Positions 1 to 55,034 of a stretch of 55,034 bases of DNA are shown here, one piece after another. Position numbers and translations under genes: made by a program. Position 1 is the first letter of the stretch; each line of letters opens with the position of its first letter. The stretch is from the NCBI GenBank assembly GCA_003168355.1, contig PMSQ01000211.1:1181-56214 (forward strand). The letters are read 5' to 3'. Source of the stretch: Acidobacteriaceae bacterium. Lineage in GTDB: Bacteria > Acidobacteriota > Terriglobia > Terriglobales > Acidobacteriaceae. The notes beneath the pieces were generated by a model, which saw nothing but the letters and a program-made list of their open reading frames with translations, was not told the origin of the DNA and searched no databases.

Positions 1-215
1 TCACTCGCGCCTTCACCTTTCCCGACTTCAAGCAGGCGCTCGATTTCGTGAATCGCGTAGGCGCGCTGGCCGAGGAGCAAGGTCATCATCCAGATATTCT
101 TCTAGCCTGGGGCAAAGCCGAAATCACGCTCTGGACGCACAAAATCGACGGCCTCACCGAAAGCGACTTCATCATGGCCGCCAAGATCGACCGTCTACAC
201 CGAGGTGCATCGTGA
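1..215 (+). CDS. phhB: Pterin-4a-carbinolamine dehydratase, C-terminal part (partial)
   Basis: Only the last 70 codons are present; the 5' end lies left of the window. The frame contains the family signature HHPDI followed about a dozen residues later by TLWTHKIDGLTESD, which matches the C-terminal half of PCD/DCoH (usually 95-115 aa). The enzyme dehydrates 4a-hydroxytetrahydrobiopterin in pterin recycling; in bacteria lacking a pterin-dependent hydroxylase its role is less clear. The stop overlaps the ATG of the next small gene (TGATG), so the two are probably translationally coupled. Confidence 0.85.
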   Translation, partial: TRAFTFPDFKQALDFVNRVGALAEEQGHHPDILLAWGKAEITLWTHKIDGLTESDFIMAAKIDRLHRGAS

Positions 216-313
216 TGGATCATGAAAAGCTGCAAAAAGGACGCATGTGGGCTTATGCGGTCGGGATAGTAATTTTTGCCGTCGTTATCGCATGGAAACT
301 CGCGACCCGCTGA
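215..313 (+). CDS. Small single-pass membrane protein, 32 aa
   Basis: The ATG overlaps the TGA of the pterin dehydratase gene. The product has a charged N-terminus (MDHEKLQKGR), one hydrophobic segment of about 17 residues (residues 13-29) and a short basic tail (KLATR). This is the layout of a small inner-membrane protein with a cytoplasmic N-terminus. I do not recognise a family. Support is the tight coupling and the clean hydrophobic helix; the short length means it could still be chance. Confidence 0.5.
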   Translation: MDHEKLQKGRMWAYAVGIVIFAVVIAWKLATR

Positions 314-346
314 GAGCGCGAAACTCTTAGCTTGGCCGCCGGCGAA

Positions 347-1672
347 CTACTGATCTGATCGAACAGACAATTCTGTGGTTCGCTCCGTTCCCACTCGCAA
401 CGCCAGCGCCCACAATGCAGCAGGAATCAGCATCACCAATCCGGTATAAGTCGCGACCGTTCGGGCAGCCACTCCCGCATCGAGCAATCGTCCACACAGG
501 TAAGCGCCCGCGGCGATAGTCAGCATCGAGAAGCCCAGGTCGGCGGAGAAGACGCGGCCGCGGAAGCGGTCGTCGGTGTGAAGCTGCAGCAATGTCGTAG
601 AGAACACCCAGACCGTCGAACCTCCCATGTGCGCGAGCATGGCGCAGGCGCTGGCCGTCCATACTGTTCGACAACTTCCGAGAGTTCCGTATCCAATCGC
701 GATGACAACGTAACCGATGAAAATACCGAGTCGCAACCGCCGGTCGCTGCGCCCCGCCCAGCGCGCCGAGATGAGCGGACCTACCAGCGCTCCCAAGCCG
801 CGGCCGCCGAGCAGAATGCTCATGCCCAGCATCGATCCACGCGCCGCATCCACATTGCGCCAATGCACCGCGAACTCGTGCGTCCCCATCACGGTGAAGA
901 TCACCCAACTCGGTCCAATCATGAGTTCGCCAGCCTTCGCGAACACTGTGGGAAGCAGCGTGCTGTGACTGCGCACGTAGCGGATGCCCTCCAGCACGGG
1001 AGAGAAGTCGACCAGGTCGCGCGGGCGCAGCGGCGCAGCGGATTCCGCGTGCGGCTCAGCAAAGCGCATACCGCTAATCAGCACTGCTGATGCCAGGAAC
1101 GACAGCGCGTTCAGGATGAATACGACATCTCGTCCGAAGAAGGCTGCGACCACTCCGCCGACCGAAGCGCCAATCAGCAAATTCACCGACCACGTAGCCG
1201 AGGAGAGCGTGTTGGCAATGAGCACTTCCCCTTTGGCAGCGATGTTGGGAATCACAGAACTGCGCGCCGGTTCAAAGAACGCTGCCATGACGGTCTCCGC
1301 CAGCAGTAACGGATACACGAACCACACCATGGAGCGCGAACGCACTAGCAGCATGGCCAGCACGACCACGAAGCGGACCAGGTCGGCGGCAATCATCACA
1401 TGCTTGCGGCGCAGGCGATCGTTCACAACTCCCGCTGTCGGACCAACAAAGGTCTGTGGCAAAACTTGCAGCACCAGCGCCAGCGCCACCGAACTCGCGT
1501 GCCCAGTCAACTGCAACAGCAGCGTGTAAATGGAGAGTGTGTAGAACCAGTCGCCAATCTCGCTGACAATCTGTGCCAGCCAGAGGCGGCGGAAGTTGCG
1601 ATTGCCGCGCACCAGCCGCAGGTACGATGCGAGCGAGATGGATGGAGCTGCGAGCTCTGGCTGTGGTTCCAT
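347..1672 (-). CDS. MFS exporter (MFS_3/EntS-like), 441 aa
   Basis: A polytopic protein with about twelve hydrophobic segments. The N-terminal stretch (NRNFRRLWLAQIVSEIGDWF) followed by a loop GVVNDRLRRKHVMI is typical of the MFS_3 group that includes the enterobactin exporter EntS and macrolide exporters. The DRLRRK loop between TM2 and TM3 corresponds to MFS motif A. The substrate cannot be told from sequence. It stands alone on this strand, convergent with the small membrane gene to its left. No good ribosome-binding site precedes the ATG at 1672, but the N-terminus fits the family. Confidence 0.85.
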   Translation of the reverse strand: MEPQPELAAPSISLASYLRLVRGNRNFRRLWLAQIVSEIGDWFYTLSIYTLLLQLTGHASSVALALVLQVLPQTFVGPTAGVVNDRLRRKHVMIAADLVRFVVVLAMLLVRSRSMVWFVYPLLLAETVMAAFFEPARSSVIPNIAAKGEVLIANTLSSATWSVNLLIGASVGGVVAAFFGRDVVFILNALSFLASAVLISGMRFAEPHAESAAPLRPRDLVDFSPVLEGIRYVRSHSTLLPTVFAKAGELMIGPSWVIFTVMGTHEFAVHWRNVDAARGSMLGMSILLGGRGLGALVGPLISARWAGRSDRRLRLGIFIGYVVIAIGYGTLGSCRTVWTASACAMLAHMGGSTVWVFSTTLLQLHTDDRFRGRVFSADLGFSMLTIAAGAYLCGRLLDAGVAARTVATYTGLVMLIPAALWALALRVGTERTTELSVRSDQ

Positions 1673-1732
1673 GTGAATGGTTAGAGTAATTGGTGGATGT
1701 GGAGGTTGGGAATGAGATTGGTAGAGATGCAG

Positions 1733-2788
1733 CTAAGAAGACGGACGCAGCTTGAGTTTCAGGTCTTCGGCGATCTGCCTGCCGTGGAAGCGCCCGTTCT
1801 CGATGAAAATTTCGTTGGTACGTGATCCCGCAACGATAACGCCGGCCACATAGATCCCGGGCACGTTGCTTTCAAGCGAGACCGGATCGCACACCGGGCG
1901 ATGCTGCTCGGCCGAGAGCTCGATGCCCATGCTGCGCAAAAAATCGTAGTCGGGATGGTAGCCAATCAAGGCCAGTACAAAATCGTTTTGCAGGCGGACG
2001 GGGCCGCGCGGCGTGTTGATGACCACGTGGTCCACGCCAATTTCCTGTACCGTGCTGTTGAAATACGCTGTGATCTCGTTGTTCTTGATGCGGTTCTCGA
2101 GATCGGGCTTGATCCAGTATTTGACATGGTGGTGCAGTTGCGTGCCGCGGTAAACGAGTGTGACGCGAGCGCCGTGCCGCCACAGATCGAGAGCCGCAAT
2201 GGCGGCGGAGTTCTTGCCACCAATCACCAGCACCTCGCTGTCGAAGTAAGGATGAGGCTCACCGTAGTAGTGCGAGACCTTGGGCAGATCTTCGCCGGGC
2301 AGGCACAGTTGATTGGCAAGATCGTAGTAGCCGGTGGAGACGATCACCTTGCGGGTGCAGTAGTCGTGGGGCCGGCCGGCACGGTCGGTGGCGGTGATGC
2401 TGAAGTTCCCGTCTTCGCCCATCACGGTCTTAACCCACTCGTACTGGCGAATATCAAGATGGTAGTGCTCGGCAACCTTGCGGTAATACTCGAGAGCTTC
2501 TTCGCGGGTCGGTTTCTGGTGCGCGGTGGTGAAGGGAATTTCGCCGATTTCGAGAAGCTCGGGCGTGGTGAAAAATAACATGCCAGCCGGGTAGTGAAAC
2601 AGCGAATTCACCAGGCAGCCCTTGTCGACGACAATGACGCGAAGCCCCACCTTCTGCGCTTCAATCGCGCAAGCGAGGCCGGTGGGTCCGGCGCCGATGA
2701 CAAGCACGTCGGTCCGGGTCTCGGGATACGGACGAACTTTGGTTTTGGGTAGAGTTTCAACGTCTTCGGCGGTGAGGAAGTCGGGCAT
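1733..2788 (-). CDS. ypdA: YpdA-like FAD-dependent pyridine nucleotide-disulfide oxidoreductase, 351 aa
   Basis: Two Rossmann motifs are visible: VIGAGPTGLACAIEAQ for FAD near the N-terminus and VIGGKNSAAIAALDLW for NAD(P)H in the middle. The segment FHYPAGMLFFTTPELLEIG and the absence of a redox CxxC fit YpdA, the bacillithiol-disulfide reductase, better than thioredoxin reductase. By family knowledge it would use NADPH to reduce bacillithiol disulfide in the cytosol; no bacillithiol synthesis gene is in this window, so the substrate is inferred. The frame is open up to 2962, but the upstream 58 codons look like non-coding sequence and the family begins near the ATG at 2788 (MPDFLTAEDVETLP). 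Confidence 0.8.
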   Translation of the reverse strand: MPDFLTAEDVETLPKTKVRPYPETRTDVLVIGAGPTGLACAIEAQKVGLRVIVVDKGCLVNSLFHYPAGMLFFTTPELLEIGEIPFTTAHQKPTREEALEYYRKVAEHYHLDIRQYEWVKTVMGEDGNFSITATDRAGRPHDYCTRKVIVSTGYYDLANQLCLPGEDLPKVSHYYGEPHPYFDSEVLVIGGKNSAAIAALDLWRHGARVTLVYRGTQLHHHVKYWIKPDLENRIKNNEITAYFNSTVQEIGVDHVVINTPRGPVRLQNDFVLALIGYHPDYDFLRSMGIELSAEQHRPVCDPVSLESNVPGIYVAGVIVAGSRTNEIFIENGRFHGRQIAEDLKLKLRPSS

Positions 2789-2909
2789 GGATTCCGTGAC
2801 CGGGCCGCTCACCAAGGGAGGAGGGCAGGAGCCGGAGACCGATGATTCTAGCACGGGTCGGCGGACGCCTTGCCCCGAGCCGCGCCGAGGTCGAGACGTC
2901 CTCGGAATT

Positions 2910-2932
2910 GCCGACAAGATGCCGGCGCTACC
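2910..2932 (+). repeat. Short palindromic interspersed repeat, diverged copy (GCCGGCGCTAC family)
   Basis: This 23-bp stretch matches the better-formed copy at 7719-7741 at about 18 positions, including an identical 11-bp end (GCCGGCGCTAC). It lies between the divergent ypdA-like and fumC genes. A third copy lies in reverse orientation inside pgpA (15483-15505). Confidence 0.45.
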
Positions 2933-2966
2933 CTGCTTGCCGCCATGCCCTACCGCGTGCACTTGT

Positions 2967-2972
2967 TATAAT
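2967..2972 (+). promoter_or_regulatory. -10 box of the fumC promoter
   Basis: A perfect TATAAT lies 41 bp upstream of the fumC ATG. A transcript starting about 7 bp downstream would leave a short leader carrying the AGGA Shine-Dalgarno at 3002-3005. I see no good -35 hexamer at 16-18 bp spacing. Confidence 0.45.
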
Positions 2973-3013
2973 CTCTGGTTGCTTCATCCATCGCGCACTG
3001 ATCAGGACACACC

Positions 3014-4423
3014 ATGTTAGCCTCAGGCGACAAGCCGGCACGTATGCGCACTGAATCCGACAGCATGGGAAAGATCGAGGTTCCGGCCAACGTTTACTGG
3101 GGAGCACAGACGCAGCGCTCGCTGCTGCACTTCAACATTGGGCGCGACACCATGCCGCCGGAGTTGATCCGAGCCTTCGGCACGCTCAAGAAGGCGTGCG
3201 CGTTGGTCAACCAAGACCTGGGCAAGCTTCCGGCGGACAAGGCGAAGCTGATTGTGCAGGCTGCGGACGAGGTGATTGCGGGCAAGCTGGACGACCAGTT
3301 TCCGCTGCGTGTCTGGCAGACGGGCAGCGGTACGCAGACCAACATGAATGTGAATGAAGTCATTTCGAATCGCGCTATTGAAATTGCAGGCGGCGAAATG
3401 GGATCGAAGAAGCCGGTGCATCCCAACGACGATGTGAATATGTCGCAGTCGTCGAACGACACGTTTCCGGCGGCGATGCATATTGCGGCGGCAGCGCGGG
3501 TGAAGAACGTGTTGATTCCGGCGATCCGGAGCGTGCACGATGCCATCGCGGCTAAGGCGAAGGAATTCCATGACGTGGTAAAGATCGGCCGCACGCATCT
3601 GCAGGATGCCGTACCGCTTACCTTCGGGCAGGAGTTCGGCGGCTGGGCCAGTCTGCTGGAACGCGACGTCAAGCGTCTGGAACAGGTGCTGGAGGGCCTT
3701 TATGATCTGGCCATCGGCGGAACCGCTGTGGGCACGGGACTGAACACGCATCCTGAATTTGCGGAACGGGCCGCGAAGCAGATTGCCGAACTCACCGGGC
3801 TTCCTTTCCGCTCCCACGGAAACAAGTTTGCCGCACTTTCGGCGCATGACGAGATCGTCTTCGCGCAGGGCGCGATGGAGACTCTGGCGGCTTCGCTGAT
3901 GAAGATCTCCAATGACATTCGCTGGCTGGCTTCCGGGCCGCGCTGCGGGCTGGGCGAGCTCTCCATTCCCGAGAACGAGCCGGGATCTTCCATCATGCCG
4001 GGCAAAGTGAATCCGACACAGTGTGAGGCTATGACCATGGTGTGCGTGCAGGTTCACGGTGCGACGGCTGCAGTGGGATTCGCCGGCTCGCAGGGCAATT
4101 TCGAGCTCAACGTGTTCAAACCGGTGATCATCTACAACTTCCTGCACTCGGTCACGCTGATCGCCGATGCCTGTCACGGATACGTGGAGTACATGATCAA
4201 GGGCATCGAGGTCGATCGCGCTAAAGTGGAGTGGTACGTGAAGAACTCACTGATGCTCGTGACGGCTCTAGCGCCGAAGGTGGGATACGACAAGTGCGCG
4301 CAGATCGCCCACACGGCGCACGTGGAGCACAGCAGCCTGCGCGAGGCGGCGCTGAAACTGGGCTATCTTACGGGCGAGGAATTTGATCTGCTGGTAAGGC
4401 CGGAGAGGATGACGCGACCGTAG
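3014..4423 (+). CDS. fumC: Class II fumarate hydratase, 469 aa
   Basis: Interconverts fumarate and malate in the TCA cycle as an iron-independent homotetramer in the cytosol. The N-terminal [19 protein letters not shown], the SSNDTFP segment and the superfamily signature [13 protein letters not shown] (with the catalytic-loop serine) are all present, and the length equals that of E. coli FumC. I keep the ATG at 3014 because AGGA lies 8 nt upstream; the next in-frame ATG at 3044 has no ribosome-binding site. It is monocistronic, with a TATAAT at 2967. The long minus-strand frame across it is a shadow. Confidence 0.97.
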
Positions 4424-4437
4424 TGGATTTCGTCCCG

Positions 4438-4708
4438 AAAATAAAGTTTGGGGCTCTGTTCCGGCAAGCGTTGGATGGCTCGCTCCTGGCTGAAAATTCG
4501 GGGGTATCCCCCCTCCCCCCTTTTTGCATAATCTCTGGAATCACCACGTTAGCGGGAAATTCCCCGCAGACTCCTGATGTCAAAGAACTTAGGTACTAGA
4601 ATCTTTGAAACAAAGGACTTCGGGCCGCCACGAGTTGGCTTGTGCCAACCGTCACGGCCTCGACCATGATTGCGCAGGTGATGGGCTGTGGACAAGGTTA
4701 GATGTCAC
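4438..4708 (+). repeat. Dispersed repeat of about 270-290 bp, copy 1
   Basis: Begins 14 bp after the fumC stop. It shares with 50697-50993 an initial AAAATAAAGTT, a C-rich core (GGGTAtCCCCCCTCCCC), a TTGCATAATCTCTGGAATCA block, a CAAAGAACTTAG / CAAAGGACTT pair forming an internal imperfect direct repeat, and a terminal CAAGGTTAGATGTCACA block. The order and spacing of blocks are the same in both copies. No protein of plausible composition is encoded. It has no transposase and no clear terminal inverted repeats. Function unknown. Confidence 0.7.
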
Positions 4709-4827
4709 AGCCGGGCGTTGCCGGGGCGATTAACGATTCAATAATTCAGCCCGCAGAGCGGGCTGGGATTCACGGTTCCATACGTTCCTGCTATTTTTAT
4801 TCTAACCTTGGGTTAGCGTTCTTACTG

Positions 4828-5019
4828 TCAGGGTTTCACGCAGAAACATCCGAGGGGAGTGCATCTATAGACCAATCCGGGCCCGCAGAGGATCTCGGAG
4901 CTGCCGGCCGAAGAAAGGGATGATGCACGCGAACTCCCGGCGTTTTGCCCCTGAGCACACAACGCGATGATCGCGATGCACAATGCGGTACGGGCGATGA
5001 AGAGGGTTGGCATTTTCAT
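4828..5019 (-). CDS. Small secreted Cys-rich protein, 63 aa
   Basis: The ATG at 5019 is preceded by a strong Shine-Dalgarno (CCAGGAGAACCTT). The first 24 residues form a typical signal peptide (MKMPTLFIARTALCIAIIAL then CAQG). The mature part is Ser/Ala-rich and ends in a compact tail with four cysteines (CGPGLVYRCTPLGCFCVKP), which could form two disulfides or bind metal. I know no family for it. The surrounding 4.4-5.9 kb is otherwise repeat DNA with no intact gene. The ribosome-binding site, signal peptide and cysteine pattern support it as real; the function is unknown. Confidence 0.6.
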   Translation of the reverse strand: MKMPTLFIARTALCIAIIALCAQGQNAGSSRASSLSSAGSSEILCGPGLVYRCTPLGCFCVKP

Positions 5020-5214
5020 AAGGTTCTCCTGGTTTTTTGATTCGCGGGCGGCGCGGAAAATTGACGGATCGCCACCTTCTAACTTTCTCCTTAACTACCA
5101 TTCTATAAAAGAGAATGTCAAGACAATTTCTTGGGCTAACATCATTGACAAAGTGCCAGTAATTGCATTGACAGATATCCAGTCAGACTCAGCTTACTCG
5201 TGGGCCGGAATCGC

Positions 5215-5412
5215 TTACATGCGAAATCCAAAGCCGTGCACCAGAATGTTCTTAGTGAGATTCATCCAACCTTTCTCGTCGTGTTCAACGTCCCTATAGC
5301 GGCGACCGCGAAAGTTGTCTAAGGCTGCGAGTTGCTTCTGGAGGGCTCCATAAGTCTGATTCGGAGACCAGTCCGCGGGCTTGGGAGGCGGCGAGCTTGG
5401 ACGACGTGGCAT
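5215..5412 (-). pseudogene. Truncated gene, N-terminal fragment of a conserved uncharacterised protein
   Basis: About 65 codons (open back to 5538) encode a segment resembling a conserved N-terminal helical domain: TYGALQKQLAALDNFRGRRY followed by VEHDEKGWMNLTKNILVHGFG. I recall similar segments at the N-terminus of larger uncharacterised proteins, some linked to defence, but I cannot name the family with certainty. The frame stops right after HGFGFRM and none of the other frames downstream resumes a recognisable domain, so this looks like a remnant. No Shine-Dalgarno is visible. It lies among interspersed repeats. Confidence 0.35.
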
Positions 5413-5613
5413 GGGGATATGGCACCACGATACCGCAAAATCAGCGATGACGGAAGCTAACCGATCCGCGCGAGGATGCTTACGATGGCCGGCGGGTGCC
5501 CACTCAAGCCCGGTTTTGGATTGAGTGGGGATGTTCACACGTCACAGACTAGTCCGGCAAACAAACTAGATTGTCCTCATGCCATGGGGACTAACGCGTT
5601 TTCGCCACGGCGG

Positions 5614-5690
5614 GCCTCAGGCGCTGAAGCGCGGACACGTTTTCGACGGCTTGACGGCACGAATAAATTCGTGCCCTTCCCGAGCCCGTT
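5614..5690 (+). repeat. 77-bp direct repeat, copy 1
   Basis: Nearly identical (about 4-5 mismatches in 77) to 5810-5886. It contains two small dyads: GCGCTGAAGCGC and GGCACGAA-TAAA-TTCGTGCC. The second is an 8-bp stem with a 4-nt loop. A shorter relative (CTCAGGGGCTGAAGCCC) occurs near 7600. Non-coding. Confidence 0.8.
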
Positions 5691-5809
5691 TATTAGGGGG
5701 CTTCTAGAATCCAAGCGTCCGCGCCGTTCGCCATCCTGTCGTAGAAGATTTCAGATTGAGCCACCACCAAACCGTCTCATAAATCCCCGGCGGGTGAAAA
5801 CGCGGGAGG

Positions 5810-5886
5810 ACCTCGGGCGCTGAAGCGCGGATACGTTTTGGACGGCTTGACGGCACGAATAAATTCGTGCCCTTCCCGAGCCCGTT
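5810..5886 (+). repeat. 77-bp direct repeat, copy 2
   Basis: Second copy, 196 bp downstream of the first in the same orientation. It ends 22 bp past the stop codon of the minus-strand EamA gene (stop at 5909), so its 8-bp hairpin could serve as a transcription stop for that gene, although no T-run follows it. Confidence 0.8.
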
Positions 5887-5908
5887 CCGGCCCATTGACC
5901 CCCGCATA

Positions 5909-6865
5909 CTACGGCTCGGCCAGTTCGGGTTCCTGAGTCGGCCTTGCGGACTTCGCCTCCTTCGGCGTGGTTGTAATCACGACTACGCTTACCAGAACCA
6001 GGAACGTCCCCACGATTGTCCGCGCGCCGAGCGGCTCCCCGCCCAGAGCATAGCCGAGTAGAACCGCTACCACTGGATTGACATAAGCATAGGTCCCAAC
6101 CTTGGTCGGGGACTCGTGGTGGATGAGCCACACGTAGGCGGTGAAGGCGACGATTGAGCCGGCCACAATCAAGTAAGCGAGGGCGAGCCACGCGCTGGCA
6201 GAGACCGCGTGCACATGGAAGCCCCTAAACTCTCCTAACATCGCCGCCGTTAGTAAGAGCAGTATTCCTCCGGCAAGCATCTGCGCGCCGGAACTCATGA
6301 CTTTCGACGCGGGCAAGGTTAGCTTGCGGGTGAGAACCGCAGCCAGCGACCAACTGATGGCGGCCACTACCAGCGCAACCGCTCCGGCAGTATCAATCGG
6401 GCCTTCACCAAAGCTTGACGAACGGCTGACGAGGACCACGACGCCGCCAATTCCCACCAAAAGCGCGATTGCCAGCCGGGGTGTAAGCCTCTGCGTGCGC
6501 AGCAGGAGAATCTCCGCGATTGCAATAAAGACAGGGATGGTCGCCATCATGACTGCCGCGATTCCTGAGGGCACGCGCTTTTCCGCCCAGAAGAGCAAGC
6601 CGTAATCCAGCACGAAGATCAGAACCGCCAGGAACGAAGCCGCGAACCACTCGCGGCGCGTCGGTGAAGGCGTTCCCTGCGCGCGCATCCACACGTACAG
6701 CACGAGGCCGGCGACAGAGAACCGCATGCCGGCGAGGAGGAACGGCGGCACCTCCTTTACTCCCACGCGGATCGCGAGAAACGTAGAACCCCAAACCAAG
6801 TAGATGATGGCAAAGGCCAACACAGTCTTCCATCGGTGTGGACGGGGTGTCGCTTCCATATGCAT
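5909..6865 (-). CDS. EamA/DMT-family transporter, 318 aa
   Basis: Ten predicted transmembrane helices in two EamA repeats. The first begins with the family-typical AIIYLVWGSTFLAIRVGV, the second ends with YVNPVVAVLLGYALGGEPL. This matches the drug/metabolite transporter subgroup of YedA-like exporters. The substrate is not deducible. The C-terminal tail is hydrophilic (KEAKSARPTQEPELAEP). Single gene, flanked downstream by the 77-bp repeat. Confidence 0.88.
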   Translation of the reverse strand: MHMEATPRPHRWKTVLAFAIIYLVWGSTFLAIRVGVKEVPPFLLAGMRFSVAGLVLYVWMRAQGTPSPTRREWFAASFLAVLIFVLDYGLLFWAEKRVPSGIAAVMMATIPVFIAIAEILLLRTQRLTPRLAIALLVGIGGVVVLVSRSSSFGEGPIDTAGAVALVVAAISWSLAAVLTRKLTLPASKVMSSGAQMLAGGILLLLTAAMLGEFRGFHVHAVSASAWLALAYLIVAGSIVAFTAYVWLIHHESPTKVGTYAYVNPVVAVLLGYALGGEPLGARTIVGTFLVLVSVVVITTTPKEAKSARPTQEPELAEP

Positions 6866-7005
6866 GTTGCGTTGCGTGGTGTGGTCGATTCCTAATCTTA
6901 GTCGAAACCGTTATCTTGATTCGATCGACGCGTCTCACCCGAGGGAGCCACTTCCACGAATGAAAACTTTCTATCGCACCAATCGATCTATTTGTTTGCC
7001 GGAAT

Positions 7006-7452
7006 TTACTTCTTCAGCAGGCTGGTGTGGCTGGCAACGCATTGCCAGCGGCCTTCGGTGTAGACCCAGGTGTCGGTAAAGCGGCCGAGGTGCTCGTAGG
7101 GTTTGCCCTGGTAGGTTCCCTTGGTGTGGTAGCTGCCAACAACCACGGCGGATTCAGCATACATGCTGACCTTCAGATCCTGGATGGTCAGGCTGGTCAG
7201 ATTAAAACGAGGATCCTTGATGTCCGCGAGGAACTTGCCCTTGTCGCTAACCTCTCCGTCGTACTCGGTGTTAATGAAGCTGGTGCCGATCATGCCGTCA
7301 AGCGCGCGAGAATCGCGATTCACCTGGGCTTCATTCCACAAGTGTTCCATCACCAGCAGCTTGGTTTCCTGAGAGTCGTCTCTAGTTTTCTGGGCGGTTG
7401 CCCCCATGGAAACAAGGCACAGCAAGAGACAGCAGGATGTAGAACGTAGCAT
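7006..7452 (-). CDS. Secreted SnoaL/DUF4440-like protein, 148 aa
   Basis: A signal peptide (MLRSTSCCLLLCLVSMGATAQ) precedes a roughly 120-aa NTF2-like domain: an N-terminal helix (VMEHLWNEAQVNRDSRALDG), the middle strand FINTEYDG, and the final RFTDTWVYTEGRWQCVASHTS, which is the usual DUF4440 ending. These periplasmic cone-shaped folds often have unknown ligands. The frame also allows a GTG start at 7479, where a perfect 12-bp palindrome (CCCCACGTGGGG, 7474-7485) overlaps the start region. A second member of this fold lies at 44913-45392. Confidence 0.75.
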   Translation of the reverse strand: MLRSTSCCLLLCLVSMGATAQKTRDDSQETKLLVMEHLWNEAQVNRDSRALDGMIGTSFINTEYDGEVSDKGKFLADIKDPRFNLTSLTIQDLKVSMYAESAVVVGSYHTKGTYQGKPYEHLGRFTDTWVYTEGRWQCVASHTSLLKK

Positions 7453-7579
7453 GATCTTACTCGTCCGCCACATCCCCACGTGGGGCGGACGCTGCGAAAA
7501 GATAACAGCGGATGGCTTGTTCGTGCTATTGAAATGCTCGTGGGGGCGTTACGAACGTCATGGAAAGCAGAGCGCGGCA

Positions 7580-7741
7580 ATGCTCCCTTTAAGTATCTCA
7601 GGGGCTGAAGCCCACAACCATGGGAGGTCGCTGATCGCAGCGCTGGAAGCGCTGCGCCACCCAAAATCAAACCCACAGTCTGCCGTGGATGAGGAATCAG
7701 GGCTTGTTCGGCAGTCTAAGCCGGCGGGACGCCGGCGCTAC
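7580..7741 (+). repeat. Cluster of palindromic interspersed repeats
   Basis: The gap between the minus-strand SnoaL-like and fabH genes is filled with hairpin-forming units. These are CTCAGGGGCTGAAGCCC (a relative of the 5.6-kb repeat), CAGCGCTGGAAGCGCTG (a 7-bp stem), and at 7719-7741 a 23-bp unit whose core GCCGGCG-GGA-CGCCGGC is a 7-bp stem. The last unit recurs at 2910 and, inverted with one mismatch, inside pgpA. No gene is seen here. Confidence 0.65.
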
Positions 7742-7762
7742 TATCCAGCCTGCGATACTTTT

Positions 7763-8788
7763 CTAGAAGGCCCAGCGCAGCAACGCGGCGCCTACCGTGA
7801 AACCCGCGCCCACTGAGGCCATCAGCACCAGGCTTCCTTTTTTCAGCTTGCCTTGTTCGATGGCCGTGTTCATCGCTAAAGGAATGGTGCCCGCGGTGGT
7901 ATTTCCGAAACGCTCGATGTTGACAATCACGCTTTCCGGACGCAGGCCCAGACGTTCGGCGGTGGCGTTGATGATGCGCAGGTTGGCTTGATGGGGAATG
8001 AATGCGTCAATATCTGAGCCTTTCAGGCCGTTGCGTTCGAGCAACTTCAGGCACGCTTCCGTCTGCTTGCGCACCGCGAACTTGAAGACTTGCTGGCCAT
8101 CCTGACGAACGTAGTGCATCTTCTTGTCGACGGTTTCACGGGTTGACGGATTCAGACTGCCACCGCCGGGCATTTGGAGGAAACATCCGCCCGCGCCGTC
8201 AACTTCGTGGATGAAGTCGATGAGACCGACGGAATCGTCTTCGGCAGGCTCGAGGATCACTGCGCCCGCTCCGTCGCCAAAGATTACGCAGGTGGCACGA
8301 TCCGCGTAATCGATGATCGAGGACATCACGTCGGCGCCGATCACCAGGATTCGTTTATGCGTGCCGGTGGCAATGAATTGAGCTCCGGTCTGCACGGCGT
8401 AGATAAAGGCGGAGCAAGCTGCGGAAAGATCGAATCCCCAAACATCCTTGGCGCCCAACTTGTGCTGGACGAGGCAGGCGGTGGAGGGAAAAAACATGTC
8501 GGGCGTGACCGTGCCTACGATAATGACATCGAGAGCGCTGGGTTCCAGGCCGCGCTGGGCGAGCGCTTTCTTGGCGGCCTCGACTGCGAGGTCGCTGGTG
8601 GCAACGCCTTTTTCCACGATATGGCGCTCGCGGATGCCGACGCGGGTCATGATCCAGTCATTGCTGGTATCGACCATTTTTTCGAGGTCGGCGTTGGTGA
8701 GAAGGCGGGGCGGTACGTAAGTGCCGAGGGCACTGATCTTCACTCCGATCTTGTCGCGCGCGCGCAGGGGTTGCCTCAGTTCGGTCAA
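7763..8788 (-). CDS. fabH: Beta-ketoacyl-ACP synthase III, 341 aa
   Basis: Condenses acetyl-CoA with malonyl-ACP to start type II fatty-acid synthesis. The catalytic triad is visible: Cys125 in [11 protein letters not shown], His in [10 protein letters not shown] near residue 260 and Asn in [11 protein letters not shown] near 290. The start is a TTG at 8788 with AAGAGGAG 6 nt upstream. The N-terminus is about 15 residues longer than E. coli FabH. No plsX, rpmF or acpP is adjacent, so it stands apart from the classic fab cluster. Confidence 0.95.
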
Positions 8789-8922
8789 TTAGGGCTCCTC
8801 TTGAAATGAAACCAGTATTTTGAACGATTGAAGGCGGAATGTCTAACTCGGTCCGATGGCGTGCGCGGTTCTCCTTCTTTGTCGGCCTTTGAAAAGCGAC
8901 ATCTAGGCGGCGGAGCGGAGGG

Positions 8923-9198
8923 TCAAGCCGCGCAGCGCTCTTTTTGGTGCTGCATCCACTCACGGATGAAATTCGGGCAGCCGACGATGCCGAATTGGCG
9001 GCCTTCTCCGCCGATTAGATACATTAGCGCAACCTGGTCCAACTCTTCCAAGCGAGCCAGGTCGAGCAAAGGCCACAAGACGCAATCGATCGCCGAAGTG
9101 ACGAGCTGGTCGAGGTATGCCAGATGACCCTGAGACAGGCGGCCGGAGACGCGAATGGTAACGGTTGGGGAAGCTGACTTTGATGGAAGATTGCGCAT
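8923..9198 (-). CDS. STAS-domain-like protein, 91 aa
   Basis: The ATG at 9198 has a strong Shine-Dalgarno (GAGGAGAAAAT). The strand-helix-strand pattern TIRVSGRLSQGHLAYLDQLV, then PLLDLARLEELDQVALMYLI and GIVGCPNFIREWM matches a compact STAS fold. STAS proteins act as anti-sigma antagonists or binding modules. The Ser/Thr that is phosphorylated in SpoIIAA-type proteins appears replaced (LDQVAL at that place), so a phospho-switch is doubtful. It lies between the SRP RNA and fabH on the same strand. Confidence 0.6.
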   Translation of the reverse strand: MRNLPSKSASPTVTIRVSGRLSQGHLAYLDQLVTSAIDCVLWPLLDLARLEELDQVALMYLIGGEGRQFGIVGCPNFIREWMQHQKERCAA

Positions 9199-9302
9199 AT
9201 TTTCTCCTCAGGATATTCTTTCCAGAACTTACTTCTGGTGACGGGGCCGCGAGGCATTTCTTGCGCAAAGACTTGTAAAGGAGGTGTAAAAGTTGGGCGG
9301 AG

Positions 9303-9313
9303 CGGAAAAATAA
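9303..9313 (-). terminator. Probable terminator T-run of the SRP RNA
   Basis: The closing helix of the SRP RNA is followed directly by TTATTTTTCCG on the minus strand, so the RNA's own stem could act as the terminator hairpin. Confidence 0.5.
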
Positions 9314-9418
9314 GCCAGGCACCGGGGACCCACTGCACACGCAAGAGCCCGTTACCGTTGCTTCCTTCCGGACCTGGCGGGGTTGGCGAGAGTACGTCGC
9401 GTGAGACCGATGCCTGAC
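9314..9418 (-). ncRNA. ffs: Signal recognition particle RNA, small bacterial type, about 105 nt
   Basis: Read on the minus strand, the sequence has the conserved apical region CAGGTCCGGAAGGAAGCA, which includes the GGAAGGA element bound by Ffh. The ends form a perfect 12-bp closing helix: GTCAGGCATCGG at 9418-9407 pairs with CCGGTGCCTGGC at 9325-9314 (one G-T near each end). Right after the 3' end comes TTATTTTTCC, a T-run fitting termination. The Alu domain is absent, as in the 4.5S class. Its receptor gene ftsY lies at 22930. Confidence 0.93.
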
Positions 9419-9646
9419 CTGAATCATTCTAGCAAACACAGGCACAAATCCCCGTGCCTTGGGATCAGGTTCTGAAACCAGACTGCGGCAGCGACGGGCA
9501 AGAGGCCGATGACTTTTGGTGCAAGAAATCCGCACTAGGGCCTTCCCTTCTTGAAGCGACTTGTCTAACAATGGAAACTGAACTTGTAAATTGAATAAGG
9601 GAACCTGCAAGGAGCCGGTCCTCGGGACCGCCCAGGCTTACATTCG

Positions 9647-11851
9647 ATGCCTCCTGAGATGCAACAGCTCGGCGTGATCCCGCTTCCGCAGGCGATCAAC
9701 AAATACTTTGAACTTTCCCTCTATTTCCTTGTCGTGATGGGATTTGGAACATTGGCGAGCACCGGTGGCCTGGACTTGCCGGCGGTCTTGATGGTGGGAG
9801 CGGCGCTCGCCTTTCGCGGCTATCTGTTCGTTAAGCGACGGGACGTCGTGATTTCGGAGCGCTGGACCACGCCGTTGACTATCGCGTATTTCGCCTTCTG
9901 CGCCGGCGATTACTTCCTGCTCTCCCGCAGCTTCCTAGCGACGACCGTACACCTGGTGCTGTTCGCCGTGGTCGTGCGCACGTTTTCGCTAAGACGCGAT
10001 CGCGACTATACCATGCTGGCGATCCTCGCCTTTCTGATGGTGCTGGCGTCGGCGGTGCTAACCGTGGATAGCGTTTTTCTATTCTTCTTTGCGGGATTCA
10101 TGCTGATGGCGGTCGCCACATTCATTTTGATGGAGATGCGGCGCTCCGGGCGGGCCGCGCAATTTCAAGCACGACACTCCAGCGACGACCATGAGCACCG
10201 CCATCTGGCGTTCTCACTGGCGCGGATGACGCCGGCTTTAGTTCTGATGATCCTGGTGGGCGCCGCGGCTGTGTTCTTTCTTTTACCCCGTATGTCGGCG
10301 GGCTACTTGGGCGGCTATTCGTTCGGCACCGATTTTTCCACCGGTTTCAGCGATCGGGTGCAACTGGGAGGGATCGGACAGATTCAGCAGTCGAACGCAG
10401 TGGTAATGCACGTCCAGATTGACGGAGACAATCGTGGGCAGTACGCCTTGCATTGGCGCGGCGTGGCATTGGCGGATTTCGATGGCAAGACATGGTCCAA
10501 CCTGCGTGCGCACTACCCGCTGAATCGGCAGGCGGACGGAAGCTTCGTCGTGCCACTCTTCACCCAGGGAGTGGCTCAGGACTCCGGAGCGCGGAGTCAA
10601 GCGGCGCTGGGAGTTCCGGCTCGCCTCATTCACTACCGCGTGCTGCTGGAGCCGATTGGTACGAATGTATTTTTTCTTGCCCCCTGGGGACGCCGGATCG
10701 TAGGACCGTATCGAGCGCTGTCGCTGGATGCGGGTGGGGCCGTCTATGATCTCGACAGCCAACGCTCAGTCAATGTCTACGAAGCGGACTCCGATATCGC
10801 CAAGCCGTCTCCGGCTCAACTTCGAGCGGCGGGGGATTCTCTTCCGCAGCTGGCCTCAGCCTATCTGCGATTTCCGACGCTCGATCCGCGCATCCCGCAA
10901 TTGGCGGCGCAGATTACCGGTTCCGCTTCCAATAGCTACGACAAAGCGGCCGCGCTCGAAACTTATCTAAAAACCCGCTACGGATACACGCTGCAGTTGC
11001 CCTCCGCGCCAGTGGCCGATCCTTTGGCAAACTTTCTATTCGAGCGCAGGCAGGGACATTGCGAATACTTCGCCTCTTCGATGGCCGTGATGCTGCGGAC
11101 GCTGCGCATTCCCGCACGCGTGGTGAACGGCTTCCGCAGCAACGAATTCAATGACGTCACCGGCAACTACGTGGTGCGGGCCAAGGATGCGCACTCTTGG
11201 GTGGAGGCTTACTTTCCGGGCTACGGCTGGGTTACGTTCGATCCCACGCCGGGCGGGGCGGTCGGTACTCCGGAGGGCTGGGACCGGGCGATGCTCTATC
11301 TGGATGCGGCGCAATCTTTCTGGCGGGAGTGGGTAATTAGTTATGACTCCTCCCACCAATACATTCTGGGGCACTCGGCGGTGAGCAGTACGCGCAATTC
11401 GTTGGAGAGAGCGCGAATGTGGGCAGAAATGCGCTATGCGCGCCTGCTACGCTGGGCACAGCGAAGCCAGCGGGGCGTGGAGCACTCGCCGGGGCGGTGG
11501 CTCGGCGGAAGCTTGGTGGTTGCGCTCCTGTGGCTAGTGATGGGCAACGCTGCGCGGATTGCCCGGATGATTCGCACGAGACGGCTGCAGGCGCATCCGG
11601 AGCGCTCGCCGGATCAGGCAGCCACCATGTGGTACGAGCGGATGGCCCGGTTTCTGGCGCGGCGCGGAGTGCAGAAATCCACCACGCAGACGGCGCAGGA
11701 ATTTGTGTGCGTTCTTGAAGATGAGCGGTTACGGGCACCGGTCGGGCGATTCACAGACGCCTACGAATCGGCACGGTTTGGGAATTCCGCAGACGACGCC
11801 ATGAAGCTGCCGGAGTTGTACGAAGAAGTGGAACTGGCGGCTAAGAAGTAA
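9647..11851 (+). CDS. tgpA: TgpA-type transmembrane transglutaminase-like protein, 734 aa
   Basis: Residues 1-230 hold an N-terminal membrane block (DUF3488-like) with about six to seven hydrophobic segments. A periplasmic part follows with a transglutaminase core. It shows the catalytic Cys in RRQGHCEYFASSMAVMLRTL, the His in AKDAHSWVEAYFPGYG and the Asp in VTFDPTPGG. A last transmembrane segment near residue 620 (LVVALLWLVMGNAARI) precedes a cytoplasmic DUF4129-like tail. This is the order known for TgpA. It is usually found with a MoxR ATPase and a DUF58 gene; neither is adjacent here. Start could be 9647 or the ATG at 9659. Confidence 0.88.
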   Translation: MPPEMQQLGVIPLPQAINKYFELSLYFLVVMGFGTLASTGGLDLPAVLMVGAALAFRGYLFVKRRDVVISERWTTPLTIAYFAFCAGDYFLLSRSFLATTVHLVLFAVVVRTFSLRRDRDYTMLAILAFLMVLASAVLTVDSVFLFFFAGFMLMAVATFILMEMRRSGRAAQFQARHSSDDHEHRHLAFSLARMTPALVLMILVGAAAVFFLLPRMSAGYLGGYSFGTDFSTGFSDRVQLGGIGQIQQSNAVVMHVQIDGDNRGQYALHWRGVALADFDGKTWSNLRAHYPLNRQADGSFVVPLFTQGVAQDSGARSQAALGVPARLIHYRVLLEPIGTNVFFLAPWGRRIVGPYRALSLDAGGAVYDLDSQRSVNVYEADSDIAKPSPAQLRAAGDSLPQLASAYLRFPTLDPRIPQLAAQITGSASNSYDKAAALETYLKTRYGYTLQLPSAPVADPLANFLFERRQGHCEYFASSMAVMLRTLRIPARVVNGFRSNEFNDVTGNYVVRAKDAHSWVEAYFPGYGWVTFDPTPGGAVGTPEGWDRAMLYLDAAQSFWREWVISYDSSHQYILGHSAVSSTRNSLERARMWAEMRYARLLRWAQRSQRGVEHSPGRWLGGSLVVALLWLVMGNAARIARMIRTRRLQAHPERSPDQAATMWYERMARFLARRGVQKSTTQTAQEFVCVLEDERLRAPVGRFTDAYESARFGNSADDAMKLPELYEEVELAAKK

Positions 11852-11871
11852 GCCATCTCCGAAAGTTCCGA

Positions 11872-12681
11872 TCAGTCTGTCGGAAACAATTCCGCGAAAA
11901 GTCTTTCCATAAGCCGCATGTAGTCTCCTTCGCCGTGAGCCTGCACGTAGCTGATTTCAGCCAAGAGCACGGGTTCGGGGTCTTGGCGCGCCATGAGCTG
12001 ACCCCGCGTCGCCGATGGCCGGGGTGTCCCGCTTTGTTGCTGCTGCCGAACCATATCAGAAACCAAAACTCCCTTTTGCACCCGCTCGCGGGCGCCTTGC
12101 ACCATTTGAAAGGAACGGAACATGTCGTGCAGAATCTTCAAGGCTTCAACAGCACGGCAACCACTGGCAACCTTCCCATCACCATCCACCGCATAGACGT
12201 TTGGAATCGTCCAAAATTGTTGGGTGATTCCTTCCCTCCTCCACATCGACTGGCTGGAGGTGTACATCGCATCGCGCAGGTTGTGAAGTTCCGCAACCGT
12301 AACCAGCGTTTCCTCGGGAGCATCGAGTTCCCGGACATATTCGTTCCATACGTTGACGATGCGCTGCTCCGGGATCATCCGCGCGGGTTTTGACACCGCC
12401 TCGTATTCGGCGTACGCGACCCGGTGACGGATGCTTGCCGTGATCCAGGAAAGGTGTTCTTGTCCAAAAAGCCGTTCTGCAACCGCATCGACCAACGCCT
12501 GAGCATCGGCTTCCGAATGTATGTCGCCCGCTAGATCGTTCAGGTGGATGGCAGCTTGGCGGGTAGGTTCGTACTTTGCCCGCGCTTCCGCCAATTGCTG
12601 CGGAGAAGCTGGATCTGGCCGAGTGGTTGTCTGTGGCGCGGCGCCGATTAAGAGTAGCAGGGCGAGCGGGACGGCAAACAT
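11872..12681 (-). CDS. Uncharacterised secreted protein, 269 aa
   Basis: The ATG at 12681 has GGGAGGAATTC upstream, a good ribosome-binding site. A short signal peptide (MFAVPLALLLLIGAAPQ) leads into a mostly helical, charged mature protein with no repeats or transmembrane segments. One conspicuous stretch is FWTIPNVYAVDGDGKVASGC. I do not recognise a family. It shares the minus strand with the outer-membrane gene to its right, with 105 bp between, so an operon is possible. Confidence 0.7.
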   Translation of the reverse strand: MFAVPLALLLLIGAAPQTTTRPDPASPQQLAEARAKYEPTRQAAIHLNDLAGDIHSEADAQALVDAVAERLFGQEHLSWITASIRHRVAYAEYEAVSKPARMIPEQRIVNVWNEYVRELDAPEETLVTVAELHNLRDAMYTSSQSMWRREGITQQFWTIPNVYAVDGDGKVASGCRAVEALKILHDMFRSFQMVQGARERVQKGVLVSDMVRQQQQSGTPRPSATRGQLMARQDPEPVLLAEISYVQAHGEGDYMRLMERLFAELFPTD

Positions 12682-12786
12682 GAATTCCTCCCCGAGCCTA
12701 TATTGCTCAGGTACCCATGGGCGGGCACAAAGCGAAGGAAATCATAGCTTATTGGGAGAGCATTTCGCTAACTGATTGTGCTGGAG

Positions 12787-13440
12787 CTAGAAATGCCACA
12801 TAAAGCCGCCGCCGACAAAGTAGTTATGCTGGCGTGTCTTGCCCGTGTCGGCTAACGGAAGATTAGGCGTGCCGGAAAAAAAATCGCGAACCTCGCCGCG
12901 AATACTGAAGCGTCTAAGGCGCTCTCCAAAGGGCCTCACATCCAATCCAAACCCACCCTGAATCACGCCCGTAGTCGAAGAACCGCCGGGGTTGGTGCCG
13001 TAGTAGAGGAGGTTCTTATTCTCGCTGAAGTGGCCAAAACCGCCTCCGAAGCTCACCCATGGTGAAACGCTGGTGGCGGGAAACAAATTCGCGCGCAGCG
13101 CCGGAGTGACGAATATCTGTTGGTAATCCACGGGAACAACGGGGCCGCCGGCGTTGAGATCCTCATCAAGATTGAAAACTGCGGGTACTTCTCCAGAGAT
13201 GGAGTAGACGTCAGTGCCGAGCAGGTGACGCGCATAGTTGACTTCGAAGGTGAGCCCTTTGCCAGAGTGAATAACCGGATTGACGGTAGGCGCATTGGGA
13301 CCGGTAATACCCTGATCGCTAATGAAGATACGGCCAAGCATGCCGGTCAACTCGTTTTTCTCGTCCTGGGCTGCCGCAGAGGCTCCCAGAATAGACATCC
13401 CCATTACCAGGACTGCGAGTACGGCCTGTTTCCCAGACAT
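12787..13440 (-). CDS. Outer-membrane beta-barrel protein, 217 aa
   Basis: GGAGGGG lies just before the ATG at 13440. A signal peptide ends in SAAAQ. The mature part alternates short amphipathic strands (LTFEVNYARHLLG, VTPALRANLFPA, PWVSFGGGFGHFSE, FSIRGEVRDFFSG) and ends in an aromatic C-terminus (NYFVGGGFMWHF), the signal for insertion by the BAM complex. This is the layout of an eight-stranded OmpA/OmpW-sized barrel. Ligand unknown. Confidence 0.75.
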   Translation of the reverse strand: MSGKQAVLAVLVMGMSILGASAAAQDEKNELTGMLGRIFISDQGITGPNAPTVNPVIHSGKGLTFEVNYARHLLGTDVYSISGEVPAVFNLDEDLNAGGPVVPVDYQQIFVTPALRANLFPATSVSPWVSFGGGFGHFSENKNLLYYGTNPGGSSTTGVIQGGFGLDVRPFGERLRRFSIRGEVRDFFSGTPNLPLADTGKTRQHNYFVGGGFMWHF

Positions 13441-13521
13441 TTCCCCTCCAGGACGCGGGATAGCTGCTCTTTTCGGTAATGCTCAGGGTAGCATGAAGAG
13501 GTAAAGTTTTAATCCACAGGT

Positions 13522-13567
13522 TACTGCCTTTCATGGTGCCGAAGGATACTGCCTTTCATGGTGCCGA
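13522..13567 (+). repeat. Tandem 21-bp repeat, two units
   Basis: TACTGCCTTTCATGGTGCCGA occurs at 13522-13542 and again at 13547-13567, a period of 25 bp, upstream of rimO in the gap to the divergent outer-membrane gene. A second tiny direct repeat (GGACATA) follows at 13580-13598. Function unknown. Confidence 0.7.
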
Positions 13568-13648
13568 TGTCACGTGTTAGGACATATGCATCGGACATAC
13601 CAATCGTTCACAGGCGATGATTCGCCGAAAGAGCACGCCGGAAAATGT

Positions 13649-13654
13649 TAAAAT
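13649..13654 (+). promoter_or_regulatory. Probable -10 box of rimO
   Basis: TAAAAT lies 12 bp before the rimO ATG and no Shine-Dalgarno is present. If used, the transcript would have almost no leader, so rimO may be translated from a leaderless mRNA. Confidence 0.3.
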
Positions 13655-13665
13655 AACCAGATTAC

Positions 13666-15174
13666 ATGCCCTCGAAAGAACTCACTATCTCCCGTTCCAG
13701 CGAAAAAACTGCCGCTGCAGCGTCGAATGACCAGAGACAGGATGCCCGCCCGCAGAAAGTGGGCTTCATCAGTTTGGGGTGCCCCAAGAACCTGGTCGAC
13801 AGTGAGGTGATGATGGGCCTGCTGGCGCGGGCCGGGGCTGAACTCTCACCGCGAGCGGAAGACGCGGATGTGATCGTGGTGAATACCTGTTCTTTCATCG
13901 AGAGCGCACAACAGGAGTCGGTAAACACGATTCTTGAGATGGCTGCGCTCAAGACGTCGGGGCGGGCGAAAAAGCTGGTTGTGGCGGGCTGCCTGGTGGA
14001 GCGCTTTCGCGATGAAATTCGCAAGCGCATTCCTGAGGTTGATGCTGTGGTTGGGACCGGAGAGTTGCAGAACATCCTGGCAGCGACCGGCGTCGCCTCG
14101 GCTCCGGCGCGTGATGATTCTCCGTTCGTAGTGTTAACTTCGCGGGCCGAGGGTGATGCTCGTGCGGCGCAGGGACGATTTTCGCGTGGGCAATGGGACG
14201 GTGCGATTGCGGATCTGCCCAACTACCTCTACGACGACGAGACCCCGCGCATCCTGGCCACTCCGAAATCCACGGCCTACATCAAGATCGCGGAGGGCTG
14301 CGACCATCCCTGCACATTCTGCATCATTCCGCAGCTGCGCGGGCAGTTTCGCTCGCGGCGGTTCGAATCGGTGATCGCCGAAGCCGAGCGCATGGCACAG
14401 ATCGGCGTGCGGGAAATCACTTTGATCGGGCAGGATACGACCTGCTACGGCGAGGATTTTGGGTTGAAGGACGGTCTGGCCTTGCTGCTGGAGAAGCTGG
14501 CGAAGATTGAAGACTTGCGCTGGATTCGTTTCCTCTACGCCTATCCCAACAAGATCACGGGCAAACTGCTGGAGACAATTGGAACCCACGACAAGATTTG
14601 CTCCTACATGGACGTGCCGCTGCAGCACGCATCGGCGCCGGTTCTGAAGCGCATGAAGCGTGGCGGAGGAGCGGATGTATTTCTGCGGTCGATTGCCAAA
14701 ATGCGGCGCGCGATTCCCAGTCTCACCCTGCGAACGTCATTCATCGTGGGCTTTCCGGGAGAAACCGAGAAGGAATTTGAGGAGCTATGCGGATTTGTGC
14801 GCGAAGCCCAGTTTGATTGGATGGGAACTTTCTCTTACTCCGACCAGGAGGGAGCGGACGCATATAGATTGGACCAGAAGCTCTCTGTTCGGGAAATTGA
14901 GCGGCGACGCAAACACTTGATGGGAATCCAGCGGCAGATCAGCAAGAAGAAAAAGAAGGCTCTGGTGGGGCAGGAGTTCGACCTGCTGCTCGAGGGGGCA
15001 TCGGAAGAAACCGATCTGCTTATGGAAGGACGCACCGCGATGCATGCGCCAGAAATTGACGGCAAGGTGTTCGTGAACGACTTTCCGGAAGACATGGAGC
15101 CGCAGCCGGGCGAGTTTTATCGCTGTCAGATCACGGAAGCGCACGACTATGACCTAGTGGCTAGGATTGTTTAG
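13666..15174 (+). CDS. rimO: Ribosomal protein S12 methylthiotransferase RimO, 502 aa
   Basis: Radical SAM methylthiotransferase that thiomethylates an Asp of ribosomal protein S12. The N-terminal MTTase domain starts at KVGFISLGCPKNLVDSEVMM with cluster cysteines in SLGCP (Cys39), VNTCSFIES and VAGCLVERF. The radical-SAM motif is EGCDHPCTFCIIP (Cys212, 216, 219). A C-terminal TRAM domain ends near DYDLVARIV. SLGCPKNLVDSE distinguishes RimO from MiaB and MtaB. It is longer than typical (about 440 aa), with an N-terminal extension of 30 residues and an insertion before the radical-SAM domain. First gene of a plus-strand run with yacG and pgpA. Confidence 0.95.
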   Translation: MPSKELTISRSSEKTAAAASNDQRQDARPQKVGFISLGCPKNLVDSEVMMGLLARAGAELSPRAEDADVIVVNTCSFIESAQQESVNTILEMAALKTSGRAKKLVVAGCLVERFRDEIRKRIPEVDAVVGTGELQNILAATGVASAPARDDSPFVVLTSRAEGDARAAQGRFSRGQWDGAIADLPNYLYDDETPRILATPKSTAYIKIAEGCDHPCTFCIIPQLRGQFRSRRFESVIAEAERMAQIGVREITLIGQDTTCYGEDFGLKDGLALLLEKLAKIEDLRWIRFLYAYPNKITGKLLETIGTHDKICSYMDVPLQHASAPVLKRMKRGGGADVFLRSIAKMRRAIPSLTLRTSFIVGFPGETEKEFEELCGFVREAQFDWMGTFSYSDQEGADAYRLDQKLSVREIERRRKHLMGIQRQISKKKKKALVGQEFDLLLEGASEETDLLMEGRTAMHAPEIDGKVFVNDFPEDMEPQPGEFYRCQITEAHDYDLVARIV

Positions 15175-15233
15175 CCCACTGTTCGCCTTGAATTCTATAG
15201 CCTGATTCAGCAAGGACGTGGAACACTCCGACC

Positions 15234-15446
15234 ATGCCCCGCAAGCGCACTCTGAAACTTCGCTGCCCCATCTGCAAGAAAGCCGTCAAGAGCGCCGACG
15301 CGGAGTTTCCCTTCTGCAGCGACCGCTGCCGCACGATTGATCTGGGAAAGTGGGCGAGCGGCGCTTATGTAATTCCGTCGCCGGTTACAGATGCCGACGA
15401 GCAGATCCATGAGAGCACTCCCGAAGATCAGGACGAAGAGTTGTGA
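15234..15446 (+). CDS. yacG: Zinc-binding DNA gyrase inhibitor YacG, 70 aa
   Basis: A short protein with one zinc site from [10 protein letters not shown] and [16 protein letters not shown], which is the complete YacG signature. E. coli YacG binds the GyrB C-terminal domain and blocks DNA binding. The C-terminal tail is acidic ([18 protein letters not shown]). The stop overlaps the GTG start of pgpA by 4 nt, suggesting coupled translation. Confidence 0.92.
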
Positions 15447-16021
15447 GGGATACTCCCGAGACCGCGAGCACGGAACGCGACGGTAGCGACGGCGTCCCGC
15501 CGGCTGTTTCTTCGGTAAGCTCAGGGCAGGCTGCGGGGGAGTCCCGGCGAGCACCGCTGTGGGCCACGCTTGTCGCTACGTTCTTCGGTATCGGGCGACT
15601 GCGGCCAGGTCCGGGGACCTGGGGGTCGGCGGCAACCCTATTGTTGTGGGCGGCGTTGACCCACATGCTCACGCCTTCAATGCGAACGCCGGTCGCGATC
15701 GGGCTCACCGTGCTGGTCACGCTGATCGGGATTCCCGCGGCTACGCAGGTGGCGCGAAGTACCGGTGTGAAGGATCCGCAGTTTGTGGTGATTGATGAGG
15801 TCGCGGGTCAATTGATGGCGTTGATTGCCGTGCCGCTCGCGTGGAAATCTTTTCTGGCGGCCTTTATATTTTTTCGGGCCTTCGATATCATCAAGCCCCC
15901 GCCGGTGCGACAATTGGAGGCAATTCCCGAAGGCGCCGGGATCGTACTGGACGACCTAGCCGCCGGTCTCTATGCGCTGGGAGCGACGCAACTCTTGTTA
16001 CATTTTGGTCTTCTAAGATAG
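15443..16021 (+). CDS. pgpA: Phosphatidylglycerophosphatase A, 192 aa
   Basis: Dephosphorylates phosphatidylglycerol-phosphate at the inner membrane. PgpA landmarks are present: [14 protein letters not shown], the acidic motif [14 protein letters not shown] and [16 protein letters not shown] with [10 protein letters not shown]. There are four hydrophobic segments. The GTG at 15443 overlaps the yacG stop. Residues 1 to about 37 form a hydrophilic extension not needed by the family, and part of it (about residues 14-21) is encoded by a copy of a 23-bp palindromic repeat. Confidence 0.92.
15483..15505 (-). repeat. Palindromic repeat copy inside the pgpA coding region
   Basis: The minus strand of this stretch matches the unit at 7719-7741 at 22 of 23 positions. 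It is translated in frame as DGVPPA and neighbours within the N-terminal extension of PgpA. Confidence 0.7.
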
Positions 16022-16052
16022 TGTCTTCTAGAGTAGTTCGAGTGTATTCCTC

Positions 16053-17111
16053 ATGGGATTCTCCGACCGCATTCTGGGTAAGAAAAACGTGAACGGCGGA
16101 CCGCATATCGAGTCCGTTTCACCGGGGCTGGCGTTGGCGGGAGGCGAAGTCCGCATTGCGGGCTCGGGATTACGCCCGCAGCAGTGGCAGCGTCCGCGGG
16201 TGCAGTTTGGCGAAGTTGAAGGCGCGATCGTGGTCAGCGCGGAGTCGTTTCTGGTCGCCCGCGTTCCCGAGGGTGCGACTTCGGGTACTGTGGTGGTTGC
16301 CGCTGACGGTCACGTAAGCAATGCTCATGGCGTCAAGGTAGCCGTCCCCATCGCGGAGAATCTGCACCCCGTCACCAATCCAGCGCTTGATGCTCAAGGC
16401 AACATCTATGCGACTTTCTCTGGTTCGCGCGGCCAAAAGGTTCCGGTCGCCATCTTCAAGATTGATACCAACTACGCCGTAAAGCCTTTCGTCGTGGAAA
16501 TGATGAACGCGACTGCCATCGCCTTCGATCGCCAGGGGCAGATGTATGTTTCTTCGCGCTTTGACGGGGCAGTCTATCGCGTGGCGCCCAACGCAACCAT
16601 GAGCACCTACGCCGAGGGCATGGGAGTGGCCACGGGGATTGCTTTTGACCGGAATCAGAACCTCTATGTTGGCGACCGCAGCGGCACCATCTTCAAGATT
16701 GGACGTGATCAGCAAGTGTTTGTGTTTGCCACGCTAGAGCCGAGCGTTTCGGCGTATCACCTTGCCTTCGGTCCTCAGGGAGATTTGTTTGTGACCGGGC
16801 CTACCACCTCCAGCTTTGACTGCGTGCACAGAATTGATCCGCAAGGGACGGTACATACGTTCTTCCGCGGGCTAGGACGCCCGCAGGGTTTGGCTTTTGA
16901 CTCGCTGGGCAACCTGTATGTAGCCGCGTCGCTTTCCGGCAAGCGCGGCATTGTGAAGATCACGCCGGAGGGCAATGCCAGCCTCGAGGTCTCGGGCCAT
17001 GGACTGGTGGGAGTGGCCTTCGCACCCGGAGGGAGCGCGATTCTGGCGACGACAGACGCGGTGCATCATCTTTCCTGGAACATCTCAGGACTGCCGCTGC
17101 TGTCGGAGTAG
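16053..17111 (+). CDS. IPT/TIG domain plus NHL/SMP-30-like beta-propeller protein, 352 aa
   Basis: Residues about 17-95 form a TIG/IPT immunoglobulin-like domain (PHIESVSPGLALAGGEVRIA, then the closing GTVVVAADG). From about residue 105 there are five to six propeller blades, each with a repeat like AIAFDRQGQMYVSSRFDGAV, GIAFDRNQNLYVGDRSGTI and GLAFDSLGNLYVAASLSG. No signal peptide is visible, so it may be cytosolic, which is unusual for this architecture. Ligand or enzyme activity is unknown. It lies between pgpA and cinA on the same strand. Confidence 0.75.
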   Translation: MGFSDRILGKKNVNGGPHIESVSPGLALAGGEVRIAGSGLRPQQWQRPRVQFGEVEGAIVVSAESFLVARVPEGATSGTVVVAADGHVSNAHGVKVAVPIAENLHPVTNPALDAQGNIYATFSGSRGQKVPVAIFKIDTNYAVKPFVVEMMNATAIAFDRQGQMYVSSRFDGAVYRVAPNATMSTYAEGMGVATGIAFDRNQNLYVGDRSGTIFKIGRDQQVFVFATLEPSVSAYHLAFGPQGDLFVTGPTTSSFDCVHRIDPQGTVHTFFRGLGRPQGLAFDSLGNLYVAASLSGKRGIVKITPEGNASLEVSGHGLVGVAFAPGGSAILATTDAVHHLSWNISGLPLLSE

Positions 17112-17188
17112 CGCACCACCATCGATTACCGCGGATCCGCGCTTGATCCGTTCCACAGACTGCCGCGATTTTCATTTACACTTCTACC

Positions 17189-18433
17189 GTGAACGCCGAG
17201 ATCATTGCGGTTGGCTCCGAGTTGCTCACGCCTTTCCGCATGGACACGAACTCTCTTTATCTCACCGAGCAGATTAATCAACTGGGCGTTGAAGTAAGTT
17301 TTAAGAGCGTGGTGGGCGATGACTTCAAGCGCCTGGTTGCGGCTGCGCAACATGCCTTGTTCCGCTCCGCGATCGTGATGTTCAGCGGCGGTCTGGGCCC
17401 CACCGAAGATGACCTCACCCGCGAAGCTGTGGCCGAAGCGTTGGGCGTCTCCCTGCGACGCGATGAAGAAGTTCTCGGCGGGATCGAAAAGCGTTTTGCT
17501 TCGCGTGGGTGGAAGATGTCCCCCAACAATGCTAAGCAGGCGGATGTGCTCGAAGGCGCGGTGGTACTCCCCAACGCCAACGGAACCGCGCCAGGACAGT
17601 GGCTGAGCGGCAAGTTCGACGGGCGCGAGCGCATCGTCATACTGTTGCCCGGGCCTCCGCACGAGCTTAAGGCTTTATTCGAAGCGGAGTGCCGCGAGCG
17701 CTTGCGCTCGAAACTTCCTGTAGCATTCCTGGCAACTCGCGTATTGAAGGTCGCGATGCTGGGAGAATCTCTGGTGGATGCGCGCGTGGCGCCGATCTAC
17801 AAGCGATATGGCGATGTGCAGACCACCATTTTGGCGGGAGCGGGAGAAATCCAACTGCACTTCAAGGCGCGCGCCGAGACGATGGACGCGGCGCAGGCGC
17901 GGGTGGACGAAGCGGCTGGCGCAGTGGAGGAAGAACTCGATGATGCCGTGTTCTCGCGGGATGGAGAGTCGCTCGAACAAATCGTCGGCTACTGGCTGCA
18001 GATGCGTAACGCCACCCTGGCGGTGGCGGAATCGTGCACGGGTGGACTGCTGGGCGAGCGGATTACATCGATCGGCGGGAGTTCGCGCTACTTTGCCGGC
18101 GGTGCAATCGTCTACTCGAATACGGTAAAGACCGAACTCGTGGGCGTGCCCGCCGACATGATTGAGCGCCATGGAGCGGTGAGCCGGGAGGTAGCTGCGG
18201 CCCTGGCGGAAGGTATTCGCTATCGCTGCGAGGCCACGCTCGGTATCGGCATCACCGGCGTGGCCGGCCCCGGCGGAGGAACGCCGGAGAAGCCCGTAGG
18301 ATTGGTGTTCCATGCTTTGGCCAGCGATAGCGGGACAGAAGTGATCGAGCGGAACTTCCCCGGAGATCGCAAGCGCATCCGCTGGTTCGCGACCACACTG
18401 GCGCTGGATATGGTGCGAAGGAAATTGATGTAA
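17189..18433 (+). CDS. cinA: CinA: competence/damage-inducible protein with NMN deamidase-type domain, 414 aa
   Basis: The N-terminal MoCF/MoeA-like domain opens with AEIIAVGSELLTPFRMDTNS and contains FSGGLGPTEDDLTREAVAEA. The C-terminal CinA (PncC) domain holds AESCTGGLLGERITS, YFAGGAIVYSN and GITGVAGPGGGTPEKPVG. The C-terminal domain deamidates NMN in pyridine-nucleotide recycling; full-length CinA also has ADP-ribose pyrophosphatase activity in some species. Starts at a GTG at 17189. cinA followed by thpR is a widespread gene order. Confidence 0.94.
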   Translation: MNAEIIAVGSELLTPFRMDTNSLYLTEQINQLGVEVSFKSVVGDDFKRLVAAAQHALFRSAIVMFSGGLGPTEDDLTREAVAEALGVSLRRDEEVLGGIEKRFASRGWKMSPNNAKQADVLEGAVVLPNANGTAPGQWLSGKFDGRERIVILLPGPPHELKALFEAECRERLRSKLPVAFLATRVLKVAMLGESLVDARVAPIYKRYGDVQTTILAGAGEIQLHFKARAETMDAAQARVDEAAGAVEEELDDAVFSRDGESLEQIVGYWLQMRNATLAVAESCTGGLLGERITSIGGSSRYFAGGAIVYSNTVKTELVGVPADMIERHGAVSREVAAALAEGIRYRCEATLGIGITGVAGPGGGTPEKPVGLVFHALASDSGTEVIERNFPGDRKRIRWFATTLALDMVRRKLM

Positions 18434-18443
18434 GGGGCTATTG

Positions 18444-18555
18444 GCTCTTAGCTTTTGGCTTGGAACTCTGTCGTACGGTTCGAGGCCCAACGCCGCGCCT
18501 GGAGTGGTGAACCGAGAGCCCAGCAACAGAACGATTCACGCTAAAGGCTAAGAGC
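18444..18555 (+). repeat. Imperfect 16-bp inverted repeat between cinA and thpR
   Basis: GCTCTTAGCTTTTGGC at 18444-18459 and GCTAAAGGCTAAGAGC at 18540-18555 pair at 14 of 16 positions, with about 80 nt between. The right arm ends 5 bp before the thpR ATG and could occlude its start when paired. Confidence 0.55.
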
Positions 18556-18560
18556 TTCTT

Positions 18561-19148
18561 ATGCGCCTTTTTGTCGCGCTCGATATCGACGACCACATCC
18601 GCGGCCGGATTGCCCGCTTTCTCGACGGCGTGCGCGGATTTGCCCCCGATGTGCGCTGGGTGAGGGTTGAATCACTGCACGTCACGCTGAAGTTCATCGG
18701 CGAAAGCTCGGATGGAGATGTTGAGAAAATCAAGCAGGCGCTGGAGAGGATTGAAGCTGGCATGATTGAACTGAACTTTCGCGGCTATGGATTCTTTCCG
18801 GGAGCGCGGGCGCCGCGGGTGTTCTGGGCCGGAATTGAGGCGGAGCTGAAACTGACTGCCCTAGCAACGGCGGTGGATGAAATGCTGGTATCGCTACACA
18901 TTCCAAAGGAGGAACACGCTTTCAGCCCGCACCTTACGCTGGCACGGGGCGCAGGAGGCTCAGGCTCGCCGCGCAACCAAAAAAGTGACGGTCCGAACCG
19001 GAGCTTTCAGCATTTGCACGAAAAACTGGCGGCGCTGCCTGCGCCGGAGTTTGGTACGATGACGGCCCGCGAGTTTTTCTTGTATCAGAGCCGGCTTTTG
19101 CCCGGCGGCTCAAAGTACCTGAAGCTGGCGGGATTTGGTTTGCGATAA
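18561..19148 (+). CDS. thpR: RNA 2',3'-cyclic phosphodiesterase ThpR (LigT family), 195 aa
   Basis: Two HxTx motifs of the 2H phosphoesterase fold are present: SLHVTLKFIGE (His40) and FSPHLTLARGAG (about residue 130). The N-terminal MRLFVALDID is typical. The enzyme opens 2',3'-cyclic phosphates on RNA ends. The length fits the family. The genomic place after cinA is conserved in many bacteria. Confidence 0.93.
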   Translation: MRLFVALDIDDHIRGRIARFLDGVRGFAPDVRWVRVESLHVTLKFIGESSDGDVEKIKQALERIEAGMIELNFRGYGFFPGARAPRVFWAGIEAELKLTALATAVDEMLVSLHIPKEEHAFSPHLTLARGAGGSGSPRNQKSDGPNRSFQHLHEKLAALPAPEFGTMTAREFFLYQSRLLPGGSKYLKLAGFGLR

Positions 19149-19175
19149 CGCGTCGCGCGTGGACCTCACAAACAC

Positions 19176-19799
19176 TTGCCAACATTCCTCATCATCGCTG
19201 TACTGAGCTACCTGCTGGGGTCGATTCCCTTCGGATATCTGCTGGTACGCCTCTTCCGCGGCGAAGATGTGCGGCAAAGCGGCAGCGGGAACATCGGAGC
19301 CACGAATGTCTCCCGCAAATCGCCGGCCCTGGGAGTACTGACGTTGCTGTTGGATGCGCTAAAGGGATCCGCGGCGGTCGGGCTGGCAGCTTTCCTCTCG
19401 AGTCGAATGCTCGGCGGGGTGATGCCTTATCAGGTCATGTCAATGGCGGCGTTATTCGCGGTCCTCGGCCACGTGTTTCCCGTGTGGCTGAAGTTTCGCG
19501 GTGGTAAAGGAGTGGCCACGGGGCTGGGCTCATTTATCGTGCTTGCTCCCAAGGCGGTTCTGCTAGCAGCGGGTATCTTTGTCGCAGTCGTAATCATCTC
19601 TCGCTACGTTTCGCTCGGGTCGATTATCGCGGTGGCATCTTTTCCCTTGCTCGTTTACGGGATGCGCGCGTATGGGAACAAACCGATTGCCCTGGCATTG
19701 ATGGCTGCCACTTCCCTGCTCATCATTGCGAAGCATCACGAAAACATCCGCCGCCTGCTTGCCGGCACCGAAAGCCGCGCGGGAGCGAAGCACGCATGA
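19176..19799 (+). CDS. plsY: Acyl-phosphate:glycerol-3-phosphate acyltransferase PlsY, 207 aa
   Basis: Membrane enzyme that adds the first acyl chain to glycerol-3-phosphate. Landmarks: YLLGSIPFGYLL, the serine/glycine motif GSGNIGATNVSR, and the second loop HVFPVWLKFRGGKGVATGLG. Five hydrophobic segments. Starts at a TTG (19176) with no obvious ribosome-binding site; the family begins almost exactly here. The TGA overlaps the gpsA ATG (ATGA). Confidence 0.95.
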   Translation: MPTFLIIAVLSYLLGSIPFGYLLVRLFRGEDVRQSGSGNIGATNVSRKSPALGVLTLLLDALKGSAAVGLAAFLSSRMLGGVMPYQVMSMAALFAVLGHVFPVWLKFRGGKGVATGLGSFIVLAPKAVLLAAGIFVAVVIISRYVSLGSIIAVASFPLLVYGMRAYGNKPIALALMAATSLLIIAKHHENIRRLLAGTESRAGAKHA

Positions 19800-20815
19800 G
19801 CGAAATTGCAATCATCGGAGCTGGAGCCTGGGGCACGGCGCTGTCGATCATTCTGGGCCGCAAGGAGACTCACCGGCTACGGCTGTGGGCCCACGAAAAG
19901 GAGATTTGTGAGAGCATCGCCCGGCAACGCGTAAACGAAATGTTTCTTCCTGGCCAGCTCATCCCGGCTTGCGTGACGCCGTGCAATGACCTGGCGGAAG
20001 CGCTCGAAGATGCCGCCATCGTAGTGAGCGTGATGCCTTCGCAACATTGCCGCCGCTTGTTTGAACAGATGCGCTCGCACCTGCAAGCAGAAACCATAAT
20101 TGTCAGCGCGACCAAGGGACTGGAGGAAAACTCCCTGCTGCGCATGACCGAGGTGATCGCGCAGGTGGTGAAGGCCGACGGCGGGACGGCGCCGCGGATT
20201 GGAGCCCTTAGCGGCCCATCGTTTGCTCTGGAAGCTGCACGAGGAGACCCAACGGCAATCGCCATCGCATCGCAGGACACGGAATTGGCTCGGTCAGTCC
20301 AGCAAGAGTTCAGCCATGCCAGCTTTCGCATCTACACTAACGAAGACCCGATCGGCGTGGAACTTGGCGGAGCGCTGAAGAATACGATCGCGATCGCCGC
20401 CGGCGTTTGCGCAGGGCTCGGCCTGGGACACAACTCCGTGGCGGCGCTCATCACGCGGGGTCTGGCCGAAATGACGCGGCTCGTCATCGCCTGCGGCGGC
20501 AGACCTGAAACCATGGCGGGACTGGCAGGCCTTGGCGACCTGGTGCTGACTTGCACCGGAGGCCTCTCCCGCAATCGCAGCGTGGGCGTCGAGCTCGGAC
20601 GCGGACGAAAGTTGCCTGAGATTCTCGCCGGCATGCGTGGCATGGTTGCAGAGGGAGTTTTCACTACAACGGCTGCGGTGGGGCTGGCGCGCGCCCGCGG
20701 CATTGAGATGCCCATCACCGAGCAGATGCACGCGATCCTGCAGGGGAGCAAAGCTCCGCGCGCGGCAATTTATGAATTGATGACTCGCAGCAGCAAAAGC
20801 GAAGCGCTCACCTGA
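19796..20815 (+). CDS. gpsA: NAD(P)H-dependent glycerol-3-phosphate dehydrogenase, 339 aa
   Basis: Makes glycerol-3-phosphate, the substrate of PlsY, from dihydroxyacetone phosphate. The Rossmann motif is IIGAGAWGTALS, followed by SATKGLE, LSGPSFALEAARGDPT and the catalytic lysine region GGALKNTIAIAAG. The family motif GLGDLVLTCTGGLSRNR is intact. Overlaps plsY by 4 bp, so the two consecutive steps are translationally coupled. A very long antisense frame runs across the end of this gene and the next; it is a shadow. Confidence 0.96.
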   Translation: MSEIAIIGAGAWGTALSIILGRKETHRLRLWAHEKEICESIARQRVNEMFLPGQLIPACVTPCNDLAEALEDAAIVVSVMPSQHCRRLFEQMRSHLQAETIIVSATKGLEENSLLRMTEVIAQVVKADGGTAPRIGALSGPSFALEAARGDPTAIAIASQDTELARSVQQEFSHASFRIYTNEDPIGVELGGALKNTIAIAAGVCAGLGLGHNSVAALITRGLAEMTRLVIACGGRPETMAGLAGLGDLVLTCTGGLSRNRSVGVELGRGRKLPEILAGMRGMVAEGVFTTTAAVGLARARGIEMPITEQMHAILQGSKAPRAAIYELMTRSSKSEALT

Positions 20816-20956
20816 GGTACAGAAGATCCGGCCGTCGCCGTGTTTTCCTGCCAAACCCGTGCCGAACGCCCACTTTGGCTGGTACTTTGGTAATCGCAAA
20901 GGCTCGCGGTTTTCGCCTCGCAGCACTCCTTCCAGATTAAACTTTATAAAGACCCC

Positions 20957-22849
20957 GTGAAATCCGACGCCACTTCGGCCCCCGACGCTCGCGAACCGAG
21001 TCATAGTAGCGACTTGTCTTCCGCTGCGCAGACTCCGGCTCGCATCCCGATTCTGTATGTGATCCTCGGCGTGCTTCTGGTGATCAGCATCGTCCCCATG
21101 TACTTCTACTCCGCGCAAGTGGAAGCCATCAATCGGGATCGCCTGAAGACCAACGAAATGCTGCTGCAGAATACCGTGACGCGGTCGCTGGCCGACGATC
21201 TTTCGCAGCATGAGCACTCCCTGCGCATGATGCTGGCCAACCTTTCTTCGGCGATTCAAGTGGCGAGCGGGGGCGACATCGGCAGCAAGAACATCGAAGC
21301 GCCGGAGTTGCGCGCGCTGCTGGAAAACTTTGTTTCCTCTTCGGATGAACTCGCTTATGCCACTCTGCTCAACTCCGATGCCAAGGGGGTTTCGGCCGGA
21401 CGCATCGCGCCGGACGCCTTCCTGCAGCGGGAGTTGCAGCATGGCTTTGACGCCGCCCGCGATGGCCGAGCTTACAACGGTCAGGCGCTGCAGGTCGGAA
21501 ACGGCAAGTCCGCGCGTACGGTTGTGCTGGTAAGTAGTCCCGTCAGCTACGGCGGCCGGTTTCTGGGTATGGTGGGCGCGGTCGTGGACTTGCAATTCCT
21601 GATTCGCCGCCTGCAGGAAGTTAGCGGCGGCGGTCTGATTCCTTATGTTGTGGACTCGCAGGGCCGGCTGGTGGCTGCCGGGACTCCACAATATGTGACC
21701 GGCCAGGACATGAAGAGCCTGGAGATCGTTCGCAACTTCGTCGACGAAGGCAACAAGGCGCAGTTGGCCGCCACCAAAGAGTTCGCTGTCCGCGAAGGCA
21801 AGAACAATGTTGAGATGCTTGGCACCTACAGCCCGGTTACCGCGCTCGATTGGGCAGTCGTGGTACAGAAGCCACAGCTCGAAGCCTACCGCGGAGTCTA
21901 CGAGATGCAACGCACAGCTCGCCTGCTGGCGATTCTGGCGGTGTTCCTCAGCATTGGCGTAAGCATTTTTGCGGCCCGCAGAATTACCAATCCCCTGCAA
22001 ACTCTCACCCAGTCCAGCCGTGCTCTGGCGCGCGGAGATTTTTCGCAGCGCGTTCACCTGGCCAGCCACACCGAAATCGGCGAATTGGCGGAGACCTTTA
22101 ACACCATGTCGCAGGAACTGGAACACTTTGTCGAAGATCTGAAGCGGGCTGCGGAAGAAAATCGCGCGCTGTTCCTGGGCTCGATCCAGATGCTGGCAGG
22201 AGCGGTCGACGAGAAGGATCCCTACACTCGCGGCCATTCCGACCGCGTCACGCGTTATTCGCTGATGATCGGCAAAGAAATGAATCTGCCGGCGACTTTT
22301 ATGGAGACGCTGCAGATTTCCGCGCAGCTCCACGACGTGGGCAAGATCGGAATCGAAGACCACATCCTGAAGAAGCCTGGCGCGCTTACCGCAGAGGAAT
22401 TTGAGGTCATGAAGACCCACACCACGAAGGGCGCCAACATCCTGCGCCCGGTAACCCAGCTTGCGGAGATGCTCCCCGGCATTGAGCTTCATCACGAAGC
22501 TCTCGATGGCCGCGGCTATCCTTACGGCCTCAGGGGAGAGCAGATTCCGCTGCTGGCGAAGGTAATCGCAGTAGCCGATACTTTTGATGCATTGACTACC
22601 AATCGCCCTTACCAGCATGCACACACTCCTGAAGAGGCGTTGAAAATCATCCAGAATCTTGCCGGCAAGCGGCTTGATCCCGAACCCGTGGCTGCGCTGC
22701 TGGCGGTTTACGCACGTGGCGAGATTCGTATCCAACGCATCTCGATCAAGCGGCCGGTGGCCGTCGTGGATACGTCCGCTAACGCCCTGCCCCCTGCCGG
22801 GCCGCTGCCTACAGCGGACACGGGCAACCTCGAGAGAACACGCGCCTAA
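20957..22849 (+). CDS. Membrane sensor with dCache, HAMP and HD-GYP domains (c-di-GMP phosphodiesterase type), 630 aa
   Basis: A cytoplasmic N-tail, TM1 at about 30-50 (IPILYVILGVLLVISIV), then a periplasmic sensor (about 55-310) of Cache type. TM2 at about 320-340 (LLAILAVFLSIGVSIF) leads to a HAMP domain (about 342-395) and an HD-GYP domain (about 405-585). The metal-site motifs are LHDVGKIGI and HHEALDGRGYPYGL, so the phosphodiesterase looks active. It probably lowers c-di-GMP on sensing a small ligand. GTG start at 20957, preceded by an AT-rich TTAAACTTTATAAAG. Confidence 0.9.
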   Translation: MKSDATSAPDAREPSHSSDLSSAAQTPARIPILYVILGVLLVISIVPMYFYSAQVEAINRDRLKTNEMLLQNTVTRSLADDLSQHEHSLRMMLANLSSAIQVASGGDIGSKNIEAPELRALLENFVSSSDELAYATLLNSDAKGVSAGRIAPDAFLQRELQHGFDAARDGRAYNGQALQVGNGKSARTVVLVSSPVSYGGRFLGMVGAVVDLQFLIRRLQEVSGGGLIPYVVDSQGRLVAAGTPQYVTGQDMKSLEIVRNFVDEGNKAQLAATKEFAVREGKNNVEMLGTYSPVTALDWAVVVQKPQLEAYRGVYEMQRTARLLAILAVFLSIGVSIFAARRITNPLQTLTQSSRALARGDFSQRVHLASHTEIGELAETFNTMSQELEHFVEDLKRAAEENRALFLGSIQMLAGAVDEKDPYTRGHSDRVTRYSLMIGKEMNLPATFMETLQISAQLHDVGKIGIEDHILKKPGALTAEEFEVMKTHTTKGANILRPVTQLAEMLPGIELHHEALDGRGYPYGLRGEQIPLLAKVIAVADTFDALTTNRPYQHAHTPEEALKIIQNLAGKRLDPEPVAALLAVYARGEIRIQRISIKRPVAVVDTSANALPPAGPLPTADTGNLERTRA

Positions 22850-22905
22850 TCAGCGTTCCCGCCGATCTTCTTCTTGCAAGTCGCTGCGTAATTCCGTCTG
22901 ACCGC

Positions 22906-22911
22906 TATAAT
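22906..22911 (+). promoter_or_regulatory. -10 box of the ftsY promoter
   Basis: TATAAT ends 18 bp before the ftsY ATG (22930). No convincing -35 hexamer at normal spacing. The leader would be about 12 nt long. Confidence 0.4.
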
Positions 22912-22929
22912 TAAGTTTCAGGGTTTTTC

Positions 22930-23883
22930 ATGATTCAAACTTTGTTTGGCAGTACCGAAGAAAAGAAACCCGGACTTTTCGAACGCATGAAGCAGGCGGT
23001 CACGCGGACGCGTGAGAACCTCGCCGAGCGCATCGAAGAGGTCGTTTCCTTCGGCAAGGAAATCGATCGCAATACGCTGGATGATCTTGAGGCCACGCTG
23101 ATCGGCGCCGACCTCGGCACCATGACCACGCAGGAAGTCCTGGGCAAGCTCCGCGACAAGGCCGACCGCAAACAGATCAAAGACGTTCAGGAACTGAAAC
23201 GGCTGTTGAAAGAAGAGCTGCTCGCCATTCTGAATGCGGCGAATACCCGGCCTGTCCAAAGAGTCGACGGTACGCCTGAGGTGATTCTCGTGGTCGGTGT
23301 AAACGGCACGGGCAAAACCACGACCATTGGAAAGTTGTCGCAGGTATTTCGATCGCAGGGCAAGAACGTGCTGCTGTGCGCGGCGGATACTTTTCGCGCG
23401 GCAGCGATCGATCAACTTGAAATCTGGGGCGAGCGTACCGGCACGGAAGTGATCAAGACCAAGCCGGGCGGCGATCCTTCGGCCGTGTTGTTCGATGCGC
23501 TGCAAGCTGCAACTGCGCGGAACACGGACTATGTGATCGTCGACACCGCCGGCCGCCTGCATACCAAAACGAGCCTCATGTCAGAACTGGAGAAAATGCG
23601 GCGAACGGCGCAGCGCATCATCCCTGGGGCACCGCACGAGACGCTATTGGTAATGGACGCAACCACGGGCCAAAATGGCTTGCAACAGGCCCGCCTGTTT
23701 ACGGAGTCGGCGGGCGTTACCGGCATCGTGCTCACCAAGCTCGATGGCACTGCTAAGGGTGGGGTGGTGGTCGCGATCTCGCGCGAGTTGGGGCTGCCTG
23801 TGCGATTTGTTGGAGTGGGCGAGAAAGTTGGCGATCTGCTGCCCTTTGACCCAAAAGAGTTTGTGGATTCGCTGTTCGAATAG
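22930..23883 (+). CDS. ftsY: Signal recognition particle receptor FtsY, 317 aa
   Basis: SRP GTPase that docks Ffh-RNA-ribosome complexes at the membrane. The N domain spans about 15-100. The G domain follows with P-loop GVNGTGKTTTIGKL, the DTFRAAAIDQLEIW insertion motif, VDTAGRLHTK, TKLDGTAKGG and the FtsY-type end GVGEKVGDLLPFDPKEFVDS. The acidic A domain of E. coli FtsY is missing, as in many other phyla. The partner RNA is at 9314-9418. Confidence 0.97.
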   Translation: MIQTLFGSTEEKKPGLFERMKQAVTRTRENLAERIEEVVSFGKEIDRNTLDDLEATLIGADLGTMTTQEVLGKLRDKADRKQIKDVQELKRLLKEELLAILNAANTRPVQRVDGTPEVILVVGVNGTGKTTTIGKLSQVFRSQGKNVLLCAADTFRAAAIDQLEIWGERTGTEVIKTKPGGDPSAVLFDALQAATARNTDYVIVDTAGRLHTKTSLMSELEKMRRTAQRIIPGAPHETLLVMDATTGQNGLQQARLFTESAGVTGIVLTKLDGTAKGGVVVAISRELGLPVRFVGVGEKVGDLLPFDPKEFVDSLFE

Positions 23884-23891
23884 GAGGGCTA

Positions 23892-24116
23892 ATGCCGGAT
23901 GCTCGGAGCGAACGCTCGCGATTCAGGGCCCTGCTGGCTTTCCTGCGACGACTGCTGGGCGACAAACCGGTGGGTGGCGCACCACCCCAGTTGCCGGGTG
24001 ACCCATACGCCGACCGGATGGCGCCGGTGCGGCGTGGCCCCAAAGGTCGCAGTGGCGCAGCAGCAGTCGCCGAACCGGAAGAAGACTCCTATCGCGCGTT
24101 TCCGCCTCGCGGATAA
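23892..24116 (+). CDS. Small basic protein, 74 aa, unknown
   Basis: A strong GGAGG at the ftsY stop lies 6 nt before this ATG, so it is likely co-translated with ftsY. The N-terminal half is a basic amphipathic helix (RSRFRALLAFLRRLLG). The rest is Pro/Gly/Arg-rich and low in complexity, ending in YRAFPPRG. No family recognised. The helix could bind membrane or the SRP receptor's lipid surface, but that is a guess. Confidence 0.6.
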   Translation: MPDARSERSRFRALLAFLRRLLGDKPVGGAPPQLPGDPYADRMAPVRRGPKGRSGAAAVAEPEEDSYRAFPPRG

Positions 24117-24205
24117 ATTAAGCCGCATCCATTTCTATCGCTTTTCTCGGAGCACGGGCTTTCCCTGGGTCGCAGCAATCGCCTCTATAGTAAAAGTTAG
24201 CTTCC

Positions 24206-25369
24206 ATGGCCGACCACTCCACTGACGAGTTTCTCCACCGTGCGCTCGACTTGGCGCGCGAGGGACTTGGCTTAGCCTCGCCCAATCCTTACGTAGGTGC
24301 GGTCATCGTCGACGCGCAAGGCCAAATCGCGAGCACTGGCACTTACACCTACGAGGGTGTAAAGCATGCTGAAGTGCTCGCACTCGAGCAGGCGGGAGCC
24401 AAGGCCCGCGGCGGCACACTCTACATCAATCTCGAACCGCACTCGCACCAGGGCCGCACACTTCCCTGTACGGACGCTCTCATCGCCGCGGGGATTCACC
24501 GCGTGGTCGCATCCATGCCCGATCCCAATCCCAAGGTGAGCGGGCGGGGTTTCGAGAAGTTGCGAGCGGCGGGTGTCCAGGTAGAAGTCGGGCGGCTGGA
24601 AACGGAAGCAAAGCGGCTGAATGAGGCCTTCGCCCGCTACATTCGCCACAGCGTTCCCCTCGTCATGCTCAAGGCAGCGATGACGCTCGACGGCAAGATC
24701 GCGCCGCCACCAATGCCAGGGTTGAACCGCGTGGCCGGGATTCCAGCCGACGGATGGATCACCGGCGAATGTGCACGTGCCCACGTACAAGAACAGCGCC
24801 ACCAAAGCGATGCCATCCTTGTGGGCGTGGGAACCATCCTAGCCGACGATCCGTTGCTCAGCGATCGCAGCGGCCGTCCGCGGCGGCGTCCGCTGCTGCG
24901 CGTGATTCTGGATTCGCGGCTGCGGCTGCCGTTGGAGTCGCGCCTGGTGCAGAGCCTCGCGCATGAAGCCGCCTGCAAGGATGACGTGCTGGTTCTCTGC
25001 TCCTCCGGCGAGGAAAAGAAGAAGCGTGAACTGGAGGCGCGCGGCATCCGGGTCGAGCAACTTTCAGCGGCGGAGGGACGTCCAGATATTCACGCAGTTC
25101 TGCGCCGCCTGGGACAGATGGAAATTACGAGTGTGATGATTGAAGGTGGAGCAGCGATAAACGGGATGGCGCTCGCCTCCGGAGTCGTGGACAAGGTTTT
25201 TCTCTACTACGCGCCGAAGATTATGGGATGTATGGGATCGGTTCCACTCGCTGCCGACGCAGATTTCCGCCAACTGGATCAGGCGCTCCAGGTCAAGCAT
25301 CTCCGCCTGCATCATTTCGGAGAAGACCTCGCGGTGGAAGGGTATTTGCGCGATCCGTATGAGGAGTGA
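24206..25369 (+). CDS. ribD: Riboflavin biosynthesis bifunctional deaminase/reductase RibD, 387 aa
   Basis: Catalyses two consecutive steps of riboflavin synthesis. The N-terminal deaminase has HAEVLAL (His54, zinc ligand and catalytic Glu) and LEPHSHQGRTLPC. The C-terminal reductase has LKAAMTLDGKIA, ITGECARAHVQEQRHQSDAI, VGVGTILADDP and IEGGAAINGMAL. Oddity: the first zinc cysteine of the usual EPC motif is a histidine (His79) while the second (Cys88) is kept; His can still bind zinc. Riboflavin synthase ribE follows 0.9 kb downstream but is separated by a minus-strand gene. Confidence 0.95.
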   Translation: MADHSTDEFLHRALDLAREGLGLASPNPYVGAVIVDAQGQIASTGTYTYEGVKHAEVLALEQAGAKARGGTLYINLEPHSHQGRTLPCTDALIAAGIHRVVASMPDPNPKVSGRGFEKLRAAGVQVEVGRLETEAKRLNEAFARYIRHSVPLVMLKAAMTLDGKIAPPPMPGLNRVAGIPADGWITGECARAHVQEQRHQSDAILVGVGTILADDPLLSDRSGRPRRRPLLRVILDSRLRLPLESRLVQSLAHEAACKDDVLVLCSSGEEKKKRELEARGIRVEQLSAAEGRPDIHAVLRRLGQMEITSVMIEGGAAINGMALASGVVDKVFLYYAPKIMGCMGSVPLAADADFRQLDQALQVKHLRLHHFGEDLAVEGYLRDPYEE

Positions 25370-25462
25370 CCTTTTGCTTCGCCATGGACTCACAAAGTTA
25401 CGGAGAACATTAACTGGAAGATCGCCTTACTCTCCTCGTTCTCAACGCAATCTCCCTGCCAT

Positions 25463-26149
25463 TCACTTGCCGCCCGTCGTCAGCTTGAGATTGTCGAAGA
25501 CACACTGGAATCCGCCGCCTTCCGGAGCCGCGCACATGATGCCGACATCGGCTGTGGCCGAGGGAACCAGGTAACCCATGCGCACCGAGGTAAAATTCTT
25601 GCCATCTGACGAACAGAGAGTCTCGAGAGAATCCGGTTTGCGAACAACTCTCCACCAGACCGGTCCACTCGTTGCCAGATCGTTCATCGTCGACCAGTCG
25701 GAGAATTCTCGCGTGAAGACCACGCTGGCGTGGCGGGTGTTTTCGAAGAATTCCGTTCCGCATTTCACCCAGTTCTGGGCATCGATTCGAACCATCAGCC
25801 CAGCCTGGTCGTAGAGTGCCACATACTGACCGGCGACCCGGGCTTCGAAAACAAAATCCCCGCTGACCGGCAGATGAAAAAAGTGCCCGTTGTCGGTGAT
25901 GTATCCGTAAAACGTTTTCCGCCAGAAATCTGTCTTCGGACGTGCTGTCACGACGAGCTGGGTTTCTGAAACGGTTGCCGAAGCCGGCTCGTTCAGCCAC
26001 TTCATGCGACGGAGCAACACACCTCCGGGCGACGGCAGTTGTTCGATCAGTGGTGTGGCCCGGAGAATCCTCTTCCCTAAGAGTGCTCCGCCACTAAGGG
26101 TCAGCATTTGGGTTGTGAACTGGCGGCGGTTCGTATAGCGCACCTTCAT
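25463..26149 (-). CDS. DUF1349-like secreted concanavalin-fold protein, 228 aa
   Basis: The N-terminus YTNRRQFTTQMLTLSGGALL looks like a twin-arginine signal (RRQF then a hydrophobic stretch). The domain that follows matches DUF1349 (regulation-of-enolase-like): FYGYITDNGHFFHLPVSGDF, LYDQAGLMVRIDAQNWVKCG and WWRVVRKPDSLETLCSSDGK, ending VGIMCAAPEGGGFQCVFDNL. These are beta-sandwich carbohydrate-binding-like folds. It sits inverted between ribD and ribE. Ligand unknown. Confidence 0.8.
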   Translation of the reverse strand: MKVRYTNRRQFTTQMLTLSGGALLGKRILRATPLIEQLPSPGGVLLRRMKWLNEPASATVSETQLVVTARPKTDFWRKTFYGYITDNGHFFHLPVSGDFVFEARVAGQYVALYDQAGLMVRIDAQNWVKCGTEFFENTRHASVVFTREFSDWSTMNDLATSGPVWWRVVRKPDSLETLCSSDGKNFTSVRMGYLVPSATADVGIMCAAPEGGGFQCVFDNLKLTTGGK

Positions 26150-26303
26150 GGCTCCTGCTTGACGTTGTTTCCGAAAAACAAGATACTCTCTTTTCGCTTA
26201 TGGAAATGCAGGGTCACAGAAGAATTTGCTTATGAATATTTCGCCCCATGTTTCCGTGCTTCCATAGCGGGTTTATGATCTTTTGTTACTTATCGAGGTC
26301 CTC

Positions 26304-26948
26304 ATGTTCACCGGCATCGTTGAGGAAGTAGGACGCGTCACCCGCATCGAGCAGCGCGGCGAAACTCGCCGCATTACGGTTGCCGCCGAGACCGCACCGA
26401 AGGAACTTAAAACCGGCGACAGCATCGCAGTGAGTGGCGTCTGCCTGACTGCGCTCGACATTAAGCCAGGTTCGTTCTGCGCGGATTTGGCTCCCGAAAC
26501 CTGGGTGCGCACCTCATTCTCGCGCATGCATGAGGGCGCACTGGTCAACCTGGAACTGCCCATGAAAGCCGATGGCCGCTTCGGGGGGCACATTGTGCAA
26601 GGCCACGTAGATGGTGTCGGCAAACTCATCGCACTGGAGCGCATCGCTGACTCCGAAAACTTCTGGCTGCGAATCAAGTTGCCATGTGAGGTAGAGAAAT
26701 ACACGGTCTATAAGGGTTCCATCTGCATCGAAGGCATAAGTCTCACGGTCGCGGAGCTTGAGGGCGGAACGTGTACCGTCGCCATCATTCCGCATACTGT
26801 GGAGATGACGAACCTCAACTCGCTCAAGCCCGGCGATCCTGTGAATCTCGAAGCTGACCTGATTGCGAAGTACGTAGAGAAGATGATGACCAGAGAACCG
26901 CGGGAAAGTGGGCTCACGGTGGAAGAGTTGGTGCGCCAAGGATTTTGA
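26304..26948 (+). CDS. ribE: Riboflavin synthase alpha chain, 214 aa
   Basis: Dismutates two 6,7-dimethyl-8-ribityllumazines into riboflavin. The start is the ATG at 26304 because the family begins MFTGIVEEVG and GAGG precedes it; the frame opens earlier at 26283. Two lumazine-binding repeats are seen: residues 1-90 (SIAVSGVCLTAL) and 95-190 (GGHIVQGHVDGVGKL, SICIEGISLTVAEL). The ending VNLEADLIAKYVEKM is typical. I saw no FMN riboswitch upstream. Confidence 0.95.
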   Translation: MFTGIVEEVGRVTRIEQRGETRRITVAAETAPKELKTGDSIAVSGVCLTALDIKPGSFCADLAPETWVRTSFSRMHEGALVNLELPMKADGRFGGHIVQGHVDGVGKLIALERIADSENFWLRIKLPCEVEKYTVYKGSICIEGISLTVAELEGGTCTVAIIPHTVEMTNLNSLKPGDPVNLEADLIAKYVEKMMTREPRESGLTVEELVRQGF

Positions 26949-27019
26949 AAGCGGTGGTCGGTGGCCAGTGATTGGCGGCCAGCGATTAGCGGTGAGGTGA
27001 TTCGTCAGGACGCGACTTT

Positions 27020-27241
27020 GTGACCATGCAGAACAAAGGGGCATTAGCCCCTCCCCACGCGATCTTCGCAAACAATTCCGGACTCTGCGCTGACTGCGCC
27101 CATGCTCGTCTTATCAGATCCGACCGGGGCGCGACGTTCGTGCAGTGCCAGCTTTCCATCACCGATCCGCGGTTTGCGAAGTATCCGAGGCTGCCAGTTC
27201 TTAGCTGCGGCGGCTACGCCAAGCAAGCCGCAAACAAATAA
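27020..27241 (+). CDS. Small Cys-containing conserved-type protein, 73 aa
   Basis: CADCAHARLIRSDRGATFVQ followed by CQLSITDPRFAKYPRLPVLS and CGGY gives four cysteines spaced as for a single zinc site (CxxC...C...C). The pattern is too orderly to be chance, and I have the impression that it is common in acidobacteria, but I can give no function. The start is GTG 27020 or ATG 27026. Confidence 0.65.
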   Translation: MTMQNKGALAPPHAIFANNSGLCADCAHARLIRSDRGATFVQCQLSITDPRFAKYPRLPVLSCGGYAKQAANK

Positions 27242-27283
27242 TCAGAGATAGCCGAGCCCAATCCGCAGCTACCGCGCTCTTGG

Positions 27284-27673
27284 TTATGGTGCTGCTCTTA
27301 GCGTGACCACCTCGGCCACGCCAAGAACAAGTGCGTAGGTGGCAAAGAGAAATGTTCCGTATCTTCCTCCAGACGTGGCATGTAGCTTCGGCATAAAGGT
27401 TGACAGGTGGGAAAGCACGACGGCTTCGCCGATCATTCCCGGAATAGCCAGCAGAAGCATAGCCGAAGTCCAATGAGCGGCGGCGATGTGTCTCCACCGA
27501 AGAATCACAATGCAGAGGGCTGCTGAAATAATCGGTGACAAGGCGAAGGCCGTCCAGTAGCGCACGCTCGTGGTCTCCAATATGACCGGACCCTGGTTCG
27601 CATAGTGGACGGTCCCAAGAATCCAAATCATCAAGCCTAATACGAGCAAGAGCGCCACGTCCTGAGCTTTCAT
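27284..27673 (-). CDS. Four-helix membrane protein, 129 aa (DUF5367-like)
   Basis: The ATG at 27673 has AGGAGGAG upstream. Four hydrophobic segments: VALLLVLGLMIWILGTVHYA, ALSPIISAALCIVILRW, SAMLLLAIPGMIGEAVVLSH and FLFATYALVLGVAEVVTL. The gene is divergent from a TetR gene 62 bp away, and a perfect palindrome sits in its promoter (27719-27738). It is therefore the likely target of that repressor. Substrate or role unknown. Confidence 0.7.
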   Translation of the reverse strand: MKAQDVALLLVLGLMIWILGTVHYANQGPVILETTSVRYWTAFALSPIISAALCIVILRWRHIAAAHWTSAMLLLAIPGMIGEAVVLSHLSTFMPKLHATSGGRYGTFLFATYALVLGVAEVVTLRAAP

Positions 27674-27705
27674 CTATTCTCCTCCTGAGTTAGGATGCAC
27701 CAGGC

Positions 27706-27738
27706 GGTACACGGATTACATGTACCACGTGGTACATG
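27706..27738. promoter_or_regulatory. TetR operator: perfect 20-bp palindrome plus an extra half-site
   Basis: CATGTACCACGTGGTACATG (27719-27738) equals its own reverse complement. A further GGTACA half-site at 27706-27711 lies 9 nt to the left of the TGTACC arm. The palindrome overlaps the start codon of the adjacent TetR gene on one side and the -35/-10 spacer of the divergent membrane-protein gene on the other, so one bound dimer could repress both. Confidence 0.75.
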
Positions 27739-27742
27739 CTAA
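27715..27742 (-). promoter_or_regulatory. Promoter of the DUF5367-like gene
   Basis: On the minus strand TTAGCA (27742-27737) and TGTAAT (27720-27715) are separated by 16 nt, a good -35/-10 pair. The spacer is filled almost exactly by the palindrome. The start codon at 27673 lies about 40 nt downstream with its own strong ribosome-binding site. Confidence 0.5.
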
Positions 27743-28326
27743 TGCAACGGAAAAGAAAAGCGGGGCGAGAAGAACTTCTGGAGCGCTGTCTGGCCACGTT
27801 TGTGAGGGCCGGGGCGATTGATCTCAGCCTGGATCAACTGGCAAACAGCGTCGGAATCAGCAAGCGCATGCTGATTCATTATTTTGGCGGCCGCGAAAAC
27901 ATCGAAGAGCGAGCCATGACACTTCTCGAGCAGAGACTACGGGCACAGTTCGCGCCCGAATCATTCCCGCCCGGTACCTCTCCGGAAGCCGTCGTGACAG
28001 CACTGTGGGAGCGCACAACAGCGCCCCAAGCCAGAGGCGTCCTGCTGCTTGTAATGGATCTTTCCCGGCGCGCCTGGAATGGGTCGGCAAGAGCAAAAGC
28101 CTTTTATGCGGAGCAACAGCGGCTGTGGGTGCGGTTACTCATGAAGTTTTTGCCCGATCAACCCAAGGTCGAGGAGGTGCTGCAACTCTTCCAGGGAGCT
28201 GTGCTCGCCTATCTGATCACCGGCGATCCTGAGCCGGGCAGGCGTTCTTTAGCCCGCATGTTCTCCAAGCAGGGCACGGCGGGTGGGAGTCCGACCTCCC
28301 GGCAAAGGGTGCGCACTCGCAAGTAG
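27736..28326 (+). CDS. TetR/AcrR-family transcriptional regulator, 196 aa
   Basis: N-terminal helix-turn-helix: GREELLERCLATFVRAGAID, then LDQLANSVGISKRMLIHYFG, the recognition helix, and GRENIEERAM. The ligand domain is about 60-185 and unremarkable. No ribosome-binding site is visible before either ATG (27736 or 27742), and the start lies inside the operator, suggesting a leaderless or autoregulated transcript. The divergent four-helix membrane protein is the likely target. Confidence 0.88.
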   Translation: MLMQRKRKAGREELLERCLATFVRAGAIDLSLDQLANSVGISKRMLIHYFGGRENIEERAMTLLEQRLRAQFAPESFPPGTSPEAVVTALWERTTAPQARGVLLLVMDLSRRAWNGSARAKAFYAEQQRLWVRLLMKFLPDQPKVEEVLQLFQGAVLAYLITGDPEPGRRSLARMFSKQGTAGGSPTSRQRVRTRK

Positions 28327-28339
28327 TCTAGAGCGCCTG

Positions 28340-29116
28340 TTAAGCCTCAATCTTCAGTTCATCCAAATCCAAAAACTCCCGCACAATCGGCTCAGCGGAT
28401 TTTTCCATCTCCGCCGAGGTACCGAAGAAAATCGCCTTTCCTTCGTACAGAAAGACGACCCGGTCGGCCAGCTTTTGGGCCAGGCGCATATCGTGGGTGA
28501 CGACGATGCTGGTCAGGTTCAGTTGAAGCTTGAGCCGTTTGATGAGATCGCCCAGCAATTGCGCCATCAGCGGATCCACCATGGTGGTGGGTTCGTCGTA
28601 GAGAATGCAGTCCGGCCGCGCGGCAAGAGCCCGCGCTATGGCCACCGAGCGCTTCATGCCGGTCGAGAGATCCGAGGGCAATAAGTCGCGCATTTCCTGC
28701 ACTCCCACCATGTGGAGCAGGCCGTCGACGATCTGGTAAATCTGCTCTTCCGACAGTTGCCCGGTTTCGCGAAGCGGAAACGCTACATTCTCGCCGACCG
28801 TGAGGGAGTCGAACAGTGCTCCGTTTTGAAATACCATGGTGACTTTCTTGCGGATGGCTTCCATCTGCTCTTCAGAAAAGTCTGTGATGTCCTGGCCGGC
28901 AACGATCACGCGCCCGGAATCCGCCTTCAGAAAACCCATGAGAAGTTGCAGCGAAACCGACTTACCCACACCGCTGCGCCCGAGAATGCAGACGGTTTCG
29001 CCGGGCATGAGGTTGAAGCTGACACGATCGAGCACAACATTCGCTCCGAAGGCCTTGGAGACTTCGCGGAACTCGATGTAGGGTTGCAGGGCGGGGTTGG
29101 GCATGAGTTGGCTCAC
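28340..29116 (-). CDS. mlaF: MlaF-type ABC transporter ATP-binding protein, 258 aa
   Basis: Walker A is GRSGVGKS, the signature is LSTGMKRSVAIARAL and Walker B CILYDEPTTMVDP, with the H-loop in VVTHDMRLAQKLAD. FQNGALFDSLTVGENVAFPL is specific to the MlaF/Ttg2A group that powers phospholipid transport between the membranes. The signature has Thr for the usual Gly (LSGG) and TMVDP for TGLDP. No MlaE permease or MlaD is next to it. GTG start at 29116 or ATG at 29104. Confidence 0.85.
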   Translation of the reverse strand: MSQLMPNPALQPYIEFREVSKAFGANVVLDRVSFNLMPGETVCILGRSGVGKSVSLQLLMGFLKADSGRVIVAGQDITDFSEEQMEAIRKKVTMVFQNGALFDSLTVGENVAFPLRETGQLSEEQIYQIVDGLLHMVGVQEMRDLLPSDLSTGMKRSVAIARALAARPDCILYDEPTTMVDPLMAQLLGDLIKRLKLQLNLTSIVVTHDMRLAQKLADRVVFLYEGKAIFFGTSAEMEKSAEPIVREFLDLDELKIEA

Positions 29117-29141
29117 GACAGTCAGGTCAGTTTAACAGCCG

Positions 29142-29744
29142 TCAGGCTCTTCGCTTCTCTGCCTCCAATTCCTCGGGCGTGTTCAGGTTGCGAAAGAGTA
29201 CGAGCGAAAATCCGGCGCCTTCCAACTCTTCTTGCTCGATCACTCGAATTCGAACCAGATCGAACAATCGGTCGATTCTATTTCGTCCAGCGCGCAAGGC
29301 ATCCTCGGCTGCGTCGGCAAATTGCCGGCGATAAACAGCGCAAAGCGGCTGCCAGCCTCCGTCAACGCGCGGCACCACCGCGGCTGCCTCGGGCGCGCCC
29401 CGCGCCTGGCTGATCAAATACTGCAAGAACGCGGACGAGACAAATGGCGTGTCCACCGCCACCACCAAGTTGAACTCCGTCGGCGAAGCCCGCAGCGCGG
29501 CATGAATTCCGCCCAGGGGTCCGCAGTCACGAAATATATCTTCCACGACAGGGGCGAACGGCGCAAACTTTTCGGGGCTTCCCACAATCCGCACGTCGGG
29601 AGTCACCGAACGGGTCACGTCGAGCGCCTGTGCCAACAGCGTGCGGCCATCGTAGTCTACAAACGCTTTATCCACGCCCATGCGCGTACTCTTGCCACCA
29701 GCCAGGACGAAGGCGGTCACGCCGGGCGAGGAGGCGTTTGCCAT
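29142..29744 (-). CDS. mobA: Molybdenum cofactor guanylyltransferase MobA, 200 aa
   Basis: Transfers GMP to molybdopterin to make MGD. The nucleotide-binding loop VLAGGKSTRMGVDKA, then DIFRDCGPLGGIHAAL, VAVDTPFVSSAFL and the late WQPLCAVYRR are typical. Start taken at the ATG at 29744 (MANASSPGVTAFVLAGG); the frame also has an ATG at 29759. It ends 26 bp before the MlaF-type gene on the same strand. No molybdoenzyme gene is in the window. Confidence 0.9.
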   Translation of the reverse strand: MANASSPGVTAFVLAGGKSTRMGVDKAFVDYDGRTLLAQALDVTRSVTPDVRIVGSPEKFAPFAPVVEDIFRDCGPLGGIHAALRASPTEFNLVVAVDTPFVSSAFLQYLISQARGAPEAAAVVPRVDGGWQPLCAVYRRQFADAAEDALRAGRNRIDRLFDLVRIRVIEQEELEGAGFSLVLFRNLNTPEELEAEKRRA

Positions 29745-29954
29745 GCCGCGATCATACACGTTGCCCGCTCGCCAGCCGACTTCCGCTAACCCGAATCTCC
29801 CGTCTCCTGAAGACTTTCCACAGCCTAAGTACCTGCATCAACTCGGTTTGTCTTTGAGTTCACTCCTTGACCGTCACGAAAGTAACCTACCCAAGAATCC
29901 TGCTCCGGGAGATGATGAGGCTCGGGCGCTCCCTAGAGTCCCGAAGTAACCCTC

Positions 29955-30509
29955 ATGCCCCAGAAAATCATGGATGTTCTTATGCTCGGGCGTTGCTCCC
30001 ACGAGTTCTCCTGGCCACGACGCGGTACCGATGGAGACTACTATCAGGTTTGTATGTTATGCGCCGCTGAGTACAAGTATGACTGGACTACTATGCGCCG
30101 CACTCAGCGGGTGGAGCATACCAGGCCCGACACCGTCGTCCGGCGCAGTCATACGCGAGAGAAGCGACCATCCTGGACGCCGCGCGCCCGCCGCCTGAAG
30201 CTCGACGTGGCGCTGCGCTACCGCGTAAACAGCACCAGCACGTGGCATGAGGGCATAATCGAAAACCTCAGCCAGAGCGGACTTCTGTTTCGCGGGCCGC
30301 AGCAGTTACCCGTGAATGCCTTGATCGAAATGGTGTTTGAGATGCCAGAAGAAATCTCCGGCCAGAAAAACCGCAACGTAGTGTGTCAGGGCCGGGTGAT
30401 CCGCTCCAAAGATGTCCAAGATCAAGCCCCCACTAAAGACGCGCAAGAACCAGAAGCGAGCGAAGGTCTCTTAGCCGCCTCCATCGTCGACTACAAGTTC
30501 ATCCACTAG
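29955..30509 (+). CDS. Zinc-ribbon plus PilZ-domain protein, 184 aa
   Basis: Residues about 10-50 carry a ribbon-like pattern (GRCSHEFSWPRR, then YQVCMLCAAEYKYDW). From about 78 to 180 is a PilZ domain, which binds c-di-GMP: RRLKLDVALRYRV, then the NLSQSGLLFRG motif (D/NxSxxG) and VCQGRVIRS. The N-terminal RxxxR portion of PilZ is represented by RARRLKL. A likely c-di-GMP effector, which fits with the HD-GYP enzyme at 20957. No ribosome-binding site is obvious at the ATG at 29955. Confidence 0.75.
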   Translation: MPQKIMDVLMLGRCSHEFSWPRRGTDGDYYQVCMLCAAEYKYDWTTMRRTQRVEHTRPDTVVRRSHTREKRPSWTPRARRLKLDVALRYRVNSTSTWHEGIIENLSQSGLLFRGPQQLPVNALIEMVFEMPEEISGQKNRNVVCQGRVIRSKDVQDQAPTKDAQEPEASEGLLAASIVDYKFIH

Positions 30510-30914
30510 CCCATGAGCGTCGGCATAACAGGGGCTGGCGCGGATCAAACTGCCAACGGAAGCCGTGCTGAGCTTTACCCTGCTGGCCACGGTGATTGAG
30601 ACCCCCGCGTCGAATATCGGCCGGCAAACGCCTGCCGATTCTCAGAAAAAAGCGTGTCGGCTGAGATCGATGCACCTCCGAGTTCCGGCTTTCCGAACAC
30701 GCGAGCCAATTTTTCGTGCCTGCGCGGGATGAGAGAAGGCTCAGGGAACCATACCGTATCCCTAAGAAAACTCTAATTATCCGAGCCTCCGCCCGATTCA
30801 GTCTGTTCTGACTCCGTAACATCCGGCGATTTTCTGGCTCGCCCGCGCGAATCTGCGCTAAAAAGCTCAGCACTGATTTCGGACAACCCTGCACCCTTCG
30901 CCGTCCGAGCTCAT
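30510..30914. other. Intergenic stretch without a recognisable gene
   Basis: About 400 bp between the PilZ gene and the di-haem oxidoreductase leader. The only long frame (30499-30894, minus) has a composition unlike a protein. I see no repeat, RNA gene or clear promoter here. Confidence 0.4.
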
Positions 30915-30974
30915 TTGTGCACTCCGTGCCAACTCAGTTCCTGGCCCGTAATCAAGATCGGACAAGGAGGAGCT

Positions 30975-31130
30975 ATGCTCCGCCCAATGCATTCCTCTAT
31001 TTTGGTGGGGAAGGCAAAACTTCATTCCTTCCACTCATTCCCCGGGATATTGGTCCCCGGTCATTCCAACCCAAGTCCCGAGGAGGCGGCCCCGGACGAA
31101 CCATCGAACCCAGGTTACCAAGGAGGAATC
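30975..31130 (+). other. In-frame leader of the di-haem oxidoreductase gene with a second strong start site
   Basis: An ATG at 30975 with AAGGAGGA 3 nt upstream opens a frame that runs without a stop into the oxidoreductase gene. The encoded 52 residues (Ser/His/Pro-rich, no homology seen) would sit in front of the signal peptide. It may be an alternative start, or a conserved leader whose Shine-Dalgarno is incidental. Confidence 0.35.
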
Positions 31131-32561
31131 GTGACCAAGATAGCCAAGTTAGCGTCTGTTTTAACTTTAGTGATGCTATTCCTCGCTGGAATGGCATTTG
31201 CTCAGACTGACCCCGGAGTACAGAGCGCCAGCCGCGGCACCGGCGCAGCACTTTCTTCAGTACTATCGAACAGCCCATCCGGGATCCTGGGTTTTTTCAC
31301 TGACGGTCAGACTCGCTTCCAAGAGGTAGAGACCGTTTCCAACTCCGCCAACGTCGGTCTGGGACCACGATTCAACTCGAATAGCTGCAGTTCCTGTCAC
31401 GCGCAACCTACGTTCGGCGGGACGGGCGCGGCCACCAACCCTCAATTCCAGTTCACCAGCGATGGGGTCGCTCCCGGCAACACAATGCCGTCTTTCATTA
31501 CGGCCAATGGGCCAACGCGTGAGGCCCGGTTCCCGTTCTTCTTTAACAGCAATGGCTCGGTTAATACCAACTCTCCCAATGGGGGAGTGGAAACCCTGTT
31601 CACCGTTACTGGCCGCTCCGACGCCGGCACCTGCAACAGCAGCACCGCGCTGCCGCAGCCCAGCTTCGCAACTGCGGTGGCGGAGAACGACGTCATCTTC
31701 CGGATTCCCACGCCGGTCTTTGGCGCAGGTTTGATTGAAAACCTGGACGACTCAACCCTGTTGAAGAACCAAGTGGTCAATCTCAACAACAACCTGGGCA
31801 TTTCCGGCACTTTCAATCACAACGGCAACGACGGCACCATCAGCCGCTTCGGTTGGAAGGCGCAGAACAAGTCGCTGCACATCTTCGCCGGCGAGGCGTA
31901 CAACGTGGAGATGGGCATCAGCAACTTGCTGTTTCCCCAAGATCGTCCGCTGCCTGGGGAAGACGGCGCTGGCGGTACCGGCGATACGGGGCTGGTGTCG
32001 ACCTGCCTGAACCTGGGCGGGGCCGGTTATCCGGAAGACACATCCAACCCGGGATCGACGGGCACAGCGATTCTCGATGACGTCTCGGCATTTGCCAACT
32101 TCATGCGGTTCCTGGCCCCGCCGCCAACCGGTGGAGTTGTGCTGAATGGTTCGAGTGTTAGCGCATCGTCGATCTCGGCCGGCAGCTCCTTGTTCGTCTC
32201 TACCGGCTGTGCGACCTGCCACAATCCGACGCCAGGCACGACGCAAGCGTCGGGCTTCACCTTATCGTTGAGCAAGGCTCCCGTGAATGCGTTTTCTGAT
32301 ATTGAGATCCATAACATGGGCACTGGCCTGGCGGATAACGTCTCGCAAGGCAGTGCTGGCGGCGACCAGTTCCGTACAGCTCCCTTGTGGGGCCTGGGAC
32401 AGCGGATCTTCCTGCTGCACGATGGCCGTACTACGAACCTGATCACCGCCATCCAGGACCATGCGAGCAACGGCAGCGAAGCCACTTTCGTGGAGGAACA
32501 GTTCTTCGACCTTTCAACCACCCAACAGCAGGAAATATTGGACTTCCTGCGCTCACTGTAG
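31131..32561 (+). CDS. Di-haem oxidoreductase family protein (DUF1111-like), secreted, 476 aa
   Basis: Two CxxCH haem-binding sites are present: NSCSSCHAQPTFGG and GCATCHNPTPG. The signal peptide is IAKLASVLTLVMLFLAG then MAFAQ. The downstream RTAPLWGLGQRIFLLHDGRT and AIQDHA segments fit the DUF1111 thiol-oxidoreductase-like, MauG-related family. The substrate is unknown. I choose the GTG at 31131 because AAGGAGGA lies 5 nt upstream and the signal peptide starts at once. The frame is open upstream to an ATG at 30975 that has its own AAGGAGGA, which would add 52 residues. Confidence 0.82.
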   Translation: MTKIAKLASVLTLVMLFLAGMAFAQTDPGVQSASRGTGAALSSVLSNSPSGILGFFTDGQTRFQEVETVSNSANVGLGPRFNSNSCSSCHAQPTFGGTGAATNPQFQFTSDGVAPGNTMPSFITANGPTREARFPFFFNSNGSVNTNSPNGGVETLFTVTGRSDAGTCNSSTALPQPSFATAVAENDVIFRIPTPVFGAGLIENLDDSTLLKNQVVNLNNNLGISGTFNHNGNDGTISRFGWKAQNKSLHIFAGEAYNVEMGISNLLFPQDRPLPGEDGAGGTGDTGLVSTCLNLGGAGYPEDTSNPGSTGTAILDDVSAFANFMRFLAPPPTGGVVLNGSSVSASSISAGSSLFVSTGCATCHNPTPGTTQASGFTLSLSKAPVNAFSDIEIHNMGTGLADNVSQGSAGGDQFRTAPLWGLGQRIFLLHDGRTTNLITAIQDHASNGSEATFVEEQFFDLSTTQQQEILDFLRSL

Positions 32562-32579
32562 TCGCCTTACCAACTCTTC

Positions 32580-32605
32580 TGGCGAGACACGCAAGTGTCT
32601 CGCCA
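32580..32605 (+). terminator. 11-bp hairpin with GCAA loop after the di-haem oxidoreductase gene
   Basis: TGGCGAGACAC and GTGTCTCGCCA form a perfect 11-bp stem closed by a GCAA tetraloop, 18 bp past the stop. The T content downstream is weak (GCTCTTTCC), so it may be a terminator or a stabilising or interspersed hairpin. Confidence 0.5.
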
Positions 32606-32686
32606 GCTCTTTCCAATTCAGAAAATGATCTGCGGCTGATTTGACGGGGCCAGCGGGTCGAAAACAGGCGGATTCGAAGGACAAAT

Positions 32687-33715
32687 ATGCGCTCTCGATT
32701 CTTGTGTTCGTGGCTGGTTCTCGCTTTGTCCGTATCGTTCCTGGCATGGGGCCAAGGAGCCACGGCACAAAACGCCCCCAAAAATGGCGGCGACTTTTCT
32801 GACAACATTCAACCGGGGTCGAAGGTGCCGACAGACGTCATCCTGGTAAAGGGCGCTTGGTCGAGCGCGAGTGATTCCGTCACACCCCTGCCGGAAGGCG
32901 GGAAGGTGATCAACCATGTCTTCAGCGACCCATACTTCGGAATGACGTATGCCCTGCCCTCGAATTGGGAAGAGAAATACAAAGGGCCGCCTCCGTCGGA
33001 CAGTGGTCGCTACGTACTGGCTCAGTTCCGGCCTGCCGACACATTCAAAGGCCCGGCTCGAGGAAGCATCCTGATCACAGCCCAGGACATGTTTTTCACG
33101 CCGTTTCCTGCTAGGAATGCACTTGAGCTCGTCAATTACTCGAAGAACCATTTACAGGCCGATTACAAAGTGGAAATGCCGCCGACGCCGACCAAGATCG
33201 CCGGCCGCCCCTTCACCTTCTATGCCTATTGGTCTCCCGTGGCGGAGCTGCATTGGTATGTTGTGGCTACCGAGATTCGCTGTCACGCGGTGCAACTGGT
33301 GCTCACCAGCCGTGACACCAAACTGCTGGAGAGCCTGATCCTGGACCTGGAGAAGATGAAGCTCCCGGCGGAAGCCAGCCCCACAGTAGGGGCGGGTGGT
33401 GGCGACGTCCCGGCGTGCGTCAAGGACTATGCCAGCGGCGAAAACGTGATTGCACGGGTGGACCCGGTCTTTACCGAGCGCAGGTTCAACTCCGTTCCGG
33501 TAAGAATCATCATCGACAAAGAAGGCAAGGTAAAGCACATTCATTTTCTCAGCGCATTTCCCGATCAAGCAAAAGCAATCACGGACGCCTTGCAGCAATG
33601 GAAGTTCAAACGGTACCTTCGGGACGGGCAGCCGGTTGAAGTGGAAACCGGAATTATGTTTGGACGCACACCGTATATGAGGCCAGCCCCGGGGCAGGAG
33701 CGGGCTGCGCAATAA
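32687..33715 (+). CDS. Secreted protein with a C-terminal TonB-C-like domain, 342 aa
   Basis: AAGGA precedes the ATG. The signal peptide is LCSWLVLALSVSFLAWGQ. Residues about 70-230 form an unrecognised domain (YFGMTYALPSNWEEKY, RGSILITAQDMFFTP). Residues about 240-335 match the TonB C-terminal fold: RVDPVFTERRFNSVPVRIII, DKEGKVKHIHFLSAFP and ALQQWKFKRYLRDGQPVEVE. There is no transmembrane anchor or Pro-rich linker as in true TonB, so this is a soluble periplasmic protein using the fold. Confidence 0.72.
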   Translation: MRSRFLCSWLVLALSVSFLAWGQGATAQNAPKNGGDFSDNIQPGSKVPTDVILVKGAWSSASDSVTPLPEGGKVINHVFSDPYFGMTYALPSNWEEKYKGPPPSDSGRYVLAQFRPADTFKGPARGSILITAQDMFFTPFPARNALELVNYSKNHLQADYKVEMPPTPTKIAGRPFTFYAYWSPVAELHWYVVATEIRCHAVQLVLTSRDTKLLESLILDLEKMKLPAEASPTVGAGGGDVPACVKDYASGENVIARVDPVFTERRFNSVPVRIIIDKEGKVKHIHFLSAFPDQAKAITDALQQWKFKRYLRDGQPVEVETGIMFGRTPYMRPAPGQERAAQ

Positions 33716-33837
33716 TCCATAAATGATTCGAAGAGAATTTTGTGGGTGAAGTGCGCATCTTCCTCATTTTTACAGTCGCCCCCGCTCGCCGTCCTGATCC
33801 GCGCCGTCGTACACTCTGGAGGCACCGTTATCGCGCC

Positions 33838-34323
33838 ATGCCTCCAATCACTGCGATGCTGCACACCTCGAATGACGCCCTGCGCCTGGGGCGGGCCTTG
33901 GAAACTCTTCTTCCCTGCTCCGAAATCCTGATTGTCGACCATCACTCCGCTGATGCCACGCCACGCGTCGCACGCGAGTATGGAGCACGTATTGTGTCGG
34001 CAGACAGCCGCACCTCGGCGAACAGCTATCTGGACCTTGCGCGCCACGACTGGATTTTCTGCCTGCACCCGGCGGAGTCTATCACCGAGGCGCTCCAGGC
34101 AAGCCTGTTCGAGTGGAGTACGTTGCCTACTTCTGCTATCGCGCACGCGCCCGCGTTTTCCGTGTTGGGGCGCGAGCAAATCATCGAGGCTTGGCGGGAC
34201 TTTCCTGCGCCGGAAACCCGGCTTATCCCGCGTAGCTGGGCCCTGTGGCGCGGACAGCTTCCTCGTCATCAACCCTCCGCCATCGCGCTGGAAGGTCGGT
34301 TGTTACGTTTTATCTTTCCCTGA
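33838..34323 (+). CDS. Short glycosyltransferase family 2-like protein, 161 aa
   Basis: The N-terminal half is clearly GT-A-like: ITAMLHTSNDALRLGRALET, LLPCSEILIVDHHSADATPR and VAREYGARIV, with DLARHDWIFCLHPAE where the DxD-like region lies. The DxD itself is not seen (FCLHPAES), and the protein is shorter than usual (230 aa or more), so activity is doubtful. The frame opens at 33742, but the family begins near the ATG at 33838. Confidence 0.6.
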   Translation: MPPITAMLHTSNDALRLGRALETLLPCSEILIVDHHSADATPRVAREYGARIVSADSRTSANSYLDLARHDWIFCLHPAESITEALQASLFEWSTLPTSAIAHAPAFSVLGREQIIEAWRDFPAPETRLIPRSWALWRGQLPRHQPSAIALEGRLLRFIFP

Positions 34324-34434
34324 CGAAGCTCAAGGGTCTAGTACCGCCGCTAGTTTCCGGGCTAGTCAATTCGTCTCCAGTTGGCCTTTCGGACAGTGAC
34401 TTCGGTACCTTAGTCCTCACTGGCCTGGTCGCCT

Positions 34435-34440
34435 TATAAT
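34435..34440 (+). promoter_or_regulatory. -10 box upstream of pilD
   Basis: A perfect TATAAT 40 bp before the pilD GTG. A weak TTAGTC lies 19 bp upstream as a possible -35. Confidence 0.35.
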
Positions 34441-34479
34441 CCATTCAAGACTCAGCTTTATCCGCGTTCTCAGGAAGAT

Positions 34480-35457
34480 GTGCGCTTAGGAGGTATCCTA
34501 AACCGCACTTTCCGAAGGAATGACCAAAACTCAGTGGACCCCTTATTTGCATCGACGATTTTTTTCTCCGGGCTGGCCTTTGGCAGCTTTCTGAACGTGT
34601 GTATCTACCGCCTGCCCTTGGGGTTGTCGGTAGTGACCCCGCGTTCGGCGTGCCCCGGCTGTAAGCGACTAATCGCCTTCTATGACAACGTTCCGGTCCT
34701 CAGTTGGCTGCTTCTTCGAGGCCGCTGCCGCCACTGCAAGACCAGCATTTCTCCGCGCTATCTGTTCGTCGAACTGCTGACCGGCGCTCTTTTCCTCGGC
34801 TGTTACGAGTATGCCGGACTCACGCTGGCCACGCTGAAATACTGTGTCTTTGGATTTTTCCTGCTCGGCCTCATCTTCACCGATGCCGAAACCAAGCTTC
34901 TGCCCGACAAGCTGACCCTCCCTGGCCTCGCCTTGGGTGTGCTGTTCAGCCTGCTGGTTCCGGTACATGACCTGGCTTCGCAGTTTTTGCCTGGAATGTT
35001 GAATCTGCCCTTCAGCGCCGATCTCTCCGCGCGTATGCTTTCCCTGCTCGATTCCCTGCTGGGAGCGGCCTTGGGCGCCTCGTTCATTTACGGCGCCGGC
35101 GCCGTCTACTTGCGCTGGCGCGGAGCCGAAGGCATGGGCTTCGGCGATGTCAAGCTGATGGCCATGGTGGGCGCATTTCTCGGTATCAAGCTCACCATCT
35201 TTACGATCTTCACCGCGTCGCTGGCGGGTTCGCTGTTTGGCCTCACCACAGTGCTCGTGGTGTGGATTAAGCGCACCCACCGCTTCGCCCGTCGGCTGGC
35301 CAACTTGCAGGCCGCGCGCCGCCGTGGATGGCAATCCGCGCAGATGGTCTATCGCCATTACCAGATGCCCTTCGGCGTCTTTTTGGGCAGTATGGCGCTG
35401 CTCGCACTCTTCGTCGGCAACCAGTTCTTGCGATGGTACGGGAGGTTCTGGTGGTAA
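34480..35457 (+). CDS. pilD: Prepilin peptidase / N-methyltransferase PilD, 325 aa
   Basis: Cleaves and methylates type IV prepilins at the inner membrane. The N-terminal cytoplasmic domain has two CxxC pairs (SACPGCKRLI and GRCRHCKTSI), linked to the methylase. The catalytic aspartates lie in FTDAETKLLPDKL and GMGFGDVKLMAM. About eight transmembrane segments. Start is uncertain: GTG at 34480 is the longest, GTG at 34534 is just before the first helix. The stop overlaps the start of the PAS gene. Confidence 0.93.
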   Translation: MRLGGILNRTFRRNDQNSVDPLFASTIFFSGLAFGSFLNVCIYRLPLGLSVVTPRSACPGCKRLIAFYDNVPVLSWLLLRGRCRHCKTSISPRYLFVELLTGALFLGCYEYAGLTLATLKYCVFGFFLLGLIFTDAETKLLPDKLTLPGLALGVLFSLLVPVHDLASQFLPGMLNLPFSADLSARMLSLLDSLLGAALGASFIYGAGAVYLRWRGAEGMGFGDVKLMAMVGAFLGIKLTIFTIFTASLAGSLFGLTTVLVVWIKRTHRFARRLANLQAARRRGWQSAQMVYRHYQMPFGVFLGSMALLALFVGNQFLRWYGRFWW

Positions 35458-36371
35458 GGCTGCTCACCAATCCGCTTGTTCTGCGCGCTGCGTTTGTAAT
35501 GGTAGCGGCCGGTGGCGCTTTTGTGTTTGCCGTTTGGCTGATTCGCAGCCTGCGTAGAAACATTGCCGCTGAGGCCGATTTCGACTCCGCAGCCACGCCC
35601 ACTCTTGAAGCTTTGCCGCTCCACCTCTATAACACCGTCATCCAGCAACTGAAGCAGCAGAAGCACGAGTTGCAGGTCCAGACGCTCACCGAACAACGCC
35701 GTGCCCGGACCAGTGAGAACTTCAGCCAGACCGTGCTCTCCAATCTTTCCTCCGGAGTGCTGGTGTTTGGCCTCAACGGATTGGTAAAGCAAGCCAATCC
35801 CGCGGCCCGGGAACTTTTGGGCTTCCATTCGCTTTCGGGGATGAGTGCGAATGACATTTTCCGCGACGCGGCGGTTTCCTCAACCCACGCTTCCGCGGTT
35901 TATTCCGATGGGCTGGAGGATCTGCCCGCGCGGCTCGCCGAAGAAGTTCATTCCGTATTGCGGGAGGGTAGCAAGCACCGCCAACTCGAAGCCGACTACA
36001 CCACGCCCGCCGGCGAGAAGCTTCGTATCGCGGTCACCGTTTCGGCCGTGCCCGCCGTCGACGGCACCCTGCTCGGAGCCGCGTGTCTGGTCAGCGACCG
36101 TAGTGAATTTGAGCAGATCCGCAGGCAACAAGAGTTGCAGGGTGAGATCTCCGCGGAGATGGCGCTGGAGTTACGCACTTCGCTCACCACCATCGCCGGC
36201 TACGCCCAGCAGTTGGCTCGGAATCGCGATCCCGATCTGGCAGCGCAATTGGCTGCCGACATTGCTGGCGAGGCCGCTAGTCTGGACCGCCGCATTGGGG
36301 GATTCTTGGCGGAGAAGCGTTCTTCTGCAGACGCTGGCGCTCGTGCCAGTACGGAAGCCAAAGTTACATAG
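35451..36371 (+). CDS. PAS protein with degenerate histidine-kinase dimerisation helix, 306 aa
   Basis: GTG at 35451 overlaps the pilD stop and has GGAGG 5 nt upstream. One N-terminal transmembrane helix (about 9-31), a coiled coil (about 60-88), then a PAS domain (about 90-215). A HisKA-like helix follows (about 228-290): GEISAEMALELRTSLTTIAG aligns with the H-box, but Leu239 stands where the phosphoacceptor His should be. The HATPase domain is absent and the protein ends at about 306. It cannot act as a normal sensor kinase; it may be a sensory or scaffold partner, possibly for pilus control, given the overlap with pilD. Confidence 0.75.
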   Translation: MVRLLTNPLVLRAAFVMVAAGGAFVFAVWLIRSLRRNIAAEADFDSAATPTLEALPLHLYNTVIQQLKQQKHELQVQTLTEQRRARTSENFSQTVLSNLSSGVLVFGLNGLVKQANPAARELLGFHSLSGMSANDIFRDAAVSSTHASAVYSDGLEDLPARLAEEVHSVLREGSKHRQLEADYTTPAGEKLRIAVTVSAVPAVDGTLLGAACLVSDRSEFEQIRRQQELQGEISAEMALELRTSLTTIAGYAQQLARNRDPDLAAQLAADIAGEAASLDRRIGGFLAEKRSSADAGARASTEAKVT

Positions 36372-36431
36372 AAGACCAACGGCTGAACCGCATAACGGAT
36401 CAGCTCATGCTCGAAGGTAAAGGATGAAGCT

Positions 36432-37067
36432 ATGACGCGCATCACGCACATCAGTTTCGTATTCGCATTGTTCACGCTCCTGGCGGGTTTTCCGGCCGCA
36501 GCACAAACCTCAACTCCGGCGCCAGATCAGTCCTCGCTGGGCACCTATGCTCGCAGCGTTCGCAAGGACATACCCGCCAAGTCCAAACCCAAAGTCTTCG
36601 ATAACGACAACCTTCCCACGGAAGACAAGCTTTCCGTGGTCGGAGCGCCGGCAACGGCAGATGCTGCCGCCAACACCTCCGCGGAGTCCGGCGAGAAATC
36701 AGCCGCTCCCGCCGACAACAAAGACGCCGCTGGAGCCAAGGCCGCCGGTTCTCCGGAGGACGAAGAGGCCAAGAAGCAAGCTGCCTGGAAGACTTGGCAG
36801 GACAAGCTTTCGGGGCAGAAGAATTCGATCGACCTGGCCTCACGCGAACTCGATGTGTTGCAAAAGGAATACCAGCTTCGTGCCGCCGCCATGTACGCCG
36901 ACGTGGGTAACCGCATGCGCAACTCCGCTCAATGGGACAAAGAGGATGCGGACTACAAGCAGAAGATCGCCGACAAGCAGAAGGCGCTCGACGACGCCAA
37001 GCAGAAACTCGACGACATGCAGGAAGAAGCTCGCAAAGCCGGCGTTCCTGCCGCCATGCGCGAGTAG
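36432..37067 (+). CDS. Secreted coiled-coil protein, 211 aa
   Basis: AAGGATG precedes the ATG. Signal peptide up to AAAQ (about residue 25). Residues about 35-110 are Ala/Pro/Asp-rich and unstructured (KVFDNDNLPTEDKLSVVG stands out). Residues about 115-205 form a coiled coil rich in Lys, Asp, Glu and Gln (KQKALDDAKQKLDDMQEEAR). Likely a periplasmic structural or adaptor protein; no family named. Follows the PAS gene on the same strand with a 60-bp gap. Confidence 0.7.
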   Translation: MTRITHISFVFALFTLLAGFPAAAQTSTPAPDQSSLGTYARSVRKDIPAKSKPKVFDNDNLPTEDKLSVVGAPATADAAANTSAESGEKSAAPADNKDAAGAKAAGSPEDEEAKKQAAWKTWQDKLSGQKNSIDLASRELDVLQKEYQLRAAAMYADVGNRMRNSAQWDKEDADYKQKIADKQKALDDAKQKLDDMQEEARKAGVPAAMRE

Positions 37068-37113
37068 CCGGATTCCTGTCGAACGCTCGGCGCAAGCCCC
37101 GGGTAAGGCTCGA

Positions 37114-37623
37114 TTACTCCGGTTGCCCAGCCCGCAGCTTGCGAATCTGCTTGACATGGTGCCGCCCATGCACCAGATGAAACTTTCTCCATTGAGCGCC
37201 CGTTAGCGGACCCAATATCGGATGATCGAGCAGTTTGATATCGCGTCCGAATCGGGCTTCGCACTCCGCGATGATCTCGTCCATCGCCGCAATCTTCAGC
37301 CCAACCTCGGCTCGCACTTTCTCCACCGGAATCCCTCGCGGCTTTGCCATGGCCGGCGCTTTTCGCCCTGCGGGCATGTAACTGAAACCCAAAACTACAA
37401 AAGTTCGACTGCGCTGCCGAATTGACGCTCGCATCGCCGGCGGTTGGCCGCCATCCCGCACCTTCTCGAATCCCTTGATCGTTCCCGTGTAGGTCAGGTA
37501 CAGATGTTCGAGCACTTCCGCCGCGCACCACTTTTCCGCCGGGTGCCAGCTCATTCGCTGGCTCGACATGCCTGCGACTGCTGACTCCACAACTTGCTTT
37601 AACTCTTCGAGGCGGGAATCCAT
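37114..37623 (-). CDS. DinB-like metal-binding helical-bundle protein, 169 aa
   Basis: Fits the DinB/YfiT fold: MSWHPAEKWCAAEVLEHLYL at the first helix-loop with its His, and the final RKFHLVHGRHHVKQIRKL, giving the usual three-His metal site. Members include thiol-dependent transferases that use bacillithiol or mycothiol. That would agree with the YpdA-like reductase at 1733, but this is inference. Confidence 0.75.
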   Translation of the reverse strand: MDSRLEELKQVVESAVAGMSSQRMSWHPAEKWCAAEVLEHLYLTYTGTIKGFEKVRDGGQPPAMRASIRQRSRTFVVLGFSYMPAGRKAPAMAKPRGIPVEKVRAEVGLKIAAMDEIIAECEARFGRDIKLLDHPILGPLTGAQWRKFHLVHGRHHVKQIRKLRAGQPE

Positions 37624-37708
37624 GACAGCTCTTCTCGCGTTTCTTTACACTTCAGGTAGAATGTTGCGCGACGACTAACTCATCCCAGTTATAACAGGAA
37701 GGTTGCTA

Positions 37709-38395
37709 GTGAAACTCCGGGCCTCTGTTCAACCTCAGACCATCGTTTTAGCCGCTGTGTTCGAAGACAGAACCCGCCGGATTCCCGGGACTGCTCTCCT
37801 CGTGCTTCTAACGCTGCTGGCGGCGTGCGACTCCAACCCCGCGAAGCCAGCCGAGACCAAGCCGGAAGTAAAGCCCCCGGAGTTGCTTACAGCACGGGCC
37901 GCCTTTCAAAAGGTTTTTATCGCCGCCCGCAATTACGCCGCGGATGTAAAACCCTTCCGTATCGAGTCTACGCCTTCCACCGACGGCAACGGCCAGGATG
38001 GCAAGTCAGCAATATGGCGCGCCAGCTTTGCTTCCGCCACGCAACACGGAGTGAAGCCGTTTTTCTGGTCCGGCAGCAACGCGCCCGACGCTCCCTCCCG
38101 TGGAGTCTCGCCCGGCAACGAAGACACCTACAACCCTAGCAATGCATCCACCCAGATTTTCGACGTCGCGTTCCTCAAAGTGGATTCCGACCAAGCCTTT
38201 GCCGAGGCTCAAAAACACGGCGGGGACAAAGTGCTGGAAAAGGATCCCACCACTCCCGTGATCTACGTTTGCGACTGGAACCACAACACCAACCAACTGA
38301 TCTGGCACGTCATTTACGGAGTTTCTCGCGAAACCGCCAAACTGACAGTTTCCGTAGATGCTACGACCGGTGAGTTCATCCGAGTAGAGAAATAG
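37709..38395 (+). CDS. Putative lipoprotein, 228 aa
   Basis: The lipobox LLTLLAAC (Cys at about residue 40) follows a hydrophobic stretch. AGGAAGG precedes the GTG at 37709; the long N-region before the signal suggests the true start may be further in (for example at the GTG codon near VFEDRTRR). The mature part has no named domain. The C-terminal VIYGVSRETAKLTVSVDATT then GEFIRVEK resembles a PepSY-type strand pattern. It is expected in the inner leaflet of the outer membrane or the periplasm. Confidence 0.65.
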   Translation: MKLRASVQPQTIVLAAVFEDRTRRIPGTALLVLLTLLAACDSNPAKPAETKPEVKPPELLTARAAFQKVFIAARNYAADVKPFRIESTPSTDGNGQDGKSAIWRASFASATQHGVKPFFWSGSNAPDAPSRGVSPGNEDTYNPSNASTQIFDVAFLKVDSDQAFAEAQKHGGDKVLEKDPTTPVIYVCDWNHNTNQLIWHVIYGVSRETAKLTVSVDATTGEFIRVEK

Positions 38396-38453
38396 ACGGG
38401 GTCGTAGCTTCTAGGAATGGTTGCGGAAAGAAAAAGTCAAAACCAGGGTGGTT

Positions 38454-38702
38454 TTACTCCCGCTGCTCAGCTTGCTTTAGCTGGTCCTCGATGGAGGAAA
38501 AAAAGCGGCACAGAGCACCCGCGGAAGCAATGGCTCCCCTTAATGCCTGGCGCTCCCCAAAAGAAACAATGTCTTCCACCGAATACTGTAAGCGGAGACG
38601 GTCAGTGGCGCATTGCGCGCTTAACAGTTCTATTTTCGCGGCGCGAAGGTCGGACGCCAGGCGCGCAATTCCCGTCTGCCTTCTGGATTCATCGTTTGAC
38701 AT
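38454..38702 (-). CDS. Small helical protein, 82 aa
   Basis: GAGGAG lies 6-7 nt before the ATG at 38702. Almost wholly helical, with a first coiled-coil-like half (RLASDLRAAKIELLSAQCAT) and a second helix ending in SSIEDQLKQAEQRE. It begins 10 nt after the stop of another small frame (38713-38856) whose last codons carry its ribosome-binding site, so the two are probably one operon. Function unknown. Confidence 0.55.
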   Translation of the reverse strand: MSNDESRRQTGIARLASDLRAAKIELLSAQCATDRLRLQYSVEDIVSFGERQALRGAIASAGALCRFFSSIEDQLKQAEQRE

Positions 38703-38712
38703 CTACTGCTCC

Positions 38713-38856
38713 TCAGCTTCGCAACATTTTTTCTGGATCGGCGCGGGCCTGCCGGAGCCACTCTTCCTGGGGGAAGGCTGCAACAAAAATTCGTGGCTCC
38801 GGCAGGACAGCCGCGTGCAGCACCAGCTCTTTTATTCGAATAGGTGTATTGTACAT
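38713..38856 (-). CDS. Very small protein, 47 aa, upstream partner of the 82-aa gene
   Basis: An intact 47-codon frame with a protein-like composition (VLHAAVLPEPRIFVAAFPQE and then EWLRQARADPEKM). Its 3' end overlaps the Shine-Dalgarno of the next gene. The DNA also forms a perfect 14-bp inverted repeat (38748-38761 with 38793-38806), so the conserved feature could be RNA structure instead of protein. If the leftward promoter I infer is right, the start may be an internal GTG near 38823. No family recognised. Confidence 0.35.
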   Translation of the reverse strand: MYNTPIRIKELVLHAAVLPEPRIFVAAFPQEEWLRQARADPEKMLRS

Positions 38857-38862
38857 TGTTAG

Positions 38863-38877
38863 TTGAACATCGTTCAA
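38863..38877. promoter_or_regulatory. Dyad TTGAAC-ATC-GTTCAA between a TetR gene and the divergent small genes
   Basis: A perfect 6-3-6 dyad. Its arms also read as -35 boxes on both strands: TTGAAC, 18 nt, GATACT rightwards (toward the TetR gene at 39074), and TTGAAC, 18 nt, TACAAT leftwards. This is the geometry of an operator that controls two divergent promoters at once. Confidence 0.5.
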
Positions 38878-39073
38878 GTTATTTGGGATACTGGTGGTGA
38901 ATGCGATCTGGAATCCTTAAACCTCTTTGAGAAGGCGTCATCCCGAGTCCTTTCGCTCCGCCTGCAAACGGCTGCGTTCAGGATGACGTCCATCGGAATA
39001 GAAAAGTGGGAACTCAAACTGCATCTCTACCGGGCCCCTGCAAAAGATCCTTGAACCGTACGGAGGCGCACCG

Positions 39074-39793
39074 TTGCCCAGACAAGCAGATCCTCAACTC
39101 GAACAGCGCATCCTGGATGCCGCATGCCGGCTCTGGGCAAGGGGCGGCGAAAAAGCCCTCACCATGCGCGGCGTCGCCAAAGCGGCCGGCACCACCACGC
39201 CCACGGTCTACGAGCGTTACCACGACCGCGACGATATTCTCCGCTCTGTGCGCCTGCAAACGCGAGCCGAACTCCTCGCCGCAGTGAATCCCACCCATAC
39301 CTTCCCGCAGGCCTGCCACAGCTATCTTGAGTTTGCTTTGCAGCATCCCCATGCTTACGAAGTGCTGTTCGACGGGTTCGCCCAGCCCCCGTCCTTGCAC
39401 GAACCCTGGCCCACCTTCAATCTCTTGCGCCTGAATTTGGCGCGACGCCTGGGAGGCACTCCCCGGCAATACACTCGCCTGATGCTCTCCTTGTGGTCAT
39501 TGATGCATGGCACTGCGATGCTGATGATCCGCGGACGGGTTGCAGATCCACTGCGCGCGCAGATGTTCCATTCCTGTCTGGACGCAGTCCAAGCCATCAT
39601 CGCCGACGCCGCACGGTCGAAGGGCAAGGCACACTCCGGCCCGAAGTGGCCTGCACATCTAATCTTGGGAGAAGCCGAAGAGAGCAAGGTGGACCACGAC
39701 GAGGATGAGGGCAGCCCGAAACGCGGCATCACGAAGCGAGGCAACTTCTCAAAAGGAAAATCCGCGGCAGGTCCGCGCTCCGCCCGCCGTTAG
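39074..39793 (+). CDS. TetR-family regulator with WHG-type C-terminal domain, 239 aa
   Basis: TTG start at 39074 with GGAGG 8-9 nt upstream. Helix-turn-helix: RILDAACRLWARGGEKALTM, then VAKAAGTTTPTVYERYHDRD. The ligand domain contains YEVLFDGFAQPPS and SLWSLMHGTAMLMIRGR, as in TetR proteins with a WHG domain. An unusual basic, low-complexity tail of about 40 residues (SPKRGITKRGNFSKGKSAAG) follows, which may bind nucleic acid. Likely binds the dyad at 38863-38877. Confidence 0.85.
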   Translation: MPRQADPQLEQRILDAACRLWARGGEKALTMRGVAKAAGTTTPTVYERYHDRDDILRSVRLQTRAELLAAVNPTHTFPQACHSYLEFALQHPHAYEVLFDGFAQPPSLHEPWPTFNLLRLNLARRLGGTPRQYTRLMLSLWSLMHGTAMLMIRGRVADPLRAQMFHSCLDAVQAIIADAARSKGKAHSGPKWPAHLILGEAEESKVDHDEDEGSPKRGITKRGNFSKGKSAAGPRSARR

Positions 39794-39810
39794 GTTTAAT
39801 CCGCCCAAGC

Positions 39811-40491
39811 TTACTGCAGTTTGGTACCCGCCGTCCGCGCCCGTAGTCGGTCGATCGCCCTCTGCGCTTCCTCCGATTGCGGCCCGTGCGGCAGAATCTT
39901 CAAATAGCTTTCGTACTCGGCGCGAGCATCATCCAGCACGCCCAGCTTTTCCAGACATACTGCCAGCTTTATGGTCGCCCCCGCGTCGTTGTCTTTGTAG
40001 CGAAGCGCGTCCCGGTAGCGGCCTTCGGCGGCGCGGTAGTTCTTGCGCCTGAAATAGAAGTCTCCCACCTCGATGCTTTTCGCGGCCTTGTGCGGATCCC
40101 AGGTGTGGAACTCGGTTACTCCGTTGCTTCCCGATATTCCGGCCTCAGCCACGGCCGCCGAACTCTGCGGATGCGCCTTGGCATCGTCCTCAGGCGGATC
40201 CAAATCAATCTGCGTATCTTTGCTCGAGCTCTGCCCCAGCTCCGAGCCTAGATCGTCCACTTGAACTCGATCCGAGCGCGGCGGCGCCAGATTCGGCGTG
40301 CCCGCCTGCTTCCCAGAACCCGGCGGCGCGGGACTGGGCGGAGTAGAACCGCTTTGATCCGGATTGGTGGAAGAATCCCTATTTCCCGAAGAAGAAGTTG
40401 GCAACGGTGCAGACGCAGGTTTCGAATCCTCCTGCCCCCACAGCACACCGCTGAGCCCTAGCAGCAAAACCAACCACAACCAACGTCGCAT
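39811..40491 (-). CDS. Secreted TPR-repeat protein, 226 aa
   Basis: Signal peptide MRRWLWLVLLLGLSGVLWGQ from the ATG at 40491 (the frame opens at 40548). A long Ser/Pro/Gly/Asp-rich linker (about 22-115) comes before two to three tetratricopeptide repeats at about 130-220: IEVGDFYFRRKNYRAAEGRY, LAVCLEKLGVLDDARAEYES. It would be a periplasmic assembly protein, perhaps comparable to BamD or CpoB, but no specific match is claimed. Convergent with the TetR gene. Confidence 0.75.
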   Translation of the reverse strand: MRRWLWLVLLLGLSGVLWGQEDSKPASAPLPTSSSGNRDSSTNPDQSGSTPPSPAPPGSGKQAGTPNLAPPRSDRVQVDDLGSELGQSSSKDTQIDLDPPEDDAKAHPQSSAAVAEAGISGSNGVTEFHTWDPHKAAKSIEVGDFYFRRKNYRAAEGRYRDALRYKDNDAGATIKLAVCLEKLGVLDDARAEYESYLKILPHGPQSEEAQRAIDRLRARTAGTKLQ

Positions 40492-40571
40492 AGCCTCTAT
40501 TTTACTGTTGTAACGAGGCGATTTGGAAACTTGCGTCTTTCTAATCAACCGGCAACGGGAAAGTTAGGGCC

Positions 40572-40612
40572 AAAAAAGCAGGCCGCTCAAGGGGGAGGCT
40601 TTGAGCGGCCTG
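40572..40612 (-). terminator. Rho-independent terminator of the OmpA-like gene
   Basis: A perfect 12-bp stem (CAGGCCGCTCAA with TTGAGCGGCCTG), a 10-nt loop, and then a run of six T on the minus strand. It lies 43 bp past the stop of the minus-strand OmpA-like gene. Confidence 0.85.
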
Positions 40613-40654
40613 TTAGCAAACTCCTCGGGGGAGGAGGAAACCTTGTTATCTCAC

Positions 40655-41395
40655 TTACATCGACGATGGATTATTCTGCCCGGTCGTCGTTGGCGTCGCT
40701 GGCTGCGTCGTGTCCCCCACCGTGTTGGTCATCAGACGGACATCCACGCGGCGGTTATCGGCACGGCCTGCTTTCGTCTTGTTCGTCTCCACCGGCTTGT
40801 CCTTGCCCAACCCGATCACATAAATCTTGTGGGCCGGCACGCTATACTTCGACGCCAGGTATTGGATCACTGAATTCGCGCGGCGCTGGCTCAGTTCATA
40901 GTTGTAATCGGCTGATCCCACGGAATCGGTGCTGCCTTCCAGCGCGATGATATAGCCCTTGGTGCTGGCAATACTACCCGCCAACTGATCGAGCGCTTCT
41001 TTGGCGGTTGGCGTCAGATTATCTTTGTTGAATCCAAACTTCACCGAGGTCTCCGCCACCGGCCGATAGTTATCGAGGTTCGCAACCGTATTGGTGAGAA
41101 CGCCCACGCGATTGTTAGCGGCATCTGCCATCTGCTGCGCCGAGGCTGCGGACTGCCCGGCGGCCTGCGCTTTCTGTTCCACATCTGCCGTCTTGGCGTT
41201 CACCGCTTGGATGCCGGCCTGCGCCCGGGCATCAACGTCCTTGATGTCCTTGCTGTTTTTCGCCGTCATGTCATCCAGTTCGTTGGTCTTGTTGATCAGC
41301 GGCGTGGTCTGTTGCTTTACGTAGTTCTTGCTGCTGCAGCCGACCGTCACCGCCATGCAGACTGCGAGGCAAATTGTTAACGAAGTGCGGGTCAT
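40655..41395 (-). CDS. OmpA-family lipoprotein (Pal-like), 246 aa
   Basis: Lipobox VTVGC (Cys20) after a hydrophobic signal. Residues about 30-105 form an Ala/Asp/Gln-rich coiled coil of Lpp-like type (NKTNELDDMTAKNSKDIKDV). The C-terminal OmpA domain (about 115-225) has VKFGFNKDNLTPTAKEALDQ, IIALEGSTDSVGSADYNYEL and SQRRANSVIQYL, the peptidoglycan-binding signature. It would tether the outer membrane to the wall. AAGGAG upstream and a good terminator downstream make it a single-gene unit. Confidence 0.88.
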   Translation of the reverse strand: MTRTSLTICLAVCMAVTVGCSSKNYVKQQTTPLINKTNELDDMTAKNSKDIKDVDARAQAGIQAVNAKTADVEQKAQAAGQSAASAQQMADAANNRVGVLTNTVANLDNYRPVAETSVKFGFNKDNLTPTAKEALDQLAGSIASTKGYIIALEGSTDSVGSADYNYELSQRRANSVIQYLASKYSVPAHKIYVIGLGKDKPVETNKTKAGRADNRRVDVRLMTNTVGDTTQPATPTTTGQNNPSSM

Positions 41396-41787
41396 AGTGG
41401 AAGAGGCTCCTTGATATTTTGTCTCATCGCGAACGGGTTGTCCCGCGCGCTCAATTCTAATTCTTGCAGGTCCCGGGAAATCGTCAATGTTTACAAATCC
41501 CGCCCTTACTTTTGCACGGGACGTGCCAGTTCCCCGTATCGACTCTGCCAGACATAAGTATATACGTTTTCAACCATTTGCGGGCATTAGCCTGGGAACA
41601 GTCAGTAACCATCGAGGAGCCGGGCAACGCAAACCGCACATGACTAATGGAAATTTTATACAGCTAGGCTCATATTCGCATCTGCGGCCGAGGAGCCGAC
41701 AGAGCGATACCCCCGCAACTATGCATGTTTGTTTTCGATCCTACGATACCTGAGGCCGCATTCTATCGTCGCAAAAACCCTCGGCGT
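41396..41787. other. Intergenic region upstream of the OmpA-like gene
   Basis: About 390 bp between the start of the minus-strand OmpA-like gene and the stop of the phosphoesterase gene. It is more AT-rich than its neighbours around 41560 (TATATACTTATGT on the minus strand, a possible -10 region). The plus-strand frame at 41487-41753 does not look like a protein. Confidence 0.35.
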
Positions 41788-42840
41788 TCACTTCCAAATA
41801 TCCATGATCGGAGCAGCATCGCGATCTCCCGCGGCCAAAGGCTGCAGGCCAAAGTTGTCTTCGATCGTGCGCAGAACGCTGTAATGCGTGTAATAGCGGT
41901 CAAGCACCTTAGGCTCCTGCTGGCTCCCATCTTTCACCATGTCGCCGAGAAAAAGCGTGAAGATCCGATTGTCCGCATTATGGTCTGACTCATCGAAGGT
42001 CACCACCACCAGCGTGCCCTTGCGCAATTTCTCCGGAAAAGTCCTATCGAGAAAATTGCTCACCCAGGCGCCAGCCACGCCCACATTCGTGTTGTGCCCA
42101 TCATTGGTCATGTTGGGTGAGTAAAACGAATACGCGACCAGTCCCGCCTTCGCATCCTTCACGAACAAATTGTCGTCCCCGAAGAGGCTGTTGTTCTTGC
42201 TCGAATCCACTCGCACCACACGGTCACACCACTTTTCCTGGACTTCCCCAAAGCTCATGAACGGCACGTGTCGTCGCGCATAATCACCCTTCTTGCTGTT
42301 GGCAACATGCTGGTTGTCGATGCGATACGGGCAATTCCCTTCCGGCAATTCCTCAGCATAGTTCTTGAAGTCCAGACCAGCCCCGATTAGGCGATCGGCG
42401 ATGGTTTTGTGGGCCGCGTCGTTGGGAAAGTTAACTTGCCGGTCGGCGAGAAGCCGGACGCGACGATCAACCCCAAAGTCCGTGCCCGCCACCATCGCCA
42501 GGTAGTTGGGATACGAAGGATGAAAGAGCGCGTGGAAGTTCGAGAAGCTGGCCCCATGTGCGGCCAGCACAGCCAGATTCTTATCCTTCACCGCGACTTC
42601 GTAATCGCCATTTTCCAGCACGATGATGACCACGCGGTCGAAGTGGTGTGCACTGGACTTCGCAGCCGCTTGAACAGCGTTACTCTTTTTCTGCTCTGCG
42701 GGTTTGGCGGCTTCAGTTTGGTTGGATTGCGCGGAATTCGTCGATTGCCCCGGCGCGACCCGGGCTCCCGCGCAGAACACCGCGCCGAGGATGAAGCAAA
42801 GAACGGAAAGCAGCTTCCGGGAAAAAACCCTCCGTCGCAT
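41788..42840 (-). CDS. Secreted phosphoesterase (acid phosphatase/phospholipase C-like family), 350 aa
   Basis: From the ATG at 42840 there is a signal region (RKLLSVLCFILGAVFCAGA). The core follows the PF04185-type pattern: FDRVVIIVLENGDYEV (metal-binding ENxxY-like), LFHPSYPNYLAMVAGTDFGV, and the late VVVTFDESDHNADNRIFTLF and THYSVLRTIEDNFGLQPL. Such enzymes hydrolyse phosphomonoesters or phospholipids in the periplasm. An upstream ATG at 42951 would extend it antisense into the uvrC start, which is unlikely. Confidence 0.85.
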   Translation of the reverse strand: MRRRVFSRKLLSVLCFILGAVFCAGARVAPGQSTNSAQSNQTEAAKPAEQKKSNAVQAAAKSSAHHFDRVVIIVLENGDYEVAVKDKNLAVLAAHGASFSNFHALFHPSYPNYLAMVAGTDFGVDRRVRLLADRQVNFPNDAAHKTIADRLIGAGLDFKNYAEELPEGNCPYRIDNQHVANSKKGDYARRHVPFMSFGEVQEKWCDRVVRVDSSKNNSLFGDDNLFVKDAKAGLVAYSFYSPNMTNDGHNTNVGVAGAWVSNFLDRTFPEKLRKGTLVVVTFDESDHNADNRIFTLFLGDMVKDGSQQEPKVLDRYYTHYSVLRTIEDNFGLQPLAAGDRDAAPIMDIWK

Positions 42841-42916
42841 GAATGTTGGCCTCGTCTGACATTCTTGTAACACAATGCAAACCTCTCCATCGAATAGAAT
42901 AGAAATATCCCTAGCA

Positions 42917-44839
42917 ATGGATCTGCTCCAGAAAATTCGCACCATCCCCACCGAGCCCGGTGTGTATCTCTACAAGAACGCCGAGGGTGAAGTCATCTAC
43001 GTGGGCAAGGCGAAGAACCTGCGAAGCCGTGTCGCCAGCTACTTCCACGAAGGCCGCTGGGAGGATTCAAAGACCGGTACTCTGGTGCGCGAAGCCGTCG
43101 ATGTCGACTACATCGTCGTCGCCAACAACAAGGAAGCGCTGGCCCTCGAGAACAATCTAATCAAGCAGCGCAAGCCGCGCTTCAACATCCTGCTGCGCGA
43201 CGATAAAACTTACCCCTACGTGAAGCTCACCCTGGGCGAGCGCTGGCCGCGGGTTTACGTCACCCGCCGCCTGCGCAAAGACGGCAGCGCCTACTACGGC
43301 CCCTATTTCCCAGCCAATCTCGCCTACCGCATCGTCGATCTCATTCACCGTAATTTCATGATTCCCTCCTGCAAGGTGGACCTCACGCGCTTTCATCCGC
43401 GTCCTTGCCTGCAGTACTACATCAAGCGCTGTCTGGGCCCCTGCGTGAAAGACCTGACCACGCCGGATGCTTATCAGGAAGCCGTACGCGATGTGAAGCT
43501 GTTTCTCGAAGGCCGTCCCACCGATTTGAGCCGCTCACTGCACACTCGCATGGAGCAAGCGGCCGCAGCCGAAGAGTATGAGCGCGCTGCCCGGTACCGG
43601 GACTTGATTTCGACCGTCGAGCAGTTACAAGAGCGCCAGCGCATCGCCGCCGCCGAGGGCGATGACGCCGACGTCTTCGGCTATCACTACGAAAATGGCA
43701 TGCTGGCGGTAAACCTGTTCCACATGCGCGGCGGGCGGGTAGTCGATCGCCGCGAATTCTTTTGGGAAGACTTGCCCGAGTTCGCGGCACCCTCCGATGC
43801 CGATGCTGCCCACGATGGAAAAGATGAAAATGTGGGGACAGCCGCTCTCGGCTGTCCAGTCGAGCGACGCTCGACCGCTTCTGCCGCTGACGCATTCCAC
43901 CCGGGTGAGTTCTTCTCTGCCTTGCTCAAGCAGCTCTACATCGGCCAGCCGTATGTGCCGCGCAATCTCTACGTACCTGTTAATTTTGAAGATCGCGAAA
44001 CCCTGGAAGATTTGCTCTCGGAGCAGGTCGCTGACCCCAGGGCCGCACGCGTTCACATCCAGGTTCCGCAGCGCGGCGACAAACGCGCGCTCATCGATCT
44101 GGCCGGCACCAACGCCAAACAATCCTACGATCAGCGCTTTCGCGTGCTCAAGCCCAACGCGAAGGCGATTCAGGAAGAACTGCAGGAAGCGCTCGGTCTG
44201 CCCGAAGTTCCCAAGCGCATCGAATGCTTTGACATCTCGCACATTCAAGGCGCGGAAACCGTAGCCTCCATGGTGGTATGGGAAGACGGCAAGATGAAGA
44301 AATCGGATTACCGCAAGTTCATCATTCGCACGGTCGAGGGCGTGGATGATTTCGCCTCCATGCGCGAGGTAGTCACGCGCCGCTACAAACGCCTGCAGCA
44401 GGAAGAAAAATCAATGCCCAGCCTGGTGCTGATTGACGGTGGCCTCGGCCAATTGCATGCCGCCGCCGAAGCGCTGGAGTCGATCGAGATCATCAACCAG
44501 CCGCTCGCAGCCATTGCCAAGCGCGAGGAGATTCTCTACGTCTACGGCCAGGAGAAAGATCCAATCGCGCTCGATCATCATTCGCCGGTGCTGCACTTGA
44601 TTCAACTCATTCGTGACGAAGCTCACCGCTTCGCCGTAACCTTTCACCGCAAACGCCGCCAGATGCGCGACCGCTCAACGGAGTTGCTCGAAATCCCCGG
44701 TGTCGGCGAGAGCACAACTCGACGTCTTCTGGAGCACTTCGGCAGCGTGCAGGCGGTGAAGCAGGCAGACACGGGTGCGCTGTCAGCAGTTGTCACTCGA
44801 GTGCAGGCGGAGGCAATCAGCAATCACTTCAGGAAGTAA
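42917..44839 (+). CDS. uvrC: Excinuclease ABC subunit C, 640 aa, with a repeat-derived insertion
   Basis: Makes both incisions in nucleotide excision repair. GIY-YIG domain at residues 4-90 (PGVYLYKNAEGEVIYVGKA), UVR domain near 200-240 (EEYERAARYRDLIS), RNase H-like C-nuclease from about 370 (PKRIECFDISHIQGAETVAS, LVLIDGGLGQLHAA) and a C-terminal helix-hairpin-helix (LLEIPGVGESTTRRLLEHFG). Between the UVR and nuclease parts lies a hydrophilic insertion (about 298-330) partly encoded by two hairpin repeats, in frame. Start is ATG 42917 (MDLLQKIRTIPTEPG); the frame opens earlier. Confidence 0.96.
   Translation: MDLLQKIRTIPTEPGVYLYKNAEGEVIYVGKAKNLRSRVASYFHEGRWEDSKTGTLVREAVDVDYIVVANNKEALALENNLIKQRKPRFNILLRDDKTYPYVKLTLGERWPRVYVTRRLRKDGSAYYGPYFPANLAYRIVDLIHRNFMIPSCKVDLTRFHPRPCLQYYIKRCLGPCVKDLTTPDAYQEAVRDVKLFLEGRPTDLSRSLHTRMEQAAAAEEYERAARYRDLISTVEQLQERQRIAAAEGDDADVFGYHYENGMLAVNLFHMRGGRVVDRREFFWEDLPEFAAPSDADAAHDGKDENVGTAALGCPVERRSTASAADAFHPGEFFSALLKQLYIGQPYVPRNLYVPVNFEDRETLEDLLSEQVADPRAARVHIQVPQRGDKRALIDLAGTNAKQSYDQRFRVLKPNAKAIQEELQEALGLPEVPKRIECFDISHIQGAETVASMVVWEDGKMKKSDYRKFIIRTVEGVDDFASMREVVTRRYKRLQQEEKSMPSLVLIDGGLGQLHAAAEALESIEIINQPLAAIAKREEILYVYGQEKDPIALDHHSPVLHLIQLIRDEAHRFAVTFHRKRRQMRDRSTELLEIPGVGESTTRRLLEHFGSVQAVKQADTGALSAVVTRVQAEAISNHFRK
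43836..43875 (+). repeat. Two adjacent hairpin repeats inside uvrC
   Basis: GGACAGCCG-CTCT-CGGCTGTCC (43836-43857, 9-bp stem) is followed at once by GTCGAGCG-A-CGCTCGAC (43859-43875, 8-bp stem). Both are perfect inverted repeats of the kind found between genes elsewhere in the window. They encode about 14 residues near positions 307-320 of UvrC. Confidence 0.75.
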
Positions 44840-44860
44840 GGCAGCCGCTTGAGGTAAGCG

Positions 44861-44909
44861 CTTCTCCGCGCCCTTCGCGGCCTTCTTAGCGGCTCTCTGC
44901 GGTTAAGAG
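44861..44909 (+). repeat. Dispersed GC-rich motif after uvrC, copy 1
   Basis: Shares a pattern (CCCTTCGCGGCC... then CTGCGGTTAA) with 49181-49235. Both copies lie directly after the stop of a plus-strand gene. No clear hairpin with a T-run. Confidence 0.45.
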
Positions 44910-44912
44910 TTT

Positions 44913-45392
44913 TCACTGCGCCGGCTCCGGCCCCGCGTTCCCCATGTCGAGCACAACCTTCCAGCTTCCATCCTTCTGCTTCTTCCAGATGCTGGTGTAC
45001 TTGCCGTGATCCACAACCGGCTTGCCGTCTTTGTCCTTCGAGCGAAACTCGTAGGTGCCGTAGGTGTAGCCCAAGTCGCCCGATGCGGAGATGTCCGCGC
45101 CTACAGGCGTCCACGTCAGGTGATTGTCCTTCTGATCGAGGAACCCCATGGTCTTGGCGATGTTTACTTTGCCCTGAATGATCGCCGCGCCGTTGGGCAC
45201 TTCAATGGCATCGTCGGCATAGTAGGAGAGGTATCCCTGCGAGCCGTGTTCGGCTGCGGCCTTCATGAACTCGGCCTCAAGCTGACGCAGCGTGTCAGGG
45301 CTGGCTTTTGCGGATGCCGAAGCAAATGGACGCGTGTTGGGCGCTAGGATCACAATCAACGCAGCGACAAGAACAATCAAAAACGATTTCAT
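44913..45392 (-). CDS. Secreted SnoaL/DUF4440-like protein, 159 aa
   Basis: GGAGG precedes the ATG at 45392. Signal peptide MKSFLIVLVAALIVILAPNT. The domain shows QLEAEFMKAAAEHGSQGYLS, YYADDAIEVPNGAAIIQGK and the final YTSIWKKQKDGSWKVVLDMG, the usual end of DUF4440/SnoaL_3 proteins. It is the second NTF2-like secreted protein in the window (the first is at 7006), with low mutual similarity beyond the fold. Ligand unknown. Confidence 0.8.
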   Translation of the reverse strand: MKSFLIVLVAALIVILAPNTRPFASASAKASPDTLRQLEAEFMKAAAEHGSQGYLSYYADDAIEVPNGAAIIQGKVNIAKTMGFLDQKDNHLTWTPVGADISASGDLGYTYGTYEFRSKDKDGKPVVDHGKYTSIWKKQKDGSWKVVLDMGNAGPEPAQ

Positions 45393-45428
45393 GCAACCTC
45401 CGTGAACGGCAGCGGGTATTCTACATCT

Positions 45429-46190
45429 ATGTCAAACCAACACGAATGCGGCACGCTCATCGTAACCGGCGCCAGCCGCGGGATCGGCGCGGCGATAGCC
45501 AAGCTAGCGGGTGCGCGCGGGTTCTCCGTGGCAATTAATTTCGCAACCGGCGAGACCGAAGCGCAAGCGATCGCTGAACAAATTGTTTCCGATGGCGGAC
45601 GCGCTTGCGCGATTCAAGCTGATGTTGCCCGGGAAGAAGATGTCCTGCGGCTTTTTGAAACCGCCGAGCGCGAACTGGGGCCGATCAAAGCTCTAGTGAA
45701 TAACGCAGCCATTACTGGCGGGTTTTCCCGAGTGGAATCAGTAAGCGCAAACACTCTCACGCAAGTCATGGCGGTGAACGTCACGGGAGCGATTCTGTGT
45801 GCGCGCGAGGCTGTGCGCCGCATGTCAACCGGCCGCGGCGGAACGGGCGGAGCAATCGTGAATATTTCCTCGCGCGCGGCGCGGACGGGTTCTGCCGGGG
45901 AGTGGGTACACTACGCCGCATCGAAGGGCGCGATTGATAGTTTCACGATCGGGCTGGCGCGTGAAGTTGCCACCGAAGGAATCCGCGTGAACGCAGTTGC
46001 TCCCGGACTGATCGAAACCGGTTTGCATGCCGCCAACGGCGCGCCCGACCGGCTGGATCGATTGGCTGCCATAATTCCCATGCAAAGGCCAGGCACCGCA
46101 CTCGAAGTAGCCGAAGGCGTGCTTTGGCTGCTCTCGCCGGCCGCTTCTTACACCACCGGCGCTATTTTGGAGATCGGCGGTGGGCGCTGA
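45429..46190 (+). CDS. Short-chain dehydrogenase/reductase, 253 aa
   Basis: Classical SDR: cofactor motif TGASRGIG, NNAA (LVNNAAITGG), catalytic Ser in VNISSRAAR, Tyr/Lys in HYAASKGA and PG motif VAPGLIETGLH. Resembles FabG and glucose 1-dehydrogenase-like enzymes that use NADP(H), but the substrate is not clear. ATG at 45429 chosen; the frame opens at 45402. Divergent from the SnoaL-like gene. Confidence 0.9.
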   Translation: MSNQHECGTLIVTGASRGIGAAIAKLAGARGFSVAINFATGETEAQAIAEQIVSDGGRACAIQADVAREEDVLRLFETAERELGPIKALVNNAAITGGFSRVESVSANTLTQVMAVNVTGAILCAREAVRRMSTGRGGTGGAIVNISSRAARTGSAGEWVHYAASKGAIDSFTIGLAREVATEGIRVNAVAPGLIETGLHAANGAPDRLDRLAAIIPMQRPGTALEVAEGVLWLLSPAASYTTGAILEIGGGR

Positions 46191-46239
46191 TTCTCGTCAG
46201 CCGGCATCGAATCTGACGTTCGTAATCCCTTCCTGACTT

Positions 46240-47208
46240 TCAGTCGCGCGATTCGGCCCTGCGCGCCATTTGCAGAGCACCTTCGACAGGCTCGACAACC
46301 TGCGGGTTCACCTCCAAACGCGGATCGAACTTGCGAACTTCATCGCAAAAAACATCGCGCACCATGGGCGAATGACGAAAAACCCCGCCGGTCATTGCCA
46401 GCGAGGCCAGAGGAGCCAGCGGGATGGCAGACAGTCTCGAGTCGTCCTCTGCGAAAAGCCGGTGAAGAACGATTCCGGCGAGTTGAGCAAGCTCTCTACC
46501 CGCTTGTGCGAGGACTTGTTGTGCCAGCGCGTCTCCCGCGCCGGCAGCGGAGAGGACTGCCGGAAAAAGCGCCGCGAAATCCGGATAGGAGTTGGCAGCG
46601 CGCGCCAACTGTTCGAGCGAATCCAGCTTCCAGGCGGCTCTCAGGTCGTGGAAAAGCGGTGAAGTTTCGGCTTTGGCCTGATCGTTTTTGTTTTGCTCGC
46701 TCCTCTGGTCGATCGCGCGCAGCAGAATCGAGATCGCCGCACGGCCAATCCAGTGCGCTGAGCCTTCGTCGGAGATCGCGAAACCCCAGCCTCCGGCGCG
46801 AGCCGTTCTTCCCTTCGCATCGCGACCGTAGGCGATCGCACCAGTCCCGGCGATCACGATCACGCCCGGACCTGCGCCAAAAGCCGATTCCAGCGCGATC
46901 TGCATGTCGCCCACGATCTCGATTTCCCCGGGAATCACCTCCGCAACAATTTTGCTCACAACGCTCGCAATCTCCTCACGACCAGCGCCCGCCACGCCTA
47001 TACAGGCGCGCCGCAATTGCCGCGGATCGATCCCGGCGGCAGCACACGCTTCACGAATCGCCTCGTGCAGCGATTCCCGAGCACGCACTTCGCCGACTCG
47101 AGTAATGTTGCTGGGGCCAGCCGTGACCGTGGCCAGAAGGGAAGATCCGTTACCCACGGCGCACCTTGTCTTGCTGCCGCCACCGTCAATGCCCAAATAG
47201 TAGGCCAC
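46240..47208 (-). CDS. BadF/BadG-type ATPase, N-acetylglucosamine-kinase-like, 322 aa
   Basis: The ASKHA fold signatures are YLGIDGGGSKTRCAVGNG (phosphate 1), VIAGTGAIAYGRDAKG (phosphate 2) and AMTGGVFRHSPMV (adenosine). GGWGFAISDEGSAHWIGR is typical of the GlcNAc-kinase group of this family. It would phosphorylate an amino sugar in the cytosol. The SSS symporter on the opposite strand, less than 1 kb away, could supply that sugar; this pairing is inference. Confidence 0.85.
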   Translation of the reverse strand: MAYYLGIDGGGSKTRCAVGNGSSLLATVTAGPSNITRVGEVRARESLHEAIREACAAAGIDPRQLRRACIGVAGAGREEIASVVSKIVAEVIPGEIEIVGDMQIALESAFGAGPGVIVIAGTGAIAYGRDAKGRTARAGGWGFAISDEGSAHWIGRAAISILLRAIDQRSEQNKNDQAKAETSPLFHDLRAAWKLDSLEQLARAANSYPDFAALFPAVLSAAGAGDALAQQVLAQAGRELAQLAGIVLHRLFAEDDSRLSAIPLAPLASLAMTGGVFRHSPMVRDVFCDEVRKFDPRLEVNPQVVEPVEGALQMARRAESRD

Positions 47209-47335
47209 GGGTTAGTTCTACCATAGCCAGTTCTCGGTTCTCAGTGGAAAGGTACCCGCAATCTCCCAACAGCCACGTCCATAAACACTCACTCGCGCGG
47301 CGTGCGGATTGCCACCATAATTGCAGGCAATACCC

Positions 47336-47731
47336 ATGAAGATTCGAATATTGGAACTCGGCAATACCGGCGACGCACGCGGCTCTAGCTTTACCATGCC
47401 ATTTGAGGCACTTGACTTCATCGGGCACCTTGCAGACATGCACCTGGCCTCTACCGCTTCGGGAGCCGTGCGCGGCAATCACTATCACTTGCGCCGGCGG
47501 GAAGCCATCGTCCTGTTGCCGGGGACGGCCTGGTCGCTGCACTGGGACGAAGGCGAGGGCACGTCTGCGCAAAACCGGCAATTTGACGGCGGCAGCGCGG
47601 TGCTCGTGCTGGTTTCGCCAGGCGGTTCGCACGCCGTACGCAACGACGGCACCGCCACGCCGTTATGGCTCGTGGCCTGTTCATCCGAGCCTTACGATCC
47701 CGCGGAGACCGTGGTGCGGAAACTGGTCTAG
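47336..47731 (+). CDS. Cupin protein of RmlC/WxcM-like type, 131 aa
   Basis: A single cupin barrel: VRGNHYHLRRREAIVLLPGT (metal or substrate His pair), WSLHWDEGEG and VLVSPGGSHAVRNDG. RGNHYH is typical of sugar-nucleotide-modifying cupins such as the C-terminal domains of capsule-synthesis proteins and sugar ketoisomerases. Start at ATG 47336 (MKIRILELGNTGDARGSSF). It is 24 bp before the symporter gene and probably in one operon with it. Confidence 0.75.
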   Translation: MKIRILELGNTGDARGSSFTMPFEALDFIGHLADMHLASTASGAVRGNHYHLRRREAIVLLPGTAWSLHWDEGEGTSAQNRQFDGGSAVLVLVSPGGSHAVRNDGTATPLWLVACSSEPYDPAETVVRKLV

Positions 47732-47755
47732 CGGAAGCGCGTTCCGGCAGAACTC

Positions 47756-49180
47756 ATGGGCCTTGATAAACTCGATCTCGCGATCATCGCGCTTTATCTG
47801 GTGAGCATCACCCTGTTTGGGCTGCGCTTCCGTAAGCGGCACCGCTCGCTGCGCGACTACTTTCTTGCGGGACGAGACATTCCGTGGTGGGCAATCGCGC
47901 TTTCCATCGTCGCCGCCGAAACCAGCACACTCACCATCATCAGCATCCCCGGCCTTGCCTATGATACCAACCTGACCTTCCTGCAGGTGGTGATGGGATA
48001 CGTAGTCGGGCGGGTGGTGATCAGCTTTGTGCTGCTGCCGCATTATTTTCGCGGCGATCTTTATACGGCTTATGAATTGATCGAACGCCGCTTCGGACGG
48101 GGTTTGCGCTCGCTGACCGCCGGACTGTTTCTGCTGACGAGGGCGGCCGCCGAGGGAGTCCGCGTCTATGCCGTCTCCATTGTGGTGTCGATTGCGCTGG
48201 GAACGGGCGAGGTGGCCTCGATCGCCATCATCACTGCATTGACGCTCATCTATACGTTCGAAGGCGGCCTGGCGGCGGTGATCTGGACCGACGTGGTGCA
48301 GACGGCAATTTATGTTGGCGGAACACTGGTCGGATTGGTGACGATTTTGCATCTTGTGCCGGGAGGATGGACGGCGATTCATGCTGCGGCGGCCAGCGCA
48401 GGCAAACTGCAGGTGTTCGACTTCCGGGCCAACTTCTGGCTGCCTTACACGTTCTGGGCGGGCGTCATCGGCGGGACGGCCTTCACCACTGCGAGCCACG
48501 GTACGGATCAACTCTTCGTCCAGCGACTGCTGGCCGCACGCGGGCAGAAGCAGTCCATGACAGCGCTCATTTCAAGCGGTGTGGCAATTCTGTTTCAATT
48601 TGCGTTGTTCCTGATTGTGGGGATTATGTTGTGGGCGTTTTACCGCGTGCCCTCGGCGAACTTTGGAAAACCTGATCGAATCTATCCGACGTTCATCGTC
48701 AGCCAAATGCCACACGGAATTTCGGGGCTGCTGATCGCGGCAATCCTGGCCGCAGCGATGTCGAATCTGAGCGCGGCCCTGAACTCGCTTTCGTCGAGCA
48801 CGATCATGGATTTTTTCCTACACCTGCGCCCGCAGACCGATGAGCGGGCACGAATGCGGCTTTCCCGTCTGGCAACTTTTTGTTGGGCGATGGTGCTCTT
48901 TGCGCTGGCGGTATTGGCGTTGCAGAAAGTGGGCCGCGTAGTTGAGGTGGGACTGCAAATAGCATCCGTGGCTTACGGTGCGCTGCTGGGAGTGTTTCTG
49001 CTCGGCGTTCTCACAAAGCGTGCAAACCAGCGTGGAGCGATGGTGGGCATGCTGTTTGGGTTCGGCATGGGAGTGTATTTGTGGCAGTGGACGCATGTGC
49101 CGTGGACTTGGTGGGTGATGATTGGGACGGTGGTGACATTCGTTGTGGGGTACGCAAGCAGCTTGCTAAAGGCGGGGTAA
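47756..49180 (+). CDS. Sodium:solute symporter (SSS family), 474 aa
   Basis: About 13 hydrophobic segments. Typical SSS segments are FLAGRDIPWWAIALSIVAAE (TM1 region), the sodium-site TSTLTIISIPG, YELIERRFGRGLRSLTAGLF and ASHGTDQLFVQRLLAARGQK. The LSAALNSLSSST segment corresponds to the conserved TM8 region with its sodium-coordinating Ser residues. Close to glucose/sialic-acid-type symporters, but the substrate is inferred only from the neighbouring sugar kinase and cupin. Confidence 0.88.
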   Translation: MGLDKLDLAIIALYLVSITLFGLRFRKRHRSLRDYFLAGRDIPWWAIALSIVAAETSTLTIISIPGLAYDTNLTFLQVVMGYVVGRVVISFVLLPHYFRGDLYTAYELIERRFGRGLRSLTAGLFLLTRAAAEGVRVYAVSIVVSIALGTGEVASIAIITALTLIYTFEGGLAAVIWTDVVQTAIYVGGTLVGLVTILHLVPGGWTAIHAAAASAGKLQVFDFRANFWLPYTFWAGVIGGTAFTTASHGTDQLFVQRLLAARGQKQSMTALISSGVAILFQFALFLIVGIMLWAFYRVPSANFGKPDRIYPTFIVSQMPHGISGLLIAAILAAAMSNLSAALNSLSSSTIMDFFLHLRPQTDERARMRLSRLATFCWAMVLFALAVLALQKVGRVVEVGLQIASVAYGALLGVFLLGVLTKRANQRGAMVGMLFGFGMGVYLWQWTHVPWTWWVMIGTVVTFVVGYASSLLKAG

Positions 49181-49235
49181 TCTTTACTTCGCGTACTTCG
49201 CGGCCTCTCTCTGCGATCTTTGCGGTTAAAGGCTT
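49181..49235 (+). repeat. Dispersed GC-rich motif after the symporter gene, copy 2
   Basis: ACTTCGCGGCCTCTCTCTGC and TTTGCGGTTAAAG resemble 44861-44909. It follows the symporter stop directly. Confidence 0.45.
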
Positions 49236-49290
49236 TTGTGCCGCTGCGCTACAAGAGGCTGATCTCGACTGTATACTGGCACACTTCACT

Positions 49291-50703
49291 ATGCCGGACC
49301 AGAGCGAGCAAACCACAATTCGTCCCGAGCTCTCCCGCGATCTCGGCGTAAGCCACGCCTCGGCGGTGGTGGTGGGAACGATCATCGGCAGTGGAATCTT
49401 TCTGGTTCCCGCCGAGATGATGCAGGCAGTGGGCTCGGCCAAGCTGGTCTATCTGGCGTGGCTCGTCGGCGGTTTGCTGTCATTCTTTGGCGCGCTCACC
49501 TACGCCGAACTTGGAGCCATGAAGCCGCAAGCCGGCGGCGAGTATGTTTACGTCCGCGACGCCTACGGGCCGCTGGGAGGGTTTCTCTACGGCTGGACGT
49601 GGTTTGTGATCGCCAAGCCCGCCTCCGTGGCGACGATCGCGACCGGACTGGTGCGGATTCTCGGTACCTTTCCGGTCTTTTCTTTTTTCTCCGAAAACAT
49701 CCTTTCAGCAAACATTCTCTCTCATCCTTTCAGCCTTACCTGGGGACAGATTGTCGCCATCACAGCAGCCATTCTCATTTCCCTCCTGAATTACGTGGGA
49801 GTGAAGAAGGCCGGTGAATTCCAACTCGTGTTCACGGTGCTGAAAGTCGCAATCATTCTGGGCATCGTGGCGGTGTGCTTCAGCGGCGCTGGATCTGCTA
49901 CAGGACGCGGCTGGAGCAACTTTGCCGGCACGTTTGTTGGAGCCAAGGGCGGGATTGCCGGCTTCATGGCGGCGCTGGTGGCGGCGCTGTGGGCTTATGA
50001 CGGCTGGAACGATCTGAACATGGTAGCGGGCGAGGTGAAGCGTCCCGAGCGTAACATTCCGATTGCGCTGATTGCCGGCGTGGCCACGGTCGGCGTTCTT
50101 TATGTGCTGGTAAATGCAGGTGTGCAGTACGTGCTGCCAGCGAGTGTGATCGCGGCGTCGCCGCGGCCCGCCTCCGATGCGGTGGCGCTGGTCATGGGGC
50201 GCTTGGGCGCGAGTATCGTCTCGGCGGGCATGGCAGTCTCTATGCTGGTCACGTTGAACGGCACCATCATGAGCGGTGCCCGCGTGCCCTTCGCCATGGC
50301 GCGGGATGGATATTTCTTCCGCGCATTGGCAGAAGTGCATCCGCGGTTTCACACGCCGTCGGCGGCGATCGTGGTGCAGGCGGTGTTGTCGATCCTCCTT
50401 CTGCTGCTGGGCGGAAATTTCCGGCAACTCTTTTCACTCGCAATCTTCGCGGAATGGCTCTTCTACATGATCGCCGGAAGCACGGTCTTTGTCTTCCGCT
50501 GGCGCGATCCGCTGGCTGTGCGGCCTTATCGTGTGCTCGGCTATCCGTTCGTTCCCGCGTTATTCATTGCTGTTGCCGCGGTTCTTCTTTACTACACCTT
50601 CCGGGAAAACTGGCCGAATTCGTTGTATGGACTCCTGGTTATTCTGGCTGGAGTACCGATGTTCGGGTGGTTCCGACGGCAGCGTAAATCTCAGTCAAAA
50701 TAA
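49291..50703 (+). CDS. APC-family amino acid permease, 470 aa
   Basis: Twelve hydrophobic segments. VVGTIIGSGIFLVPAEMM is the APC TM1 motif (G-S/T-G-I-F), followed by LTYAELGAMKPQAGGEYVYV in TM2, which is typical of the LAT/SteT-like group. TM6 has AALVAALWAYDGWNDLNMVA. Probably an amino acid/polyamine exchanger. Start set at ATG 49291; a TATACT lies about 14 bp upstream. The stop is at the left end of a dispersed repeat. Confidence 0.9.
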   Translation: MPDQSEQTTIRPELSRDLGVSHASAVVVGTIIGSGIFLVPAEMMQAVGSAKLVYLAWLVGGLLSFFGALTYAELGAMKPQAGGEYVYVRDAYGPLGGFLYGWTWFVIAKPASVATIATGLVRILGTFPVFSFFSENILSANILSHPFSLTWGQIVAITAAILISLLNYVGVKKAGEFQLVFTVLKVAIILGIVAVCFSGAGSATGRGWSNFAGTFVGAKGGIAGFMAALVAALWAYDGWNDLNMVAGEVKRPERNIPIALIAGVATVGVLYVLVNAGVQYVLPASVIAASPRPASDAVALVMGRLGASIVSAGMAVSMLVTLNGTIMSGARVPFAMARDGYFFRALAEVHPRFHTPSAAIVVQAVLSILLLLLGGNFRQLFSLAIFAEWLFYMIAGSTVFVFRWRDPLAVRPYRVLGYPFVPALFIAVAAVLLYYTFRENWPNSLYGLLVILAGVPMFGWFRRQRKSQSK

Positions 50704-50993
50704 AGTTCGACGCGGGATTCCGGTTTGGAGGGTCGGTGCCGGAGATTTACTGTTTGATTATAGGGTACCCCCCTCCCCTCTCTCCTTGCATAATCTTTAG
50801 AATCATCGAATTGGCATATGTCCTGGCCTGCAAAATCCGACGAACAAAGGACTTAGAGGTCATAATCTAGAGAACAAAGAAGTTAAGGCCTGATTCTTGG
50901 CCGACAGCCTTCGTCTCGCTTCGCCGCGTCTACTGCCCTTGCTGGGACAATTGTGAAACGAATTGGGGGCCGTGCGCAAGGTTGGATGTCACA
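50697..50993 (+). repeat. Dispersed repeat of about 290 bp, copy 2
   Basis: Shares ordered blocks with 4438-4708 (AAAATAAAGTT; GGGTAcCCCCCCTCCCC; TTGCATAATCTTTAGAATCA; CAAAGGACTTAG; a second AACAAAGAAGTT; CAAGGTTGGATGTCACA). It begins at the very end of the APC permease gene, just as copy 1 begins right after fumC. No protein and no terminal inverted repeats are apparent. Confidence 0.7.
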
Positions 50994-51128
50994 AGGCGGT
51001 TGTGGAGATATTTTGGGAGGGTCAAGTTCTGAACAGACGTTTCCCGTCGCATAAGGGCCAGGGCCCGGCCCAAGCGAAGCTTAGACGGGGCGCTCTCGAA
51101 CCGGTTTCGGCTAGCAGCCCCTTCGTTC

Positions 51129-52330
51129 CTATCTTAAGCTTCGATCTCCCTCCGAGATGATCTTATCCAGTGATTTCTTTGGCGCAGTCCGCGGGCCGAG
51201 AAAGAAGACGTCGTAGGTTAAGCGGCCATCTTTTGATTCGCCGTCGATCGGATCGGGATTCACGGCGGACCGATAGTGGAACAAGTTGCCGTACTAGTCG
51301 GTGATGGATTCATCGCGATACTTTAGGCTGATCGAGTACACGCCTAGCTCTGGGAGGGTGTGCAATTCGTTGGGCTGGGATATGCCGTCGTGGTTCTCGT
51401 CGATCCACAGCAGCAGCTTCGAATATACGGCGTCACGCGAGTCAATGATGCCGTCTCCGTTGCCTCCATTTTTTGGTTTGTCGAACTCCCCAATGCGAGA
51501 AATCCGTTAGGGTCTGCCGAGGAAGGCTGCAGGGTGTGATTGCCGAACAGCTCGCCGCCATTGTCGATTCTGCCATTGTGATTGCGATCCAACGCCAGGA
51601 AGGCATTGCCGGAGTCAGCCGCGGTCCAGGCGATCTTGATCGGTATCCCACTATTGAGAATGTCGAACTTGACGCCGTTCTGCAGCGAGGTCAAATGGAA
51701 ACCATGCCCGGTCGTATCGATGATAATCGGTGAAGCGAATTCACATTCGCACGTCGAAGGGTCGCACACGGAAATATTACCAGCTCCACTTTGAATCCCT
51801 TCACCACCGCATATTACGCTGCCGCCACAGCAACCATTGCCTGAACTTCCTCCCGGTTCCGACTGCGTGGTCACAGTCACTGCGGCACTCGGGCCCGACG
51901 TGCCGGCGGAGTCGCTGGCTTCCACTGTGAAGGTATAGGTGGTCGAAGGTGAAAGACCGGTCACGGCAAAGGATGTGCTGGTAGTGCTTCCAATCGAAGT
52001 CCCGTTTTGGAGTACGGTGTAGCTGCTGATGGTGCAATTTGTGGGAGGGGCCGTCGCGTTCCAATTCAGCGTCGTGGCTCCGCTCGTCGTCCCGGATGCC
52101 GCCAATCCCGTCGGAGGGCTGGGTTTTGTCCCGCAGTACTGTGGATTGGGTATCGTATTACATGCGAGAGGGTCCGGGTCGCTTACCGTCCAGATTACCT
52201 GCGGACTACCGGTCACGATCCCAAGGGCGCTGACGCTTACGGTGCAATCACAGAGGGACGTGGCGCATTCGGAGGCTCCGCCATATAGATATGCTGTGCA
52301 AGAAGCGCCTCCGTTGGTCCCGCGCCAGTC
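51129..52330 (-). pseudogene. 3' part of a broken secreted-protein gene (FN3 and Ca-binding-like domains)
   Basis: Continues the gene at 52237-53487 after a net -1 frameshift near 52330. The frame then reads ASECATSLCDCTVSVSALGI before an FN3 domain (PPTGLAASGTTSGATTLNWN to SPSTTYTFTVEASDSAG). A C-terminal domain follows with EF-hand-like loops ([42 protein letters not shown]). A second net -1 shift lies near 51490 (TTGGGGAG), and a TAG at 51296-51294 interrupts ITD*YGNLFHYRS, probably a former CAG. The last stop is 51129-51131. The intact sub-frame is 51344-52216. Confidence 0.7.
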
Positions 52331-53487
52331 CCGTTAGCCCAGTTTGCGCCTACTACGTGGCAATACCCCGTTACTGTTACTCCGGAATCGACGCCGACGG
52401 GTGTAGTAGTACTGTTGACATTACATTGGGTGTTACAGTTCGCGTTGTTGCCGTTGGTGTACGAGCAAGCGCTGCTGACTCCAATGCTGGCTGTGTGTGC
52501 GCCGCCAGCACGATGATCCGTGGTACCGATAGAACTGAGGGTGCTCGTGAAAGGGGCATTTGAACTGGAGCAGGTCGCCTGCGCGGCGTTAGAAGTTACT
52601 AAGTCTGCTTGTGCTGGGTTTGCCGGCGCGGTCGGAGGTGGAAACTGTCTGCTTTCGGGGTCAATCGGAACCCGCAAAGCCTTTTCGAGAACCTGGGCCG
52701 GAATGGCGCACTTACCGGAGGCGGCGTCGCAAACTACGTCTTGCAGTGATGAGCCCGAGGCCACGCCTGCCGTATTAATCCATTCGCGGACCCCTGGCCA
52801 CTCGCGCAAATGTGTTTCTAGGAGCGGCTGCGGATAGATGGGATTCTGCATGAAGTAGTTGAGTGATCCCATTCCGAGAACGTGATCGATGGGATAAATA
52901 GCCTCCGTACCGTCTGGATTCTTGCCGAACAAGAATATCGCCTGGTAGGTTCTCTGTCGTCCATCGAGCGCGACTGTGACGGTATAGGCGGCGTAACGCG
53001 AATACACAACGTCCGGCCTGAGCGTATCCAGTGGTAACTCTCGGATGACTTCTTTTGTCGGGATATTCCAATCCGCGTCGAAATCCATGTGGCGCTGCCA
53101 CCCAGCCATAGCGTAATTCATTGAAGTGGAAGACTCGCTCTTGCTCAATTTTATATGGTAGGGCATGCTTGAAGGGACGACGAAAATCAGGTCCTGCTGC
53201 GGCTTGGTCACCAGCGCGTCCCATCGCGTGTCCGCGATATCGGTCAAATTTCCAATCCTGAAGTTCTGGAACGCGAAGGCTAATTGGGCGTCCATTTGCT
53301 TCTGCATTTCCCCTAGGTCACTGAGCGCGTTATTTGGGCGAGAGATATTGTTTACGAGGACGCTCAACTTGGTCGCGTAAGCGAGTTTGGCATAGATCGT
53401 CCGAACCGTTTGTTCTTCATGCGTCGTCTGGGCTAGGGCCGCCGAAAAGGAAGCCAGCATCATGCAGATCACAGCTACGTGTCGCAT
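52237..53487 (-). pseudogene. 5' part of the broken secreted-protein gene, 416-codon intact frame
   Basis: ATG 53487 with AAGGAG 9 nt upstream (a TTG at 53496 is less likely). Signal peptide MRHVAVICMMLASFSAALAQ, then an N-terminal domain of unknown family (THEEQTVRTIYAKLAYATKL; YAAYTVTVALDGRQRTYQAI; GSLNYFMQNPIYPQPLLETH). It is paralogous to the gene at 53787-54607. It runs into a frameshift near 52330 and ends out of frame as APRPSVIAP. The protein could still be made in truncated form. Confidence 0.65.
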
Positions 53488-53773
53488 CGCGATCAACTCC
53501 TTAGTTAAGTTTTCCCAGGGATCACTGCTCGGTAGGTTCGGTCCGGGAGAATTCTGCCTCAGACCTCTCGAACCGTGTTCGCTTTCTTGCTTTCGTTACG
53601 AAAGCCGAACCTTCCTGCGGTCTCTCACAGCTATTTCGGTTGCGGCGAAGAACTTACATCAACCGGTGCGGAAAAGCTTGCGCCTGGCTGACGTTTCATT
53701 ATTGTTAAGAAAGCCGAACAAGTCTGCCGCTAACTGTCAGCCAGAACAATGCCTGACCCGCTTCCCTAGCCCA
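53488..53773 (-). promoter_or_regulatory. Conserved leader, copy A
   Basis: About 285 bp directly upstream of the ATG at 53487 align with the same region upstream of the ATG at 54607 at roughly four-fifths identity by eye. Long exact blocks occur, for example GAGAATTCTGCCTCAGACCT (plus strand) and CGTGTTCGCTTTCTTGCTTT. On the minus strand a CTTTCG-TAA-CGAAAG hairpin competes with a TTCGGCTTTC/GAAAGCGAA stem, resembling alternative leader structures. Contains GTTACGAAAGCCGAAC-like motifs at 53595 and 53704. Confidence 0.6.
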
Positions 53774-53786
53774 CAAGCGCGCCCTT

Positions 53787-54607
53787 TCATTGAAGGCTCG
53801 CTTTCAGGTCGGCGCTATAAATGCCGCACTGTAAGGCAGACAGATCACAGCAGGCTTCCCCGCCTCTGCAGGCCGGGTTATTACGCTGATTCACTTCAAG
53901 GAATTCGCGCAATACCGGATTCTTACCGTAGTGTGTTGTCTTCAAGAGAACCTGGGGATAGACCGGTTTGGTGAGAAGCTCATACAACGTCCCGCCCCCG
54001 AGGGCGACTACCATATCGCCGGGAACCACTTCCCCCTGCCCCTCCGGGCCAAAGAAGAAATCCGCACGATAAGTACGGCTCCGCCCCTCGAAGCCAACGG
54101 TGACGGTGTAGGAGCAGTAGCGCATGATCGCCGAAATCCCCGCCCCTCGTTCCATGTCCGGGAGCATTTCGGCTACGGTGCCGTCTGGGACCGGGCCTTT
54201 CGGGCCGTGAGACCAACGGGGCCTCGCTACGTTCATGCTGGTTGTGATATCCGCGCCGTTCGTCTCATCGGTGTAGGTTTCGGTCACGGACGCTACGTCA
54301 ACCACATCTCCGCCATCCCTGATATCAGAAAAGACTTGGGCGTACTTTTGATCGGCGACGCTGGCAATATCACCAACCGCAAAATCGCTCAAGCGGAAAG
54401 TCAGAGCCTCTTTGGCTACTTCCTGCGTCAGTTGAGCATAAGTTATCTTTGGGTGTGTCTCACTGCTTGTATTGCCGTTTCCAAGTCTACGGCGTAAGAC
54501 AGCTTGGCGTAGGCGGTTCGGACCACGGTTTCTTCGTGCGTCATCTGGGCGATTGCGGCTTCCTGAAGGGATGCCAGGAGTAAGCAAATTACAGCTAGGT
54601 ATCGCAT
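53787..54607 (-). pseudogene. Broken paralogue of the secreted-protein gene
   Basis: ATG 54607 (AAGGAGTTGATCGCG upstream) opens a frame with signal peptide MRYLAVICLLLASLQEAAIA and then QMTHEETVVRTAYAKLSYAV, matching the paralogue. A net -1 shift at about 54485 (GACTTGGAAACGG) throws it out of frame; the continuation runs to 53787 (NTSSETHPKITYAQLTQEVA, CSYTVTVGFEGRSRTYRADF, LYELLTKPVYPQVLLKTTHY). It ends after SADLKASLQ, without the FN3 and Ca-binding parts of its neighbour. The distal frame 53787-54587 is the longer piece. Confidence 0.65.
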
Positions 54608-54897
54608 CGCGATCAACTCCTTGCTTTGATTTTCCGGTGGATTTACAGCTCGGTAGGATCGGCCCGTGAGAATTCTGCCTCAGACCTCTCGCACCGTGTT
54701 CGCTTTCTTGCTTTCGTTACAAAAACCGAATCTTCGTCCGGTCTCGCGCAGCTATTTCGGTCGCGGCGAAGGACTTACATCGACCGGTACGAAAAACCTA
54801 CCCCCCCCTGGCTGAACCTTCATTATTGTTACGAAAGCCGAACAAGTGGCCAGCTACGTATCATCCGGGCCAAGATAAAACCCGCATCCCCAGCCCA
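54608..54897 (-). promoter_or_regulatory. Conserved leader, copy B
   Basis: The second copy of the leader, upstream of the ATG at 54607. It retains the blocks GAGAATTCTGCCTCAGACCT and TTCGCTTTCTTGCTTTCGTT and ends near AGCCCA. GTTACGAAAGCCGAAC occurs exactly at 54828 and degenerate at 54716. The window ends 137 bp beyond, with no gene visible there. Confidence 0.6.
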
Positions 54898-55034
54898 TTT
54901 TGGGCCGTGTTCCAAAAGAGACCTTCCCCGGTTACTTTTGGTCAAGAGCCGTGGACACGTTTACCCCCTGTCCTTTCTCCCTTAATGTGAAAACTCCAAT
55001 CCCGGTCCGCTTCCTCGGCCTGGATCCCCTTGGA

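Follow-up and report, generated by a model that had tools for sequence, protein, structure and literature searches.

Regulators of the XRE family (Cro/CI-like) have palindromic sites of about 20 bp before their own and other genes, and in the LexA/SOS regulon dyads of the GTTC..GAAC type serve as scattered operators. In this work, we are presenting an analysis of two tandem paralogues, A and B, and of the leaders in front of them, found in a genome of Candidatus Sulfotelmatobacter (Acidobacteriaceae) within a 55,034-nucleotide stretch of DNA (contig PMSQ01000211.1, positions 1,181 to 56,214), further called the window. In our reading each leader is a two-operator control region, most likely bound by a 268-aa XRE-like protein which probably regulates its own gene as well (we put the probability at roughly 0.7). 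The likeness to XRE-family systems would lie in a putative helix-turn-helix near the N terminus of this protein and in palindromic sites located before its own and other genes; the differences are its weak Pfam match, a site of which one half, in the genus, is no longer strictly symmetric, and the presence of several sites around the regulator gene, one of them 3' of it. A dyad and scattered operators also resemble the LexA/SOS regulon, and the C-terminal part of the regulator recalls, by eye only, the S24/LexA fold, but the genus possesses a LexA of its own, and no dyad is present at the LexA loci. With riboswitches and other cis-regulatory leaders of Rfam the locus shares a long conserved 5' region, but differs from them in showing neither a structure signal nor a family match. 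An autoregulated helix-turn-helix protein with scattered operators is a known kind of system, and the one proposed here would be a new, genus-wide instance of it; among titles and abstract openings, a coverage with subscription journals largely outside it, we found no description of the motif or of the regulator.

Both paralogues are read from the minus strand, so that upstream means to the right (Table 1), with the start codons at 53487-53485 (A) and 54607-54605 (B), and the right end of the window is the end of the contig (G000:C142, 56214 bases). The frame of A stops at 52237, after an interruption near 52310-52340, from where a coding-looking frame goes on in another phase into an ORF with an fn3 domain. 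Both reading frames are interrupted, as the preliminary description of this DNA had held; the frame changes may be real decay or an assembly error, the source being a metagenome assembly. Protein A has no match in Pfam or NCBIfam. For the larger piece of protein B, identity is 66% over 224 aa to its orthologue in another genome of the genus (G026) and about 30% to A, and the gene family as a whole was found in 4 of the 45 genomes of the genus.

Table 1. Paralogues, leaders and putative regulatory elements, in positions of the window
Feature	Position	Strand	Remarks
Paralogue A	52237..53487	-	416 aa in its frame, secreted-looking, without assigned function
Leader A (promoter/operator and 5' region)	53488..53773	-	81% identical to leader B
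Second element GGACCGAACCTACCGAGC, leader A	53527..53544	-	close to start codon
Proximal putative operator, leader A	53591..53611	-	profile score 31.2
Distal putative operator, leader A	53700..53720	-	profile score 23.9; 109 bp from proximal
Paralogue B	53787..54607	-	frame change near 54450-54470
Leader B	54608..54897	-	alignment to leader A; direct repeats
Second element, leader B	54648..54665	-	one base different from that of A
Proximal putative operator, leader B	54712..54732	-	profile score 23.4
Distal putative operator, leader B	54824..54844	-	profile score 31.3; 112 bp from proximal

The two leaders agree at 229 of 283 aligned positions, and the coding parts, compared from about +90 to +820, at 316 of 709 (45%), which confirms the earlier estimates that the upstream regions are about four-fifths alike and that the coding parts are related but more diverged than the leaders. 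A DNA search of the same genome found no leader copies other than those of A and B. Since the two paralogues have long leaders which closely resemble each other, and their palindromic parts can be drawn as stems, they might be taken for a structured RNA or a riboswitch-like element, the option which the preliminary description had favoured. We rejected this candidate, as it gained support neither from Rfam nor from single-strand or alignment folding, and we regard it as highly improbable. An Rfam search of the window gave no match in the leaders, and when the leaders were folded against shuffled sequences they showed no excess stability (z of -1.41, a value reached by 19 of 200 shuffles, and z of 0.06). 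In the two-sequence consensus fold, just 1 of 70 pairs showed two-sided change, a count which, coming from two sequences only, cannot exclude covariation but does not provide the covarying pairs that had been looked for. In its middle, between -210 and -150, the leader is 35-45% identical to that of the G026 family member and does not align across species, compared with 59-69% for the operator-bearing stretches and the part before the start codon. The dyad, moreover, occurs in either orientation, beside many genes and at many different distances from them. The stem CTTTCG-TAA-CGAAAG noticed earlier is real, but its symmetry is that of a DNA motif occurring at many places, and judging by this distribution the leader element would act as DNA. 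Elsewhere in the window, the only Rfam match at the gathering threshold was a bacterial small SRP RNA (RF00169; 9317-9413, minus strand).

The motif in question is a 21-bp dyad with the consensus TGTTCGGnTTTCGTAACARAA, and its block reads as the inverted repeat TTGTTnnGAnnTCnnAACAA. Each leader carries two copies which point the same way, and about 105 bp separate the proximal copy from the start codon; the profile scores of the copies (Table 1) are to be compared with 10.1, the highest score that shuffled sequence (696 kb) gave. A multi-operator region had been among the options listed in the preliminary description, and it is the one which the evidence on these sites upholds. Among the other members of the gene family, the G026 leader contains two sites at a distance of 124 bp, one scoring 34.3 and the other, a weak one, 17.2, the G030 and G038 leaders have one site each, and the member located on contig C72 of the same genome as the window has none. 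A further pair of same-orientation putative operators, 98 bp apart, was observed in genome G018 before a gene of a secreted-looking protein (L168, 2022-2140).

In the genome of the window, the dyad pattern gave 15 matches with up to two mismatches, compared with 2 for the reversed pattern used as a control, and 4 of the 15 lie in the two leaders. When the survey was extended to 101 genomes and at most one mismatch was allowed, matches were found in 44 of the 45 genomes of the genus (own included) and in 1 of the 56 outside it; the summed sites amounted to 137 in the genus (reversed control, 6) and to 1 outside (control, 7). Of the 138 sites listed, 117 distinct ones were analysed, and 113 of these lie outside genes, as called by a simple purpose-made script; three of the four remaining sites represent one coding stretch at the end of a gene which, from its translation, we take by eye to be dnaE2. 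After these three were dropped, the alignment of 114 sites revealed a conserved block of about 21 bp with little conservation beyond it, where the inner positions are biased by the way the pattern was picked and the flanks are unbiased.

This distribution bears on what kind of site the dyad is. A promoter of an alternative sigma factor was considered and rejected, since no conserved -10 is present behind the dyad among the aligned sites and both orientations occur; sigma-70-like promoters were located downstream of 5 of 111 sites and upstream of 2 of 111, which is a weak enrichment. The several copies per genome, their high information and their mostly intergenic position could also suit a dispersed repeat or a chromosome-organising site (REP-like or parS-like) which is no transcription operator at all. 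Such an origin seems to us most improbable, however, because nothing is conserved outside the 21 bp and because before one particular gene the geometry of the sites is fixed at nearly all loci, as described below.

That gene encodes the 268-aa protein. Among the coherent groups of proteins next to the sites, this one is the most frequent (cluster 1, with 21 entries; cluster 0 is larger, with 35 entries, and by eye consists of mixed signalling proteins), and in the genome of the window its gene is found at G000:C145:26206-27009. As a single sequence it matches Pfam HTH_3 with E = 0.001, below the cut-off of that family. Among 18 diverse members, at E <= 0.1, HTH_31 was matched by 18 and HTH_19 and HTH_3 by 15 each, with a best value of 1.8e-06. 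The predicted structure is poor (mean pLDDT 37), and the search for solved relatives gave a match at chance level only (E = 1). This candidate regulator has a match in 41 of the 45 genus genomes, and 33 same-genus loci were examined, 30 of them in a first set and 32 with the gene start fixed. At all 30 loci of the first set at least two sites are present. Of the 32 loci for which the gene start was fixed, 31 have a pair of oppositely oriented sites upstream at a spacing of 114-117 bp, so that a palindromic site stands before the regulator's own gene, and at 30 of 32 there is a site 3' of the gene. This 3' site lies at or near the point where a convergent gene starts, whose product of about 140 aa has no Pfam match; the distance to the start codon is at most 1 nt in five of the six copies read and 11 nt in one. 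Of three same-genus paralogues of the regulator looked at, the one in G019 has sites and those in G021 and G036 have none. Some of the regulator-flanking sites were included in the profile; the dyad pattern itself was, however, first taken from the leaders of the window, and therefore the association of sites with the regulator was not created by the pattern.

The same profile was applied to LexA, for which 15 loci were collected by a LexA_DNA_bind search (12 of them above the family cut-off; the genus contributes 10, including 8 above the cut-off). None of the 15 carries a site, the best score being 4.8, and as the LexA loci lack the dyad we rejected LexA as the regulator. In turn, the 268-aa protein has no LexA or peptidase S24 match in Pfam at E <= 0.1.

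Outside the genus, 14 regulator loci at 40-71% identity were tested against 200 shuffles each, at most 2% of which were to reach the match count. A palindromic relative of the dyad, TTGTTCnGAnnTCnGAACAA, was detected upstream of the gene at six of them (G057, G047, G045, G086, G087 and G094), and in G047 there are two copies which match all 16 fixed positions, one being a perfect palindrome. By the same shuffle test no such relative is present upstream of the gene at the other 8. Among them, G056 carries two copies with 14 of the 16 positions on the 3' side of the gene, at +1158 and at +1416, near the places which the 3' sites take in the genus. Set beside this palindrome, the genus form has the appearance of a formerly symmetric operator in which GAACA, in the right half, gave way to GTAACA.

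Heavy control of a regulator gene may mean that it is a target and not the source of control, and the sites could be operators of another regulator, to which the 268-aa XRE-like protein would be merely one of the regulated genes. Four of the 45 genus genomes have no regulator match, and three of these, the draft assemblies G017, G020 and G043 (84-93% complete), contain a single motif match each, which would agree with such a case. We nevertheless consider it unlikely in view of the fixed geometry of the two upstream sites at the same-genus loci, of the related palindromes upstream of the regulator gene at 6 of the 14 loci of other genera, in which the genus form hardly occurs, and of the LexA loci without a site.

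We infer binding of the 268-aa protein from the constant association of its gene with the sites. According to the mechanism that we propose, dimers of this protein would occupy both sites of each leader and control a promoter nearby, and they would also control the regulator's own gene and a small regulon varying between species. Self-regulation is probable, since the gene is flanked by copies of the site. The action may be mainly repression, which is favoured by the site abutting the start codon of the neighbour of about 140 aa; a few sites located shortly before a -35-like box make activation possible at some targets. The spacing in the leaders is near to that upstream of the regulator gene (about eleven helical turns), so that two dimers may interact, and the paired arrangement could let them cooperate. 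The orientation of the pairs differs, being the same in the leaders and opposite at the regulator gene.

Besides the operators, the part of the leaders which recurs between species is a short second element near the start codon, with the consensus GGrCCGAACCTACCGAGC. It is single in each leader of the window, occurs once in the G026 family leader and in tandem units of 14 bp in that of G030, and is absent from the G038 family leader. We rejected GCCGAACCTACYGAGC as a genus-wide element, with 16 matches at up to one mismatch compared with 21 for the control; six of the 16, including all three exact ones, lie in leaders of the A/B gene family, and the other 10 loci have no operator. In the G030 sequence (L016, about 1974-2040; G030:C74:43973-44040, minus strand), GCCGAACCTAC is repeated, partly at 14-bp steps.

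The question remains of why the two leaders are so similar. Leader B is 81% identical to leader A and 59% to the G026 leader (Fisher p 2e-8), while for the coding parts the order is reversed, 45% between A and B and 67% between B and G026 (p 4e-17), positions being taken as independent in both tests. Slow evolution of the leader alone predicts that leader B is nearer to G026 than to A, and as the reverse was found, copying is indicated. The A-B identity is 75% around the start codon and drops, over 68% and 55%, to 42% by +150 (this position, like those given above for the middle of the leader and for the compared coding parts, carries a 2-nt offset from the start codon), and this gradient places the switch at, or just past, the end of the part encoding the signal peptide. 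Most likely, therefore, to judge from these identities, the leader and the start of the signal peptide were copied between the paralogues, with gene conversion as one conceivable route, once the split from G026 had taken place. In the extreme, a recent tandem duplication or gene conversion could make the leaders alike without any functional element in them, and both the reversal relative to the coding parts and the identity gradient fit such a history. Copying is accepted here for the degree of similarity between A and B; as a complete explanation it is refuted by the putative operators, since these are also present in the G026, G030 and G038 leaders and beside unrelated genes throughout the genus, and we hold the absence of any functional element to be very improbable. 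The earlier claim of a leader conserved above its own coding sequence is accordingly true of the A/B pair, but this conservation is only partly due to selection, and between B and G026 it is the coding part which is better conserved.

The genes beside the sites make up no obvious pathway. Pfam matches among them include an ABC transporter ATPase, a LuxR-type protein and a secreted-looking phosphoesterase, and a 53-aa zinc-ribbon-like protein has a match to the DnaJ centre below the cut-off. At six loci (L018, L023, L100, L113, L151 and L157) a zinc-ribbon-like protein of 53 or 54 aa begins 61-65 bp past the putative operator, and by eye a GGDEF-type gene is convergent to it. In the genome of the window, a tandem pair of similar-looking proteins of 250 and 235 aa (L027, 1544-3000) begins beside a putative operator and reads away from it; both are secreted-looking by eye, the first has no Pfam match, and a TPR-like gene is located on the other side of the operator. 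Secreted products in general were not convincingly enriched, as a crude signal-peptide rule assigned 17 of 67 right-hand plus-strand genes and 20 of 110 left-hand genes to this class.

All 32 public records matching the regulator gene are metagenome assemblies. A wider picture, which we offer as a rather doubtful speculation, is that of a lineage-specific regulator of Acidobacteriota with a fast-turning regulon and looping paired operators about eleven helical turns apart, derived from a palindrome which lost its symmetry in one genus; leaders, with operators and signal-peptide start together, would have spread as control cassettes between diverging genes of secreted proteins. A leader conserved above its genes, when this comes partly from copying between paralogues, is a trap for inferring function. 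From sequence alone, the results obtained name a candidate regulator for a soil genus, together with its putative operator and a set of candidate targets.
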